DNA of 64,000 bases from Phaeodactylum tricornutum CCAP 1055/1 (taxonomy: Eukaryota; Bacillariophyta; Bacillariophyceae; Surirellales; Neidiaceae): the NCBI RefSeq assembly GCF_000150955.2, contig NC_011672.1, positions 1,178,001 through 1,242,000 on the forward strand, given 5' to 3'. The position numbers were made by a program, and so were the translations under genes. The notes beneath the pieces are model-generated. The model was not told the origin of the DNA. It did no database searches and saw only the letters and a program-made list of their open reading frames with translations. This document shows positions 1-64,000 of the stretch, piece after piece (position 1 is the stretch's first letter; each line of letters opens with the position of its first letter).

Positions 1-293
1 TCTACGGCGGAACGAGAACTTTGCATGGCGTACAACTTATTGTTAGACCTTTCATGATTTACTAGCAATCTACTTACCTCGTCCGTCGCATCTCTTTCAC
101 GGCACCGCAATTGTATCTCTACGTACGGATTTCCTTTCTTGGCGCTATTAGCTCTTACGATAACCGCGGCGTGACTCCCCCACACGCACACCGAGGAGAT
201 GACGAGCAAAAACAAAACAAACGCAAGCTTCCACCAGACCACGGATCCAATTACGTTCCAGGAGCGGGTGATGCAAATCAAGCTCCACAATCC
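1..293. other. Left-edge intergenic / 5' flank
   Basis: No gene is supported here. The frame of the downstream PPR-SMR gene stays open back to about 111 but has no ATG before 294. A different frame has an ATG at 199 without recognisable protein similarity. The stretch probably holds the promoter and 5' UTR of the PPR-SMR gene; an upstream exon cannot be excluded. Confidence 0.4.
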
Positions 294-3142
294 ATGGACC
301 ATTTCCGACGAGGTCGTCGCGAACGCACCGAAATGCGTAGGAGAGAGGTGTATTGCCCAAATGAGAATCCACGAAGACAAGAAGAGGATTCACCGCGTAA
401 AAATCCTAGGCAAGAAGAGCATCAGAGTTTACGTACTGATCGTCCGCCTTCTTTAAAAGGCATCGATCTGAATCGTTTCATGGATGATCTTTGTAATCAA
501 CGTCTCAACGTTTTCAAATCTCTCGACAGTGCTCGACAAGAATATTGGGAGCTGTTCCATTCGGGTAAGGTCATGACGGCTGTGATTGCGGCTGCAGCTC
601 GTCGTCGCCAAGTACGATTGGCGCAGCAGTGTTGGGAGTGGATGGATCGCGTAGGAATGGAGAAGAATGTATATCATTATAACTCGATGATATCCGTTAT
701 GGAAAAAGACAAGAATTTTCGCGAGGCTATGAACCTTTTGAAAGAAATGGAAAGCAGGAATATTCCTAAGAATGAAGTGACGTAAGTGGTTATATATCAC
801 CTTGCCAAAGCCTTGTACGCTTTTCGAATAAGACCAAACAACTAACCTGCTTTATTAGGTTTTCGAGTACGATTTCCGCTTGCGAAAAGTGTGGGAACTG
901 GAGAGCGGCAATTGATCTACTGGACCGCATGGAACGAGAAGGAGTTGGGCGAACGGCCATTGCCTACAACGCCACCATTAGCGCTTGCGAAAAAGGTTTG
1001 GTTCCGCTAAAGGCCTGCGAAGTTTTTCAACGCATGAAGAAGGGAGGTATTCAACCATCGGTTGTGAGTTTTTCGGCTCTCATCTCTGCCGCAGAAAAAG
1101 GTGGGCAATGGAAGTTAGCGTTGGAGATTTTAGAGGACATGGAGCGCTCGGGATTCAGGTACAATGTTGTTGCATATTCTGCCTGCATAAGTGCATTGGC
1201 GAAAGGACAACAATGGGAGCGAGCACTTGATTTGTTTCGTCAGATTCAGGCTGCCGGCGGATCGCTCAGTATCATCACGTTCAATGCGACCATGGCCGCG
1301 CTGGAAAAGGGCATGCAATGGGAGCGTGCACTGGGATTGTTTGAGGAGATGAAGATGCGTAACTTGCCTATTACTGTAGTATCCTACGGGAGTGCCCTCA
1401 GTGCTTGCGACAAGGGATTGCAGTACCGGCAGTGCCTCGAATACTTGGACGAAATGACCGACATCGGTATTCCAAAGAACGTCATTATCTTTGGTGCCGC
1501 ATTGTCTTGTATGGAAAAATGTTGTCGGGCTGATATTAGTTTTCAGCTTATGGAACGGATGAAGCTCGAAGGCATCACTCCGAATGTTCACATTTACAAC
1601 AGTGTTATTAGTGCTTGTGCCCGCTGTAACTTATGGGCAAAAGGCCACGATTTGTTCAGAGAAATGGACGAGGTCAATGTGGCACGTGATGTTGTAACGT
1701 ATAATGCTGTGCTGGATGCCGTAGCGTCGCAAATTCAATTAGGGAGAACGTTATTTGAAGAAGGTATCAAGAAAGGCTTCTACGCGCGTGTATCTCGTCT
1801 CGGCTCCCAATGGTTTGAACTTGTAAGTCGTGTTCTGATTTTTGTGATGAATGAGTTGGTGTGTGCTAAATACAATGTGTTCGGCAGGATTTGCATTTTC
1901 TATCGCTCGGTGGTGGCGAGATTGCTTTAGGCTGGTGGTTTGAAGAATGCATGGTACCGTACATGAAAAATACGGAAAAGCTCCAGGACATCACCGCTAT
2001 CTCGATTGTCACTGGGTACGGCAAAACGCGAACACGAGGCCGCCGCCACGGCGACGACGGCATGAAAAAGAGAGTGCTGGCTATGCTGCGATTTATGAAT
2101 ATTTTTGAGCTTCCGCAGAAGAATGCGGGTCGTATATGTATCGACAAGGACCGATTGATTGAAGAAGTGAATCGCAACGGTGGAAAAATAATATTCGACT
2201 TGGCGAGCTACGTTGCTTGGAGTAAGTGCCATCTGCGACAAACGTACACTAGGTATCTCGATGAACGACTCATATTGCCGCAACCTATTTGCAGAGGAAA
2301 AGGAAACGACGGCTAACGTAATTCCGGACGAACCTCAAAAGATTCGCGCTCGTTTCAAACCCCAAGCGCCACGATCTGGACGGCCTCCCTTTTCTCGTGT
2401 CGAATCCGAAAGCACCTCAATGGAATATCGATTGGAAACGATGCGTCACAATGGAAATGACGTCAACTTTTCGGTAGCGCTGCCCCTAGTCGTGTGTAGA
2501 CGTGGTAATGACGGCAAGGTCGAGCGCCTTGACGGTCATTACGAAAGAAAGATCAGCGGAGAACACCACGGTATCGGATGTGTAGAAGACAATGATGCAC
2601 GCTTGTCGCCAAAAACCGATCGTTTTTTAGAACCCAAAGGATACCGACGTGGAGATGGGAGCGTACCTTCTGTTCGCTTTTCGGAGTCACGTAAAGGAAA
2701 TCTGGTTCGCAAAGGTGCTAGCGATCATAGACCAAAAGGTCGGTACAGCGATAGTCGTGGGGAGCCGAGAGAAATCGGATTTTCAACCCTGTTGTCCGCC
2801 GATGTTTGTAGATCTGTTGGGACAATCGACAGGGGACCGCGCGGGTCGCCTGAAGCGGCTAGAGGCGGCGGCTATGAGCTAGAAAATCGTTCATCGTATG
2901 CCCACAGTGGACATCCACAGCGCAATGACGAGCTCAACCGACCACGTGGCTGGAATCACGACTTCAGTGGTGACCGCCGATCGCCGTATTCGAGCAGTCG
3001 CCATAGGCACGCGGGAGTGCCGCACCAAGCGATATTTCATCACAACGAACCTTCGAATCGCGATGGAGGTCTAGTTTCGAGTCAGCGAGTGACCGAAGAG
3101 AGGCGACCACTCAACAGAGGTTATTGTTTGCACTCGAAGTAA
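294..3142 (+). CDS. PPR-SMR protein with long basic C-terminal tail
   Basis: Four exons fit: 294-781, 859-1822, 1888-2221 and 2295-3142. All three introns are GT-AG (77, 65 and 73 bp) and the phases join to 878 codons including the stop. The product has about nine pentatricopeptide repeats with the algal consensus 'ISACEKGxQWxxALxLxxxM', then an SMR (small MutS-related) domain beginning at the third exon ('DLHFLSLGGGE', then 'TGYGKTR'). PPR-SMR proteins of plants bind organellar RNA and some cleave or protect it. Unlike those, this one continues for about 280 residues after the SMR domain in a disordered tail rich in Arg, Gly and Ser. No clear targeting peptide follows the chosen ATG at 294, the first in frame, so the location is unknown and an upstream exon is possible. 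Exon structure is strong; RNA binding is inferred from family. Confidence 0.85.
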
Positions 3143-3962
3143 CAACGCTTGGCGAAAAAGTGAATTGGCCCAGATCTCATAGCAGCAACAAATTAACTTT
3201 ATATTATTTCTTTATCTAGCGGCGAAGTGGAATCGAGTGCTGACTGCGAATAAAAAAACGAATGTGATTTACTGTTACAGTTAATAGTCAGTCGCGTAGC
3301 ACATCGTTTCTCTTGTTCAAGAACATTGAAAGGGCGGTCTCTGGCACATGTTTTCAAGAGCAACTGACTGGGAACGAAGGTTGACCCAATGCTTCTCTGG
3401 AACGCCCAATGTTTCGCATGTTAGTGTTTACGTAAGTGGGATTGGGCGCGAGCCTATCTGTTTCTGTCCGATCCTACTAGTAGAGTTTCTACAAGAAAAC
3501 ACTTTATGTAAAATATTACGTTGAGAAGACACTATCAAATCTATAGGAACCAACTATCTCTATTTACATCCTTGCGACAGGGATTTAAGAACACATAATT
3601 GGCGTTCGTCTGTCGAGACTTTGTTGGGACGAGTGCCAAATGGTGTACAGTTAGCTAAGTCCGCCCCGATCGAGCGCGCTGGAAACATAACAGCCGCGCC
3701 GTCGCTATTGTCTACAGGGCTGCTTGTATGTGTACAGCGACAATTGAATGTATCTGCAGTTTTAACGATGGAAGAAGCACGGGCTGCCCCTTCTCATCGG
3801 AAAAACGAGTTCTCTGCTACGGTTGCATTCACGTTCAATGAAGAAGAATTTCACTACTCTGCTCTGCGCGGCTCGGCTCGCCCTATCATAAGAGCAAAGG
3901 TACATGAAAAGCGAAACTTCAGGTTTAGTCAATCAGCACAGTAAGCTGCAACGTCCATCAGC
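3143..3962. other. Intergenic with possible upstream ORF
   Basis: An 820 bp spacer between two tandem genes. A short frame with ATG at 3768 runs 58 residues to a stop at 3944, ending 18 bp before the start of the next gene; it could be an upstream ORF in a 5' UTR, but it resembles no known protein. Nothing else is recognisable. Confidence 0.3.
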
Positions 3963-5717
3963 ATGCCTTCCGTGTTCGAAAAATCAAAAAGTCCAAGTCG
4001 GCATGTGGCTCGCACCCCTGCTGCCAGTCTGCAGAAAACAAGTAGCAGCGGCCAGCACTGTGATAACAACAATGGCGGCCTAGGAGGAAATCTCAAGCCC
4101 AAAAAATCTCGTCCGCCACGGACAACACATAAGCGCTGGGCTGCGTCGGCGGCTAACAACGAAGAACGCTCCCAAGAAAGCAACAACAGCAGTCGACCGA
4201 GCAGTGTCGTATTGGCTACTCCAGAATCCTTGACTCGCGACTTGTCTGATCTGAGTGGGTCATATTTCAATGGGAATACGGCCCCACGCAGTACCTCTCA
4301 ACATCAACGAATCGGGGTTCCTGCGGCTGTACCGCAGAACGTGTACCCGTCAGGAACCGACCAGAGCGTGACATCTCACCAACGCCCGTGGCGACAAGCC
4401 AAGATCATGTCTCGACGAGAGCCAACGCATCCTCAACCTAGACAGGACGATCAGAGTGTGGGTGTTGTACGCCTAACGGCAGCCATGGTGGACAAATTAG
4501 GGGTAGCTGATGCTGCAAATCAGAATGATATGATGAGTCGACGTACACTCAAAATGCGTCCTGGTAACGGGAACAATCAGCAATGCGAAGAAAAGCGTTG
4601 TCGCGCGCCCTTGCTAATATTGTTGATGGATCCGGGGCGGAAACTTTATGAGCTCATGCAATTGTGGATCGACATCGAACTGGATACGGTAAGGGACGTC
4701 TTGAACGCGACGCAAAAAAACCTTTCGGAAAGCTGGCGGCAAGATTATGATGGCGTCTTCCAGGTCCGCAATAGCTCCCTTAACCAACTCATACATGTAC
4801 TCAACGTACACAAATATGATGTTAAGCCGCATGAAGTATGGGTGGCCAAACCCTGGGCTATGGCAGCCAAAACAACTATAGGCTACGCAGCTGATGTGTT
4901 GCAAAGTTTGCAATCCCTAGGAGTGCTGCGCTACATTGGTAAAAACGGCGATGGCGAAGAGCTTAGTCAAAGTACAAGAGGGCGAACGCGGGAGCGACGC
5001 TGGTTTCGTTTGCAGGCTGGGACTTCCAACGGCGAAATGGACGAGAACATACTAATCTTGAGCAAAGAAGCGCAGAAACGAATTTTTGTTCCCGATGGAG
5101 TCCTGAAACATCATCATGCTTGCCAGTTTCTTTCGTTTTGTCCTCCCTTTGCACCGCCCAAACTTATCCGGGTCGACGTCCTTGCCGCCGGCGATAGCGT
5201 TGATGGATCGAGCAGTCATCAACTCAGTTCTAATGGAACCGTCTCCAGCCCCTCGGCGGAAGCTCTCAGTACCGATGCTTCAAAACAAGAATCGTTCTCT
5301 GCGACCGATCGACCAGCTACAAGCAGCGGCACAGGTAGCAGTGCAAGATGCAGCCGTCCTGCGGTTTTGCTTTCGCGAAACAAAGTAGGCGACAGTCCAG
5401 ACGCCAAGGATGAACGATGTCTCGAAGAAAGGCCGCAAGAACAATCTCAAACGAAGCGCCAAGGATTCGCGAAAGTATTGTGGAGGCTCACCTGTCCCGT
5501 CAGCACGACCAAATTATTATCGACGTCCTCCTCTCCACACCCTATGCCAGATGCTTCCGAGACGCAACTGATTGATTCTTTTGAATCTTCCGTAGGGACC
5601 ATGTGGAAAGTATGGGAAGATGATTCCCTTGCCTCGCAATCGGATGGTTCCGAATCCCGACCGTTGTTACGATCCCAAAAATCGGACTCAAGTGCTTTCG
5701 TGGTCAGTATTGTGTAA
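3963..5717 (+). CDS. Uncharacterised diatom-type protein with one folded central domain
   Basis: A single exon of 584 codons starting at a good ATG. Residues 1-215 and 370-584 are low-complexity, rich in Ser, Gln, Asn and Arg, and likely disordered. Residues about 217-320 look folded: they start with 'LLILLMDPGRKLYELMQLW', continue through an amphipathic, Asn-rich helix region and a segment containing 'LNVHKYDVKPHEVWVAKPW', and end at 'LGVLRYIGKNG'. The pattern is reminiscent of conserved domains seen in many diatom proteins that have no assigned function; I cannot name it. No signal peptide or membrane segment is seen. Disordered arms around one compact domain suggest a regulatory or scaffold protein, but that is inference only. 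Confidence 0.7.
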   Translation: MPSVFEKSKSPSRHVARTPAASLQKTSSSGQHCDNNNGGLGGNLKPKKSRPPRTTHKRWAASAANNEERSQESNNSSRPSSVVLATPESLTRDLSDLSGSYFNGNTAPRSTSQHQRIGVPAAVPQNVYPSGTDQSVTSHQRPWRQAKIMSRREPTHPQPRQDDQSVGVVRLTAAMVDKLGVADAANQNDMMSRRTLKMRPGNGNNQQCEEKRCRAPLLILLMDPGRKLYELMQLWIDIELDTVRDVLNATQKNLSESWRQDYDGVFQVRNSSLNQLIHVLNVHKYDVKPHEVWVAKPWAMAAKTTIGYAADVLQSLQSLGVLRYIGKNGDGEELSQSTRGRTRERRWFRLQAGTSNGEMDENILILSKEAQKRIFVPDGVLKHHHACQFLSFCPPFAPPKLIRVDVLAAGDSVDGSSSHQLSSNGTVSSPSAEALSTDASKQESFSATDRPATSSGTGSSARCSRPAVLLSRNKVGDSPDAKDERCLEERPQEQSQTKRQGFAKVLWRLTCPVSTTKLLSTSSSPHPMPDASETQLIDSFESSVGTMWKVWEDDSLASQSDGSESRPLLRSQKSDSSAFVVSIV

Positions 5718-6027
5718 AATCAGGCGGTGCCGATTGCCGGATAGTTTCCATTGTTTCCATTGTACTTTTTCATAGTATTTCCATTTACGCACGCTCTCAC
5801 AAATTGGCAGAGAGAGAAAGTTGATGCAACTTAGATTTTTTAATTATCGATGGTAAATTGGGTGGTTTCCAACGGAAGACCCGGATGTGTCATTTCTCCC
5901 CCCGACAAACCGGTGTTGCCGACCATGATCCTCCACAATTTCCACCAAAAGCAATGTTGTTGATAACTTCTTTATTTGCACTCATTCTTCACTCAAATCA
6001 TAGTACCCATTGAAACCAGAAAGAATC
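5718..6027. other. Intergenic, tandem genes
   Basis: A 310 bp spacer holding the 3' end of one gene and the promoter of the next. No RNA gene, repeat or other element is recognised. Confidence 0.4.
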
Positions 6028-7828
6028 ATGTTGAATTCCTGGCGCCAGAACAGTAGATACGCACAGCCTGCTGAGACGCCAATGCCAGTACATCCTGTCT
6101 CGGTCACTGACCGCAATGCTCCTCGTTTGGTGAACAAAACGACAGTAGACACGCTCATGGACGACGCCGAAATTCTGCAATTTGGTGTGTCGGCGTCCAT
6201 GAACGACGATATTCGTCGTAACATAACTACGGAAATCGAAGAAATCGAGTCTTCTTCCAAACAGATCACGGAAACTATACATTCCGAAACCAAAATCAGG
6301 AAGCATATTGCGCGAGACGTCTCTTTGGCAGCGACGGAACTCGAGGATTTGGCGAGGGGCAGTCACGAGACTCTTGATGCGTTGAAAATGAGTGAACAAG
6401 TTCGTGCCGGATTCGCCAACACAATCCAGGAAGAGTTCTGTGAAGGGATTAAACATGATCCTGCCTTTGTTCCTGTCTTGGATGCCAGCAAACCTGACGC
6501 AGACAACAACGCGGCCCTGGACAGTCCCAATACTGGTGTTCCAAGTTCCCCTCGCGGGGTAATGCATACCTTGGAAAGCTTTAGAAACAAACTCGGCACC
6601 GGCGTCGAAGCCGTGAACAAAATTGAATCGGAAATGAGCTTAGCCGCCATGGCGCTCCGCGCGTTACTGGAAGCCAAGGAAAGCTTGACTGAGAAAGAAT
6701 GCACCGTGCGTTGTACTATGGAAAGCGACTGCCTCGAAGAGCACATTGAAAGGGTGAGTACCGACACAACAATGGCTCGGGTCACATTGGAGGAAGAACG
6801 TAAGCGGTTGACTGCATTGAAAGCGAGTTTGGAAACAATTATGGCTCGCCAGAAGGAGCAAGACGACCGTCTCCAGGTTTTGGTACGTTTTATTGTCAAG
6901 TCTTGAAAGTCTTTCAACAATATTTCCCCTCTGACACCCTTGTTCCGATTCGCCGTGACAGAATGAGACCAAGTCGGAAAAACAGAAAGTCAACGCGGCG
7001 AAAGAAGCACAGCTTACCAAAGTGCTGGCAAGTCTCGAGACCGAAGAGTCAGAGATGCAAAGCACAATGGCGGATGTGCGAGCCAAGTCTGAAGAGTTTG
7101 TCGCCTCGAAGATCCATCTGGAAACGCAACTTGGTGAGCTCCAATCTTTACTGCAAACCCTGCAAAAAAAGACTGCCGAACGCGAAGTCGCTCGCTCCGA
7201 GCGCAACGAACTCTACGCCAACAAGTCACAGTTGGAGACTCGCATGACGGCGGCCAATCAACGCCAAACCGCGTCTCTTCGCAAACTTGAAAAGCTACAG
7301 GATGCCAAAAAGGAGATTGCCAAGCTTGCGGTCTCAAACGACCGTATAGAGTGCGAAGAGCTGCTGCCCGGTCGTTCCGAAATGGCCGACCTTGAAGTGG
7401 AAAAGCAAGAGCTGAAAGAGTTTGGTGCGAGCTTGGAGGATGGCGAAGAGAAGAAAACTCTTCTGCGACAACTCGAGACAGCGCGTCAAGAAGCGGACCA
7501 GCTCGCGGCTGAACTATCCTCCGTCAACGTCCAAATTCAAGACCATGAGTCGACTCTCCAAACCTTGCGAGACAATGCCATGAGTGACAGTGAATCTTTT
7601 ACAGCAAAAAGGGACACTTTGCAATCCACCAAGACGAAATTGCTGGAAGAATCCGACTCTTTGCAAGCGCGTCTCGCTGTTGTGCAAACAGAATACAATT
7701 GTGCGCGGAAACAGGAACATTTGCGGGCCGAATATAATCGCAAGCTGGAGGTTCTGCAGTACGGCGTTGAGCTTCTCCGCAAAAGCAACGAAGAAGAGCT
7801 CAAAATAAGCAGCGCGCCCATTGAGTGA
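6028..7828 (+). CDS. Long coiled-coil protein
   Basis: Two exons, 6028-6882 and 6962-7828, joined by a 79 bp GT-AG intron that falls exactly between codons. The product is about 573 residues. After a short polar N-terminus almost the whole chain is charged heptad-type helix rich in Glu, Lys, Gln and Leu, with long stretches such as 'EVARSERNELYANKSQLETR'. No motor, kinase or membrane domain is visible, so it is not an SMC or kinesin, and sequence alone does not identify the family. It could be a structural, centrosomal or tethering protein. The first in-frame ATG (6028) was chosen; the frame is open for only six codons before it. It is convergent with the secreted protein gene that follows. 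Confidence 0.8.
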
Positions 7829-8397
7829 ATGGAAAACCTGGGTGTAAGGTAGACCGGGCGTGAAGTCTTCAGGAGGAGGCAGGTAGCCGGTACCGGGTAC
7901 CGGATCCAAAAGCATGGATTCGATTTCATTTTTGGACAGGTTTTTGCTCTTACTTTTGTAGAGTAACTGCTATTGTCAATCCAATGTTAGTGTACGTAGA
8001 CAACGTCGTGAGTCGGTAGGTGGACGGGCACGTGTGCGATTGATCTCGGGTTCGCTGGGTACCAATTTGGTCCGGACGACCGCTTTTGGCCCGAAGGGCC
8101 GATCCATTTTGTAGCAAGTTAACATCTCGTTTTTATTTATTACGAACGCCAAACTACACGATACACACACACTACCACGTTGTCACAGGCCACCAATCGC
8201 GAAAACACCCTTGTTTTCCTACTTTCGGGCGAGCGTACAGCAAAAGAACGGTTTCCGGCGCACCGTACCGTTGCACCCCCCGAGGGTGTTTCACAATGGT
8301 TCCCAACGTTGGCGTGATATTCTGGTTGTAAGCTGCTTGTTGACTTGCTCGTGTTGCTCCATCGACTCACCAGCTTGCTCGAGTATCCCGACCCGGG
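7829..8397. other. Intergenic between convergent genes
   Basis: A 569 bp region holding two 3' ends. It contains a small direct repeat of GGTACCGG around 7889-7903. No gene or RNA is supported. Confidence 0.35.
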
Positions 8398-9618
8398 TTA
8401 GAGTCCGCCTACGAGGGCGGCGACGAGAGCCGTTCCCGCCAGGGCGGTACCAGCGGTCCACATTCGCCCGGCGGCCGAAGTCGTGGGTGGTGTCGTGTCC
8501 GGGGATGTGTTGAGTGCGGCGGTGGGCGCAAAGGTATTCGTCAAACCGGGCAAAGGGGCTGCGGTGGGACCGCTAGTGGTGGACGCCGGCGTCACGGTGG
8601 GGACCGCCGAGGGCACCAAAGAGGGCATATCGGAAGGAACGTCGGAGGGCATGTCAGAGTCTGTAGTGGCGTCCACGGGAGCCGAGGAAGGAAAAGCAAG
8701 GGTAGAGACAAGAGTAGTGGGAGCAAGTGTCGTGAGAATGTTGGTTGGAGTAGAGGATGGCGTATCGGCAAGGGCGGTGGGCTTACCGGTAGCGACGGGT
8801 GCGGTGGTGGTGACGAGTGCCGAGGGAGCTTCGCTAGTGGCGGCGGAAGGTGCACTGCTCGCGTCGGTGGTAGCGACGGCGGAGGGCGAAGCGGAGCCCG
8901 AGTCGGCGGGCGGACTCGTGGGCACGGGAGAAGCGGTGCCATCCGTCCCTTGCGTCGGGGACTCGGTGAGATCATCGGCAATGGAGAGTTCCACGGCGTC
9001 CAAGGTAAAGGAGCTCCAGTAGTACTCGGACAAGGGCTCTCCATTGACGTCCCCCCGGTTCCAGATGACGGCGGTGACGTCGAGCACCATGCCAATGTCT
9101 TGTTCTTCGAGAAAGAGCAGCGTTCCGACTTGGGTAATGGGTTCCGGTAGAAACTGGTGCGTCACACCCCCGACGCCTTCCGTATTGACGCAGGTGTTGG
9201 TGGCGACTTGTGCGCGACTGGCGTCTTCCGGGAGAGGTTCCAGTGCGGAGGTGGTGTCGACCAAGCCGCCGGATTCGAGACGGAAGAGGAATCCGCGAAA
9301 GCCTTCGGCGGCGGGTCCACGCTGACGCAAATAGAGACTGTACTCGACGCCAAGCAAGACGTTAAAGGGGACGCCGGACTGTAAAACGGTCCCTTCGTCC
9401 AGAGTGCTGGGACCCAGCACGACTTCCAATCCGTTGTCGTCGAGACCTCCCGTGACGATGGGATTTGTCGCGTGCGGATTTCCGGAAAGCGGGATGGATC
9501 CGTTGCCGTTGCTGGAGCAACCGCCCGCACCAGCGGAAAAGCCCGCAACCCGTAGAGGTCCGAGCAGCGACAGCAACAGCAACGACGACGAAAGGCGCAT
9601 CGGTACTCGAAGAAACAT
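8398..9618 (-). CDS. Secreted reeler-like protein with mucin-type stalk and hydrophobic tail
   Basis: Single exon, 406 residues from the ATG at 9618. A signal peptide (roughly residues 1-25, with an 'SSSLLLLSLLGPLRVAGF' core) precedes a globular part of about 170 residues. The segment 'GFRGFLFRLESG', then a Cys, then 'GVGGVTHQFL' and a beta-rich stretch resembles a reeler (reelin N-terminal) domain: a 'GFL' strand, a central Cys and 'VTH'. After it come about 180 residues made almost entirely of Ser, Thr, Pro and Ala, a typical O-glycosylated stalk, and then a hydrophobic C-terminus of about 20 residues ending the protein. That layout fits a GPI-anchored or membrane-tethered cell-surface or wall protein. 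The reeler assignment is moderate; the secretory and stalk features are directly visible. Long open frames on the other strand here are by-products of the GC-rich repeats. Confidence 0.75.
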   Translation of the reverse strand: MFLRVPMRLSSSLLLLSLLGPLRVAGFSAGAGGCSSNGNGSIPLSGNPHATNPIVTGGLDDNGLEVVLGPSTLDEGTVLQSGVPFNVLLGVEYSLYLRQRGPAAEGFRGFLFRLESGGLVDTTSALEPLPEDASRAQVATNTCVNTEGVGGVTHQFLPEPITQVGTLLFLEEQDIGMVLDVTAVIWNRGDVNGEPLSEYYWSSFTLDAVELSIADDLTESPTQGTDGTASPVPTSPPADSGSASPSAVATTDASSAPSAATSEAPSALVTTTAPVATGKPTALADTPSSTPTNILTTLAPTTLVSTLAFPSSAPVDATTDSDMPSDVPSDMPSLVPSAVPTVTPASTTSGPTAAPLPGLTNTFAPTAALNTSPDTTPPTTSAAGRMWTAGTALAGTALVAALVGGL

Positions 9619-10511
9619 GGGGGGGAACACTAGGCGAAGGGAAACTGCCGCTACGAATCCACAAGGGTCAATACAAACTGCTTGCTAGATTGCTTGATAC
9701 GCAATTCAGAGAGACCAGAGGAGATGCACAATAAAACAGGAAACTGGTCCAATGTTTGACTGGAAAGTGTTCCTTGGGACTTGTGAGGTGCGCGGACTGT
9801 GACCTGCACTGACTGTTTTATAGAGAGCAGTTACGGTTGGTGAGATTCGCCTGGACTGTGAGAACTCCGTGCACAAGATTTTCAGGTGCACATCCCCCCC
9901 CAAGTATCACGCGGCTTGGCGGGATCGTACCATTCATTATTCGAGAAAGGATCGGTCGGACCGAGCTCGCACCGGCAAAAACAATTCTATAGGGTGCGAA
10001 ACTCCGCGGGTCGGACCCATGGGATCGTGCACACGTCGGCATTGTGGAAACATAAATCCTTGCCCCGTGGGGGACACCCAACACACAAAATAGGAAACCG
10101 ATTGGTCCTTTCCAATTTTGGATTTCCCGCCCTTCCGGGACTCATGGACGGACGGTACAAGATACGAATGTGGAACCCTGAATCTTTCATCGTCACGCGG
10201 GTCAGAATAGACTCGTGAAAAGTTTCGGTACGTCACATTTCACTGGGTTTGGTCTGTGCGTGTGTGTGCGTGCGTTGTGCGACACGTCCAGTCCACTGAC
10301 AGTGTCGGACTCTCACATACATCAAGTGCAGCCACCGAAAAGACAATTCCGGAAACGCCGATCGGAACTCGCCGTGATTGTCCCGTGTCGTCTGGGGACT
10401 AACAACCGAAACGTTGATGGATGGATGGATGGATCACAGGAAAAAACTCCCTCCTCGTCGTTGACCTTGCTTGACTACAGAGATTCCAACTCGGTGTTCC
10501 GTGTAGCAGTA
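9619..10511. promoter_or_regulatory. Divergent intergenic region
   Basis: This 893 bp region separates the starts of two divergent genes, so it should contain both promoters. It carries several copies of an ACTG/CAGT-type core (for example around 10295-10305) and a short GATG tetranucleotide run just before the PPR gene. No TATA box can be assigned with confidence. Confidence 0.4.
10416..10434. repeat. GATG tetranucleotide microsatellite
   Basis: About four and a half GATG units. It includes an ATG (10425) in frame with the downstream PPR gene, 29 codons before the preferred start, so length changes could affect start choice. Confidence 0.7.
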
Positions 10512-12307
10512 ATGTCTACTCGTCCCCGAGTCCTTGTCTGCAGCAACTTTTGCTTCAGCGTTTGTCTTTGGTACGGCATTGGCACTTGCTGGGGTCGTTT
10601 CCTCACCGAAGCATCGGCATCAGCATTTCTCCCTTCTCGAACGGAATGGGGGCACACTTCCATTCCCACCAACGCCCCAACCCGTACTGGCACACGAAAC
10701 CACAACTCCGTACATTCGAGACGGCGGCGTTTCCTGCATTCCGTCACACCTTTTCAAAACCACCTTGGTCGTTGGCCTTCCCACAACGATACCGTGACTG
10801 CCCGTACCGGTAGCCAATCGCTGCGTGCCGCACGTACCAATACACATATCAACAACACTGTGAAATACAAAACCTTCGCTTCCAACGTCATCAATATCAG
10901 CAACAGTACTAACAGGAATCTAGAAATTCTAGTCACTCCCGTCCCATCCTTGGACAATGGAAAACTACACACCCGTACTACCGGATACAACTCCCGACAA
11001 AAAGGCCGTCGCCGAAAGGAAAACCAGCACCGTTGGCTCAACTGGCTGTACCATCAGTGGTCAACTACACCGGTAGGACAACTCGAACACGCGGTGCTCA
11101 AACAAATGGGACCGGTCATGGCACACTACGCGAAACGAAAATCGCAACGATCTGCCGACCGCGCTCACGCCGTCCTGCAGCGCTACATTCAGGAGCATCA
11201 GGCGGGCAACGTCCACGCTCCGCTCCATACGGCACTATTCAAACCGCCATGGATGCCTACGCACAACTCGGGCAACCGGAACCAGCACAACAGATTCTCA
11301 AGCAAATGTTGCTGTTGGCGCGACAATCAACGGCCACGGGAGCCGTCACGACGCGACACCGTGCTCTTCAACCCGATGCCGTGTCTTTGGCGACCATCGC
11401 CACGGCATGGGCCAAATCACACCGCGTCGAAGCCGTACCCAAAACCCTCGCCTTGTTGACGTACATGGAACAGCAGAATCTTGCCACCTCCAATCACGCT
11501 TACAACATTGCTCTGGCAGCGATTGTCGCCAGTCCGGAACACAACAGTAGTAACCGTGGGAACTACCACAAGGCCGCTCCAGCACAAGCCATCCTCGAAC
11601 GCATGCAACAGCGTGCGGCTCAAGGTTATTCAAATTGTGCTCCCGACCTGTACACTTACCAAACGTACATGACTGCCTTGAGTCATACCCGACAACGCGA
11701 CACCCCCGATATCGTCATGGCCGTCTTGGAATTCTTGACCACGCAATCCGACCCCACGTCCCCCGCGACAACACGAGCCCACTTGGCACCGAACGCACAC
11801 TGCTACACCGCCGCGATCCACGCGTGGGCCTACAGCAAGGCACCTCACAAGGCCCGTAACGCCTACGATTTGTTGCAAACGATGCGTCGTCGACACGAAG
11901 TCGATGGTCGTCTGGATTGTCGGCCGAATGTGGTCGTCTTTACTGCCGTGCTCAATGCTTGCGTCAAGCCCCTGCCAGACGATCGAGAAACGGCATTTGG
12001 CTTGGCGCAACTCGTTTACGAAGAATTGCTGCTGTCGGGATACGGCCCACCGAACTTTCTCACCTACGCTACTTTTTTGCACGCCATACAGACGTGTTTG
12101 GACGACGACGATCCGCGTCGGGACGTTGCCGTACGCCGTCTCTTTGCGGATTGTCGCGACTTTGGACACGTTGGGCACATCGTCTTGGATAGATTGCGGA
12201 TCGTCGCTTCCACCTCGTTGTACGAGGAATTGTTGGAACGTCACGAACGTCACATCATACCCTGGTCCTGGTCACGGAATGTCAAGGGGGAAAGAATCCG
12301 AAAGTGA
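10512..12307 (+). CDS. Plastid-targeted PPR protein, reading frame broken once
   Basis: From the ATG at 10512 the protein starts with a hydrophobic signal-like segment and then 'ASASA-FLP' (Phe at residue 39), a good match to the diatom plastid motif ASA-F-AP, followed by an Arg/Asn/Thr-rich transit region. A PPR region starts near residue 185. At about 11240 the coding frame changes: the frame before ends '...HAPLHTALF' and PPR coding resumes one frame over at 'QTAMDAYAQLG', overlapping by one base. Both sides are convincing PPR helices, so the 598-residue product seems to be one gene. No intron fits the junction. A sequencing or assembly slip, a real frameshift allele, or rarely a programmed shift could explain it. 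An in-frame ATG at 10425 would add 29 residues before the signal. PPR proteins bind organelle RNA; plastid location is inferred. Confidence 0.75.
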
Positions 12308-12419
12308 ACGCACGAATAAACAACGGGGGGAACGAAATCATTTTTCTAAATACAAAGAATACCCCGAAAAAGCATGGTGGTCCGCACTTGTTCGTCAGTG
12401 GGCCTGCTCTAACGGTGCA

Positions 12420-15400
12420 CTAAAACTCTTCATGGAAGGGATCCAAAGTCCGATTGACGGCATCCGCCACAGTTTGGCTCAACGATATATCGTCCGACAA
12501 ACTCGTCGCATTGGTGGAATTCTCGCCTACTTCCATCGCCAACAACTCATCCCACTGGTCACTGCTTCCAAGGAAAGAGTACATGAGGAAACCAACAATT
12601 GCAAAGGTTCGTCCTAGCTTCATAACATCCTTGAAAGAAGTGCCTTCGAAGCTTGCCAGCAAAATGTCTCGAGCGAAAAGGAATTGCATGATGCGATCCC
12701 ATACAAAGCAGGCCAACAGGTCCAGCACCAAAATGAGGAGAATAAAGTCGCGGAAGCTTTCTTCCGGGAAGGCCACCAATTGAAAGTACCTATTGAGGCC
12801 AGGAACGGTCTCGCTCGCAAACATAAATGTGAGAATAAATGTTGCAACTAGACTCCAAAGCAGTGGTGTATTTTCCGTCACGCCCGTCATGAATGGACGA
12901 CCTTGTAGATTTACTACAAAGACGGAAACCTGTTGGACACTGCTGACCAAAAAGACGACCGTATTCAAGATACCTGGCTGGAAGAGACCGTCGAGGTCGG
13001 GAGAGTAATCCGGAGGTAAATGCGTTTTGGCGTTGTACACCGCCAAAAGCATAGTCGATAAATGAATAGCAAATTGCCCAAGCAAGCTAGAGAATAATGC
13101 AGGATGGAAGATGGACGTCAAAGGACGCACTTTGGACAATTTGTCCAGCGGCTTGGATCGAGAAACGGACATAAAGGACACCGATCCAAGAAGACCCATA
13201 GCCGTCATTTGGGAGTCACCATACTTGACACCATCAAGGTACAGAACAGATAGAGAATACGAACTGATGAGACATTGAAGCGCCATGATTTGGTACTAAT
13301 AAGAACAGAGAGAAAGGGAGTCAGGTCGTGAAAGCTGGGAGACATAAAACGACACTTGGCCAGCTTCTTACCATCTGGATCGTGGAGACAAGTGTACACC
13401 GACCTTGTCGAACAATGTCGACGCAGCTACGAATACTCGGCATCTTGCTTGTGAATGGAGCAGCAATACTGGCATCTCCGAGCTTGACCATAGGAATATC
13501 ACCTGCATCGAGATCCTCGAACTGAGACGCCAGTGTCGCAGCCGAGCCTTCAACGCCGCGTGCCTTCTTGACTTTTTTCGAGTTCTCAACTTCGTCCTTC
13601 CAAAACTCCTTCATGGCTCGGAATTGCGCCCATTGCACTCCTTGTGCTTCGAGCTCGACAACCCGGGCCTGCATGCGCTGCTGCTTCTCGGCCATTTCCT
13701 TCCGTTTCTCGGCTTGGAGCTCTGCTTTGGTCATTTTTGTTCTATCCTTTGCATTTTTCTCATCGTGCTGCTTGACCGCGTACTCACGTGCCTTGATTTG
13801 ATAGAGTTGCACGAGATCATTCTTTTCAACAATGTCAGGGTACTTGTCCGGATCTGCACCCAGGGTCCGGATCTTTGCCTTGATAAGCATTACCGGCATG
13901 CTTCGAATTTGATTGAGATGTTCTTGACTTATGATAGCGGTCGCACCTTTGTTCTCATCTTTCTTTGTTTCGCCTTCATCTGCCTTTTCCACATTCAAAT
14001 TTCCGAAACCAGAGAGAAGAGCGACGCCTACGTCTGCCTGTTTCAGCGCTCCAACGTCGTTGGCACCGTCTCCACACATAAGGCAAAGGGCATTGACCGA
14101 GTGAAGACATTCGATGACAGTTTCCTTTGCGTCAGGCGTCATACGAGCAAAAACTTTGATGTATTCTAGGACCTTGGACATTTCTTTATCCTGTTCCAAC
14201 GCCGCTGCCAGGCAAGCACCGGTGGTGGCAAGATCATAACCCTTGGAAAGAGAAGGAATTTCGTCTGCAATAAATTCACACACTTTGCTCCCATCGTCAT
14301 AACTTCGCCAAAATAAGTTACCGGTTTCGGTGAGCTCCAAGTACGCAATCGGACGATAAGATTTAGACAGCTGAGAATTCTTTTGCTTCACAATGCCTTT
14401 TTCTCTGCGCCTTTGGTCCAGAAAGGCGCGGAGTTCTTCGTTCTTTTCTTCCTCTAACGGGTCGACTTCCAAATTCATACCTTCGATCGGTTCACAAATG
14501 CTCACTTCTTTTGCTACATGAATAGCAGTCAAAAGCGCATCCCCGGTCACCATTGCTACACTCATACCTCCTTCCTTGAGTCGAAGCAGCACCGACGCTG
14601 TGTCCTTTCGAACCATGCATGTGAAAGCGATAAACCCCGCAAAAATCAGGTCAGACTCGCACATTGCACGCGTCTCAGTAGCGTTTTGAACGTCGGTGTT
14701 TGAGACCAATGGTTTAAACGCTAGAGCGATGACACGATAACCTTGCTTGGCAAGAAACTCGGACTGGCGATCGTACCCGTCTGGTTTACTCGCAAGCAAT
14801 CGTCCAACAGCTTCTGGCGAGCCCTTGGCAACCGAATACTGTTTGCTATTTGCACGGACAACACAACTCATACGCTGAAGTTTCGAACTGAAGTGATGAC
14901 GACACAAAATTTCCACTTCCGAGATTTGCGCGCCAGAAGATCGCAACACGATTGGCTTGCCCGCTGCCCTTTTCCCCTTTTCAGGTGCAGGAACGGCATG
15001 GCCAGATGACGTCGATAAGTGCCAACGCATAGACGTTAAAGACGCTTTTTCCAAAGGGTCTCCCGTCGTCTCATCATCGTACACAACCAGAGAATGACAT
15101 CCGGCCAGAACCAACCCCGCTTCGTTCAATAGCTTGCTCATTGGTGTCAAGAAGTGTTGATCGGCATCTTCTTCTTTACCCTTTGGAATGGCAAGCTTGT
15201 GTGGCTCGCAAACACCCACTGCCACTAGTTCATCCGTCGTCAGCGTACCCGTCTTGTCAAACAAACAAGAATCCAACTTGCCCGCCATCGGTACACGGTA
15301 TGGCTCAGTGCAAAAGACGTGCATCTTCATAAGTGTCATAAGGCTGTTGTTGACAGCCATGGCCATCTGCATGGGTAGTTCGGGTCGAATAACACTCGTA

Positions 15401-17359
15401 ATGATCAGAATACAATGCAAGAGTAATTCGTACTTGCTGCGATTCTCATCTTGCACGCCGTGGTACAGAACGTACGCTGAACTAGCCACGGCAAAAACGC
15501 ATAAGAGCAACAGAAGTAAGCCTGTTTCTCGTTCGTGGCCTTTGACTTTTTCCTGTGACCCTTCGATCATCCGGACCAGTTTGCCTTGAGCCGAGGCAAA
15601 TCCTGTCCGAAGAACAAAACAAACACACCCTTGATCAGGTGGACTCGGAATTTGAGAATAGTGTCTGTAGACATCCGATGTAGTGTCGTCCAGAGGCACA
15701 CCCTGGCACAACAACATTTTGGTACCGGCATAGGCCACATTCATCTTGTGCTTATTCTTCATACTAAGGTGTTCGTTGGCCTCTAGCTCAACCATTCCTT
15801 CCTTCATTTGTGGAACAGATTCGCCTGTTAAAGAGGCTTCGTTCACGACGGTGGAGCCGCGCAGCAAGAGTAGATCTGCCGGTACAACATCTCCTCCATC
15901 ATCTTCAATGACCGTCGGTGGACGCTTCGTTCCACCATTCTCTTCCGTTTTTTTAGCCCGGTGTGGTTGAACTCGGGTCAGACTCATTATGTCACCCGGC
16001 AGCAATCCACTCGAATCAACCTGTGTCCACCGGCCACTTCTAAAAACGTATATGAGTCTCGACGGATTGCCCATACCTTGCAACATTTGCATAGACTTGA
16101 GACGTTGAAATACCACTGTACCTTCGAACATCAGGACCATGAAAAGTGAGAAGAAGGAATAAATCAAATAATCATCAATAGCCCAGAGTAGAACGCAAAA
16201 GATTTGAAAGACGGAAAAGGGGTTCAGTAATTGCGCTTTGTAGAGATCCAAGAAATTGGGTTGTTTGACTTGAAATAAGTTCGGTCCGTAGCGAATTTGG
16301 CCGGTCACTAGACGATGAGGAGTTGTAAAGCCTTTCCATGATTCTAGGACGCTTACATCAAAGTCGACTTTACAACGAATCTTGGACCATACATTGTGAG
16401 TCGTATCATACACATATCGGCGACGGTGGTATTCAAAGGTCATTCCAAGCGTGGGATAGTATTCAACTGGAACGAGAACGTGCTTTCCCTTGGCAGGGAC
16501 AACGCGGGCATGAGTCGGTAAGTGCACAGGAACAGTGTGTATTTGTCGGGATGCCAGAATAGGCTTGCCGTCGGCAGAAGTCTTTGGGCTACTTGAATTA
16601 CTGACAAGTAGTTCCACGTCATCCAAATCGATCTCCAGCATTTCGGATGGGATGCTCAGTTCCTCCGCGTTCAGTTCCTGATAGTTTATCCATACATCAA
16701 ACGACACACTCCAGTGCTGCATTAAAAGCACTAGTGCATGCAGGGTGACGAGCAATCCGAGCAGCAATGTCGGCCAAAATGACGCGGAGTACTGGTTCGG
16801 TACGCGCATCGATTTGGGCAAGCTATCTAAAACATTCTTTTCTTTCTCCCGTTTCTTTTCGGCGGCAAGCTCTTCAATGTCCATGTCCATCCAATCCGTC
16901 CAACCAATCTTTTGCACGCGTCGATTTGGATCGTTCAAATCTTCCAAAGATCGTTCAAGCTCAGCGCGTAGACGCGTGGATCCCTCCATAACTGTAAGAG
17001 TAATAAGAAAATATTTTGTGGGTTCGAATAAATGAGTAGATGAATTCGTCGGACAGACCGGGCTTACTACTAGACAAAGTCTTGTCTTCTGCTCTCGCTT
17101 CGGACAACTAGCTCTTGAACGTACCTTGAAACCCTTCTCGATCGGCCTTTTCCAAAAACTCGCGGTACGGCTGTCCAATTGTTGTGATTACACGAACGCT
17201 TTGGTACACGTACAGGAGTAGAAATACCGCATTGTAAAGACGAAGTTTGTGTTTTTGTGTCCCTGTCGCAAGCTTGGCTTTGTACACACCCACGGCTTCG
17301 ATGCGCTTTGAATCGCATTCTTGCGCGAATCGCAGCGTGGAGGAGGAAGGCGACGACAT
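12420..17359 (-). CDS. P5A-type P-type ATPase (Spf1/ATP13A1-like), ER
   Basis: Three exons on the minus strand: 17359-17125, 16991-13372 and 13295-12420. The GT-AG introns are 133 and 76 bp and the phases fit exactly, giving about 1576 residues. All P-type ATPase landmarks are present: TGES (about 467), 'RPELPM' in M4 (about 614), the phosphorylated Asp in 'DKTGTLT' (657), and 'MCGDGANDVGALKQADVG' (about 1050). The M4 motif, the N-terminal hydrophobic region and the sequence 'GDASIAAPFTSKMPSI' before the last membrane block mark the P5A class. These pumps sit in the ER and extract misinserted or mistargeted membrane helices. The protein is longer than the usual 1200 or so residues: about 175 residues, highly charged and helical, separate GDGAND from 'APFTSK', and there is an extra Lys/Glu-rich loop in the cytosolic region. 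The gene is convergent with the PPR gene (112 bp apart). Confidence 0.95.
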
Positions 17360-18004
17360 CGTCGGTTGTCTTCCGGTACCTGGTGCGGGTTCGAAAAGTG
17401 CCGAAGGCTTTCGGTTGTCAAGCTGCCTGGCTGTACTGAATCAACGGCGACGCGAAGTCAATTCGGCTTGCGGATTCTTTGCTTTTTGAATTCGCAACAG
17501 TTCCTTGCAAGTTGCGCACCCAATACTGCTTATGCGCACTTCTCAACATGGTCGGCACCAAAGGAAGCGACCACACGAAAGCGAAAGATGCGTGGACGAA
17601 GCGAGCCCTACTCTATTTCGTAGTTACAGTTAGATAGGGGAGCGCTCCGCCAGATCCTGCGGGATAAGGGTGCTCTAGCAAGGTTGCTGACGGGTAGAAG
17701 GATAGACGAAAACCAACACGTGTTGGTACGAAAGGTTTTGCAACATTATTTAAGGTTAGGGTAAGGGCTAGAAGAGCAATTCCGGACCTTTCTCATTGTT
17801 CTACTATCGCTCTCTTCCAAAAGAGATGTAAATGACAATGAGCTGCAAAGAGGACACAGGAAATGCTCACAGGAGAGCATTGGTCAATAAGCTAGTCGAG
17901 CGAAAAGCGAGACTACAAGGGCGACGGGACGAGCGAGAAGAAAACCTATCTCTCAAGTCCGCTCGACATTTTTTGACCAACATTTGTGATGTCGCAGTTA
18001 GGTG
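17360..18004. promoter_or_regulatory. Divergent intergenic region with G-box palindrome
   Basis: A 645 bp spacer between divergent starts of the P5A ATPase and the PAP2-like gene. It holds the perfect 14 bp palindrome described separately at 17713. A single telomere-like GGTTAGGGTAAGGG at 17753-17766 looks like chance. Confidence 0.4.
17713..17726. promoter_or_regulatory. Perfect palindrome CCAACACGTGTTGG (G-box core)
   Basis: Fourteen bases identical to their own reverse complement with CACGTG at the centre, the core bound by bHLH and bZIP dimers in plants and algae. It lies about 280 bp before the PAP2-like ATG and 350 bp from the P5A start, so it could serve either gene. Function is inferred from the motif only. 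Confidence 0.4.
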
Positions 18005-19630
18005 ATGTGCTTTGACACGTCACGTACACCATCTTTCCTGCTACCACTGATAATTGTTACGAGTTTTGTGAACGCCGAGTTTCCTGTCCCACGAGGCATT
18101 CATAGGGAGCTACACAAAATCGCAATGAGCTTGGTCGCCTCTAACGGAGCTGTCTGGGAGTATATGATGCTAAGAAGAAGACCCCTTCCTTTACCTGGAA
18201 CTACAGTGCCGGTGGTGCATAATTCTGCGGATGAAGAAGAGCCACGAGACTCTGCTTCTACGCTCAAAATTCACGGCAAACGTCAACAGACGCCTTTCGC
18301 TTTACGCTTTCCCACATATACCTCCAAACTATCCGTGTGCGTTACCGTGAGCGTAGCGGGCTTACTTTACCTCGCTTTCCTGTGGTGTGAAACGGCTCAG
18401 CTTTTGAAAGCTGTGACGCTTTTACCCGCTGTGGTTTGTGCCGTTTTAGCAATCGTCTGCCCCGGTTCCCAACGCATTCTTCCATCGACAATCGTCGCCA
18501 CCACCCTCGGCGCTCAGTTGCCTCAGTACATTGCTGCTGCTTTGGCCAGTGCTGCGCTTCTATGGTTTGGAATCACAACGGCACGTGACGCCATCCAAAT
18601 AAAGAGATTTAAACGAACCGTGGCGCCTCCTCCAACGCAGGTTGTGATCAGTGTGCTTGTCCTCGCCGGGGTCATGCTTACCGAAAACTTTATGATCTGG
18701 GTCGTTTCAGCTACCTTTTTTCCCGGGCAGAATCCGAAAACTGAACCTCCACCACTTCAAGACAACGGGCAACGTCTCTTCCAATCTTTAATGCAGGGGT
18801 TCACAAAACATCAGGTGGTACAGTTGCGCCGGGTATGGAATGTTCAGTGGGGTTTGGTTTCGGCCCTCGGTGCTTCCTTTCTCGTCCTCGACCGCTACCA
18901 TCCTACCAGACAACTTTACGCGGTGGGCACTCGAGCGATCTACACTCTGTCTGCCTCGCGCTTCGTTCGGACCGTTTCTTTTTTGCTGACAGTCGTTCCG
19001 TCTCAAGTTTCGGGTTGTTTTGCCCAACGCTTTCCGAGTCCTCCACCGACCGATGTTTGGGAATGGATTGCGGTAGGATTTTTGCCAGCCGCACACGGAG
19101 GATGTAACGATTTAATCATTTCTGGACACGCAACCGTTACCAGTACACTCGCCTGTGTGGCGGTGTCTGCGCACCCGAGCAAAGTTTTTGGAGGCTGCCT
19201 CGTCTGTTTGTTGCTATTGGACTACTCCGTCGAAATTTACGAAGGATTTCATTATTCAGTGGATATGTGGCTGGGCCTAGTAATCGTGAGCTTATTTTGG
19301 AAGGTTTTCTCTTTTTGGGAAGACTTGCCGGAAACGAAGCCAGCGAATGCACCGACTTCCGATGCAACGGGTTTCCCCCAGCCCGAAGCATCTTTGTCGA
19401 ATCGTGATCTTGCCGTATATTTCGCTTCATCCACAGTGTCCTATCTCCAAGTGGTAGTCTTTCCACGTTCCATCGTAAATGGATGGATTGTAGTGTTTGT
19501 TCTATCAGTGGCGGTTTGCTTTGTATTCATGTTGCGAGCGAAGACGTCCGCAGAAGCATCTACCTTTCAGTACTATGCGCAGCACATACTACTGTGCACG
19601 CTGCATATGGCTTTCGGCGTGTACCTTTAA
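18005..19630 (+). CDS. PAP2 / sphingomyelin-synthase-like membrane phosphotransferase
   Basis: Single exon, 541 residues. The N-terminus is a likely signal peptide or anchor ('SFLLPLIIVTSFVNA'), followed by a polar stretch and then several hydrophobic segments between residues 105 and 500. Near residue 370 'GGCNDLIISGHATV' and near 415 'YEGFHYSVDMWLG' give the His (375), His (416) and Asp (420) triad of the PAP2_C group, which includes sphingomyelin, inositol-phosphorylceramide and phosphatidylcholine:ceramide head-group transferases; the Cys/Gly-rich stretch before the first His also fits. The likely role is lipid phosphate or head-group transfer in the secretory pathway; the substrate cannot be read from sequence. 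A GTG directly precedes the ATG, but the ATG at 18005 is the sensible start. It converges on the cysteine-rich gene at 20002. Confidence 0.8.
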   Translation: MCFDTSRTPSFLLPLIIVTSFVNAEFPVPRGIHRELHKIAMSLVASNGAVWEYMMLRRRPLPLPGTTVPVVHNSADEEEPRDSASTLKIHGKRQQTPFALRFPTYTSKLSVCVTVSVAGLLYLAFLWCETAQLLKAVTLLPAVVCAVLAIVCPGSQRILPSTIVATTLGAQLPQYIAAALASAALLWFGITTARDAIQIKRFKRTVAPPPTQVVISVLVLAGVMLTENFMIWVVSATFFPGQNPKTEPPPLQDNGQRLFQSLMQGFTKHQVVQLRRVWNVQWGLVSALGASFLVLDRYHPTRQLYAVGTRAIYTLSASRFVRTVSFLLTVVPSQVSGCFAQRFPSPPPTDVWEWIAVGFLPAAHGGCNDLIISGHATVTSTLACVAVSAHPSKVFGGCLVCLLLLDYSVEIYEGFHYSVDMWLGLVIVSLFWKVFSFWEDLPETKPANAPTSDATGFPQPEASLSNRDLAVYFASSTVSYLQVVVFPRSIVNGWIVVFVLSVAVCFVFMLRAKTSAEASTFQYYAQHILLCTLHMAFGVYL

Positions 19631-20001
19631 GTCGACGGAAATGATGTGCCTCGAGAGCGCTTCTTTACTGTACGCATGCTTTGTCTCTTTCGCCCCGAAG
19701 GAGGCCCACAGGGGCTCTGGCTGATGTTTCGGAGCACCGCATGACTGTACAAAAGAGTCTGCTACATTTGAATGATTGACGGTATCGAATAACATTCACC
19801 CTGTCATACAGATACGCTTCTCGCCCCTTGGCTGTAGCCGGATATGCTTCGTTTCTTACTGGAAAGACAATTTTCACCGTCAAATGTATAGAGACTGCTG
19901 TTTTATTAACAATGTGTTAATATTATAGAAGAATGGTATTACTTTAACGGGATATATAGGAAAGAAACAAGAGAATGGGTGATAAAGGCCAGAAAATGCA
20001 A
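19631..20001. other. Intergenic between convergent genes
   Basis: Two 3' ends, 371 bp. AT-rich towards 19900-19970. Nothing else recognised. Confidence 0.35.
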
Positions 20002-21249
20002 TTATGCAAGGTTTCCACCGTTGGAGGAAAAATTGACGCTACCCTTCGTTAGCTTGGAGTGCAATACACCGGCGTAGACTGCCAATCCAATGGTTCCGAG
20101 AATAAAGAAACACAGGGCGAATTTTTGTCCGCCCGTTGTCGAATTGCCTCCGCCGATCGAGCTGGAGGCGCCTGATACAATGATCTCGCCCGACTCATCG
20201 TAAGTTCCAGATTTCAGGGATTGGACAAAGTCGCATACCACTTCTTCCTGTGCCAACTGGTTTTCGTATCCGTTGTAGTTGGAGACACCGTTGTTGAACC
20301 CATGTGTGGTTTCGCACTTGGCACCAGAGTTGTATAATGTCTCACACATTTCGATGACATCATCGGCGTCCTGCGCGTCGTTACCTTGGTCGTTGTTGTT
20401 GGCATTCTGGGGTTCCTTGCAGGAGATGCATGTGTCCATGTACGTCAATTTCAAAAGGGCGTGAGAGAGCTTCATTTGGGTTCCCTGTTCACTGACGAGA
20501 TAGTCATCGGGATCCTTACTAGCATCGAGGTCGGTACAGTACTGGTCCGTAAAGACACCAATCTTGATTTTGGACCCTTGACTGGCGCAGATGGGTCCGG
20601 CGTACAAGTCAGCAACGGAATCGTCCTGGGGACTGTAAATCAATTGGCACTCCAAAAAGTTGGTAGCATCCAGGTATCCATTGGTCTCCATGTTGGCAAT
20701 CTTCTGACATTCGGTGTAGCACGTAGAGCAGTCGACGTTGTAGTTCTGGTTGTTCTGGAGTTGGCGGCCGCCGTTGTTTTGATCGTCATTAGTATTCTGG
20801 CATTCGTTACACGTGTTGCACATTTCTTCCTGGTAGTCCTTCAAATATTCCACCGTAGCCTGTAGGTATGTATCGAGATCTACGAGGTATTCTCCGTAGT
20901 TGTAGTTACAGCTGCTACAGGCATTGTTGGGACAGAGGCGGAAAATGGCGAATCGCTTGGTCGCCAAAACGGTGGAAGCGTCCTCTTGTCCAGCAAGGTC
21001 CTCATCGAAGGATTTCACCAACTGGCATTGCTCGAACTTGACCGAGTATCCGGAAATGTCAATCTCGTAGTTCATATTCTGTCCGTTGTTCTGTTCGAGA
21101 CGACGAAGCTGTGAGTTGTTGGTGGGTACCGCCCCACGCATCAGCCTACCCACGTAAGCCGTTTGGGCTGCCCTCTCGCGATGTGCCGATGCCCAGGAGT
21201 TGGCCGAGACGGCGGCCACCAGAAACGAGAATGCGGCTAGCAGCTTCAT
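20002..21249 (-). CDS. Cysteine-rich single-pass membrane protein, family member A
   Basis: Single exon, 415 residues. Signal peptide 'MKLLAAFSFLVAAVSA', then a Cys-, Asn- and Asp-rich lumenal or extracellular domain, one transmembrane helix (about 380-402, 'FALCFFILGTIGLAVYAGVL') and a 15-20 residue basic and polar tail. It shares a fixed set of motifs with the genes at 22809 and 36303: 'GYSVKF..C', 'RLCP...C', 'YGEYLVDLDTYL', 'GPIC', 'GVFTDQYC', 'C.SC.EP', and a late 'CETLYNSGAKCE'. I know of no named family; the pattern of about 20 cysteines suggests disulfide bonding. This copy is the most divergent of the three, with extra CxxC pairs in the middle. It is divergently placed against member B across a 1.56 kb spacer. 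Confidence 0.85.
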   Translation of the reverse strand: MKLLAAFSFLVAAVSANSWASAHRERAAQTAYVGRLMRGAVPTNNSQLRRLEQNNGQNMNYEIDISGYSVKFEQCQLVKSFDEDLAGQEDASTVLATKRFAIFRLCPNNACSSCNYNYGEYLVDLDTYLQATVEYLKDYQEEMCNTCNECQNTNDDQNNGGRQLQNNQNYNVDCSTCYTECQKIANMETNGYLDATNFLECQLIYSPQDDSVADLYAGPICASQGSKIKIGVFTDQYCTDLDASKDPDDYLVSEQGTQMKLSHALLKLTYMDTCISCKEPQNANNNDQGNDAQDADDVIEMCETLYNSGAKCETTHGFNNGVSNYNGYENQLAQEEVVCDFVQSLKSGTYDESGEIIVSGASSSIGGGNSTTGGQKFALCFFILGTIGLAVYAGVLHSKLTKGSVNFSSNGGNLA

Positions 21250-22808
21250 GACGTTTATAGTCTACGACGATCAACGGCGGTTGAAAGAGGGAAAAAGAGA
21301 GTGAGTGTGAAACACCGTAAGTATTGACCAAGAATCACAATGGGACGCGTGAAAGTCAGGCTGGGAATGGTTTAACGACGACGACGACAAAAAACAACCA
21401 CGATCAGAATAGCGGACAGCGCTGCAAAGGTATTTCTGGCGAAAAACCTTTTACATCTAATGTAAATGCACTTCCAGCGCCATCCCTTTACACGGAAGTA
21501 GCATATCTTCCATCATCACGACTACACTGAACTAAACACTTGCTCCACCTTTCATCGTTGTGGTTTCCAACAAAAGGCTTGACAACCAAGCTAGTAACCG
21601 AAACGTACCTGCGGACTTGTGGGATCGCGATTCACACCAAACAAAAGGTGGTTCCTCGGCGGGATGCGGATGGGTCCGTATTGTTGGAGGCGGATGGATC
21701 GCTTGTGTTTCCCGCAGCGACAATCACAACAACACACGGAGATTGACAGAGAGCGTTGACTGCTTCGGAGACGGCAGGCTCCCCCAACGTGCTGAACCAA
21801 CTATCACTAGGAGGGGACAGCGAGAACGTTGGGCTCGCTAATGCTTGGATCAATTGGCTTCCTCACGACGGTAGATCTGAAATGTCCTTTTTCCTATTAA
21901 ATTTGTTTGCTGTTTCGTGTTCTCTAATACCGCTCTACTGTGACAATGTTAGATACAGACAGCTGATCGGAGTGATAGGTATTCGGAATCGCCTCCAATC
22001 GTTCTATGGAATTTTTGATATTTCGATAGACCAATGGAAAAGCCTCGAATCGGACTGCTCGCTAGCGAAGCCTTCGTCTCGCCCAAAGTGGGCACACTAC
22101 TCGCCCGCAGTCCGGTCTTTGCCCCCTTTTCTCTCCCGGAGCGCGCGCCAGCAAAGCAGGTTCGCCAAACCTGTTTTTAACGGTACCGTTACAACAGAGT
22201 CCTCGTGAGAGTGCAGAGTTTTGGGGGAAACCAACGTGCGAGCGGTCTGGAGAGTCACGATCACTGGCGATCTAGCGCGGGGCGTCTTTCTCGGAATCCC
22301 CACTCCTGGGCCCCTCTTTACGCTCACGTATCGTTGTCACTCCTCCTCGCCCACTGGCACATAGTATTGCTGGTGATCTCGTGTCGCGCACTCTAATTTC
22401 CAACCTTTTTTTTTAACTGAAAGGGGTCTACCGCAACCCGATCTGGTACGTGATACAGAAAACGCTCTTTGGTGCATTCGACGGTTTGCGAAAACGAGAC
22501 TCAGTCGGCGGGACGGATCATTCGCTCGCGACCAGGGCCGAGCGCGATCGGAAAAGGATGTGGAAACCGTCCGCTAATTCCGGCATACACTATTAGGCGA
22601 ACGAGAAAACCTGTACTCTCCGACCTCGCTCAATATCCTTGACCAATACATTCCAGCTGTTCGAAAGCATCACCTTGGCATGGATCGGCCGACACGATCT
22701 TGCTTTCGCGACCGCATGTTTCCTTGTCCTCACTTTTCATTTTGTCTCTTTTTTTTTTTCATTCACTCGCACAAACTAGCTTTTTTCACAGATTCAATCG
22801 CCACTATC
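21250..22808. promoter_or_regulatory. Divergent region between two cysteine-rich paralogues
   Basis: A 1559 bp spacer flanked by the starts of paralogues A (minus) and B (plus). A frame of 150 codons at 21756-22208 opens at TTG and has no recognisable features, so I do not call it. Poly-T tracts occur at about 22404-22414 and 22748-22760, the second just upstream of the B start. A shared control region is possible. Confidence 0.35.
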
Positions 22809-23969
22809 ATGAAATTGGCGCTTGCCCTGCTTTCCTACCTCGTAGTGTCGTTAGCCGCGCCGGTGGTGGTGGTGGTGGCGACGCCACAGCTTCACGAACT
22901 CGAGGACATTCCCGCCGACTCCACTCTGGGCATGAAACTGCTAGCCAACGCTCGTCAGCTGGACCAGAATAATGCGGCTTACGAAAGTACGTGGATCTCG
23001 GGATATTCCATCAAGTTTCAGGGATGTCACCACATCTCGCAATGGAACGAACAGGCCAACGGTAACGACGATGTCCGTATTGCTACCAAGCGTCTCGTGC
23101 GTTTCCGATTGTGTCCGACGGGCTCGTGCTCGAGCTCCTCCGCCAAGGGTTGCAGTGGAGGCTACGGTGACTACATTATTGATATGAACACGTACTTGGC
23201 TGCCTACATTGAAGCCAAGCAGGAGTATCAACAGTTCCGGTGCGATTACCTGTACAACTACGTCTGTCAATGCGACAACAATGGCGACGACAACTATTCC
23301 CAAGAAAAGTGCTTGTGGGATTGCTACGCGGGGCACAACATGGATGGAGTGTGTATGGAAAACAACCCTTACAACGCAAACAATGGTGGTAACAACGCAC
23401 AGCAATTCAACCTGGGGAATTACATGTATTGTGCACAAGCCAGCTTTAACGCAGCATACTACGTCGGACCGTACTGTGCTAGCCAGGGAGGGTCTATTTA
23501 CCTAGGCGTTTTTACCGATGACGCATGCACGACCTTTGCCGATAATTCGGGTGGACGAGAAACCTACTACCAGCTTGCTGGTGATGATCTACCCTACGGA
23601 AAAGCCAACCTCGTTGATATGGACTGTTTTAGTTGTCAAGAACCCGCCGAGAACAACAACGACGGAAACGATGCGCAAGATGCCGATACTGTGGCGGATG
23701 TTTGCGAAACAATCTACACCGCGGCCGGAAAATGCGAATCCAACCTGCCCTCTGGTACATCCTACTCACCTAACACCTCCGCCTGTAACTACATGGAGGG
23801 TATCAAAATTGTACGCAAGGATGGGACCGTTGTTACTGCTGAGGCTAAGGCCAACAAGACTGCTTCTGTTTTTATTGGTCTCTTTATTGTGGCATTCGTT
23901 CTGCTGTCGGCGTACGTTTACTACCTCAAGACTAAGCTGGACCGGGCGTCTATCAATCTGGCAGAGTAA
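22809..23969 (+). CDS. Cysteine-rich single-pass membrane protein, family member B
   Basis: Single exon; the ATG at 22809 starts an evident signal peptide ('MKLALALLSYLVVSLAA') and is preferred over the longer open frame upstream, which would bury it. The protein is 386 residues: a lumenal Cys/Asn/Asp-rich domain, a transmembrane helix near 347-370 ('VFIGLFIVAFVLLSAYVYYL') and a short tail beginning 'KTKLDR'. It carries all family motifs: 'GYSIKFQGC', 'RFRLCPTGSC', 'YGDYIIDMNTYL', 'GPYCASQGGSIYLGVFTDD', 'C.SCQEP', 'CETIYTAAGKCE' and 'ACNYMEGIK'. It is much closer to member C than to A. Role unknown; location in the endomembrane system or cell surface is inferred from signal peptide and anchor. 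It converges on the protease gene with a 125 bp gap. Confidence 0.88.
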   Translation: MKLALALLSYLVVSLAAPVVVVVATPQLHELEDIPADSTLGMKLLANARQLDQNNAAYESTWISGYSIKFQGCHHISQWNEQANGNDDVRIATKRLVRFRLCPTGSCSSSSAKGCSGGYGDYIIDMNTYLAAYIEAKQEYQQFRCDYLYNYVCQCDNNGDDNYSQEKCLWDCYAGHNMDGVCMENNPYNANNGGNNAQQFNLGNYMYCAQASFNAAYYVGPYCASQGGSIYLGVFTDDACTTFADNSGGRETYYQLAGDDLPYGKANLVDMDCFSCQEPAENNNDGNDAQDADTVADVCETIYTAAGKCESNLPSGTSYSPNTSACNYMEGIKIVRKDGTVVTAEAKANKTASVFIGLFIVAFVLLSAYVYYLKTKLDRASINLAE

Positions 23970-24094
23970 ATCTAGTTTTTCATAGAAAAAATAAAGGGAT
24001 ACAGGAATGTAATTGTTAACTCTAAACGTTGGGTTTGTACATCTCTTCTCACTGCGTGGAGTAGACTTGGCTCGACAGAAACGAATGTCGCTTT

Positions 24095-24826
24095 CTACGA
24101 AACAAAGGAGGCAATTTCATCGACAATTTCTCGTCGAAAGTCCTTCATGAACATTGTATTTTTGGACAGATCCTTTTCCAGCGTATCCGCAAGCTTCGCT
24201 CGATAAACTGCTACAGATGCCTCCGCCTCAACACCTTGTAGCGCACGGACAGCTGCCAGCACGTGCATTCCGCAATCGTTCCCGTTGCGTTGGCTTGGTA
24301 CATCCAGTTCCTGTACACGAATTGCTCTTTCGTTCTGATAGGGCAATGTCAGCCAATAGGCCTCTTCCCATTTTTCGGCCACCGCTTGCGCGGTCAGTGC
24401 ATTCTTGGATCCCGGAACTGAATCCATGTGCAGGTAGAGAGGTGACTGCGCTGGTACAATCACTAACAAGCTCCAATGTGTTCCGGCCCCGGGTGTCGTC
24501 CAGTTCTCCGACGACAAGTTGTCGTTGATGGGTACAAACAGTCTGGAACAAGTCCAATTGTCGTACCCTCGCGAAATGTCCACAAGGTCGTCGTTATCGT
24601 CACACTGATGCATCAGGAACGAGACGACGGATGGGTCTAGAAAGATGGATCTCGAATTATCCTTAGAGGCCAGGCGCCGGAAGTAGTAATGAATGCACGT
24701 ATCGTTCAACCAGCCAGTCGAGGATTCCAGCAGTTGCACATCTCTTCCATACAGACAGGCGTCATCGAAATTAATGACAAAATCGTTGTCCTCGAATCGC
24801 TTGCCATTTAGGATGACCAATCCCAT
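24095..24826 (-). CDS. NEDD8-specific C48 cysteine protease, SENP8/DEN1-like
   Basis: 243 residues from the first in-frame ATG (24826); the frame is open for 36 more codons without ATG. The sequence follows SENP8 (DEN1/NEDP1): 'GWLNDTCIHYYF' near the start, 'THWSLLV' with catalytic His 117, 'LHMDS' with Asp 135, and 'PSQRNGNDCGMHV' with oxyanion Gln 179 and nucleophile Cys 185. All catalytic residues are intact. Enzymes of this clade mature NEDD8 and remove it from cullins, controlling SCF ubiquitin ligases. The length (human SENP8 is about 212) and lack of a long N-terminal extension favour SENP8 over the SUMO proteases of the same peptidase family. Confidence 0.88.
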   Translation of the reverse strand: MGLVILNGKRFEDNDFVINFDDACLYGRDVQLLESSTGWLNDTCIHYYFRRLASKDNSRSIFLDPSVVSFLMHQCDDNDDLVDISRGYDNWTCSRLFVPINDNLSSENWTTPGAGTHWSLLVIVPAQSPLYLHMDSVPGSKNALTAQAVAEKWEEAYWLTLPYQNERAIRVQELDVPSQRNGNDCGMHVLAAVRALQGVEAEASVAVYRAKLADTLEKDLSKNTMFMKDFRREIVDEIASFVS

Positions 24827-25372
24827 CCTCTCAGTCGAAAGAACTTCCTTGACGGGCGGGACAACTTCAGAACAGCCTTGAAGAAAACGTACGCCGACCG
24901 TACCACATCTTTCTCTTTCGATGAAAGGACGCACAAACAGTAAATATAAATTTGCTCCGCCAAGTTTTACAATTAGCTGTTACTGTTAATCGATTGATTG
25001 ACATGAGTGAGCATGCTAGTCCGTTGTTGCGAGGTCGGATAAGTTCGAGTTGGGATGCAAAATATCTTTTGTCTCGAAAATTATAGGTAAATACAAGACT
25101 TCTTTTCTGCTAAATAGAATTTATGCTTCATGGTTTTACATATCAAGAACTGTGTAGAACGTGAAAGAAGTTGGATTCATTATGGCTGACGACACTCGCG
25201 CGACCTCGATCGGCCTTTGTGATCTTGACACTATATCCGTTCCTTGAAGGCCGAAATGTCACTCTCCCTTCTTTTTTCCCCGTTTTAGCGGTACGCGCAC
25301 AATCTCACAGTCAAGAGTTGTGGGGTTTTTGCAAGTTATGGAAGTCTACTAGACAACAACATTTTGTTCACG
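24827..25372. promoter_or_regulatory. Divergent intergenic region
   Basis: 546 bp between divergent starts. An A/T-rich stretch at about 24941-24955 on the protease side could be a TATA-like element, and a 'CTGTTACTGTTAA' string lies at about 24977-24989. Nothing else is seen. Confidence 0.35.
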
Positions 25373-27076
25373 ATGTTCTTCTCTCGGCCTTTTTGCATAG
25401 ACGGCGCCACATCGCTAGGATTCCCAATTTCCCAGCTAGGACTTCTATTGCTTGGATTCGCTTGTATGGGAGCTTCGTGTGGGTTTGAACGATCATTGCT
25501 TCCGCGCATGGCTGTGCAGATTTTCAACGAAACAAAAGCGTCGACGCGGCTCCATTTTGTCGCCACGTTTGGTCTAGCCAAAGCCCTTGCCAACGCCATG
25601 AGTGGTAGTCTGGCTGATACGCTTGGCCGGAAACCAGTACTGATTTTGGGCTGCTTGGTAGGCTTGCCCGTAATGCCCTACGTTATTGTGGCGAATTCTT
25701 GGAGCGGCGTTACACTCATGAATGTTCTCTTTGGACTGTCACAAGGGTTGCTAGGCTCTTCGCTTTTCTTTTTATTAATTGATCTAATGGGATCACGTCG
25801 TAGGGGAATCGCTGTGGGTATGGGAGAATCAACAATTTACGTTTCGACTGCCATTGTAAACGTTCTTGCAGGGCGACTTGCTTCAGTGTACGGGTTTCGA
25901 CCTGTTCCTTTTTATGTGGCAACCTCAATAAGCGTGTTGGGACTTTTGTCGACCATACCCCTGCAAGATACTTTGGATCAAGTGAGGGCCGAACAAACAG
26001 AATCCGAACGGATCAATCGGAAGAAGTATGCTCGGTTACTGAGTACCCAGCCCAGTAAGCTGGACGAAGAGCGAATAGACACTCCAAATTGCACTGATCG
26101 TAGCCGTCTCGATACCACCAATTGCGGCATCGGCGAGACTTATGGTAGTGTAGATGAAGGTTACGTTTCCCCGTGGCGGATGTCGACGCACACGCTGGAT
26201 ACGACTGATAAGGAAGCGGTGAAGGAAAATGACGGTGACATGGAGACTCAACCGATGACCGCATTTTCATTTGCTACTTCTTGCTATGTGTCAACCAGCC
26301 GCAGGGATCAGCGGACCAGTTCTGGCCCTCTACGTTCTGTTAAGATGTTGAAGTCGCCAGAGACGAGCTTAAGCTCACTTCTTTTAAAGAATCGGAGCTA
26401 CGTCGCTCTTTGCTTCGGAGGCATGTCGTTGAACTTCAAAGACGGTTTTTGTTGGGGTTCATTCCCGGTCTTCTTCAAACATGAACATGGCTTGAGTGAC
26501 GTGCGAACTGATTGGTTGATTGCTATCTATCCTTTATGTTGGGGCAGTGCCCAAGCTTTTACTGGGGCTTTATCTGATCGTTTTGGTCGCAAATCATTCC
26601 TGGTAGCAGGGGTAGGATGCTGTGCGGTTTCAATGGTCATCTATGTACTTCCTTCGTATTGCTGGGGTGTAGCGGCAGGTTCCAAGCACTTTCATGTTTG
26701 GGTGGCCGCGGATGTGTTGTTAGGATTTGGGACCGCATTGGCATATCCGGCACTACAAGCTGGTGCGGCCGATGAGGTAGATCCTGCCTACCGCGGACTC
26801 GCACTCGGATTCTACCGCTTCAGTAGAGATATGGGCTACGTACTTGGAGCGATCGTTTGTGGCCCTCTTACGGATGCGATTGGCTACGAGGACACATTTC
26901 TGGTGAATGGAACCGTACTTTGCCTTGCTTTTATATTACTGCTTGTGTTCTATTCAGACGATCAGTCTGAACAAACCTTTGAATTCAGTACTGCCACAGA
27001 TGCAACTTTTAAGCCTTCCCCTTTTACCGCAGGGAAATCACGAATACTAACCGCCGGGATTTCAGATTCATGGTGA
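25373..27076 (+). CDS. Major facilitator superfamily transporter
   Basis: Single exon, 567 residues from the ATG at 25373. Two six-helix halves are visible. The first has the MFS loop 'GSLADTLGRKPVL' between TM2 and TM3; the second has the equivalent 'GALSDRFGRKSFLV'. They are joined by a hydrophilic loop of about 130-150 residues (roughly 205-345) rich in Ser, Thr and Asp. The C-terminal tail after TM12 is polar. The substrate is unknown: multidrug/H+ antiporters, sugar and organic-cation carriers share these motifs. No plastid motif is seen. Confidence 0.85.
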   Translation: MFFSRPFCIDGATSLGFPISQLGLLLLGFACMGASCGFERSLLPRMAVQIFNETKASTRLHFVATFGLAKALANAMSGSLADTLGRKPVLILGCLVGLPVMPYVIVANSWSGVTLMNVLFGLSQGLLGSSLFFLLIDLMGSRRRGIAVGMGESTIYVSTAIVNVLAGRLASVYGFRPVPFYVATSISVLGLLSTIPLQDTLDQVRAEQTESERINRKKYARLLSTQPSKLDEERIDTPNCTDRSRLDTTNCGIGETYGSVDEGYVSPWRMSTHTLDTTDKEAVKENDGDMETQPMTAFSFATSCYVSTSRRDQRTSSGPLRSVKMLKSPETSLSSLLLKNRSYVALCFGGMSLNFKDGFCWGSFPVFFKHEHGLSDVRTDWLIAIYPLCWGSAQAFTGALSDRFGRKSFLVAGVGCCAVSMVIYVLPSYCWGVAAGSKHFHVWVAADVLLGFGTALAYPALQAGAADEVDPAYRGLALGFYRFSRDMGYVLGAIVCGPLTDAIGYEDTFLVNGTVLCLAFILLLVFYSDDQSEQTFEFSTATDATFKPSPFTAGKSRILTAGISDSW

Positions 27077-27547
27077 CGCGCACGAAACGAATTTTTTTGC
27101 TTTGCGTTTGGTCAGCAATTGGCTGTAACAACCTATCTAAAAGCGAATCGGAAAGTATTGCCTTGCTTGCCGCTAAAGCTTTCGTTCACCTGGCCAAAGA
27201 GCTCGTGCTAGCGTAACTCATAATTTTGGCCACGGGAATGGGGACTACTGACCAACGAAAGTTCCGTCAAGATTGTGGAGTCAGCCTTCACAGAGTCAAA
27301 GAGATGCTTCATGTCAATTCTACAACGAGGATGTACAACTAGCCACAGTTTCGCCAAGGCAATTAAAGTACCTCCAAATGAATATTGAAAGGAGAGGAAA
27401 CTGCTTACACTAGAGTAACCGTCATACTGATAGAATCTCTTACTACTGCTTCGAGCAACTGTAAGTAATACGAGAGAGTGTCGTACTCCATCGATGTTTA
27501 GAAAAAATGGCAAGACCAGAATTGTTAGCTCCGATTATATCAGAAGG
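27077..27547. other. Intergenic between convergent genes
   Basis: Two 3' ends, 471 bp. Nothing recognised. Confidence 0.35.
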
Positions 27548-30500
27548 TTATCTTCCCATTTGCTGTTGCGCTGCAATTGCCCTTTTTATCTCTTTGTATC
27601 GACGGTATTGACTCGCGACTGGTTTTATATCCGCAAAACTAGAGACCTGCCGTTTGTGCTCTCGGAAAAAGTCCTTCTCGTAAGATCTCAACATTTGATG
27701 CAGCTGCCCCTTTTCAATCTTAAGACTAGCAAGATCAGTAGGCAAGCTACTTTTGCTGGATGCCGCACTCGGTGCAGAGGCAATCGGCGGAGAAGCAGAC
27801 TTAGGCACCTTCCGTTTTCCTCGCGCCGTTTTAGGACTCGCCGAAAAGCCTGCGTCTTCAGTGGCACTCTGACCGCTTTCAGACCCTGACGTTGGCGAAA
27901 CGGTTCGCTGCGGAAAGACCACAACGCTCGAACTGGGTGATTTTAAGGGAGGTGGAAGTCGACGTTGTTCGTGCTCCAATGTCGTAATTTGCGTCTTCAA
28001 AAAGTTGTAACTCTCATACAAATGTCGAATGGGTTCCTTCTCTGCCTTGATCGGCATTCGTCCATGCTTGCGCGCAAAATGCATATCGTATTGCTTAAGC
28101 TGAGATTTGAGATCTCGCTTTCGAGCTTGTAATTCGGGAAGGGTCATGCCCTTCAATTCTTGGATTGTCAAAGCTGATGGAACTGTCGAAAGTGTTGCTG
28201 ACTGACTCTTCGAGGATGACAAGCTTCCGGGCGACCCTGAGCGGTCGCCGCTGTTCGCTCGCGGTCGCAATTGTTTGCTTGCCCATTGTAAGCCTGAGGG
28301 TTGCTTTTCCGATGTTTCAAATAGCGATTCGTTCTCGGTACTGCTTGTCAAAGAACCTGTTGGTTCCGAATCGCCAATGTCAGATGGTAAATTCAAATCG
28401 GGCAACGTAAAATCTGATCTTCCTGCCCGACGGGAAACAACGCGTAAAATTTCTGGACGATTGCCTTGTAGAAGCAGCGTTCGTGTTCGAAAACCACGAA
28501 AGAGCGCTTGAATGCGAGAAGCTGCGTCTGCTCGAATTGCCCGTTTCCATTCCCGATATTGTGCATAGGTCGTTGTGAGCGGCGCTCGCTCTACAGCACC
28601 TTTCGGAGAACGGCCATGTAGCTGTAAAAACGCATCTTCAAACCGCTGGATCTGTGCGCGGAGAGCTCGACAGGCTGCGACCGTTCTCTTGCGTTCAGCT
28701 GCTGTCGAGGTCAACATGCGGTAATGAGCTGTTGATCCCGAGGAAGACGGCACGGTCGCCGCAGATACAGGTTTGTAAGAAACTATCTCGGCAGAACCAA
28801 TGGAAGAAGGAGACAAAGGTGTTGTTGGCGCCGAACTTGAAGGATGCGAGGCCCCAGCCACTTCTTTCCCCCCGATAACCTTGCCTCGGATAGGAGACGA
28901 CAAAGGAGTAAGTGCCGGTGCATTTTCTGTAAATTTCAAAGTATCAGTTTCTGCCTTTTTTGGAGAATGAGGCGATCTCGGCGGTGTCTGATTTGATTGT
29001 GGAGAGCTTGAGAAAGCCTCAGCAAATTCTAGTTGCTTGTCATCTTTGAACACCTTGAGTTGTGGCATCGCAGGGTTGGACTGGCTGTTATGTGGTGGAG
29101 GGGTAAATGCGCGCTCGGATTGTACGTTTACTTCAGCAAACGATGGTCCGAACACATTCTCCAGAACTTCCGCTGTCGACGATTGAACCGACGGCAGATG
29201 AGGGGGAGATTTGGGAGTGGACGCAACCGGAATCATTATTCGTGCAGGACTACGCGGCGACGACGAAACCATGGACTTCGGACTCATGTCGCTACTGCCA
29301 CTCGGTATAGCACGCAGCGCAGCCTTGTTTACTGGTGATGGGCGTCGATAGTGACTTTTGATTTCGGATTGTATCGTCGATCGTGACCAATCAGACTTGA
29401 GCGCATTCGCAATCGAGACGCGAATTTGCCTATCCACAGCTATGACCTCCCACTCGGCCAGCTGGTTGTTGGCACCACTGACGCCGCTGTCATTTTTTAA
29501 GCGTCGTGCACGCGCGGTGGTGGTCAATCCATTCCCGGTCCCACTCAATGCGAGACTGCCAGTGGTTGGCTCTGAGCTCAAGTCACGCAATTGCTTGGCC
29601 GCGGCCTTCAATGTTTCTGCCCGCTTTGTATCCGCTAAGAGTAATTGTCCGCGTTCGTACCAACCTTTGCTAAATATGTCCATGGCCGAATCCAAGATAA
29701 GCTCCGTTGCGGCAAGAATAGATTCCATGTCATTTTGGTGCTTGAGACACCACATGGCAGAATTGGGTGGACGAATCAAACATGGTGCTACACGTTGCAC
29801 GAATCGCCGCTGATACCGCACGGTCCCGCACATCTGGCGCAACTTTGCCAAAAGAACAAACAACTCTCCTGACGGTTGCTCTAAACTTGTAATTAGCAGG
29901 GGTGCCAGAGCCGCGACGATCTCTGAACGAGTAGCACGTGATTTATTGCCAGTATCCTGCTGTGAGGCTGGATTGCTCTCCATTGAATCCAAAACGGCCG
30001 TGCCAGCGGCGACAATTCCATCGTAGCATTTTGACATGCCTTCAATTGATTCTGGTCTGCCGACTTTTAGGCTTTCTAATAACAGTGCGGCGGCAAGACT
30101 CGGAGTCATGGGTGCTTGTAATTTAGACACCGTACCGGAAAGTAAGGCGCGCTCTTCCGGCGTTTCCGTCAATACAAGGTCGTCTACAATTTCTCCTTGC
30201 GCAGTGCGTTTTCGACGAACCTCTTCCATGTGTACACGTTTCAAATGTCGCGACAAGGACAGCGCGGCTCGTTTCTTGCTTCTGTTCAGTTCGCACCGTA
30301 GGTAGGCCCGGGCCGTGGCGGAATCTTGTGGCGCAATGGCGTCAAAAAAGCGCAATTTGCGTCGATTGAAGGCCAGCCTTCCGTTATTGTTGAGGCTACC
30401 GCTACCGCCGAGTAGCACCGGAGCACCGTTGGGGTTGGACAACCTCAAATCCCTTCCAAATGGTGTAAACAAGGGTTCCCGAGATTCTGAATGAACGATG

Positions 30501-31342
30501 CTACTGCTGTTGTCTGGAAAAGTAAACGAAGACACGGGGTCGTCCTCATCACCGCTGCTGTGTTCTTCGTCGTCTTCATCCTGCTCCGCTTGAAAGCTGT
30601 TGCTGGTTCGCAAAAAATCTTGCTCATCTTGTTCGTAGCGAGTGAGATCTACCATGTGGTCCAAGCCGACATCGGAAGAATTTGTACTACCGCTATTGGC
30701 AAATCGCGAGGAGTGCCGCAAGAGCTCCGATTGTAGCGTCCTCCGGACCTTTCCCGGAGGACACAGATAAAGTTGCGTACGTGCACCGAGCCTCATTGCA
30801 TTTTGTGCACACAGCAAAGCTAATTTTGAAACATGATTCGGTTTGTTCGGTATAAAACTCTTCGTGCTCGGGTTGGCCACTTCCATGCTTTCTGTATTTT
30901 TGTGCAGCGGCGACTGCTGTTGCGGTGTACGGTCTTTGGAAGACGACGAGATTGTGGATAAGTGTTGCTGTTGCGGTGATACGGAATCCTCCAACGTGGA
31001 TGAGGATGACGCCTGTGAACTACTGTTGACAAGGGCCCCTTCATTTGCGGTAGTGACTACCGGTAATCCAGATTCGTTTCCCGAGGATGGAGATTTCCGA
31101 GTTAAGTCCGCAATCGTTCCTTTGGATCTCCTTCTCCGCAATTGCGGTACGACAACAGCCGGACGCTCGGATCCCGATTTGATGGGAAGGGAGCTTTCGG
31201 ACCTTGTTGCAGTCGTGGCAGTTGTACTGCTCAGGTTTGCGGCAACAGCGGTAGCGTTGTTACTGCTGCTGTTACTGGTACTGCTGGTCGTGGACGGTGA
31301 CGAGGGACGATTGGAATTAGCATCAGGATGCAATACCATCAT
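27548..31342 (-). CDS. Large protein with IQ motif and three FAM13-like helical modules
   Basis: Single exon, 1264 residues. Residues 1-180 are Ser/Thr/Asn-rich and disordered. Residues about 340-640 form an all-helical region containing 'LRCELNRSKKRAALSLSRHL' and later 'LRQMCGTVRYQRRFVQRVAP'. After another disordered stretch come three similar modules near residues 890-935, 1071-1118 and 1206-1254. Each has the pattern 'LK..L..YE..F...HGR.P......P....Y..YK.IK..I', resembling the C-terminal domain of FAM13 proteins, which otherwise occurs once or twice. An IQ-type calmodulin-binding motif, 'ASRIQALFRGFRTR', follows the first module. The combination suggests a calcium/calmodulin-linked scaffold or signalling protein; animal FAM13A also carries a RhoGAP domain, which I do not see here. 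Divergent from eL6. Confidence 0.75.
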   Translation of the reverse strand: MMVLHPDANSNRPSSPSTTSSTSNSSSNNATAVAANLSSTTATTATRSESSLPIKSGSERPAVVVPQLRRRRSKGTIADLTRKSPSSGNESGLPVVTTANEGALVNSSSQASSSSTLEDSVSPQQQHLSTISSSSKDRTPQQQSPLHKNTESMEVANPSTKSFIPNKPNHVSKLALLCAQNAMRLGARTQLYLCPPGKVRRTLQSELLRHSSRFANSGSTNSSDVGLDHMVDLTRYEQDEQDFLRTSNSFQAEQDEDDEEHSSGDEDDPVSSFTFPDNSSSIVHSESREPLFTPFGRDLRLSNPNGAPVLLGGSGSLNNNGRLAFNRRKLRFFDAIAPQDSATARAYLRCELNRSKKRAALSLSRHLKRVHMEEVRRKRTAQGEIVDDLVLTETPEERALLSGTVSKLQAPMTPSLAAALLLESLKVGRPESIEGMSKCYDGIVAAGTAVLDSMESNPASQQDTGNKSRATRSEIVAALAPLLITSLEQPSGELFVLLAKLRQMCGTVRYQRRFVQRVAPCLIRPPNSAMWCLKHQNDMESILAATELILDSAMDIFSKGWYERGQLLLADTKRAETLKAAAKQLRDLSSEPTTGSLALSGTGNGLTTTARARRLKNDSGVSGANNQLAEWEVIAVDRQIRVSIANALKSDWSRSTIQSEIKSHYRRPSPVNKAALRAIPSGSSDMSPKSMVSSSPRSPARIMIPVASTPKSPPHLPSVQSSTAEVLENVFGPSFAEVNVQSERAFTPPPHNSQSNPAMPQLKVFKDDKQLEFAEAFSSSPQSNQTPPRSPHSPKKAETDTLKFTENAPALTPLSSPIRGKVIGGKEVAGASHPSSSAPTTPLSPSSIGSAEIVSYKPVSAATVPSSSGSTAHYRMLTSTAAERKRTVAACRALRAQIQRFEDAFLQLHGRSPKGAVERAPLTTTYAQYREWKRAIRADAASRIQALFRGFRTRTLLLQGNRPEILRVVSRRAGRSDFTLPDLNLPSDIGDSEPTGSLTSSTENESLFETSEKQPSGLQWASKQLRPRANSGDRSGSPGSLSSSKSQSATLSTVPSALTIQELKGMTLPELQARKRDLKSQLKQYDMHFARKHGRMPIKAEKEPIRHLYESYNFLKTQITTLEHEQRRLPPPLKSPSSSVVVFPQRTVSPTSGSESGQSATEDAGFSASPKTARGKRKVPKSASPPIASAPSAASSKSSLPTDLASLKIEKGQLHQMLRSYEKDFFREHKRQVSSFADIKPVASQYRRYKEIKRAIAAQQQMGR

Positions 31343-32551
31343 GGCACCGGGAAGCGTCTGAATTGTGTCTCCGCAAGATCTGTCTCCCCGAAAAGGCCAG
31401 CCCTTCTTCTGCCACCTTTACCGGCCACTGACTGTGAAACGAGAGCTCGTGTCCGAGACGGCACCAAAGTGAAGCGCCGAATCCCACGATTTACAGGTCT
31501 GTGGCTATGGTGTGGATTGTTCGTTTTCCCGCTGCGGCACACAAGGTTCGGACAGCTATTGGGCTCTTTGTGTTTTCGGAGTATTGAAAAGACAGCACAG
31601 TCATGCGTTCTCTCTCTCGGCAGAGACAAAAGTACGGCAGGGCTCCGGCAGAATATACGTTCGAAAAACGCTCTCGTGGGAGATTATCTACCTACTTGCC
31701 TCTCGAAAAAGCTAGCTTGCTAGCTACGTACCTTGCAGTAAGTGTAAATGCGTTCCTAGCTAGACACGGATTTTCTGTAAGTAATTCTTAGCACGCCATG
31801 GCTGGTGGGTGAAGAAGGGCTACGGAGTCTAAGCGTGGAGGAGGGGGTAGGCCTGTGCCCACAACCGAAAGACTCAAATCAGCGCGGCGATTTCCTCCTA
31901 GCTATGCCGGCGGCTGGCATACGGATATATATGGATACCACGGGAAGGTCTCGTTCCTTCGTACCCGGCCAGCGTAATCTTATAAGAGTGACTTTTTCAA
32001 ACAGCTCAGTTCGGTATACAATGAATAAAAGTGGAACATCCCAGAGGTCCAGCCTTGAGAATTTTTGGGACTATATATCGTTAAATAGACGTTAAATTTG
32101 TTCGAAGGTGTTCTCTCTCAAATTGACTTTTTCTGAAGGGCTTGTTCCGGATTCTATCCCGCCCCCCTCGATACGGGACTTTTTTCTTCCGAATGTCACA
32201 GTCGGTCCATCGACCGTATATAGACAGGGTAGGGTCTCGACGATGCCGGAGCACATTTTACAGTTACCGACTTACTAAATTCAATAATTGACCGCCCGTC
32301 GTACGCTGTGGGAGTCTCCCGTTAGTTGGTAGTCGTCCCGTTTCTGTCTGGCGGTCCGACCCCCTCTCGTTCGTTCGCTCGCACCCACACGAGGACGACA
32401 CGGGAGGACTACCGCACTCGATACTCTGGTGTGCGGTGTCCCTTGGTTTCTTCCTGTTAATTCGCCCCGCACGCGGCTCACCCTCTCGCATCCCCGACAA
32501 CATTCCATCTTTCAAGCTGTCGTATCGTTTTATACGTATCACTTTGCAAAG
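31343..32551. promoter_or_regulatory. Divergent intergenic region upstream of eL6
   Basis: 1209 bp between the FAM13-like gene and eL6. Several short frames exist but none has protein-like features. A pyrimidine-rich, C-rich block lies near 32155-32175. The eL6 promoter must lie in the right half. Confidence 0.35.
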
Positions 32552-33494
32552 ATGACTGCTGCCGCCACTGTAAGTGTGGACAAGCTGAGCTGTCCTTGTT
32601 ATTAATAGTCACCAGTCGAGCAAGGCGCCAGATCGAGTAGAAGCATCGGCCTCAACGAACGACGTTCACGAGTTTTCGGACATTGTGGCTGGTCTGGGTT
32701 GAACACGCTGCGTAAGGTGCACTGCACAGCCTTTTCCTCCGCGTTACGGTGCAAGTACACTTGTCAGTAGTACAATAGTAGTGTGCTTGAACTCGTGCCG
32801 AGTCTCCAAGAGTCCCTCAAAAAATTGTCGTTGCCGGCGGCTGGAGTGGGGAAGTCATCCTGTCATACTCTCTCGACTCTTTGTATAGATAATTGTTTGT
32901 ATGGATCTGTAGTGCTCCTTTTCTCACTTTGTTGTGTGCCTTCCTTCTTGCTCGAACGAATCCTCACAGAAACCGCCCCGGTATTACCCTGCCGAAGACG
33001 CCAAGTCGTCAAAGTCGACTTACAAGGTCCGGCAAAATCCCCCCAAAATCCGCAAGTCGATCACACCCGGAACCGTCCTGATCATTCTCGCCGGTCGTTT
33101 CCGTGGAAAGCGTGTGGTCTGCCTCAAGCCCCTAGAATCCGGTCTTTTGCTCGTATCGGGTCCTTACAAAATCAACGGTGTCCCCTTGCGTCGCGTCAAC
33201 CCGGCGTACGTGATTGCCACCTCCACCAAGGTGGATATTTCCAAAGTCGACGCCGCCTCCATTACCGACGAATACTTTTCCCGATCCAAAGACGACACCA
33301 AGGAGGGCGAAGAGGCATTCTTTGAGGGAGCTGCCCCCAAGCCGGCCGTTGTCTCGGACGCGCGCAAAGAAGATCAGAAAAAAGTGGACGCTGCCTTGCT
33401 CCAGGCCGTTGCCGCCGTGCCCATGCTAGAAGGATACCTGGCGGCACACTTTACTTTGTCGAGCAGCGACAAGCCCCACAAAATGAAGTTTTAA
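32552..33494 (+). CDS. RPL6: 60S ribosomal protein eL6
   Basis: Two exons, 32552-32569 and 32970-33494, joined in frame by a 400 bp GT-AG intron, the longest found here. The first exon encodes only MTAAAT. The 180-residue product matches eL6 through 'PPRYYPAEDA', 'SITPGTVLIILAGRFRGKRV', 'LLLVSGPYKINGVPLRR' and 'YVIATSTKVDIS'. It is a structural protein of the cytosolic large ribosomal subunit. It lacks the long Lys-rich N-terminal extension of animal eL6, as in other protists and fungi. A long first intron in a ribosomal protein gene is often tied to regulated expression, an inference here. Confidence 0.95.
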
Positions 33495-33775
33495 GAAAAT
33501 ACTTTCAGCAACCACACAACAGACGTTGGTACTTTGCTTTAGTGCATACTTGTTTACAAACGCAGACGAGTATGTATGCAGGAAAGGATGTAGGACGTAG
33601 TGGAAAGAAGTTTCATAGTTGTCTCCCCAACGTAGCCTTTCGCTACGACGACGTTACTATGAGTGTGTGTGAATAAAGAAACGCATTCAGTGTAAAATGA
33701 CTGTGTTGATACAACTCTAGAGATACACTGTTCTATCATCGAATCCATCCGGTACTATGTTTCCCGTTTCCATCT

Positions 33776-35551
33776 CTACGCAAAGATAATTGTTTCGTAA
33801 GTCCCGCCCTGTTGATGAAGTGATCGACAAAAGTAGTGTTCCATGAACTCTACCATGAGCACCGCCGAAAGGATGAGCAACAAGGCTACCGCCGCCCATC
33901 CGTAGGCCCACCCGAGTCCGTCATCATCGACGGGATCCTGGACAGCCTTGCCAATCACTAGGCGCCATACGTACGAAGCAAACAAATAGGCAACCCCGTC
34001 GACGTAGGCCGCGAACAAGCCTTTGTCACAGCCAAAGGTCGCACCGACCAAACCGGGAATATGATAAAATTGTACGGCAATTCCGAAACCGGCCACAGCC
34101 ACGGCCATGACTTGAAAGGTCGTGACCAGCTCCGGTGCTTGCCACGTATTCCGCACGGCCGGAATGGCCAACAAGGCTAGTACGTAGCAGGCACTAATTG
34201 TGAGAATATACAGTCGAGTGACGAGTCGTTTGCGCGCGCGTTCGTGCAAAGTAGCAAAGAGATTCCCAGCCACGAGCAAACCTATGACGGTCCCCAGCGA
34301 CAAAAAGACGGCAAGGCCGCCGGCACGGTTGTGTGAGAGGCTATCGTTACTCGTATCGGACAAGTATGTGCCGATCAATCGTTCCGACGTGCGCACCATA
34401 CTCGATCCCGTGTGCGCCAAGGCCACCATCCAGAATGTACCACTCCGCAGTACATGCTTCATGGAAGGAACCAAGTTGTAGCGTACAACAAAGGGTATCA
34501 GTCGTAAGGTGGTCGAAAGCGTCAAAGGACGACTTCCGTTGGCGTAAGAGGGAAACCACTTGTTGAGCCACACTGGGTCTAGCGGATTCTGTGGTTGGTG
34601 TTTTCGGGATGGTGTATCCGCAACATAAAAGTATACCACCGACGAGGCAACCAGTGCAATCCATGCAGCCAAGAGAGCCACCAAACGCCAAGAGGATCCA
34701 ACCATTGTTGTTGTTGTTGTTGTTGCTTCTGTTGTATGCCGCAACAACACGGATGCGAGGGGAATACCAGTAAGGGCTCCCAAACGGGATGCGAGTGATG
34801 TGACGTAGATGCCTCCCTCGTACATACCGGATGCGTTTCCGCGATAGTGCGTCGCCAAAATCACCACACAGCACGGCCACGTTATGGCGTAAGCGTATTC
34901 CACCAGAAAACAAGCCATCGCGGCAGTGTCGAGCGTCATTGCCGTAGCCAGCAGGACGAGACCCACCGCCATGGCCCCGGAAGCAACACATAAAGATCGG
35001 CGGGCTCCCCACACGTCCGTCAAGGGTCCATTGATCAGTTTTCCCATGGACGTGCCCAAAACGGCAGCCGCTGCCAAGCGTGCTGCAGCGGAAGTGGCAG
35101 TCGTTGACGGAATCGTCGTAGCGTCGCTGGTCCACGTTCCATCCGATACCTCCACAAAATTATCGCACATGGAAACCACCAACGTAACGGGAATAATTTC
35201 AGCCGTAGAAAGCAACCAGAGTATACCGAACAATGACAGGTTGAGTCGGTTCCATAGTGGTGTCGAGGGTTCTACCGTAGATCGGTACAAAACATCATCG
35301 TCGTCTTCCTCGTTCTCGTCTTCGTACATGAAGCCGAAGAGAAATTGATTAATTTTATTCAAGGAGTGTCGCTTGCCAATGTGGACATCCGGATCGTCCC
35401 GAAGACGTTCATTTCGTGAGAAATCAAGACCATCGTGATTGTCGTCTCGATCTTGATGCTGTGGTTGATACTGCCGACGAGCACTGAGCTGTTGCGTTTC
35501 TCCAAAGAGAGTGTTGGTGGTCCACAAAGATGACAGCGGAGGAAGCGTCAT
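33776..35551 (-). CDS. Major facilitator superfamily transporter, second type
   Basis: 591 residues from the first in-frame ATG (35551); the frame is open 20 codons further with only a GTG. A polar N-terminus of about 85 residues is followed by the first helices ('LFGILWLLSTAEIIPVTLVV'), and a loop 'GPLTDVWGARRSL' matches the TM2-TM3 MFS signature. A seven-Thr run (34705-34725) lies before TM6. The central loop is short (about 60 residues) and the second half carries six helices. It is not closely similar to the MFS gene at 25373. Substrate unknown. The last residues form a short cytosolic tail. It shares a divergent spacer with the cysteine-rich gene C. Confidence 0.82.
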   Translation of the reverse strand: MTLPPLSSLWTTNTLFGETQQLSARRQYQPQHQDRDDNHDGLDFSRNERLRDDPDVHIGKRHSLNKINQFLFGFMYEDENEEDDDDVLYRSTVEPSTPLWNRLNLSLFGILWLLSTAEIIPVTLVVSMCDNFVEVSDGTWTSDATTIPSTTATSAAARLAAAAVLGTSMGKLINGPLTDVWGARRSLCVASGAMAVGLVLLATAMTLDTAAMACFLVEYAYAITWPCCVVILATHYRGNASGMYEGGIYVTSLASRLGALTGIPLASVLLRHTTEATTTTTTMVGSSWRLVALLAAWIALVASSVVYFYVADTPSRKHQPQNPLDPVWLNKWFPSYANGSRPLTLSTTLRLIPFVVRYNLVPSMKHVLRSGTFWMVALAHTGSSMVRTSERLIGTYLSDTSNDSLSHNRAGGLAVFLSLGTVIGLLVAGNLFATLHERARKRLVTRLYILTISACYVLALLAIPAVRNTWQAPELVTTFQVMAVAVAGFGIAVQFYHIPGLVGATFGCDKGLFAAYVDGVAYLFASYVWRLVIGKAVQDPVDDDGLGWAYGWAAVALLLILSAVLMVEFMEHYFCRSLHQQGGTYETIIFA

Positions 35552-36302
35552 TCCGAGCTCTCCGCGAGAAAACAGCAATCGCGTGCGTCGTCGAAATCCT
35601 GTAGGTGGCACTTGCTCTTGCTAACCAAGCATTGGATCGTTTGGGACCATGGTCTGGTCGGTCAAGGAAAACAATGATGGGGAAGCTTGGCATCACAGTC
35701 ACTGTCACAGTCAGTACAAGTTTGTGTTCATAGGGCGGGGTAGGGTGGGACGCGGCCCGTCAAGTTTCGAGCATTAGTCGGTGCTCATTGTCAGTATTCT
35801 ACTATGTAGGGTAGGTTTCCTTGGTGTCGGAGGTTTGAATTTTAAATGTGTCAAGACGACGAACATTTCTGTTTCTAGCTCTAGATTGTCAAAAATTTAC
35901 TGATAGTGAAAGCTATTTATTTCAAGACTGGAAACCTGCTTATGTTTCTGGCGATTAGATTGGATCCTGTTTTCAGTGAGAGAACATTTCTTCACTATGA
36001 ATAAATTTGTTCGGCTCGCAAAAATACAGTAACCGGTACTACAAGCCCAAACAGGTGGTTTTGGAAGAAAAACATTTATGCTATGAGCGTTGAGCTACGA
36101 TATTCGATATTTCTGCGAGACTCGTAGTATCCGTATTGTCGTGGTCGCGAGTGTGGACCGACCGTATCGAGCAGAGTGCGAAAGTCGGCATCACTGTCAA
36201 TACTGCCATTGCGGTCGGTGCCGTGTCTTTCGAACTAACTAGCATAAGCAAAGCTGAAACCCCTACTACCCTGGTTGCTTTCAATCATAACGAATCAACA
36301 CA
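35552..36302. promoter_or_regulatory. Divergent intergenic region with repeated ACTGTCA-type motifs
   Basis: 751 bp between an MFS gene and cysteine-rich gene C. At 35694-35716 TCACAGTCA and TCACTGTCA-like copies lie in tandem, and TCACTGTCAA occurs again at 36191, about 110 bp before the start of gene C. These positions would suit promoter elements. Confidence 0.4.
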
Positions 36303-37502
36303 ATGAAGTTTCGCATTCTTGTTTTACTACTAGTTCCTCTGTTTTCGTTGGCGAGAGCCGTGCCGGAAATTTCCGTCGAGTCCGACCTTGGCCAGCATCT
36401 CTTGGCCAACGCGCGTCGCGTACAAGAGGGCGAGAACAACAACAACAACAACGAAGCAATCACGTTCGAATGGGTTGCGGGTTATTCCGTCAAGTTTCAG
36501 GGTTGTCATGTTGTGAAGCAGTGGAACGACAACGCCAATAACGAAAACGATGTCCGCATTAGCTCCCAAGGACTCGTCCGTTTCCGTCTCTGTCCCAGCT
36601 CACAGTGCTCCGCCAACAAGGCATCGGGCTGCTCCAAAGGATACGGAGACTATGTGATCGGTATGAGCGAATTCCTGAGTTCCTTTTATGAAGCCAAGAG
36701 TCGCGAAATAGAATACGATTGTCAGTACTACTTGCAGAATAAGTGCAGTTGCCAGGACACCGATGACAAGGACGATGGCTTCAATGCCGACTATTGCGAG
36801 TACGATTGCTTCAATAACAGTGGCATGACTGAGTGTGTGGATCGTAACCCGTACCAAGACGATGGACAAAATCAGAACCAACAGTTTAACCTTGAAAACT
36901 ACATGCAATGCACCGCGGTTCGTCTAAACAACAACAATAATGGCGGTGGTGGACAGCGTGTACTTGAACAAAATGGAGCCTCTTACTATGTTGGACCGTA
37001 CTGTTCCGAAAAAGGTGGATCTATTTATTTGGGTCTTTTTACAGATGACTCATGTACCAATGCTGCCACAGACACAACCTTCCAGACTCTGGTCGGTTTC
37101 GAACTACCCTACTCGACTTCATCCATCGTAGGAGCCGATTGCGTCTCTTGTCTCGAACGAGAATACAACCAACAAGATGACCAGAATAACCAAGCTGACG
37201 CGAATGATGCGGCCGACATCGACGCCGTTTCGGAATCCTGTGAGACTCTCTACCAGAATGCCGGCAAGTGCGAGAACAGCCTGGCTTCCGGTATAGTTGA
37301 TGACCCCAATACAAGCGCATGTACCTACATGGAAGGCATTCGGGTCGTTCGTCAAGACGGAATCATCGACACCGGTTCGTCTCGTTCTTCGGCCGTAGCA
37401 ACGGCCTTGATTGTCATTTTTGCCATGGCTTTTTGTGCAATGGCTTTTTACGTCTGGTATCTACGTACCCGTCTGGGTGTCAAGCAGAATACTCTACTGT
37501 AA
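36303..37502 (+). CDS. Cysteine-rich single-pass membrane protein, family member C
   Basis: Single exon, 399 residues. Signal peptide 'MKFRILVLLLVPLFSLARA', a Cys/Asn/Asp-rich lumenal domain with Asn runs (around 42-50 and 214-219), a transmembrane helix near 364-386 and a short tail beginning 'RTRLG'. It matches member B along its whole length: 'GYSVKFQGCH', 'RFRLCPSSQC', 'GYGDYVIGMSEFL', 'GPYCSEKGGSIYLGLFTDD', 'C.SCLE', 'CETLYQNAGKCE' and 'ACTYMEGIR'. It is 12 kb from B with unrelated genes between, so a simple tandem duplication is no longer visible. Function unknown; see member A for family features. Confidence 0.88.
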   Translation: MKFRILVLLLVPLFSLARAVPEISVESDLGQHLLANARRVQEGENNNNNNEAITFEWVAGYSVKFQGCHVVKQWNDNANNENDVRISSQGLVRFRLCPSSQCSANKASGCSKGYGDYVIGMSEFLSSFYEAKSREIEYDCQYYLQNKCSCQDTDDKDDGFNADYCEYDCFNNSGMTECVDRNPYQDDGQNQNQQFNLENYMQCTAVRLNNNNNGGGGQRVLEQNGASYYVGPYCSEKGGSIYLGLFTDDSCTNAATDTTFQTLVGFELPYSTSSIVGADCVSCLEREYNQQDDQNNQADANDAADIDAVSESCETLYQNAGKCENSLASGIVDDPNTSACTYMEGIRVVRQDGIIDTGSSRSSAVATALIVIFAMAFCAMAFYVWYLRTRLGVKQNTLL

Positions 37503-37888
37503 ACTGCGCGGATTTATGGTACACCTGGGGTTTCTTAATGGTGGATGTTGCACGTCTGTAGACGCGACGATGAGTTGATTTGCTGATGAGCTGAGTTTCT
37601 AACACGCGTGATCGTGCGTCTCGGTCTTGCTTTCATGTAGAATAGTCACGACGTTCCCTATACGAGAGAATCTTCAACAACTTGCTGTTAGCTATTCGCA
37701 ATAAAGTATGTTGGTACTAATTGATGCCGGCTATCCATAGGGCAATTGCCCGAAGCCCACTGTTCCGAGCAAGTTTTTTCGGCCTACTAGATGAAACGGT
37801 AGGGTAGGGTAACAACGATTTCTTGACAGAAATCGGGGAAAAAGGGCGAAATACCACAATTAAAAAATCGATTGTCGTTACGGCTATC
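37503..37888. other. Intergenic, tandem genes
   Basis: 386 bp between the 3' end of cysteine-rich gene C and the start of the Nudix-AKR gene. A GGTAGGGTAGGGTAA string lies at 37799-37813. No gene is seen. Confidence 0.35.
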
Positions 37889-39818
37889 ATGTCGACCGGA
37901 ACCAGTACCGATCTGTCCTTTCTTTTTCGAGACAAGCGTGTCGAGGTCACCTATTCTGCAGGAGTTAGGGAACAGGAAGCTGTCCTAGCGGTCAACAGTG
38001 AGCCGTTCAAGACGTGGTACCGCAGATGTGAAGAAGAGCTCGATAAGAAGCGCATCGAAATCCATTCGGTAGAAATCCAGAGTGTCGACGTGTTTGGAAC
38101 AAGGTGCGTTCTACTAATCCTTACTCTGTAAGGGTCCTCTGGATATTTAAATCAGCTCACAGAAGATGGACTTGCCGTCGTGCAGGGGCGTTGGTTTTAT
38201 CAAAATCAAGTCCCATTGTACCTTGTTTGACGGTGAAACGCATCATGAGCATCGACTGCCCGGCATTTGCTTTCTGAGGGGAAATGCGGTCTCTATTTTT
38301 GTGGCACTGTACTGTGAAGATGGATCGGTTCATTCTTTGCTCGTTGACCAGCCACGAATTCCCATTGGACGCGTGTCCTGTCTTGAAGTACCTGCGGGAA
38401 TGCTGGACGACGAAAGTGAAACTGTGGCCGGAATCGCTGTGAAAGAGATGGAAGAAGAATGCGGTATCAAGATCAAGGTATGTGTTTAGAAGGTCCCGAT
38501 ATGCGCATACAAAGAGCACAATCCTGGTATACTCACTGCTTACTGTCGCATTTGGGAAGCCTTCACACCTTGTCGACCTCACTGAGCTTGCCTTTGACGA
38601 TGCTTTCAAGGCAGGTCGTATTCCAATGATGGCTGTAGCCCCATCGCCAGGTGGCTGTGACGAGTTTTGCCGCCTTATGTATCTGGAAAAGAAAGCAACG
38701 AAGCAAGAGCTGGAAGACATGAAAGGCCGGCTTTCTGGTCTCAGAGAACACGGCGAATTTATTACGCTCTCGGTGGTTCCAATGGATCAAGTATGGAGGG
38801 TTTCGGCAGACGCAAAAGCTATGATGTAAGCAAGGATATCACGATATACACCAAACAAGCATTTCAAAAATACTCACAAACTGTTTTGCACATTAGGTCA
38901 CTCTTCCTCATTGAGCAGCTTCGTCGCGACGGTAAGCTTCCCGCTCCTGGAGAGCTTGCGACATCTCTTACGGAATCTGAAGCTATCCTACATCTTCCCT
39001 GTGGTACACCGATACCGCAATTGGCATTTGGATTGTACAAGGTCCCGGATACTAAGGAAGGCGAAGAGGCCATCGTACAGGCGATAGAGGCGGGTTATCG
39101 CCATTTTGATGGAGCATCCTTCTACAAAAACGAAGCGACGTTCGGTCGAGCTCTTAGAAGCAGCGGCATAGCAAGAACAGAATTCTTCATCACTGGCAAA
39201 GTATGGAACGATGCGGTCAAAAGCGGTCGACACGCGGTCCGTGAAAGCGTCGAGACTAGTCTAGTTGACATAGGATGCGATTATTTCGATCTCTTCCTTG
39301 TCCACTGGCCGGTCCCCGGGCATTTTTGTGAGGCCTATCATGAATTAGAGGTCCTTCATAAAGAGGGAAAAATCAAAAGCCTTGGAATTTCGAACTTTAA
39401 TGAAAAAGAATATGAAGAATTAGTTCGAACCGGCATTAGTGTCCTTCCGGTGTGCAATCAGATGGAGATTTCACCGGTAATGTACAGAAAAGAAATGGTG
39501 AGCTTTTTCCAGCAGCGCAATATACTTGTTGCGGCGTACAAGCCTCTCCAGCGGGCAGCAGCATTCGACCGACCAGTCATTTTAGAGATTGCCAAAAAAC
39601 ACAGGGTAACACCTGGGCAAGTAATGTTGAGATGGGGCCTCCAAAAGAGGTTGATTGTTGCATCAAAGACCATGCACCCTGATCGTATGCGTGAAAATCG
39701 CGATGTACTGGATTTTGGACTAACTTCTGACGACATGATGCGGCTCGATGCTTTGACCACGGATCGAGACCTTCAAGAAAGAGAAAAAAATGACATAAAG
39801 GAGAAAGCAAGTCTTTGA
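37889..39818 (+). CDS. Nudix ADP-sugar pyrophosphatase fused to aldo-keto reductase
   Basis: Four exons: 37889-38103, 38186-38477, 38560-38825 and 38897-39818. Introns are 82, 82 and 71 bp and phases sum to 565 codons including the stop. Residues 1 to about 275 resemble plant ADP-sugar pyrophosphatase NUDX14: 'QSVDVFGTR', 'GVGFIKIK', 'LEVPAGMLDD' and the Nudix box ending 'KEMEEECGI' (143-166; Lys replaces the usual Arg), then 'PSPGGCDE', 'GLREHGEFI' and 'DAKAMMSLFLIEQL'. From about 290 the protein is an aldo-keto reductase with its full tetrad: Asp 329, Tyr 334 ('HFDGASFY'), Lys 359 ('ITGKVW') and His 394 ('LVHWPVP'), plus 'LGISNFNE' and the cofactor end 'IVASKTMHPDRM'. The intron 2 acceptor (GGGAAG) is weak but is the only one that keeps 'VDLTELAFDD' in frame. 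A joint role in nucleotide-sugar and carbonyl metabolism is inference. Convergent with a kinase gene 68 bp away. Confidence 0.88.
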
Positions 39819-39886
39819 ACCTTCACAAGAAGGAAATTCCACGTCATTACAATTAACAATGTAAGAGCCGTTCCAGGATGTATATA

Positions 39887-41929
39887 TTAGTTTGCTCCGA
39901 ATGAAATACGAACGGGTGGAGCGGTGCGCTTCTCTTTTTCAGAGTCTAAGGCGGCTTTGATGCCGAATATGGCTTTCGAGACGGCCAGGAGGTCGAGTCG
40001 ATCTCCTGTCAAGAATTTCCGCTTTTTTGAAAGCGGATGGCTACTAGGCATCCCTATTTCGTGTTCCACTTCAAAGAAACATTCACGTTTTTGAAAGTTG
40101 TCGAACGCGTGCGCCCATTCCTGACACTTTGTCAGACAGACTACATATTTCTGTCGTCGAAAGCCATCCGTCGCTGTACGATGACCGCCGTCCTCAAACC
40201 GTTTTGCGTCCCAGTCATCATACAACAGAGTCTGTGCGGCCATCAACCAGTCTCGCAAGACCAAATGAACGGACACGTCTCTAGCATGGTCTACATCATA
40301 TTGAATTTGTGCGAAACGGAACCGCCATTCCAGAGGCAGTCGGTCCATTTCGCCTACTGTCTCATCCGCAAGCATTTCTAAGTTCGTGGAATTTTCGATC
40401 GTTTGAAACAAATCCATGTCCAACGGATCCGCTTGATCGGCAGTATCTCCGTGCGCGGCATTAGAATCGAAACCTCTCATCGGTTCCCGTATGGGTGACG
40501 TTGAAGGGATGGTTTTCCATTCAATAGGTCTCGCTGGTGGATGGTTTGTAGGGTCTTCCAGGAATCCGTGTATACAATCACGAACATAAGCATAGTCGGG
40601 TTGATCTGTAAAGCCCAGTTGACCCACGTGCCGAAAGGCTCTTCGTAGACAGTCCACCTTCTTCTCGTCTTGACTTAACGATAATGGTGTCGGAAGATTA
40701 ATCAGCTTTTGCTCCCCTACCGCCTCTTGTTTCTCGCGGCGAAATTTCATGACGTGGTACTCGTCGCCCATAAGTAGTTGCTCAGTCTGATCAGCGCCGT
40801 CTCCAGCGTCGCCGTGGATGCGTTCCTTGAGTGTTTGGCACATGGGACGATCACGATTGGCAGCGTGTGACATCCAGGGTAATCCCCCGCTGACCAAATC
40901 ACAAAAGACGTAAAGTAGACTCCATACGTCATCCCTCGGTGCGTAGTCCTTGCCCTGGTGTACGCGCAGACTAGCGTACATGCTGGTACCGCGAAATTCT
41001 GCCTTTTCGCGTTCGAGCCGGTAAAAACCCGCGCCTTGATGGTTGCAGGGTTGCAACCATTGCGAATGAGGCCAGGTGTGGTCCTTGTCCGCCAAAGGCG
41101 AATCTTCCGGTACGACGATACTTTTGCTCAATCCAAAATCAACAATGCAAAAGTCCCGTTCGCCTGTCGACCGCACGCAATTGCTGGGTTTGACATCACG
41201 GTGGACGACACCAGCTTCGTGCATGCGCTGCAACAAAGGCAACATAACGTCAGCCGCGAGGTATACCGCGTCTGGAACCGTGACGCGACGGGACTGCGAT
41301 CCCGTCATGACCTTTTCACGCAAGTGGTGCATATCTTGTCCGGGAAGGTACTCCATGACAATTGCCGCGTACGGACCGCTTTTATAATGGCCGAGATACC
41401 GAGGTACCGTACCGGGAAGAAGCGTTCGACTAAGATAGTGAAGTATGGTTGCTTCTGCTTCCAGTACGCCGGACTGTACAAAGTTACGGAGTTCTACTTT
41501 GGCGACGGCTACTCGAGGTTTCGCTAGGCGAGGAACTTCCGCAGCAGCGCCCGCTTTTGTGTGAAAGTGTTCCATATTGACACATTTGTGTATACTCGAA
41601 AAGGTTCCTTTGCCGATTTCTTGAAAGAGAAAATAGGGACCGAGCTGACTGCCCGCATTGGGAAACGATCCCGACGTGCTTACATGGGATACGCGGCCGT
41701 ATACGGCGTGTTGTTGCGCCGGCGCCCCCGCAGTGGATCGTCTCCGCCGTTCCGAGGTTGCATCGGGCGCCGTGCTATTGACGGGCGTTAAGTGACGACT
41801 ACGATAGCCACCGTCTAGTTCCACGGCTCCACCTTCCGAAAAGGAAGGATTACTCGCTACAATGGGTGCGGCGCTACCGTTGGGCGTCATCGTCGTTTCC
41901 GTTGGTACTTTGTGCGGAGCGCTTTCCAT
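39887..41929 (-). CDS. Protein kinase, CK1/tau-tubulin-kinase-like
   Basis: 680 residues from the ATG at 41929; the frame is open 135 codons further upstream but contains no ATG. Residues 1-85 are polar. The kinase domain begins at 'LGPYFLFQEIGKGTFSSIH' (Gly-loop), has the Lys in 'VAVAKVE', the catalytic loop 'VVHRDVKPSNC', 'DFGLSKS', and 'YASLRVHQGKDYAPRDDVWS' in place of the usual APE segment, as in CK1 and tau-tubulin kinases. The remaining 250 residues are a variable C-terminal region with few features. The kinase should be active since all key residues are present. CK1/TTBK subfamily is inferred from the substrate-lobe pattern. Confidence 0.85.
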   Translation of the reverse strand: MESAPHKVPTETTMTPNGSAAPIVASNPSFSEGGAVELDGGYRSRHLTPVNSTAPDATSERRRRSTAGAPAQQHAVYGRVSHVSTSGSFPNAGSQLGPYFLFQEIGKGTFSSIHKCVNMEHFHTKAGAAAEVPRLAKPRVAVAKVELRNFVQSGVLEAEATILHYLSRTLLPGTVPRYLGHYKSGPYAAIVMEYLPGQDMHHLREKVMTGSQSRRVTVPDAVYLAADVMLPLLQRMHEAGVVHRDVKPSNCVRSTGERDFCIVDFGLSKSIVVPEDSPLADKDHTWPHSQWLQPCNHQGAGFYRLEREKAEFRGTSMYASLRVHQGKDYAPRDDVWSLLYVFCDLVSGGLPWMSHAANRDRPMCQTLKERIHGDAGDGADQTEQLLMGDEYHVMKFRREKQEAVGEQKLINLPTPLSLSQDEKKVDCLRRAFRHVGQLGFTDQPDYAYVRDCIHGFLEDPTNHPPARPIEWKTIPSTSPIREPMRGFDSNAAHGDTADQADPLDMDLFQTIENSTNLEMLADETVGEMDRLPLEWRFRFAQIQYDVDHARDVSVHLVLRDWLMAAQTLLYDDWDAKRFEDGGHRTATDGFRRQKYVVCLTKCQEWAHAFDNFQKRECFFEVEHEIGMPSSHPLSKKRKFLTGDRLDLLAVSKAIFGIKAALDSEKEKRTAPPVRISFGAN

Positions 41930-42616
41930 TGTTGACGTCGAAGCTCGACTATATTCAATGGAAACGATATTCTGCTGTCCTATACTACAACGCAAAGAAG
42001 TAACAGTAAGATGCCCTTTTGCAAGACAGAGATGAGAGAGCGCTGTCCCGGCGTGCCTTCTTTTACCTTCGTGCGTGCCTGGACTGTGAGATTGGTATGG
42101 CTGCCGTTGATTCGGAAGGGTCGCATGTAGCCCTGCCCTAGTTAGCAGACTTAATCGGTAGAAAATAAGTCTGTCCGTCTGACTGTCAATCAGTTGTACG
42201 AGGCGAAGATAGTGGATATAGAGGACTGTGCGGTATGCAAGATAGATAACCGTACGTAATTCGGAGGTACGGCCTTGACTGCACCCGTATTGTGCAATGC
42301 TCGTTGTTTCCGCCGAGCAAACTGGTGACACCACGTGAACGAGAGACGATCATCCTTCTTCATCTTATGTCTACCAATTGATGTGAGATTAAATCTGTGT
42401 ACATCACTTATACCGGTTACGGAGCGCCGCAAAACTAAAGATCTACACCCGCAAAAACAAAAAAGGGGTCCTCCCGCTCGATTGGAAGGGGACCATCTTG
42501 TGTAGAAGATTCTGAATAGCGCCAACGCGACTCGTGAGTATATCCTTTTCGTGTCTAGACCAAAACCAAAACCGCTTGCTCTATCATGCCTTGGCTCTTG
42601 TTATAGTTAACATCGT
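41930..42616. other. Intergenic 5' of the kinase gene
   Basis: 687 bp between the kinase start and the end of the small gene. An ACTGTCAATCAG copy lies at 42182-42193, about 250 bp before the kinase start. Nothing else is recognised. Confidence 0.35.
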
Positions 42617-43072
42617 TCATTGGGCGAGACGGCGCCCGCGCGGGACAGAAGTACTTGCGTACTCCGTCGATAACCCTCGATCTTCCAGCTCCATGGTGCT
42701 ATCTTCATCCATGTCAACGAGGCTTTCTTCCGCGATCGTGAGTGCCTCCTGTAAGATCTGTGCCAGGTAATGACGATGTTCACTGTCACTTTGTATAGTT
42801 GGTGACGGAAACGGCGAAAACGAAGATGGTAGAGAATGAAGCAGGTGATTTGGACGATTCGCTTGTGGACCCATCGCCGGCCCTGAAGCAGCCGATCGAT
42901 CGCGATCTCGTACAGGAACAGAAGAAGGCTTAGAATGCGGGTCAGAGGTCATGCTGCGGTTGAAGACTTTGGAAAGAGTAGGAATATGGCTTGCAACCAA
43001 AAAACACGGTCTAGAAGTATGTACCCCAAGTTTTGCCGAAAACAGCAAACTCCGTCTTCCAAAAGAAAACAT
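42617..43072 (-). CDS. Small protein, possibly mitochondrial
   Basis: A frame of 151 residues from the ATG at 43072. The first 40 residues (start 'MFSFGRRSLLFSAKLGV') are basic, hydroxylated and lack acids, as in mitochondrial presequences. The middle is Ser/Pro-rich; the last 50 residues form a likely helix ('YLAQILQEALTIAEESLVDM') followed by a polar tail. No known domain. Codon use looks like that of neighbours, and it lies upstream of MenA's 3' end on the same strand, but with no similarity it remains a tentative call. Confidence 0.4.
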   Translation of the reverse strand: MFSFGRRSLLFSAKLGVHTSRPCFLVASHIPTLSKVFNRSMTSDPHSKPSSVPVRDRDRSAASGPAMGPQANRPNHLLHSLPSSFSPFPSPTIQSDSEHRHYLAQILQEALTIAEESLVDMDEDSTMELEDRGLSTEYASTSVPRGRRLAQ

Positions 43073-43941
43073 TGGAGTTCCATTGGCTACAGTCAACTCA
43101 CAGTCAACTGATTCTTGCTGTTCGCGTTGAGGTGAAACCGCATTGGTATTCGTTTATAGAAAGATATCGGAGACAGATAGCGACCGCACTTCCGATTTCA
43201 TACATTTATGTTTTTTCATTGGAATACGATCTTTGAATAGTAGAAAATGATTTGCTGCCCCCTCTATATCGGAAATTTTTCTGTACTTTTCCTTACATCC
43301 AAACAAATCGATGTAGTATAAAACAATTATCCTCAGTTTAATGGGCACGTTCTTATATATTTCATGACATCCATAAATAAGTAGACTTGGTCATTTATTC
43401 ACGATTTACTTAATATACAGCTTTGATACAAAATTCCTTTCAGAAAATTCATGTTTCAGAAGCGACATATATTTATACTCAATTTGTATTAATCGGAAAC
43501 TATTGTACTGGCACCTTGTAGAGATGCTCGCGACGACGAAATGTGAATTATGTTCAGAAAGTGCCGAATTGAAATTATGTATTCATAGCGTTCGTTGATC
43601 TATTTCTATTGGTGGAGTTGAAGACGGTATGGTTTGTATACAGTCATCCCTACCGAAACATTTGAATTGATAATATACTACTAACAAATTTGTTGAGAGC
43701 AATGTGTAGTATGGTACTGAGGAGAAGACTCCATGATCCGGGGCATCAACTGTCTGACGTGGTGGAAGGAGGGATTGGCCGTCCCGAACGTTAATTGTGG
43801 GATTCAGCAAACCCGTGTCCAGAAGATTGCATTTGACTCATGCAGTATCCGCCCCTTTTACAAACTACCTTGAGTGCACAGCGTGCGCGGGGGATTCTGC
43901 CCCGAAAAAGTTTATCTTGCACCACACCGCTCCACTCCGGA
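43073..43941. other. AT-rich intergenic region
   Basis: 869 bp between the small gene and MenA. The left 550 bp (about 43150-43700) is clearly more AT-rich than the window, with homopolymer and dinucleotide runs but no clear tandem unit, gene, or hallmark of a transposon. CAGTCAACTCACAGTCAACT lies at 43090-43109. Confidence 0.35.
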
Positions 43942-44895
43942 CTACCACTCCAGGCCACAGGCGAGGAGTATCGCAAAGAACAATTGGGTCTGGGCGCTAC
44001 CCCCCACGTAGGGGTTGAGAGCCGCGCCTTCGGTCAACCCTACAGCGACGAGTTGGCGGGCGGCGAGGGGGAGACTGAGCAGGGGCAGCAACCGTCCCAA
44101 CGCATTGGCCTGGTAGGCATCGACAAGGACCAACAGATAGCTGACGAGGATGCAGAAGTAATACTGTACAAGTGAAAAGCGCCGGCCGAAACGGACGGCT
44201 GTGGTGCGTTTGTGGACACGCTGGTCCGTGTGACGATCGCGGAGATTGTTAACGATGAGAATAGTGACGGCGAGGAGTCCGACTTGGGTGCCGTAGCGCC
44301 ATTGCGCCGGCCAGGCGACTTCTTGGCCTTGTCGGTAGAGTAGATAGGGTAGCATAAGTATTGCGACGTATCCGAAATATAGGAGGACAAAGAGATCCCC
44401 GAGCCCGCTGTAAGCGAGACTCCAGCTTCCGAGACCAATGTATCCGAGTGGGAAGGGCCCACCCGTGTAGGCGAATGCGTTGAAAATGCTACTCAATACA
44501 AGGAACCAAAAGAATGCGTTTTTGGTTTGTCCGGTTGCCACGGCTAGATACACACCACTGGCAAAGGTAACGGATAAGACTCCCACGGAGGCTCGGCAGG
44601 TTTGCGCCGGAGTCCACCAGCCCTGTGCGGTGGCCCGTGCGTGGCCGACCCGTGTATCGACATCGTCCGCTCCCTGTACGAAATCACTGTAGTCGTTGTG
44701 CAGATTGGTACCAATCTGTACGGTAATACAAAAGACGAGCCAGGCCAGGAATAGATCCCACGACGGCCGACAACTGGCGTAGGCGACGAGGCAGGGACTG
44801 ACGCTGGCGGTAATGGTGTGCGGACGGGCGGCTGTCACCCAGACGCGCCACGGCGAAGGGCGAGCTAATTTGGTCCCGACAGCCGGCGTTACCAT
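43942..44895 (-). CDS. menA: MenA-type 1,4-dihydroxy-2-naphthoate prenyltransferase
   Basis: 317 residues, a UbiA-superfamily enzyme with about nine hydrophobic helices. The first Asp-rich motif is 'NLHNDYSDFVQGADD' (residues 65-78); the second is 'NNLRDRHTDQRVHKRT'. Both are typical of MenA and not of UbiA or chlorophyll synthase. MenA attaches a phytyl or polyprenyl chain to 1,4-dihydroxy-2-naphthoate, the membrane step of phylloquinone/menaquinone synthesis needed for photosystem I. No signal or plastid motif precedes the first helix; the ATG at 44895 is followed by only about 15 residues before it. An upstream exon may be missing, because 'CTTACTCACAG' just before the ATG on this strand looks like a 3' splice site (seen, not proven). 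Confidence 0.85.
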   Translation of the reverse strand: MVTPAVGTKLARPSPWRVWVTAARPHTITASVSPCLVAYASCRPSWDLFLAWLVFCITVQIGTNLHNDYSDFVQGADDVDTRVGHARATAQGWWTPAQTCRASVGVLSVTFASGVYLAVATGQTKNAFFWFLVLSSIFNAFAYTGGPFPLGYIGLGSWSLAYSGLGDLFVLLYFGYVAILMLPYLLYRQGQEVAWPAQWRYGTQVGLLAVTILIVNNLRDRHTDQRVHKRTTAVRFGRRFSLVQYYFCILVSYLLVLVDAYQANALGRLLPLLSLPLAARQLVAVGLTEGAALNPYVGGSAQTQLFFAILLACGLEW

Positions 44896-45630
44896 GACTA
44901 CGGAACCGTGGATGACTGTGAGTAAGTGTTGCCGCGGGTGCGGGCTGTGCTGCTGCTGTTGCTCGCTCCCACTGGTTCAAGTTTGGCGTAGTCTCCGATC
45001 CAGAAAGGGCACTCTTCCGTATACTGTCAATTGTTGGACTGGCAATCGTTCGGCGTTGCTTAAAATGAACGACCGTGATACGTGTACTCTAGTAGCGATG
45101 ACTCGGTGAGTCACTGTGACAGTGAGTCCGGTCTTTCTCGTGAACACTGTCATGCGGTGTTGGTAAAGCCCGGACATCTATTGAATACCGGTTCCAGACT
45201 GTGAGAGGGACGGACCGGAAATCGAGTCGAGAGCGGAAAGAGGACCAATTTTGGTTGACAGAGAACGAAACTCACTAGCTAGCTAGTAGAGGTATTACCT
45301 ATACTCTTTCTTATCCTACGGCTATTGTTGGTACGCCATTTCCTACTACCCACCTCGCTAATAACCCAAACTTGCTGCCGCTTACCCGTAATGCACATTG
45401 AGAAAGGATCATTTTTGAATCCCAATCTCTCTGTCAAAGCGTTCGGTACGAATCCTCGAGGCGGGAGGCGGTAACAATTGTTTCTGTAGTCCGAAACGGT
45501 CAACTTCCGGGAGGCGACAAGTGCCAAATAGAGAGACGGGGCTTCTCGTACCTCCTGTTGGTGACCAAGACTGGTCGACGGTACCTTTCGTGAGAGACCG
45601 AGTCTCGGGGGGAAACCTTTTACGTTCGAC
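44896..45630. promoter_or_regulatory. Divergent intergenic region
   Basis: 735 bp between MenA and a plastid PPR gene, which may also include a missing MenA 5' exon. A perfect-looking dyad TCACTGTGACAGTGA lies at 45111-45125, about 215 bp before the MenA ATG. A CTAGCTAGCTAG run is at about 45274-45285. Confidence 0.4.
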
Positions 45631-47682
45631 ATGAGGGTTACGCTTCTGGTAATCACCATTGGTATCGTGGTTTGTGCGTTCGGTAGCGTTGTCTCTCCCG
45701 TGGCGGCCTTCACAAGCTTGTCGCAGGGCAGCACTCCGCGGCTGTCCCAATCGCCGCAAAGCCAACCTTTCCCGCAGCGTCGTTGCGACACGACCTTCTT
45801 ACGGACAACCCGCACGACAGCGGAAACACCGTCGACATTACGTCCGTTGCCTACGACCTCCAGCCATCCAGTATTCGCCGTCGTCCAGGACTTTCAACTC
45901 AAAAAGCCTTGGAAAGACGGTACCACGCCCCTGCTCCAAACCCGTACCTGCAATATTGTTCTAGGCCAACTTACGGATTCGCCGCGCCCGGACGCGGCCG
46001 GCGCTGCGGAACGCATACTCCGGTACATGCTGCAGAACGCGCACGCCCCCGGGGCGCCCGACGTGGTCAGTTTGAATTCCGTCCTGGCGTGCTACAGCAA
46101 GCTGGGCAGCGATAAGGATGCCCGAGGCCGACAGCAACAACGTGATGCTGCGGAGCACTCGTACAGGCTTTTGCGGGAATGGCAAGAACTGTATAGCCAA
46201 GAAATGGTCGCCGTCAACGCGGATCGGATATCCTACAATACCGTTTTGGCCGCCTTTTGTCGCTCCGGGCAAACCAACCGGGCTGAGCAAGTCTTTGCCG
46301 AACTGCAGCGCCTTGGCCAAGCGACTGACAACAACGATGATGACGATCAAAACAACGCCGCTTATCGCCCCGACGTTGTCTCCTACGCCACGCTCATTCG
46401 AGCATACGCCATTCAGGGACAAGCCACTCCGGCGGAAGCATTGTTTCAACAAATGAAACGACAGGGGCCACCACCGTCCGTCGAATGCTACAACAACGTG
46501 CTCTACGCCTATAGCAAATCCAGTCGTCCGGACCGCGCGGTCGAATTTCTACAGTGGTGGTTGGACGATGATGCGATCGACCTTGACGAGTCCGTTCAAC
46601 CGGACGTACGATCGTACAATATCGTGTTGCATGCACTCGCACAATCCAGTGACTTGCAGTCGGTTCACCGTGCGGAACGCTTACTGGACAGCATGCCCCA
46701 GAGAGATTCCGTCTCGTATACGACCTATGTTGCCGCCTGCTGTCGTCTGTCCGGTCGTTCAGTCCTGGACGCCGTCCAGAGGGCGCTGGACAAGGCGTAC
46801 GCCGACGAACACGTGCACGTGGACGCGGCCTTTCTTTCCAACATTCTATACTCCTTAGCTACCTGTGACGAAAAGGACATGCCCGTGTTTGCTGAAGAGC
46901 TGGTGACCACCATGACCACACAACACGGCGTCGACGACAGCGTACTGGCCGTCTACAACGCACTCATTCACTGCTGGGCCAAGTCGGGAGAACGTGACGC
47001 CGTTCCGCGGGTACTCGCCATTCTCCGGTATCTAGAAGCGCAGACCACGGTCCAGCCCGATATCAAAACCTACACCAATGTACTGGACTGTCTAGCTAAG
47101 TCTCGAGACCGGCAGAGTCATGTGGAAGCGGAGGCGTTGCTGCAGCGTATGGAAGAGTTGGGGCCGCCGCCAAATGTACAAGCCTACACGTCTCTCATAC
47201 AGAATTTCTCGCGTTCCCGACTACCGTACAAAGCCGTCAAGGCGTCGGAAATTTTGCAGCGCATGAAGGCTTCGGCCAATCCGCTGGCGCGACCCAATGT
47301 AGTGACATACAACGCCGTACTGAATGCCGCCGAGCACACGGATACCTCCGACAAGGTGGCCACGGAAGAAGCGTTAAAAGTTGCGTGCTTGACTTTTGAC
47401 GAAATTCGATCGTCCACGGTACGACCGAACCACGTGACATACGGGACCTTCCTGGGCGTCCTTGCCAATCTCATGCCGATCGATTCCCGTCACGAAATTG
47501 TCAGCCTCGTTTTCCGAAGGTGCTGTCTGGAAGGACAGGTCAGTCGGTTCGTTCTGAAAAAGCTGCGCGGGGCCGCTGTTACGGAAGACATTCTGAAACA
47601 GCTTTTGCAAGGGCATAGCGAAAGCCAATTGCCCACCGCCTGGACTTGTCACGTACGAGAGAGCAAGGCACGGAACGCGTAG
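45631..47682 (+). CDS. Plastid-targeted PPR protein
   Basis: Single exon, 683 residues. The start 'MRVTLLVITIGIVVCAFG' is a signal peptide whose end, 'SPVAA-FTSL' (Phe 27), matches the diatom plastid motif; a Ser/Thr/Arg/Gln-rich transit region follows. From about residue 105 to 640 it is built of pentatricopeptide repeats of the form 'VVSYATLIRAYAxQGxxxxAE.LF..M'; I can see twelve or so. No SMR, DYW or other terminal domain is present. It probably binds plastid RNA for processing or stability. It differs from the PPR gene at 10512 but has the same signal, transit and PPR plan. Confidence 0.88.
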   Translation: MRVTLLVITIGIVVCAFGSVVSPVAAFTSLSQGSTPRLSQSPQSQPFPQRRCDTTFLRTTRTTAETPSTLRPLPTTSSHPVFAVVQDFQLKKPWKDGTTPLLQTRTCNIVLGQLTDSPRPDAAGAAERILRYMLQNAHAPGAPDVVSLNSVLACYSKLGSDKDARGRQQQRDAAEHSYRLLREWQELYSQEMVAVNADRISYNTVLAAFCRSGQTNRAEQVFAELQRLGQATDNNDDDDQNNAAYRPDVVSYATLIRAYAIQGQATPAEALFQQMKRQGPPPSVECYNNVLYAYSKSSRPDRAVEFLQWWLDDDAIDLDESVQPDVRSYNIVLHALAQSSDLQSVHRAERLLDSMPQRDSVSYTTYVAACCRLSGRSVLDAVQRALDKAYADEHVHVDAAFLSNILYSLATCDEKDMPVFAEELVTTMTTQHGVDDSVLAVYNALIHCWAKSGERDAVPRVLAILRYLEAQTTVQPDIKTYTNVLDCLAKSRDRQSHVEAEALLQRMEELGPPPNVQAYTSLIQNFSRSRLPYKAVKASEILQRMKASANPLARPNVVTYNAVLNAAEHTDTSDKVATEEALKVACLTFDEIRSSTVRPNHVTYGTFLGVLANLMPIDSRHEIVSLVFRRCCLEGQVSRFVLKKLRGAAVTEDILKQLLQGHSESQLPTAWTCHVRESKARNA

Positions 47683-47815
47683 GCACACAGTGATTTTGTA
47701 GCTCGAAGCTCAAGTATTGGTGAGAGGGCGTATACCGCGTGTGTATTTGACCACGGGTGGTTCTACGAGTGGTCGCACTACGAGAGCTAGGACGATCCCT
47801 AAGCGCGACATAGTA

Positions 47816-48973
47816 CTATTGATATAAACGTATAAGCTCGTCGGATACGGCGCTTGGCGTCAGCACTCCAAGGTCGGTAAACAGCAGTGTAATGAATTTG
47901 GCCGGGGTGAAATCTACGGGAGGGTTGACGACTTGGATCGATTCATCCAGGGCGATGGCCTGAAACACTGGAGCAGTATTGTCAGTGTTGTCGGTATCGT
48001 CGCTCTTGTTATCGTTACCATTGTGTGCGTCCGTCGTCTGGGTGGTATCAACAAATTCCAGCGGTGCCATTGGATGGAGAGGGAGGTCGGCTTGATGCAA
48101 TGGATAAATACGGGCAAATTTGTAGGACTCGGCGGCAACGTAGAATGGTTTGCCAGCCGCTTGGGCACACGTCGCTAGCGTGTAGGTTCCTAGCTTGTTG
48201 ACGACCCCACCATTCTCCATAACCCCTTCGGCGCCAACGAGGACAATATCGACTTGTTCCATAATGTAGGCCATGGCGGCGTCCAGTACAATTTTGACCG
48301 GAATATGGGCTTCGCGTGCGTAGAACTGCGCAATCTTCGGCCCACTGGCGTCTGGACGGCCTTCCAGCACAATCACACTAAAGTGTCGGGACTGCGACGC
48401 CTGCGACAGTATTGCGGCGACCACGCGACTGTATCCGTGGGTGAGTACGGTAGCGTTGGGTGGGATAAAGTCCACGGCGGCCTTGGCGATGCGATCCCGC
48501 GCGGCGAGACTGATCATCTGGAATCGCTCGCCGCGTTCCAGTACGGCTTGCCGGCAGGCTTCGAAATCGGAGAGTTCGAGGAAGGTGCGGGTGACGTACT
48601 TGAGGAACATGGCGCAGCCGGACTGTAGCGCAATATGCGAACGACCCGCTCCGCTGTCGCGGTGTGTGGCGAAGTTGTCCATCATGAGCTGGGCGGCTTG
48701 TTTGAGATCGTCCTGGAGGCCCATCATGGTTTCGGCGCGAGAGCGCTGCACGACTCCGAGTAGGGTCTTAATGGCAGCGACGGGAACCGCCGTCGCTGAC
48801 TTGTCGAGTAGTGAACTGGGAGTTTGTCTTGACAAGTGACGGTGCAAGTCCTGTACTACCAACGACGTCTCGGAGTGGGAGGTCTCGGCGTCGCGCGTCT
48901 GGTTCAGCGGGGTAGAAAGAGGAACGGGGCTTTTGTCTGTCGGATCCGACGGAGAAGCCGCACACGATGACAT
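47816..48973 (-). CDS. Translation initiation factor eIF2B alpha subunit
   Basis: Single exon, 385 residues. After a polar 40-residue N-terminus the sequence follows eIF2B-alpha: 'AVPVAAIKTLLGVV', 'NATVLTHGYSRVVAAIL', 'VIVLEGRPDASGPKIA', 'DAAMAYIMEQVDIVLVGAEG', 'ENGGVVNKLGTYTLATCAQA' and 'KPFYVAAESYKFARIYPL'. eIF2B is the guanine nucleotide exchange factor of eIF2, and the alpha subunit senses phosphorylated eIF2. A 45-residue Asp/Asn/Thr-rich insertion ('THNGNDNKSDDTDNT') lies before the last helix. Beta, delta and MTNA-type relatives differ in the N-terminal region, and length fits alpha. Confidence 0.92.
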   Translation of the reverse strand: MSSCAASPSDPTDKSPVPLSTPLNQTRDAETSHSETSLVVQDLHRHLSRQTPSSLLDKSATAVPVAAIKTLLGVVQRSRAETMMGLQDDLKQAAQLMMDNFATHRDSGAGRSHIALQSGCAMFLKYVTRTFLELSDFEACRQAVLERGERFQMISLAARDRIAKAAVDFIPPNATVLTHGYSRVVAAILSQASQSRHFSVIVLEGRPDASGPKIAQFYAREAHIPVKIVLDAAMAYIMEQVDIVLVGAEGVMENGGVVNKLGTYTLATCAQAAGKPFYVAAESYKFARIYPLHQADLPLHPMAPLEFVDTTQTTDAHNGNDNKSDDTDNTDNTAPVFQAIALDESIQVVNPPVDFTPAKFITLLFTDLGVLTPSAVSDELIRLYQ

Positions 48974-49569
48974 GATATTGCGGGAGTACGTGAAGACGAG
49001 TCTGGGAAGGATGAAATGGAATGCGATGGCCGATTATCTGAAATCTGGTAGATTTCACGGGGAACGACACAGAATATCTCCATGGTCGTCCTCCGTCTTG
49101 ACGTTCCTTCGGGAAAATTGAAGTTCGTCTGTCGGCGCTCGATCCCGTAACCCTGCTTATTTTACTATTTCGCAGGGTTTATCGTACCTTTCATTGTGTT
49201 CGGTGAACATTGGAAATTGCAGCCAATCACAGTCACAGTCAATCAGATACGAATGTCTCATCCGGGTTCCAAGAAACGCGTCGAGACTTATTGTTAGGTA
49301 GTTATCGGTTGTATCTTTGTGTATCGTGTCAGTCGACACAGCCCCTCCCGGTCAATGCAAGTAGTGACCACAACTTACGGTTGTAGAGTACCTCCAGCTT
49401 CCGATCTTGGTCGGTTGGACCGCCAAATCGAACGAGTTGACTACAAGACAGACAACTCTTCAACTTTCGGTTCACAAAAATAGCAAAGCCATTCTACAAA
49501 TTGAGTGAACTGACATTTGCTCGCAAACTCGCAGTCTCGGAGAACATTCACAACTTACCCTTTCTGACG
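48974..49569. promoter_or_regulatory. Divergent intergenic region
   Basis: 596 bp between divergent starts. 'TCACAGTCACAGTCAAT' is present at 49227-49243, another instance of the motif noted at other promoters in this window. Confidence 0.4.
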
Positions 49570-50586
49570 ATGACGTTCGTTCGCGTGTTCCTTGGCGTCG
49601 CAGTAGCCTTACGCTTCGTAGCGACGTCGGCCTTTGATACACCGGACGTGTTCCCCGCCAGTACGCGGGCGGCCTTGGCGGCCAAGTCCGGATCGCTCAA
49701 TCCCTCGCAGGGCTACACCACGGCGGGCTGGTCCAACCGCGCCGCGACGGTCCTCACTCCGGTGCACCTGGATCCCAACGTATACACGGGCGATCGTCCG
49801 TTTTACTGGAACCGCATCGACGTTGGCTGCCGGATGACGGTCATCGAGCTACCTGCGGACGATTCAACGTCTGGACGACCCGATTTGTGGGTACACTCCC
49901 CCGTGGGCCTCGACGGACCGATGCAACAGGCACTCAACCAACTCGGAAACGTCAAATACGTCGTGTCGCCCAATTACGAACATCTCAAGTTTGCCGCGCA
50001 ATGGTATCAATCGTTTCCGCAAGCCGACATGTGGGGATGTCCCGGACTCGCCCAACGCATGGAGAACATCCAATGGAAGGGTGAAATTCCCGACGGGTTT
50101 CGGCCGACGGCCTGGAAAGGCGGACCCGGGACCCAAATGGAGCCGGACTCTGGGATATGGGATACCAACATCATTCAGCCCCTCCACATTGACATTGAAA
50201 AGAATCCGTTTACCGGAAAGCCCTTTTTTAACGAAGTCGTCTATTATCACCAACCGTCCAAAACTTTACTCTGCACCGACTTGTTTTGGAACTACCCCGC
50301 CGATGTGGTTCCCAATTCTCAGTACGGCGCCGACGACACTTGGGAATTGGCCCCTCGGGTGACGGGAATTCCCGTCGGTAGTCGTCTGTGGAAGTTCGGT
50401 ATGGACCAGATCTACCGTCCCTTTTTCAACAACTTCATGGTCACGGATCAATCGCAATATCGCGACGTTGTCAACCACATTCTAGACGTGTGGGACGTCG
50501 AGACGCTCATTCCAGCGCACGGTGATATCTTGCGGGGTCGAACCTTGATACGTCAGGCTCTGCGCGAACACTTTCAGCTGGACTAA
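49570..50586 (+). CDS. Plastid-targeted DUF4336 protein
   Basis: 338 residues from the ATG at 49570, chosen because the signal peptide then begins the protein ('MTFVRVFLGVAVALRFVATS') and ends at 'ATSA-FDTP' (Phe 22), a diatom plastid motif. The body carries the DUF4336 pattern: 'LDPNVYTGDRPFYWNRIDVG', 'LWVHSPVGLD', 'VKYVVSPNYEHLKF', 'GCPGL', 'FNEVVYYHQPSKTLL' and 'LIPAHGD'. The family is common in cyanobacteria and plastid lineages and is related to metallo-beta-lactamase folds; here 'SPNYEHLKFA' and 'PAHGD' keep the metal-ligand type His. Its reaction is not known. Confidence 0.85.
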   Translation: MTFVRVFLGVAVALRFVATSAFDTPDVFPASTRAALAAKSGSLNPSQGYTTAGWSNRAATVLTPVHLDPNVYTGDRPFYWNRIDVGCRMTVIELPADDSTSGRPDLWVHSPVGLDGPMQQALNQLGNVKYVVSPNYEHLKFAAQWYQSFPQADMWGCPGLAQRMENIQWKGEIPDGFRPTAWKGGPGTQMEPDSGIWDTNIIQPLHIDIEKNPFTGKPFFNEVVYYHQPSKTLLCTDLFWNYPADVVPNSQYGADDTWELAPRVTGIPVGSRLWKFGMDQIYRPFFNNFMVTDQSQYRDVVNHILDVWDVETLIPAHGDILRGRTLIRQALREHFQLD

Positions 50587-52679
50587 CTTTGGGTGTCCGA
50601 GGGGCACGCCTTCGAAAGGCAAGGATAACCCGTTGAGTGGCAGGTGGGTGCCCGAAAAGGACACGCATATCCATCTAACTGTAGATTGTCAAAAGTAGTC
50701 CAAGCAGCGGGATGGATCGGAGCATTGATATCAATCCGAGCGGCCCTGAAGTGAAAGCTAGATATGCAGCTGACGTGGTGTGTCGAAAACCAATGAGATT
50801 TTCAGGAGAAGAACCCATCCAAGGCAATGCACGTCACCCAGTTCTCTTGAATTATTATTGAAGGATATCCAGAGGGGCAGCTAGGATGGTGTAAAGGGCC
50901 GGATATTGTTTTATAGCTAGCTATTAGTAAAAAGAAAATGAGAAATAAAGTCACTTGGCCAGGCTTCCAATGCTGTATTAGTTGTAATTGTGAAACATGT
51001 GTAGGGCAGTCGAGCAACAGTTGTTTCCCATGAAGAATACCTCAAGCAGACATGTATCCGCTGGACTGGTCCAGCCTGCACTCCAGCTCCTTTCGAATAA
51101 ACTTTCTCGCACGTGTCTCTGACGCCGCCAGCTGTCCCATTGTCCGCTACGGGTACTGCTCTTGATTGTAGCTATTTTCTTAGACACTTGCACTTAGTTG
51201 CTGTTGGTCGTTGGATCGAAGGAGGGTGTCTTTCGGTTCAGCTCTAACCCTCTAAATTCCATGAAAAAATCTGCCCGGATGCACTCCTCCAACGAGATCG
51301 AACGAGGAGCCAGGTGTTGAAAACTCCGGTTTCTTCTGATCTTTTGACTGTCTGAGTGACTAGTCGACAACAGAGACGTAATAAATAGATTCTCTCTTAT
51401 TTCTCCTTTACGTTTGATCTACTCTGTCACGGTATAGTACCATGCGACATGTCTCCTAGTGATGTCCGTCCTCTAGACGTCAACACGGTGAACGGCGGTT
51501 GGAGTGTTCATAAGGGAGAAGTGAGTCGTATGGAAGTTAACTCGGTCTTATTGCATGAAATCCCTAGATACAATGATGTATCGTGCGTTGGAGAGAACGC
51601 GACTAAACATGTTGTGTTCTGACAGTGGCAACGGAGTGGGACTGACAATACTTATTGCCTGACTAACGGATGTAAATGGATGCGCTCCATTTCCCGCGGC
51701 ATGCATGTTATGAAAGGTATTTCCGGTTCCACTATAAGTATATGTGAGCGCGCGTCATGGTATAAGGATACTATGACGGAAGAAAGATATTTGTGTACGT
51801 TTGAGTTTGTTCCTCAGGTTTTGTTGTATCTTGGCAAATCGGAGGAGCAACAAGAATTAGTTTATAGCACTAATTCTTCAATCATTGTTTTATAAGTTCT
51901 TTGATCCGCATTGCTAGTTTACGCATAGGTCCTCGTATCCGCTGCCTAACCCGAGGGGAGCGTCGCCAACGAGTAGAGTTTTACAGTCCCTAAGTCCCTT
52001 AGGTGTATCGCCGGTCGTTCGTAATAACGCCCTCTCTTGTTTACCAGGCTCTGTTCCTAACAGTGCTTCTGTCCATACGGTGTACATTGGTGTATATCGT
52101 AACATACTCTTTCACACTGCTCTAGTGCTTAATGTTGTGATCTTTATTTTACTTTTCACTAGTTCTGTTTCCTCTCAAACCTCGCTGTTTGATCACTAAT
52201 CCTTCGCTATTTCATCGCTTACTCCGATGGTTACTTCCAACACTCTCTGTGTCTTACTTTCAAACTGTTGGCTTGTTTCATAGGATGATCATATCCCAAA
52301 ATCCATCGAACATATAATTTAGCTCGAGATGAGAGCTCGCTCTTTTTCAAATCCCTTTGTGTGACATGTCGCTTTCTGCCAGACATGTCCCACTTGCTTG
52401 ACAAGGAAAAGTGTATTTCATTTATAGTTAGGGTTTGGAAAAACAGACTTTCGTGGCAATCAAGAACGAAATCAAAGTTGATGGGTGGATCTGAACAAAC
52501 GCATCTCGGCTCCGATTCATGTTGAAAGGGCCTGCCCGCAAGCTACCTACCCTTCTGCTTACCGAAGTGTCTACTATAAATCTGTCAGAAAAGCAATCTC
52601 CCGTCTAGATCGACAATACCTAGCTTGTCGCGACCGTTCCAAATTGTCCACATTTACTTCAACAGTTGTATCAAGCAGT
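50587..52679. other. Gene-poor interval
   Basis: About 2.1 kb without a supportable gene. The open frames are short (under 75 codons) and unrelated to known proteins. Base composition is somewhat more AT-rich than the flanks. Parts near 51600-52300 have an abrupt change in texture that could be a remnant of an old insertion, but no paired termini, target duplication or protein fragment is identifiable. The promoter of the ABC-F gene must lie at the right end. Confidence 0.35.
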
Positions 52680-54650
52680 ATGAGGAAGGCTACTAGCTGT
52701 AGTGTTGCTATTGTCACCATCGTCCGGATTACCTTCTCAGGCTTTCCTTTTCTGAGTGGTGGTGCACTGGCTTTTGCGCCGTGGCCTCGGTATACTCCCA
52801 CAAGTCCGGCAAATGCTTTTAGTGAAAGCAATGTAGCGAATAGAGGGCCTCGAACAGCTTTGTTCGGTAAAAAGTCAGCCCGTAAGGGTGGTGGTGGTAA
52901 GCAGCAATCCCGGGGTGCGCAAGCCCCACAGGAAAAGCAGTCCGTGAAGGATGCCCGGTTTGACGCTGCCACTCGGCAGTTCATGTTCACGCTCGTCGGG
53001 TTGACCAAAATGCTCCCCGACAAGTCCAAAAACATTCTCAAAAACATCAATCTGTCCTTTTATCCCGGCGCCAAAATTGGGGTGGTGGGCTTGAACGGAT
53101 CCGGAAAATCAACCTTACTCAAAATCATGGCGGGAGTGGATACCGAGTTTGACGGTACCGCCCGGCCCTTGCCCGGAGCTTCGATTGGCTACCTTCCACA
53201 GGAGCCGGCCCTTCCTTTTGCTACCGTCCAAGAATGCGTCGACGAAGCTGTACAATCCTCGCAAGCCATTCTTGATGAGTATAACCAACTCAGCATGAAG
53301 CTAGCGGATCCTGATCTCACCGATGATGAAATGAACAAGATCATGACCAAGACGGAACAACTGACCAATCAAATTGAAGCTGGAAATCTGTGGGAACTCG
53401 AGCGAATTGTGGAGCGCGCCATGGATTCCTTGCGGGTGCCACCCGGGGACGCCAAGACGGCCGTCCTGTCGGGTGGCGAAAAGCGCCGCGTAGCGCTTTG
53501 TCGCTTGCTCCTGGCCAATCACGATATGCTTCTACTAGACGAACCCACGAACCATTTGGACGCCGAATCGATCGGATGGTTGGAGCAGTTCTTGGCACAG
53601 TTCAAGGGAACGGTGGTCTGCATCACCCACGACCGATACTTTCTCGAAAATGTGGCCGAGTGGATTTTAGAGCTAGACCGAGGAGAAGGCATCCCGCACG
53701 AAGGCAACTACTCAAGCTGGCTGGAGGCCAAGAGTAAACGTCTCGAGGAGGAAAAGAAAAAAGACACCGCGGCAGCCAAGGCTGTTGCAGCCGAACTGGA
53801 ATGGATTCGGAGCAACCCCAAGGCCAAGGGCAACAAAAGTAAGGCACGCCTCAACCGCTACGATGAGCTACTGTCCGCTGCTGCTCCTACGGAACTCCGG
53901 AACGCGGGACAAATCTACATCCCCCCGGGTCCTCGGTTGGGCGATGTCGTGGTGGATATCACCAACATGCGCAAGTCGTTCGATGAGCGCTTGCTAATTA
54001 AGGATTTGAGCTTTTCCATGCCCAAAGCTGGTATTGTGGGCGTCATTGGCCCGAACGGTGCCGGCAAGTCGACACTCATCAAAATGCTACTCGGCAAAGA
54101 GCAACCCGACTCTGGTGAGGTCAAAATCGGTGAGACCGTGAACATCGTGTCTGTTGGGCAGGAACGCATGGATGAGTTGAACTCGGAAAAGACTGTGTTT
54201 GAGGAAATCTCCGGAGGGCTCGATGAGCTCGAGCTGGGCACCCAAACTGTGCAATCTCGTGCCTATCTTTCCTGGTTTGGGTTTAAGGGAGGAATGCAGC
54301 AGGCCAAAGTGGGAAATCTATCAGGTGGCGAGCGCAATCGTGTCCAGCTCGCCAAGATTCTCAAGGCCGGTGGCAATATGATTATTCTAGATGAACCATC
54401 GAACGACTTGGACGTCGAAGTCTTGCGCAGTCTGGAAGAAGCGCTGTTGAATTTTGCGGGCTGTGCCATGGTGGTGTCACACGATAGGTACATGTTGGAT
54501 CGCGTGGCGACCCACATTCTGGCCTGCGAGGGTGATTCGGAATGGTTCTTCTTCCCAGGCAACTATGCCGAATATGAGGCCAACCGTCTGGAACGCAAGG
54601 GCCAAAGCAGCATTAAGCGCGTCGCCTACGCGCCTTTGCTGAACGCGTAG
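52680..54650 (+). CDS. Plastid-targeted ABC-F ATPase, EttA-like
   Basis: 656 residues from the ATG at 52680; the longer upstream frame lacks a sensible start. The first 32 residues form a signal peptide ending 'GGALA-FAPW', a near-perfect plastid motif (Phe 32). Two ABC modules follow: Walker A 'GLNGSGKST' and signature 'LSGGEKRRVALCRLLL' with 'LLLDEPTNHLDAESIGWLEQ', then 'GPNGAGKST', 'LSGGERNRVQLAKIL' and 'IILDEPSNDLDVEV'. The linker between them is charged and carries 'EGNYSSWLEAKSKRLEEE', as in bacterial EttA, the energy-dependent translational throttle that binds the ribosomal E site. No membrane domain exists, so it is a translation factor and not a transporter. Its likely place is the plastid ribosome. 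Confidence 0.92.
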   Translation: MRKATSCSVAIVTIVRITFSGFPFLSGGALAFAPWPRYTPTSPANAFSESNVANRGPRTALFGKKSARKGGGGKQQSRGAQAPQEKQSVKDARFDAATRQFMFTLVGLTKMLPDKSKNILKNINLSFYPGAKIGVVGLNGSGKSTLLKIMAGVDTEFDGTARPLPGASIGYLPQEPALPFATVQECVDEAVQSSQAILDEYNQLSMKLADPDLTDDEMNKIMTKTEQLTNQIEAGNLWELERIVERAMDSLRVPPGDAKTAVLSGGEKRRVALCRLLLANHDMLLLDEPTNHLDAESIGWLEQFLAQFKGTVVCITHDRYFLENVAEWILELDRGEGIPHEGNYSSWLEAKSKRLEEEKKKDTAAAKAVAAELEWIRSNPKAKGNKSKARLNRYDELLSAAAPTELRNAGQIYIPPGPRLGDVVVDITNMRKSFDERLLIKDLSFSMPKAGIVGVIGPNGAGKSTLIKMLLGKEQPDSGEVKIGETVNIVSVGQERMDELNSEKTVFEEISGGLDELELGTQTVQSRAYLSWFGFKGGMQQAKVGNLSGGERNRVQLAKILKAGGNMIILDEPSNDLDVEVLRSLEEALLNFAGCAMVVSHDRYMLDRVATHILACEGDSEWFFFPGNYAEYEANRLERKGQSSIKRVAYAPLLNA

Positions 54651-54849
54651 AAATCTCTCCCCATCATGCACAAGCATGTACTTGTATGAGGCTATTTGCA
54701 TGAAGCTTTCCTAGCAATTAGCCGGCGGGTCCTGTTCTCAACGATCTACCGCGGGAGGAGAGTGATAAAAAGGACAACTGGAAAATTCACGGTTTACTTT
54801 AGCGGAAGGCGTTATCGTTGTAGCATAGTCTTGTACTGTTCATTCGAAC

Positions 54850-55998
54850 TTACTGGTGTGGTGGCACCGTACTACGAGCAGAGAAAGACATGTTTGGAAG
54901 CACCATTCGACTCGTACTTTGGTTGATGCGTTCCCGGGCCATCATGAGGAACGCAGTCTTGAGCAGCGTGTGCAAAAGTTGCACACGACAGCCCTTGTAA
55001 AGGCCTCCCACACCATGCTGCGCATACTCGTCTCTCAGGCACGGCCACAAGTTTGATTGGTTTGTGACCATGAGCATGATTTTTGCTCGAATTAATGGGT
55101 AGGTGGCAATGGTGGCGACCAGCTTGGCAAGTAGACCAAGAATAAAGGCTTCGACGAGGGACAAGCTGGACTTGTGAGACTGCTGGTTCAGTAAGTGTGT
55201 CTTTGCGCTATCGAACACGGTAAAATGGATGGCGGGGTTACTGCACAGTAGTAACGAGGGCCACAGTCCTTTCCACAAACTGAGAATCTCTCTCAAAGTA
55301 AACGGTTGATGACGAGAAAAGTTGGATGTGACCCATTCCTGAATATTTGAGGGGCTGCTTTCCAGTATTCGCGTCGCTTGCGTGCGATATTTTCTTGGCT
55401 CGGACTTGCAACCATTGTTTGGTCCAGGTTGTCGCTCTGGTAAGTTGGTACCGTCTTCGGCTTCCGTTTCCAGTTGTTCGCTCATTGTAATCAGCATGTC
55501 TGTACTGGGCGTGTCGTTCTGCATTCTCCAAGGCGACGGAGGCTGTTTGGACTGTTGCTCAAGCTCGTGGCCATCCTGTGTATACCTTAACGCGGTCCGT
55601 CTGCGATCCGTTTGTTGTTGCGACGATAAGACATCAAGAGGTAAGGTCAGAAACGTATTTGCCATGGCGGCTACGGCCGACAGGCATAGTCGAGCAATCG
55701 TGGAGATTTCGTTGCTGGAGCGGTTTCCTTTCCATATCGAAAGGATCCAGCTGTACAGATAGAAATAACAGAACGAGCTACTCGCCGTGTGTAACGACTT
55801 TGCAGCCCACCCAGCGTACAATGCACGCCAATTTTGTATACTCCCCCAGACAACGGGCGCATTTCCTGCGGCTGCGTTCGTCTTCCATACGTCGACTGGA
55901 TAAAACAACCATAACGACAACAACGAGGCGGCGACACCAGATACGGCGTCGGCGAGTGCCGTTCGACGGGCCCGAACGCCGTGGACTCCATTCTTCAT
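54850..55998 (-). CDS. SLC25 carrier, peroxisomal adenine-nucleotide-carrier-like
   Basis: 382 residues from the first ATG (55998). Three repeats of the mitochondrial carrier fold are visible. The first has 'YPVDVWKT', the second 'LPLDVLSSQQQ', and the third 'YPLIRAKI'. 'NPAIHFTVFDSAKTHLL' before TM5 and 'YKGCRVQLLHTLLKTAFLMM' at TM6 resemble the peroxisomal carriers SLC25A17/PNC. An insertion of about 85 polar residues sits between repeats one and two. PNC-type carriers bring ATP, and possibly CoA or NAD, into peroxisomes. The assignment to that subgroup is moderate. Confidence 0.78.
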   Translation of the reverse strand: MKNGVHGVRARRTALADAVSGVAASLLSLWLFYPVDVWKTNAAAGNAPVVWGSIQNWRALYAGWAAKSLHTASSSFCYFYLYSWILSIWKGNRSSNEISTIARLCLSAVAAMANTFLTLPLDVLSSQQQTDRRRTALRYTQDGHELEQQSKQPPSPWRMQNDTPSTDMLITMSEQLETEAEDGTNLPERQPGPNNGCKSEPRKYRTQATRILESSPSNIQEWVTSNFSRHQPFTLREILSLWKGLWPSLLLCSNPAIHFTVFDSAKTHLLNQQSHKSSLSLVEAFILGLLAKLVATIATYPLIRAKIMLMVTNQSNLWPCLRDEYAQHGVGGLYKGCRVQLLHTLLKTAFLMMARERINQSTSRMVLPNMSFSARSTVPPHQ

Positions 55999-56909
55999 GG
56001 TGTCAATTAACGGCTGCGATCCTCTCACTCTCGGTGGCGCAAACCCCTGCTCACGAGAAAACTACCCGGTCGGCAAGACAGGGCAAGGCGTATCGATGGT
56101 TTGGTCGTCGTGGCCGAAAGAGGAAGATCGAGAAACGCGGCACCAGCACGCGACTTTCCCTCACACTCTTGTGACGGAGTTCCTCTGAGTTTTGCATTTG
56201 AAATGTTACGAGCCATTTTTATATCGCTCTTGAATTTTGAATTTCTTCACCGAACAGACCTAACCGTAAGTGTAAAGTTACGATTAGATTATTGAATGTG
56301 AATTGCTACGACTAGAATAAGATACGTCTATATTCCTGAATGACCACACTTTGAGCAATATGCTTAGTCAATAGAGAACGATCGCAAAACTGCTGAGCAA
56401 ACTGTTCCAAACAGAGGCAGTTATTGGGTAAGGCTGACCGTCATTAACTGTAATTGGGCGATCTCCGCATCTTTCCCTGCACTACCGAACATTGCAGCTG
56501 GAGAACCCTGGTTACTGACTGGTGTGTGTCCTCTGTCATTTTTTCACAATGTATTTGCCATTGCCTCGGCATATTCAAACATCTTCGCACGGGCACCGTT
56601 GACTGTAGGTGCCTAGAAAGAAACCATCTCGGCCTCGGCGTGTCGTCACATCAGCGCAAAAGTCGCGACGGAGGTTAGGGGTCAAAGCAATCACGTGTGT
56701 TCGAGTCTTGATGACGTAGGTATTCTCTGATTCGCTTCACAGTCCACAGGCCTTTTTCCCGGCGTTTCCATTGCTTGTCTGGTCCGAATTGGTAGGTGCC
56801 ACAAAATAAGAACCACAACCTTGGATGTGTTGACTTGCTCCCGGGCACGGCACTCTCCCTTTTATTCCTTACAGAAACCAGAGACAGATTTACCACATTG
56901 TTTCCACCC
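55999..56909. other. Divergent intergenic region
   Basis: 911 bp between divergent genes. A GTG-initiated frame extends the unknown plastid gene leftward to 56796 but adds nothing recognisable. No RNA gene or repeat is seen. Confidence 0.35.
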
Positions 56910-57998
56910 ATGTCTTGCTGTACCCCACCCGTGTTCGTGTTGATACTGCTGCTTCTTTCTAGTATTGTGGTATGCAGCGATGCCTGGGCGTTGGTACCCA
57001 CGACAACGCCGCGTCGTTGGGCACGGCGGACCCGAACCACACGAGGCCACCCAGGCGTTTCTCCAGATCGCCGTCGGGTTTTCGTGGACATGGTCGGTAG
57101 CCACCGAGACGCAGAGGAGCTCGTTGAAACTACGGAAACTATCTACACTCCAGAAGAGCAACAACGAATTGCGGAGATACACGCCGAGGCGTCGGCAGAG
57201 AATGGCACGCTCCGGGACGCTGTTCAGCAGGCTTTGCCCACCTTGCCACCCGGCTTGATTCTGAAACTTGGTCGATCCACCAGTCATTCGCACGAAAGAG
57301 TCCAACAAGTAGCTTTGGAGCTCGAACACATTATGGATGCCCGAGTCCAGCAAGCCAAGGAGACTCTCAAAAGTCTCCTGGACGCCGGAGAAATCCGCAA
57401 ACTGGATAGTCTCATTGGTCAAGCGCAACGCGACGGAAAACTTGACGTGCCTTTTTTTAACGTCATACAGGCCAATCTCCGAGACGCCATGGCGACGGCC
57501 GAAGTAGCTCAAGAAGGAGAGGCGAACCGGGCGCAAGTACTACAACACATCTACACCCGTTGTCAGGAAGAAATGGAAAAGGCCATTCCTCCCGGGGTCG
57601 CTCTGCTCAATAAGGTACTCCGTACCGAGCAAGCCTCCATTCGTAGAAACCTATACGACCATTATCTAACACCACAGAAGAACGTTGTACGGACTCCGGA
57701 CGGCCGAGAGGTCAAACTCCAAGGCGAAAAGCCCGTACTTGTACAGCTGGACACGTTTGTTTCCGCCATTGCTGACGCCGTCAAGCAGATTCGCACCGTC
57801 GAAGTCGCGGGAGCAACGGATCGGGCGACGGCCGCCAACTTGGTAGAATCGTGTCGGACGATTGCCAAGGAGGCGCGCGTGGTCATTGGAGAAAAGTATG
57901 GGGTACCGTCGGACGAATTGCAAGCCTTTGAACTTGGATTGCAACCCGTCTTTCGACCGGACTCTCCCGAAAGTCCGTACGTCAAGGGAGAGACGTAA
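56910..57998 (+). CDS. Unknown protein, probably plastid-targeted
   Basis: 362 residues from the ATG at 56910. A strong signal peptide ('PPVFVLILLLLSSIVV') ends at 'CSDA-WALVP'; Trp at the +1 position is an accepted variant of the diatom plastid motif, and the next 40 residues are Arg/Thr/Pro-rich as in transit peptides. The mature part is almost all helix, with a Glu/Gln-rich stretch (residues about 85-260) and an end containing 'GRSTSHSHERVQQVALELEH' and 'EKYGVPSDELQAFELGLQPV'. No domain is recognised. Similar low-complexity helical plastid proteins exist in other diatoms, but no function can be given. Confidence 0.75.
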   Translation: MSCCTPPVFVLILLLLSSIVVCSDAWALVPTTTPRRWARRTRTTRGHPGVSPDRRRVFVDMVGSHRDAEELVETTETIYTPEEQQRIAEIHAEASAENGTLRDAVQQALPTLPPGLILKLGRSTSHSHERVQQVALELEHIMDARVQQAKETLKSLLDAGEIRKLDSLIGQAQRDGKLDVPFFNVIQANLRDAMATAEVAQEGEANRAQVLQHIYTRCQEEMEKAIPPGVALLNKVLRTEQASIRRNLYDHYLTPQKNVVRTPDGREVKLQGEKPVLVQLDTFVSAIADAVKQIRTVEVAGATDRATAANLVESCRTIAKEARVVIGEKYGVPSDELQAFELGLQPVFRPDSPESPYVKGET

Positions 57999-58219
57999 CG
58001 TAAAGGAATGTGAATAATCCTATAGTGCGTCTTTTTACAATAGATAGCTCTCGAGTAGAAACGCGTGTCAATGTATAGGTTGTGTATGTGTGTGCATGTG
58101 TGTATGCGCGCATTTTGTGCACCGTGACTAGGCCCACACGTGTATTTACGTATGCGCCCACTCACCCATTCCTGGTTGGCCTACACAGATCGACACACCG
58201 GGAATACACCCGTCCATAT

Positions 58220-58831
58220 TTACAAAGTGTTGAAAAATCGGTCACCATAGTCCCCCACGCCCGGTACAATGAATTTGTCGTCGTTCAAGCCTTCGTCCAC
58301 ACAGGCCGTGACGATTTTGACGGCGGGATAACGTTCGGCCAGAATGCGTAAGCCTTCCGGCGCACAAATCATGTTACAAAAGATGATTTTGGAGGGCGGT
58401 ACCTGGTACTCGCGGCAGAGTAGGTCGAGTGCGCAGAGGGCGGAACCTCCCGTCGCTAGCATGGGATCGCAGAGCAAAACGTGCATATCCGCCAACCCGG
58501 CGGGTAGTTTGCGGTAGTAGAGTTGGGCAATCTTGTCGGGATGCGCTTCATCACGCTGTATGAGAATCTTGCCCACCTTGCAGGACGGTTCGATTTCCCG
58601 GACGGCTTCCAGTAAACAGTCACCGCTGCGAATGATCGATACGGCGCAAATGGTGGTCGGATCCAGCGGGTGCCGACCTCGACACGGTCCACACGGCGTG
58701 TTAATATTGACGGTCGTAAAGGGGAATTCGGCCAAGGCATCTTCCGCGACGAGTCGCATGGCGCGCTTGGCGTACTGAACGAACTCTACGGAAGACGTAT
58801 TGGTGTCTGTCAATGCCGCGGTGGTAGTCAT
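58220..58831 (-). CDS. Uracil phosphoribosyltransferase
   Basis: 203 residues, single exon. 'DPMLATGGSALCALDLL' is the PRPP-binding loop, preceded by 'VGKILIQRDE', 'LYYRKLP' and 'VHVLLCDPML'-like strands. The C-terminal 'DEGLNDDKFIVPGVGDYGDR' is the uracil-binding signature of UPRT. The enzyme makes UMP from uracil and PRPP in pyrimidine salvage. 'FPFTTVNINTPCG' near the N-terminus fits the long form of eukaryotic UPRT. No targeting signal is seen, so it is probably cytosolic. It converges on the unknown plastid gene. Confidence 0.92.
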   Translation of the reverse strand: MTTTAALTDTNTSSVEFVQYAKRAMRLVAEDALAEFPFTTVNINTPCGPCRGRHPLDPTTICAVSIIRSGDCLLEAVREIEPSCKVGKILIQRDEAHPDKIAQLYYRKLPAGLADMHVLLCDPMLATGGSALCALDLLCREYQVPPSKIIFCNMICAPEGLRILAERYPAVKIVTACVDEGLNDDKFIVPGVGDYGDRFFNTL

Positions 58832-59116
58832 AGGTTGATGGAGGTGGATAGAGGAACAGGAATAATGAAAAAGGACCGAGGAAGAGTCGAGGAGGAAAGA
58901 TGTCAGAAGAAGTAGCAGTGGTGGTGGCAGAGACTAGCACTACCGATAGGTAAGGTATTCATTCGGATCTCCTCTAGCTAATAGGTAGACGCAGGCACAC
59001 CTCGACACGGGTAAACGAACCTACCTCGCAACTTGGTGAAGAGAGCCGCGTGTGCCTTGGAAGGCGAGACGACCAGATTGGGATGAAGATCCGGCGGGGC
59101 GGACATGTCGGATTAC

Positions 59117-59142
59117 TGTGTGTATGTGTGTGTGTGTGTGCG
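59117..59142. repeat. TG dinucleotide microsatellite
   Basis: A nearly pure alternating TG tract with one A interruption, about 290 bp upstream of the UPRT start. Such tracts can adopt Z-DNA and vary in length. Confidence 0.85.
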
Positions 59143-59185
59143 TACTGTTGCCGGGCAATGTCCAGTGTCGCCAACGGTAGCACTC

Positions 59186-59189
<4 letters not shown>

Positions 59190-59217
<28 letters not shown>
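59190..59217. repeat. TG dinucleotide microsatellite
   Basis: A pure 14-unit TG tract, 47 bp beyond the first array. Likely polymorphic. Confidence 0.9.
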
Positions 59218-59220
<3 letters not shown>

Positions 59221-59887
59221 ATTGGTGTGTATCAATCAATGGGAGCCCCAGCCGGTTCGGCTCGTACCGAAGCGACGGTGTTATTGTTGTCGTCGATGAA
59301 GAGACTCGTTTGGTGTTTTTTGCCCGATGATCCCGAGTCGGTTCGATTTGCTGGCAGTGGTGTCGAAAACCCGCAACGATAAGTGGCTAGAATCGTACGA
59401 AAAAAGGAACAAAGGATACCTTCGTACAGTTAATTACAGTCATGGCAGTCGAAGGTACCATAACGTAGAGTAGACACTGCTTCGGGCTCGTTTTCTTAAC
59501 GTACAGAATACAGACGCTTACAAGAGCGAAATTGACGTGATATCACTGCCAACAAACATCCCGGCTCCACGCAAAATTCCGGGATTTTCAAGCCGACCCG
59601 GAATCAAAGAATCTGAGGGTTTGCAATTACTAGGTGTTGCAAGTAGGGCAGGTTTCCTTGGGTGGGTACGCCTCGTCGACTTGGGCTCGACCATGGTACG
59701 ACATCCCTCTACGGGAAGAGCATTGACAGTGAACGCGACAGACTGGATTCTCCCAAGCACCCTACGCTGACGTTCTCTCGTTCGGTGTACGGCAACAAGG
59801 ACGACGGAACTTGCGGCGAGGCTTTCCTGCAGTGTGTGAGCATAACCCTTCGTCGGTCCGACACGCAAGTTACGTTGGCGACCCGGG

Positions 59888-60946
59888 ATGGAGCGATGCG
59901 TGTTGTGGCGGTGCCGTCCTCGCACGTCGCCATTTTCGTCGTCACTACTTTCGTTTGGTGACCGTTTTGGCATCGCTTCGATTCCGTTTAGTCTCGTCAA
60001 TAGACGGGGTATGGGATTTCGGCGAAGATTCAAACAACGCAAACAATCAGACCAACACCAGGTGGAGGACGCTACGGTGTCCACCGCCAAATCCCCGGAT
60101 GTGCGTACCGGACCCGCAACCTGGTGGACTCGCTTCCAACCAGTACGGTTCCGCTACGGAGGAGCGGGACCGTACACGAGAGAACACTGGCAGGCAATGG
60201 CCCGCCGATGGCCTTGGTGGTTGGCCTTGGTGATTGGCTTTTCCTGGGAAGAAACCTCACCGTTTACACTACTGCACATCCAAGGTCCGAGTATGATACC
60301 CACCATGGCACCGGACGGGTCGGATATTTGGTTGCGTAGAACCTATACTTGGAGACGGAAATTGGGCTGGGACGTGCCCTACCGGCGTAACGACCTCGTG
60401 GGCTTTGCACATCCCGATCAACCCCAACACGTCTCGTGCAAGCGCATCGTGGGGCTCGCCGGAGATCGTGTGCAACGATACGGACAGTACGTGCACTTGT
60501 ACGTGCCGTTGGATCCACACGGATTTGGCATGACGTGGCCTCCCGTCGAACACTCCTCGACCGCATGGATGGATCGGTCCTGTCCCTGGGATACCGCCAC
60601 GGCACGATTGCCGGATGTCTGGCGAGAAGCCCGGCGCACCGTCGTTGTGCCACCCGGACACGTTTGGGTGGAAGCAGATTGTCCCAATTTTGGGATTGAT
60701 TCGAGACACTTTGGACCCATTCCGGTAGAATGGCTCCAGGGCAAGATCTCCGCACGGGTTTGGCCCTTGTGGCGGGCGCACGTGGCCAAGGAGGAAGCCC
60801 CGGGAGGTGGACACGGACAGCGACCACATCCTATTTCCCTCGACGACGATACGCTACGCATGTACAATGTACACAAAAAGATGTCGTCACAACCAAAAAT
60901 TGTCGGAGAGGATGAGGCCCCGGACACGGACGCTCCATCCACTTAG
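59888..60946 (+). CDS. Signal peptidase S26, inner-membrane-peptidase (IMP) type
   Basis: 352 residues. The catalytic Ser (135) lies in 'HIQGPSMIPTM' and the Lys (185) in 'SCKRIVGLAGDRVQ', the dyad of S26 peptidases. 'WVEADCPNFGIDSRHFGPIP' is the conserved distal box. A hydrophobic segment 'WWLALVIGF' just before the active site anchors it. The basic, hydroxylated N-terminus with few acids is compatible with mitochondrial import, so it may be the IMP1/IMP2 maturation protease of the inner membrane; thylakoid processing peptidase is the alternative. ATG at 59888 was used; a second at 60011 is possible. An unusual loop of about 60 residues sits between the Lys and the distal box. Confidence 0.83.
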   Translation: MERCVLWRCRPRTSPFSSSLLSFGDRFGIASIPFSLVNRRGMGFRRRFKQRKQSDQHQVEDATVSTAKSPDVRTGPATWWTRFQPVRFRYGGAGPYTREHWQAMARRWPWWLALVIGFSWEETSPFTLLHIQGPSMIPTMAPDGSDIWLRRTYTWRRKLGWDVPYRRNDLVGFAHPDQPQHVSCKRIVGLAGDRVQRYGQYVHLYVPLDPHGFGMTWPPVEHSSTAWMDRSCPWDTATARLPDVWREARRTVVVPPGHVWVEADCPNFGIDSRHFGPIPVEWLQGKISARVWPLWRAHVAKEEAPGGGHGQRPHPISLDDDTLRMYNVHKKMSSQPKIVGEDEAPDTDAPST

Positions 60947-61031
60947 CGTACTCTTCCAGGCAACTTATGCTCACCAAATAAAAGTCCAATACTAGTCATT
61001 GTGCTGCGCTTTATATTGGCACATGTGCATA

Positions 61032-62129
61032 TCACCGTGATACTACCTTTTGAGAAGTGAACAGTTTCTTTTGTTCCCGTAAGGCCAGTTGGAGAGTGCG
61101 TACGCGTTGCTCTTGATGTGCAATTTTGCGGGATACGTCTCGGTGATAGTGCGAACCGGGCGTCACGTGCGAATTCTCTTCCTTGGCTTGGTCCAGACGT
61201 TCCCGGCAATACTGGACCCGTTCGGCAAACATGGCCAGATATTCGTCCAACGACGAAAAAAAGAGACGACTATTTGAATGGACCGAGGACTGGATGGCGG
61301 CTTGGATGGCCACAATGCGATCCCGAAGTTCGGGTGTCAAATCGTCCCAAGCCTCCTGGTTGCCCTGGATATCGCCTAACGTCTGCATCATGTGGGCCAA
61401 TGATTTTTCAAAAAGTTGCGATAGCTGCAACTGATCGGCTAGTTGGCAAATGGAGTAACAGTTTTCTGTGTCAATGGACTCCTCCAGAATCGCAGTCGTC
61501 GCGTCCAATACGGTCGAATTTTGCAAGAAATGAGCAATTTGGCAACAATCAACAATCACGTCACCCGTAAGGTTGTCCACCTGCTGGTCGCCTTGAACTA
61601 CGTGGACAAAGGCCAACACCGACGAGTACGTGAATCGCTCCAGGGGAAACGAGCGACGGTCGTCGGTGTGTGGTGTAGCGGTGGTGTGGAAACGCTTCCA
61701 TGACGATGCCCAGGCAAAAATAGCGTCACACGACGACGCCAACACTTGCAACGAGACATCCCGAACAATCCCGTCCGACGCGGTCAAATCAATCAACAAA
61801 CTTGCGTACGAGTCGATCACACCTTGTCGCTCGTTGCGCTGGAGTGTTTCTTGGTGTTCGTCTGCCGCAAAAATCTCGTCGTGTACCGCTTCTTGGTAGC
61901 GCGTCAAGGCTGAAAAACGCGCCAGCTCTAGGGAATTGATCCGTGTCGACGATGCGTCGGCGTCGTGAGAAGAGATCAGCGCGTTGTTCCGCAACCATTG
62001 GTCCCAATCTTGCAATCGGTGCGTTTCTGGAACAACGGCTACGATCCGTGCGTCGCGAGGAATGCGTTCGCGGTGATCGTCGTTGTCCCCGTTCAAACGT
62101 CGCCTCAGCGGTCGTTCTTGAGGTTCCAT
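61032..62129 (-). CDS. BTB/BACK-like protein with C-terminal coiled coil
   Basis: 365 residues. The middle part contains 'TYSSVLAFVHVVQGDQQVDN', 'DVIVDCCQIAHFLQNSTVLD' and 'NCYSICQLADQLQLSQLFEK', the pattern of the second half of a BTB fold followed by BACK-type helices; the first BTB strands are weak or replaced. The last 110 residues are charged helix, probably a coiled coil. BTB proteins often bridge substrates to CUL3 ligases, so a link with the NEDD8 protease earlier in the window is possible but not shown. No kelch or other repeat follows. Confidence 0.65.
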   Translation of the reverse strand: MEPQERPLRRRLNGDNDDHRERIPRDARIVAVVPETHRLQDWDQWLRNNALISSHDADASSTRINSLELARFSALTRYQEAVHDEIFAADEHQETLQRNERQGVIDSYASLLIDLTASDGIVRDVSLQVLASSCDAIFAWASSWKRFHTTATPHTDDRRSFPLERFTYSSVLAFVHVVQGDQQVDNLTGDVIVDCCQIAHFLQNSTVLDATTAILEESIDTENCYSICQLADQLQLSQLFEKSLAHMMQTLGDIQGNQEAWDDLTPELRDRIVAIQAAIQSSVHSNSRLFFSSLDEYLAMFAERVQYCRERLDQAKEENSHVTPGSHYHRDVSRKIAHQEQRVRTLQLALREQKKLFTSQKVVSR

Positions 62130-62651
62130 GACGTACTCTTGCTCTCCTGCTTTTGTAGCAGTCGCTTCAAAATGACAATGGACGATTCGGTCAAAAGTAC
62201 AATTTGATCCGGAAGACTTTTCTGTCGATTCTGTGACTCAACTTTTCAAAAACCGGGTAATACCGTAGTGAAACATTTTCGACGATCTATGTGACTCGCC
62301 AACTTTACTATGTCAAACCACGTTTGCACCCTCACATCAGAGGGCTCAAGGAATTGATTACGGCCCCCGCCGTGCACTATCAACAAAAGGAGTTGTGAGC
62401 TCAACAGCTGTGGGCAGTTCTATTGGTAGCGCTCGCTCTGGTTTCTGCAATGAAATGTGTTTTGCAACTCGAGATACTACTCACTGTCAAAAAACTACCA
62501 ACATCAATATCAAAATTGTGCGGTAGAGACATCCTAAACGATTGTAGATGGGCATCGTGAAAGCATGGCATACAGTCTTCTCGAATATAAATTAAAAAGA
62601 ATGTCTGTCTTTATTGTGCACATATTTCGCTCAAAGCCATCCTTGACTGTA
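62130..62651. other. Intergenic, tandem genes
   Basis: 522 bp between two minus-strand genes. TCACTGTCAA at 62481 lies about 350 bp upstream of the BTB-like start; the same ten bases occur at 36191. Nothing else is recognised. Confidence 0.35.
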
Positions 62652-64000
62652 CTACCATCCATCCCGTTTAGCTCTATTTGTTTTCTTCGCATATGCCTCC
62701 GTGGTTGTTTTTTGCAAGCGTTCAAACACATCCTGGCTTGTGTAGTCTGAATGAGTATTTGACTCCTGCTTCAGAGGCTCACTTTGTACACTTGACGAAG
62801 ACAGATCTTTGTCTGGTAGGGCGGGCTCTTGGACAGTAGCCGAGGAGAAAGCGAAATCGCCTCGAACGTCGTAATCCGGAAGCATAGTACCGTTGTGTTT
62901 TACTGCGTATGATTGAGTTGTGGTTTTCTGCAATCGTTCAAAAACATCCTGCTGTGTATACTCCAGTGAAAGACGAGGAGCGGCTCCCGCCGTCTGTTCC
63001 ATCTGCTTTTCAAGCGGATCGTTGTCGCTTTCCAAGAGGTCGTCGAGCATTCTATCAGCGACTTCTTCTGCTGCCCTAGCTCGTTTGTCCTTCGTTTCTT
63101 GAAACTTTTCTTTTTGCGTCCCAGTGTACTGTGAGGGAGAAATCAGTCTGTCAAAAACAGACTTGTAGTCTTTCTGGTCGCTCAAAGAGCCAATGTTGAG
63201 TGGAGACGGAGACGCCAGAGATTGTGAGCTGCTGTCTCTACGTGGTTCGTCACCGGGAATAATGATCTTGTCAAGTCGATCTGCAATTTGTCTTGATAGT
63301 GCCCGACGTTGCACGTGTCCGCCTGGGGATTTTGGCCTCTTACTTTTGCTGCCTGTCGCTTTCGCTGGAGTTTTCATTGTGGAGTGCTTTTGTATACCTG
63401 TGAATCTGTCTGGGTCCGCCAGGCGATCAAACACAGAGAAATTTGCGAGCTTTGAGGCTTCCTCGACGAGTTCCGGAGATTCCATTAAAGAAGGCGGCAT
63501 TTGACCCTCGGCTATCAAAGCCAAGTCAGCCATGATTTCGCTCGTCCAGTCTTGTACATTTTTATCGTCAAAATTGTCTTCACTGTCGCTGGTATGCATG
63601 AGCTCGACATGTTTTTTTAAGCGAGGTGAAAGAAATGGACGGTCAGTTGAACGTTTGTGATTCGCTCGAATAAAGCGACGCTTCGGTATTCCACTGGAAT
63701 GTACTCGGGGATGCAGTGCACCTTTCACGATGTCTAAGACCTCAGAGTCCAAAACTTTTTTGCGACTATCGAGCTGCTCCTGTTGGCCCTTCGTCGCCGC
63801 TTCTCGGATCTGACGCAGTGCTGAGCGTAAATTACTTAATTCTTCTTGCAGGTCTTCACTTTCTTGAGACGCACTGACTAGATTGGAGGTCAACATATCG
63901 ATCTGATCTCGATAGCATGCAACTGCTTCGGTTTCGTTTTGCAAGGCGAAAACCTGCCGCTCCAAAACCTGAATTCGCTCGTTGGAAAGAATCAGCAGCT
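62652..64000 (-). CDS. Coiled-coil protein with four p25-alpha/TPPP-like repeats (5' end cut by window)
   Basis: The frame is open to the right edge, so the gene starts beyond 64000. The visible part has at least 448 codons. It opens with coiled coil ('VSASQESEDLQEELSNLRSA'), then a basic, disordered stretch. Four short repeats follow: 'VFDRLADPDRFTGIQKHS' (about 63435-63381), 'VFDRLISPSQYTGTQKEKF' (63158-63102), 'VFERLQKTTTQSYAVKHN' (62948-62895) and 'VFERLQKTTTEAYAKKTN' (62732-62676). The first two match the C-terminal p25-alpha signature of TPPP and apicortin ('DRLTD..YTG.HK.RFD'), a microtubule- and flagella-linked motif. The last two are degenerate and nearly alike. Repeating this tail motif four times in one chain is unusual. 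Confidence 0.78.
   Translation of the reverse strand, partial: LLILSNERIQVLERQVFALQNETEAVACYRDQIDMLTSNLVSASQESEDLQEELSNLRSALRQIREAATKGQQEQLDSRKKVLDSEVLDIVKGALHPRVHSSGIPKRRFIRANHKRSTDRPFLSPRLKKHVELMHTSDSEDNFDDKNVQDWTSEIMADLALIAEGQMPPSLMESPELVEEASKLANFSVFDRLADPDRFTGIQKHSTMKTPAKATGSKSKRPKSPGGHVQRRALSRQIADRLDKIIIPGDEPRRDSSSQSLASPSPLNIGSLSDQKDYKSVFDRLISPSQYTGTQKEKFQETKDKRARAAEEVADRMLDDLLESDNDPLEKQMEQTAGAAPRLSLEYTQQDVFERLQKTTTQSYAVKHNGTMLPDYDVRGDFAFSSATVQEPALPDKDLSSSSVQSEPLKQESNTHSDYTSQDVFERLQKTTTEAYAKKTNRAKRDGW

Follow-up and report, generated by a model that had tools for sequence, protein, structure and literature searches.

The window, a stretch of 64,000 nucleotides from contig 4 (positions 1178001-1242000) of the Phaeodactylum tricornutum genome assembly (27,450,724 bases, 88 contigs), contains on its plus strand a four-exon gene at positions 37889-39818, with a spliced frame of 1695 nt including the stop codon that encodes 564 amino acids. 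Both ends are exact, with the ATG at 37889 and the stop codon finishing at 39818. The gene comprises (i) exon 1 (37889-38103), which encodes the N-terminal part of a Nudix domain, covering residues 1-71 plus two bases of codon 72, and has a coding score of 12.7 in its own frame, as computed with a codon table derived from 42 long open frames of the genome found mechanically; (ii) exon 2 (38186-38477), which encodes the Nudix core, including the Nudix box within residues 142-166 and the glutamates E159, E162 and E163 at 38445-38459; (iii) exon 3 (38560-38825), which carries the remainder of the Nudix fold and extends into codon 258; and (iv) exon 4 (38897-39818), which encodes the Nudix tail, a linker and an aldo-keto reductase (AKR), and ends in the stop codon TGA (39816-39818).

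The three introns, which are probably removed by splicing in the cell, lie on the plus strand and display GT-AG ends, with intron 1 (38104-38185) and intron 2 (38478-38559) of 82 nt each, in phases 2 and 0, respectively, and intron 3 (38826-38896) of 71 nt in phase 2, with a GC content of 33.8% versus 47-50% in the exons. The donors read AAG/GTGCGT, AAG/GTATGT and GAT/GTAAGC, and more than 99.8% of the introns of P. tricornutum are reported to be canonical (PMC5859163). The compatibility of the splice phases across all three introns, as proposed in an earlier sequence-only reading of this DNA, is borne out by the 564-residue open frame. Nevertheless, the open frame alone does not single out the gene model, since the frame stays open with 30 combinations of donors and acceptors for introns 2 and 3 when intron 1 is kept as modeled, and with 17 when intron 1 is varied by itself. 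The sites were selected by their appearance and by the fit of the product to Nudix relatives, the latter deciding the acceptor of intron 2; the alignment with bacterial Nudix relatives runs gapless over the intron 2 junction and shows a one-residue offset near intron 1.

The N-terminal half belongs to the Nudix hydrolase superfamily according to the curated Pfam cut-off, with the NUDIX profile matching residues 107-247 of the spliced protein with a weak score of 24.1 bits versus a cut-off of 21.1. Only the spliced protein yields this match, and an exon-by-exon search of the whole genome with the same profile returned 19 matches, the fusion gene not among them. Compared with the reported Nudix box consensus GX5EX7REUXEEXGU (PMC2707057), the E-U-X-E-E-X-G-U part is preserved, including E159, E162 and E163, whereas a lysine (K158) replaces the arginine and one extra residue is inserted between the glycine and the first glutamate. 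The three glutamates are invariant in an alignment of eight sequences, comprising the diatom protein and seven bacterial relatives.

The sequence-only reading had described this half as an ADP-sugar pyrophosphatase, a claim supported only as far as the group. When searched alone against the PDB, the Nudix half recovered no chain at E<=0.001 and 29 chains at E<=10, led by ADP-sugar pyrophosphatase labels (3ac9, E=0.0013; a NUDT5 entry, E=0.0015), the best solved relatives with ADP-sugar pyrophosphatase/NUDT5 labels spanning E-values of 0.0013-0.002. A profile including the seven bacterial relatives matched 48 distinct PDB sequences at E<=0.01, headed by the MutT/nudix chain 2yvm (9.8e-8) and Nudix hydrolase 1 (3.3e-7), followed by ADP-sugar pyrophosphatases from 3.7e-7 and ADP-ribose pyrophosphatases from 6.2e-7, with other Nudix types intermixed; these two pyrophosphatase groups span 3.7e-7 to 1.9e-5, with one chain at 0.0061. 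On the other hand, the more specific assignment falls short, the score against TIGR00052, which describes the YffH/AdpP ADP-sugar diphosphatase group, being 22.8 bits for the Nudix half and 20.2 bits for the whole protein against a cut-off of 79.55. Although all eight members of the Nudix alignment match TIGR00052 at E<=0.001, the score lies so far below the cut-off that the Nudix half is best filed as nearest to this group and not as a member of it. The solved ADP-sugar and ADP-ribose pyrophosphatases, such as NUDT5 and the bacterial ADP-ribose pyrophosphatases, resemble the diatom protein in the region of the Nudix box, around which they mainly align, whereas the longer core of the fusion is shared with the bacterial relatives instead and, in addition, the diatom protein has an AKR attached. 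The Nudix half may resemble plant NUDX14. The profile matches make ADP-ribose or other ADP-sugars the likely, but not settled, substrate group. AtNUDX14 is reported to hydrolyze both ADP-glucose and ADP-ribose (PMC9773146).

The first part of exon 4 (38897-38945, about residues 259-274) likely encodes the last Nudix helix. The bacterial Nudix relatives run on into a C-terminal helix, and the counterpart in the diatom protein, a weak match, lies 3' of intron 3; for 16 of the 21 relatives aligned pairwise, the match extends past residue 258 and, thus, past the intron. The 18-residue tail encoded by exon 4 raises the Nudix profile score from 93.2 to 97.0 bits, a gain of 3.8 bits, compared with a mean of 94.4 bits (a gain of 1.2 bits) for shuffled tails, of which 48 out of 2000 reached 97.0 bits, while 8 of 281 other 18-residue windows of exon 4 outscored the tail. 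The earlier proposal that this helix opens exon 4 is therefore favored by the alignments and the profile, but weakly, given the shuffled tails and alternative windows that match or exceed the score. A short linker follows (38946-38984, about residues 275-287), with approximate borders.

The C-terminal half (38985-39815, residues 288-564) is a complete AKR, as the sequence-only reading had it, with the Pfam Aldo_ket_red profile matched almost in full (positions 15-289 of 291) by residues 307-544 with a score of 143.8 bits versus a cut-off of 24. Asp329, Tyr334, Lys359 and His394 are present at the motif positions, together with K515, T516, R521, E524 and N525, which we take to be the Asp-Tyr-Lys-His catalytic tetrad and the residues of the coenzyme loop, respectively. 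At E<=0.001 this half matches 188 distinct sequences of solved chains, the best of which are 3b3d (7e-59) and chains of YvgN (2.7e-56 and 3.1e-56), followed by a prostaglandin F synthase, and the full-length match to 3b3d predicts an (α/β)8 barrel fold. The reductases YvgN, the prostaglandin F synthases and the 2,5-diketogluconate reductases, presumably of the AKR5-like type to which we also assign the diatom domain, share with it the full-length match, the tetrad and the coenzyme loop; unlike the fusion, they are not joined to a Nudix domain, and the scores of the AKR half against the equivalog models of DkgA (NF008598; 206.6 versus 425 bits) and DkgB (160.6 versus 327 bits) lie under half of the respective cut-offs. 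Both Pfam domains thus exceed their cut-offs within one continuous spliced genomic frame, which upholds the central claim of the earlier reading. As read from the genomic DNA, the fusion is confirmed, and the gene appears to encode one protein built from two complete enzymes that usually occur apart, a pairing that looks unusual and is seen in one genome.

The two halves differ in their distribution. Within the P. tricornutum genome, a search for a second copy of the Nudix half returned none, all four matches at E<=10 being exons of the fusion gene itself, while the AKR half matched 10 other genome segments at E<=0.001. The nearest of these AKRs, on the minus strand of contig 64 (L033:1405-2529), is about 38.6-42% identical and comprises a stand-alone frame of 374 residues with, by eye, a signal-like N-terminal extension; it also displays a glutamate in place of the tetrad aspartate (LECAEFY compared to FDGASFY in the fusion). 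The activity of this contig 64 enzyme may differ.

In a single bacterial family, 75 of the 101 genomes searched carry relatives of the Nudix half at E<=1e-5, giving 83 matches in total, with two matches in eight of the genomes; in a wider sample of the phylum, 1 of 198 genomes has such a relative, so these Nudix proteins are common in the former and rare in the latter. The open frames that contain the 83 matches measure 218-297 residues, too short to accommodate a fused AKR, and a bacterial ancestor of the fusion is consequently rejected within the genomes searched (0/83 Nudix frames longer than 297 residues). The 21 loci selected for alignment (L043-L063) display 26-32% BLAST identity over most of the Nudix half, a profile built from them matches residues 37-263 of the fusion with 93.7 bits, and their flanks yielded no AKR by BLAST at E<=1. 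Of the two genomes with the distant AKRs recovered by peptide pattern (see below), one also contains a weak Nudix match (E 0.006). Scans with six exact peptide patterns for each half gave, for the Nudix half, 29 matches in a collection of genome contigs and 5 in viral contigs, none confirmed in either, and, for the AKR half, 298 matches in the genome contigs, yielding 2 distant bacterial AKRs, and 11 in viral contigs, none confirmed; patterns of this kind do not make strong negatives. Most simply, the fusion would have arisen when a stand-alone AKR gene became attached to the end of a Nudix gene.

The sequence-only reading knew of no characterized enzyme with the Nudix-then-AKR order, which literature searches among open-access papers, outside which most subscription journals fall, do not contradict, no Nudix-AKR fusion being found in the titles, abstract openings and passages covered. 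Neither Nudix nor aldo-keto reductase is mentioned in the main text of a survey of oomycete and diatom fusions (PMC2705460) or in that of the Phatr3 paper, whose supplement lists merged gene models (PMC5859163). Likewise, a review of the Nudix clan (PMC5389931) does not mention aldo-keto reductases, and an expression study in Pseudo-nitzschia that includes an aldo-keto reductase (PMC3832940) does not mention Nudix. The TPI-GAPDH fusion similarly comprises two complete enzymes arranged head to tail in a diatom, but it joins neighboring glycolytic steps, is mitochondrial and, as reported, is widespread in stramenopiles (PMC3527533), none of these traits being known for the Nudix-AKR fusion, which is seen here in one genome. 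Two-enzyme fusions as such are thus known in diatoms, and what is new is the combination of two known enzyme families, Nudix and AKR.

The reading that we favor, with roughly even confidence, is that of a bifunctional Nudix-AKR enzyme of 564 residues, probably cytosolic, in which the two sites would work in parallel as a metabolite clean-up pair. The Nudix half would split ADP-ribose or another ADP-sugar into AMP and a sugar phosphate, with the metal held by E159, E162 and E163, whereas the AKR half would use NADPH and its Asp-Tyr-Lys-His tetrad to reduce reactive aldehydes, e.g., methylglyoxal or small sugars. The sites would act side by side, the gain from the fusion being shared expression and dosage and not product transfer. 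By eye, a targeting sequence is not evident at the N-terminus. To our knowledge, diatoms do not store starch made from ADP-glucose, which makes ADP-ribose the likelier substrate of the two. Both free ADP-ribose and methylglyoxal are protein-modifying compounds, and a shared clean-up role is for this reason the plainest reading.

The alternative suggested by the sequence-only reading, that the two sites act on successive products, depends on the Nudix product retaining a free aldehyde. Glucose 1-phosphate has none, so sequential action fails for ADP-glucose; ADP-ribose, by contrast, gives ribose 5-phosphate, which has a free aldehyde, and for this substrate the proposal is chemically possible. 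In this scheme, the Nudix half would cleave ADP-ribose to free ribose 5-phosphate, the aldehyde of which would be reduced by the AKR half to give ribitol 5-phosphate; a similar sugar might likewise be converted into its alcohol. Domain fusions often join successive steps, as exemplified in P. tricornutum by the reported TPI-GAPDH (PMC3527533). In addition, 2,5-diketogluconate reductases and a prostaglandin F synthase/D-arabinose dehydrogenase chain are among the closest AKRs, and such enzymes act on sugars or small carbonyls. However, AKR5-type enzymes are broad in their substrates, ribose 5-phosphate is mostly ring-closed and the ADP-glucose route lacks both a known starch in diatoms and a product with a free aldehyde, and we regard sequential action as unlikely.

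One of the halves might also be non-catalytic, with the Nudix half serving as an ADP-ribose sensor or as an anchor for the AKR, a reading that we consider quite unlikely. The deviations of the box from the consensus, i.e., the extra residue and the lysine for arginine, would agree with such a role, and non-catalytic Nudix domains are reported to occur typically in multidomain proteins (PMC5389931). In opposition, the three glutamates are kept, and the same deviations recur among the 21 bacterial relatives, with the lysine in one (L043), the 24-residue box that results from the extra residue in another (L063), and glutamine or methionine at the arginine position elsewhere. Since this position is occupied by R, K, Q or M in these relatives, K158 is no argument against activity of the diatom enzyme.

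A further alternative concerns the gene structure, and proposes two overlapping genes in which intron 3 is usually retained, so that translation of the Nudix protein ends after residue 258 at the TAA at 38827-38829, and the AKR is produced separately from an ATG at 38793 in another frame. The AKR frame is indeed open from 38661 through intron 3, with the ATG at 38793 in frame, and P. tricornutum reportedly shows prominent intron retention (PMC5859163). The coding score of intron 3 in the AKR frame is slightly positive (5.3), and coding statistics alone therefore neither exclude an unspliced AKR frame nor show the intron. However, the coding signal changes frame between exon 3, where it lies in frame 1, and exon 4, where it lies in frame 0, and over 38690-38825 the AKR frame scores -4.2 versus 11.1 for the Nudix frame; moreover, the separate Nudix protein would lack its likely last helix, and intron 3 has the GT-AG ends and the low GC content described above. 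Altogether, two overlapping genes are distinctly unlikely. A misjoined pair of neighbors, with an AKR starting at an ATG of exon 4, is rejected for ATG starts, because codons 259-446 contain no ATG and the first one in the exon, M447 at 39462, lies beyond all four tetrad residues, so that an AKR begun there would lose the entire tetrad. Finally, a first bifunctional Nudix-AKR enzyme that splits ADP-ribose and reduces the ribose 5-phosphate to a polyol phosphate, with retention of intron 3 as a switch to a Nudix-only form, is very unlikely.

Natural fusions hint at which enzymes share a purpose, and this one would tie the turnover of ADP-ribose or ADP-sugars to carbonyl reduction in a genetically tractable diatom; if the fusion were confined to one species, or never present as one RNA, it would have little import beyond the correction of a gene model.

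The window contains other frames in the surroundings of the fusion gene. A protein kinase-like frame with the motifs HRDVKPSN and DFGLSKS occupies 39887-42334 on the minus strand, in tail-to-tail orientation relative to the fusion gene, with 68 bases separating the two stop codons. Three similar long frames, at 20002-21249 (minus strand), 22680-23969 (plus strand) and 36303-37502 (plus strand), appear by eye to encode secreted Asn-rich proteins, and share a C-terminal hydrophobic stretch and the motifs GYS[VI]KF, CxSC and CET[LI]Y, resembling, again by eye, a local gene family.
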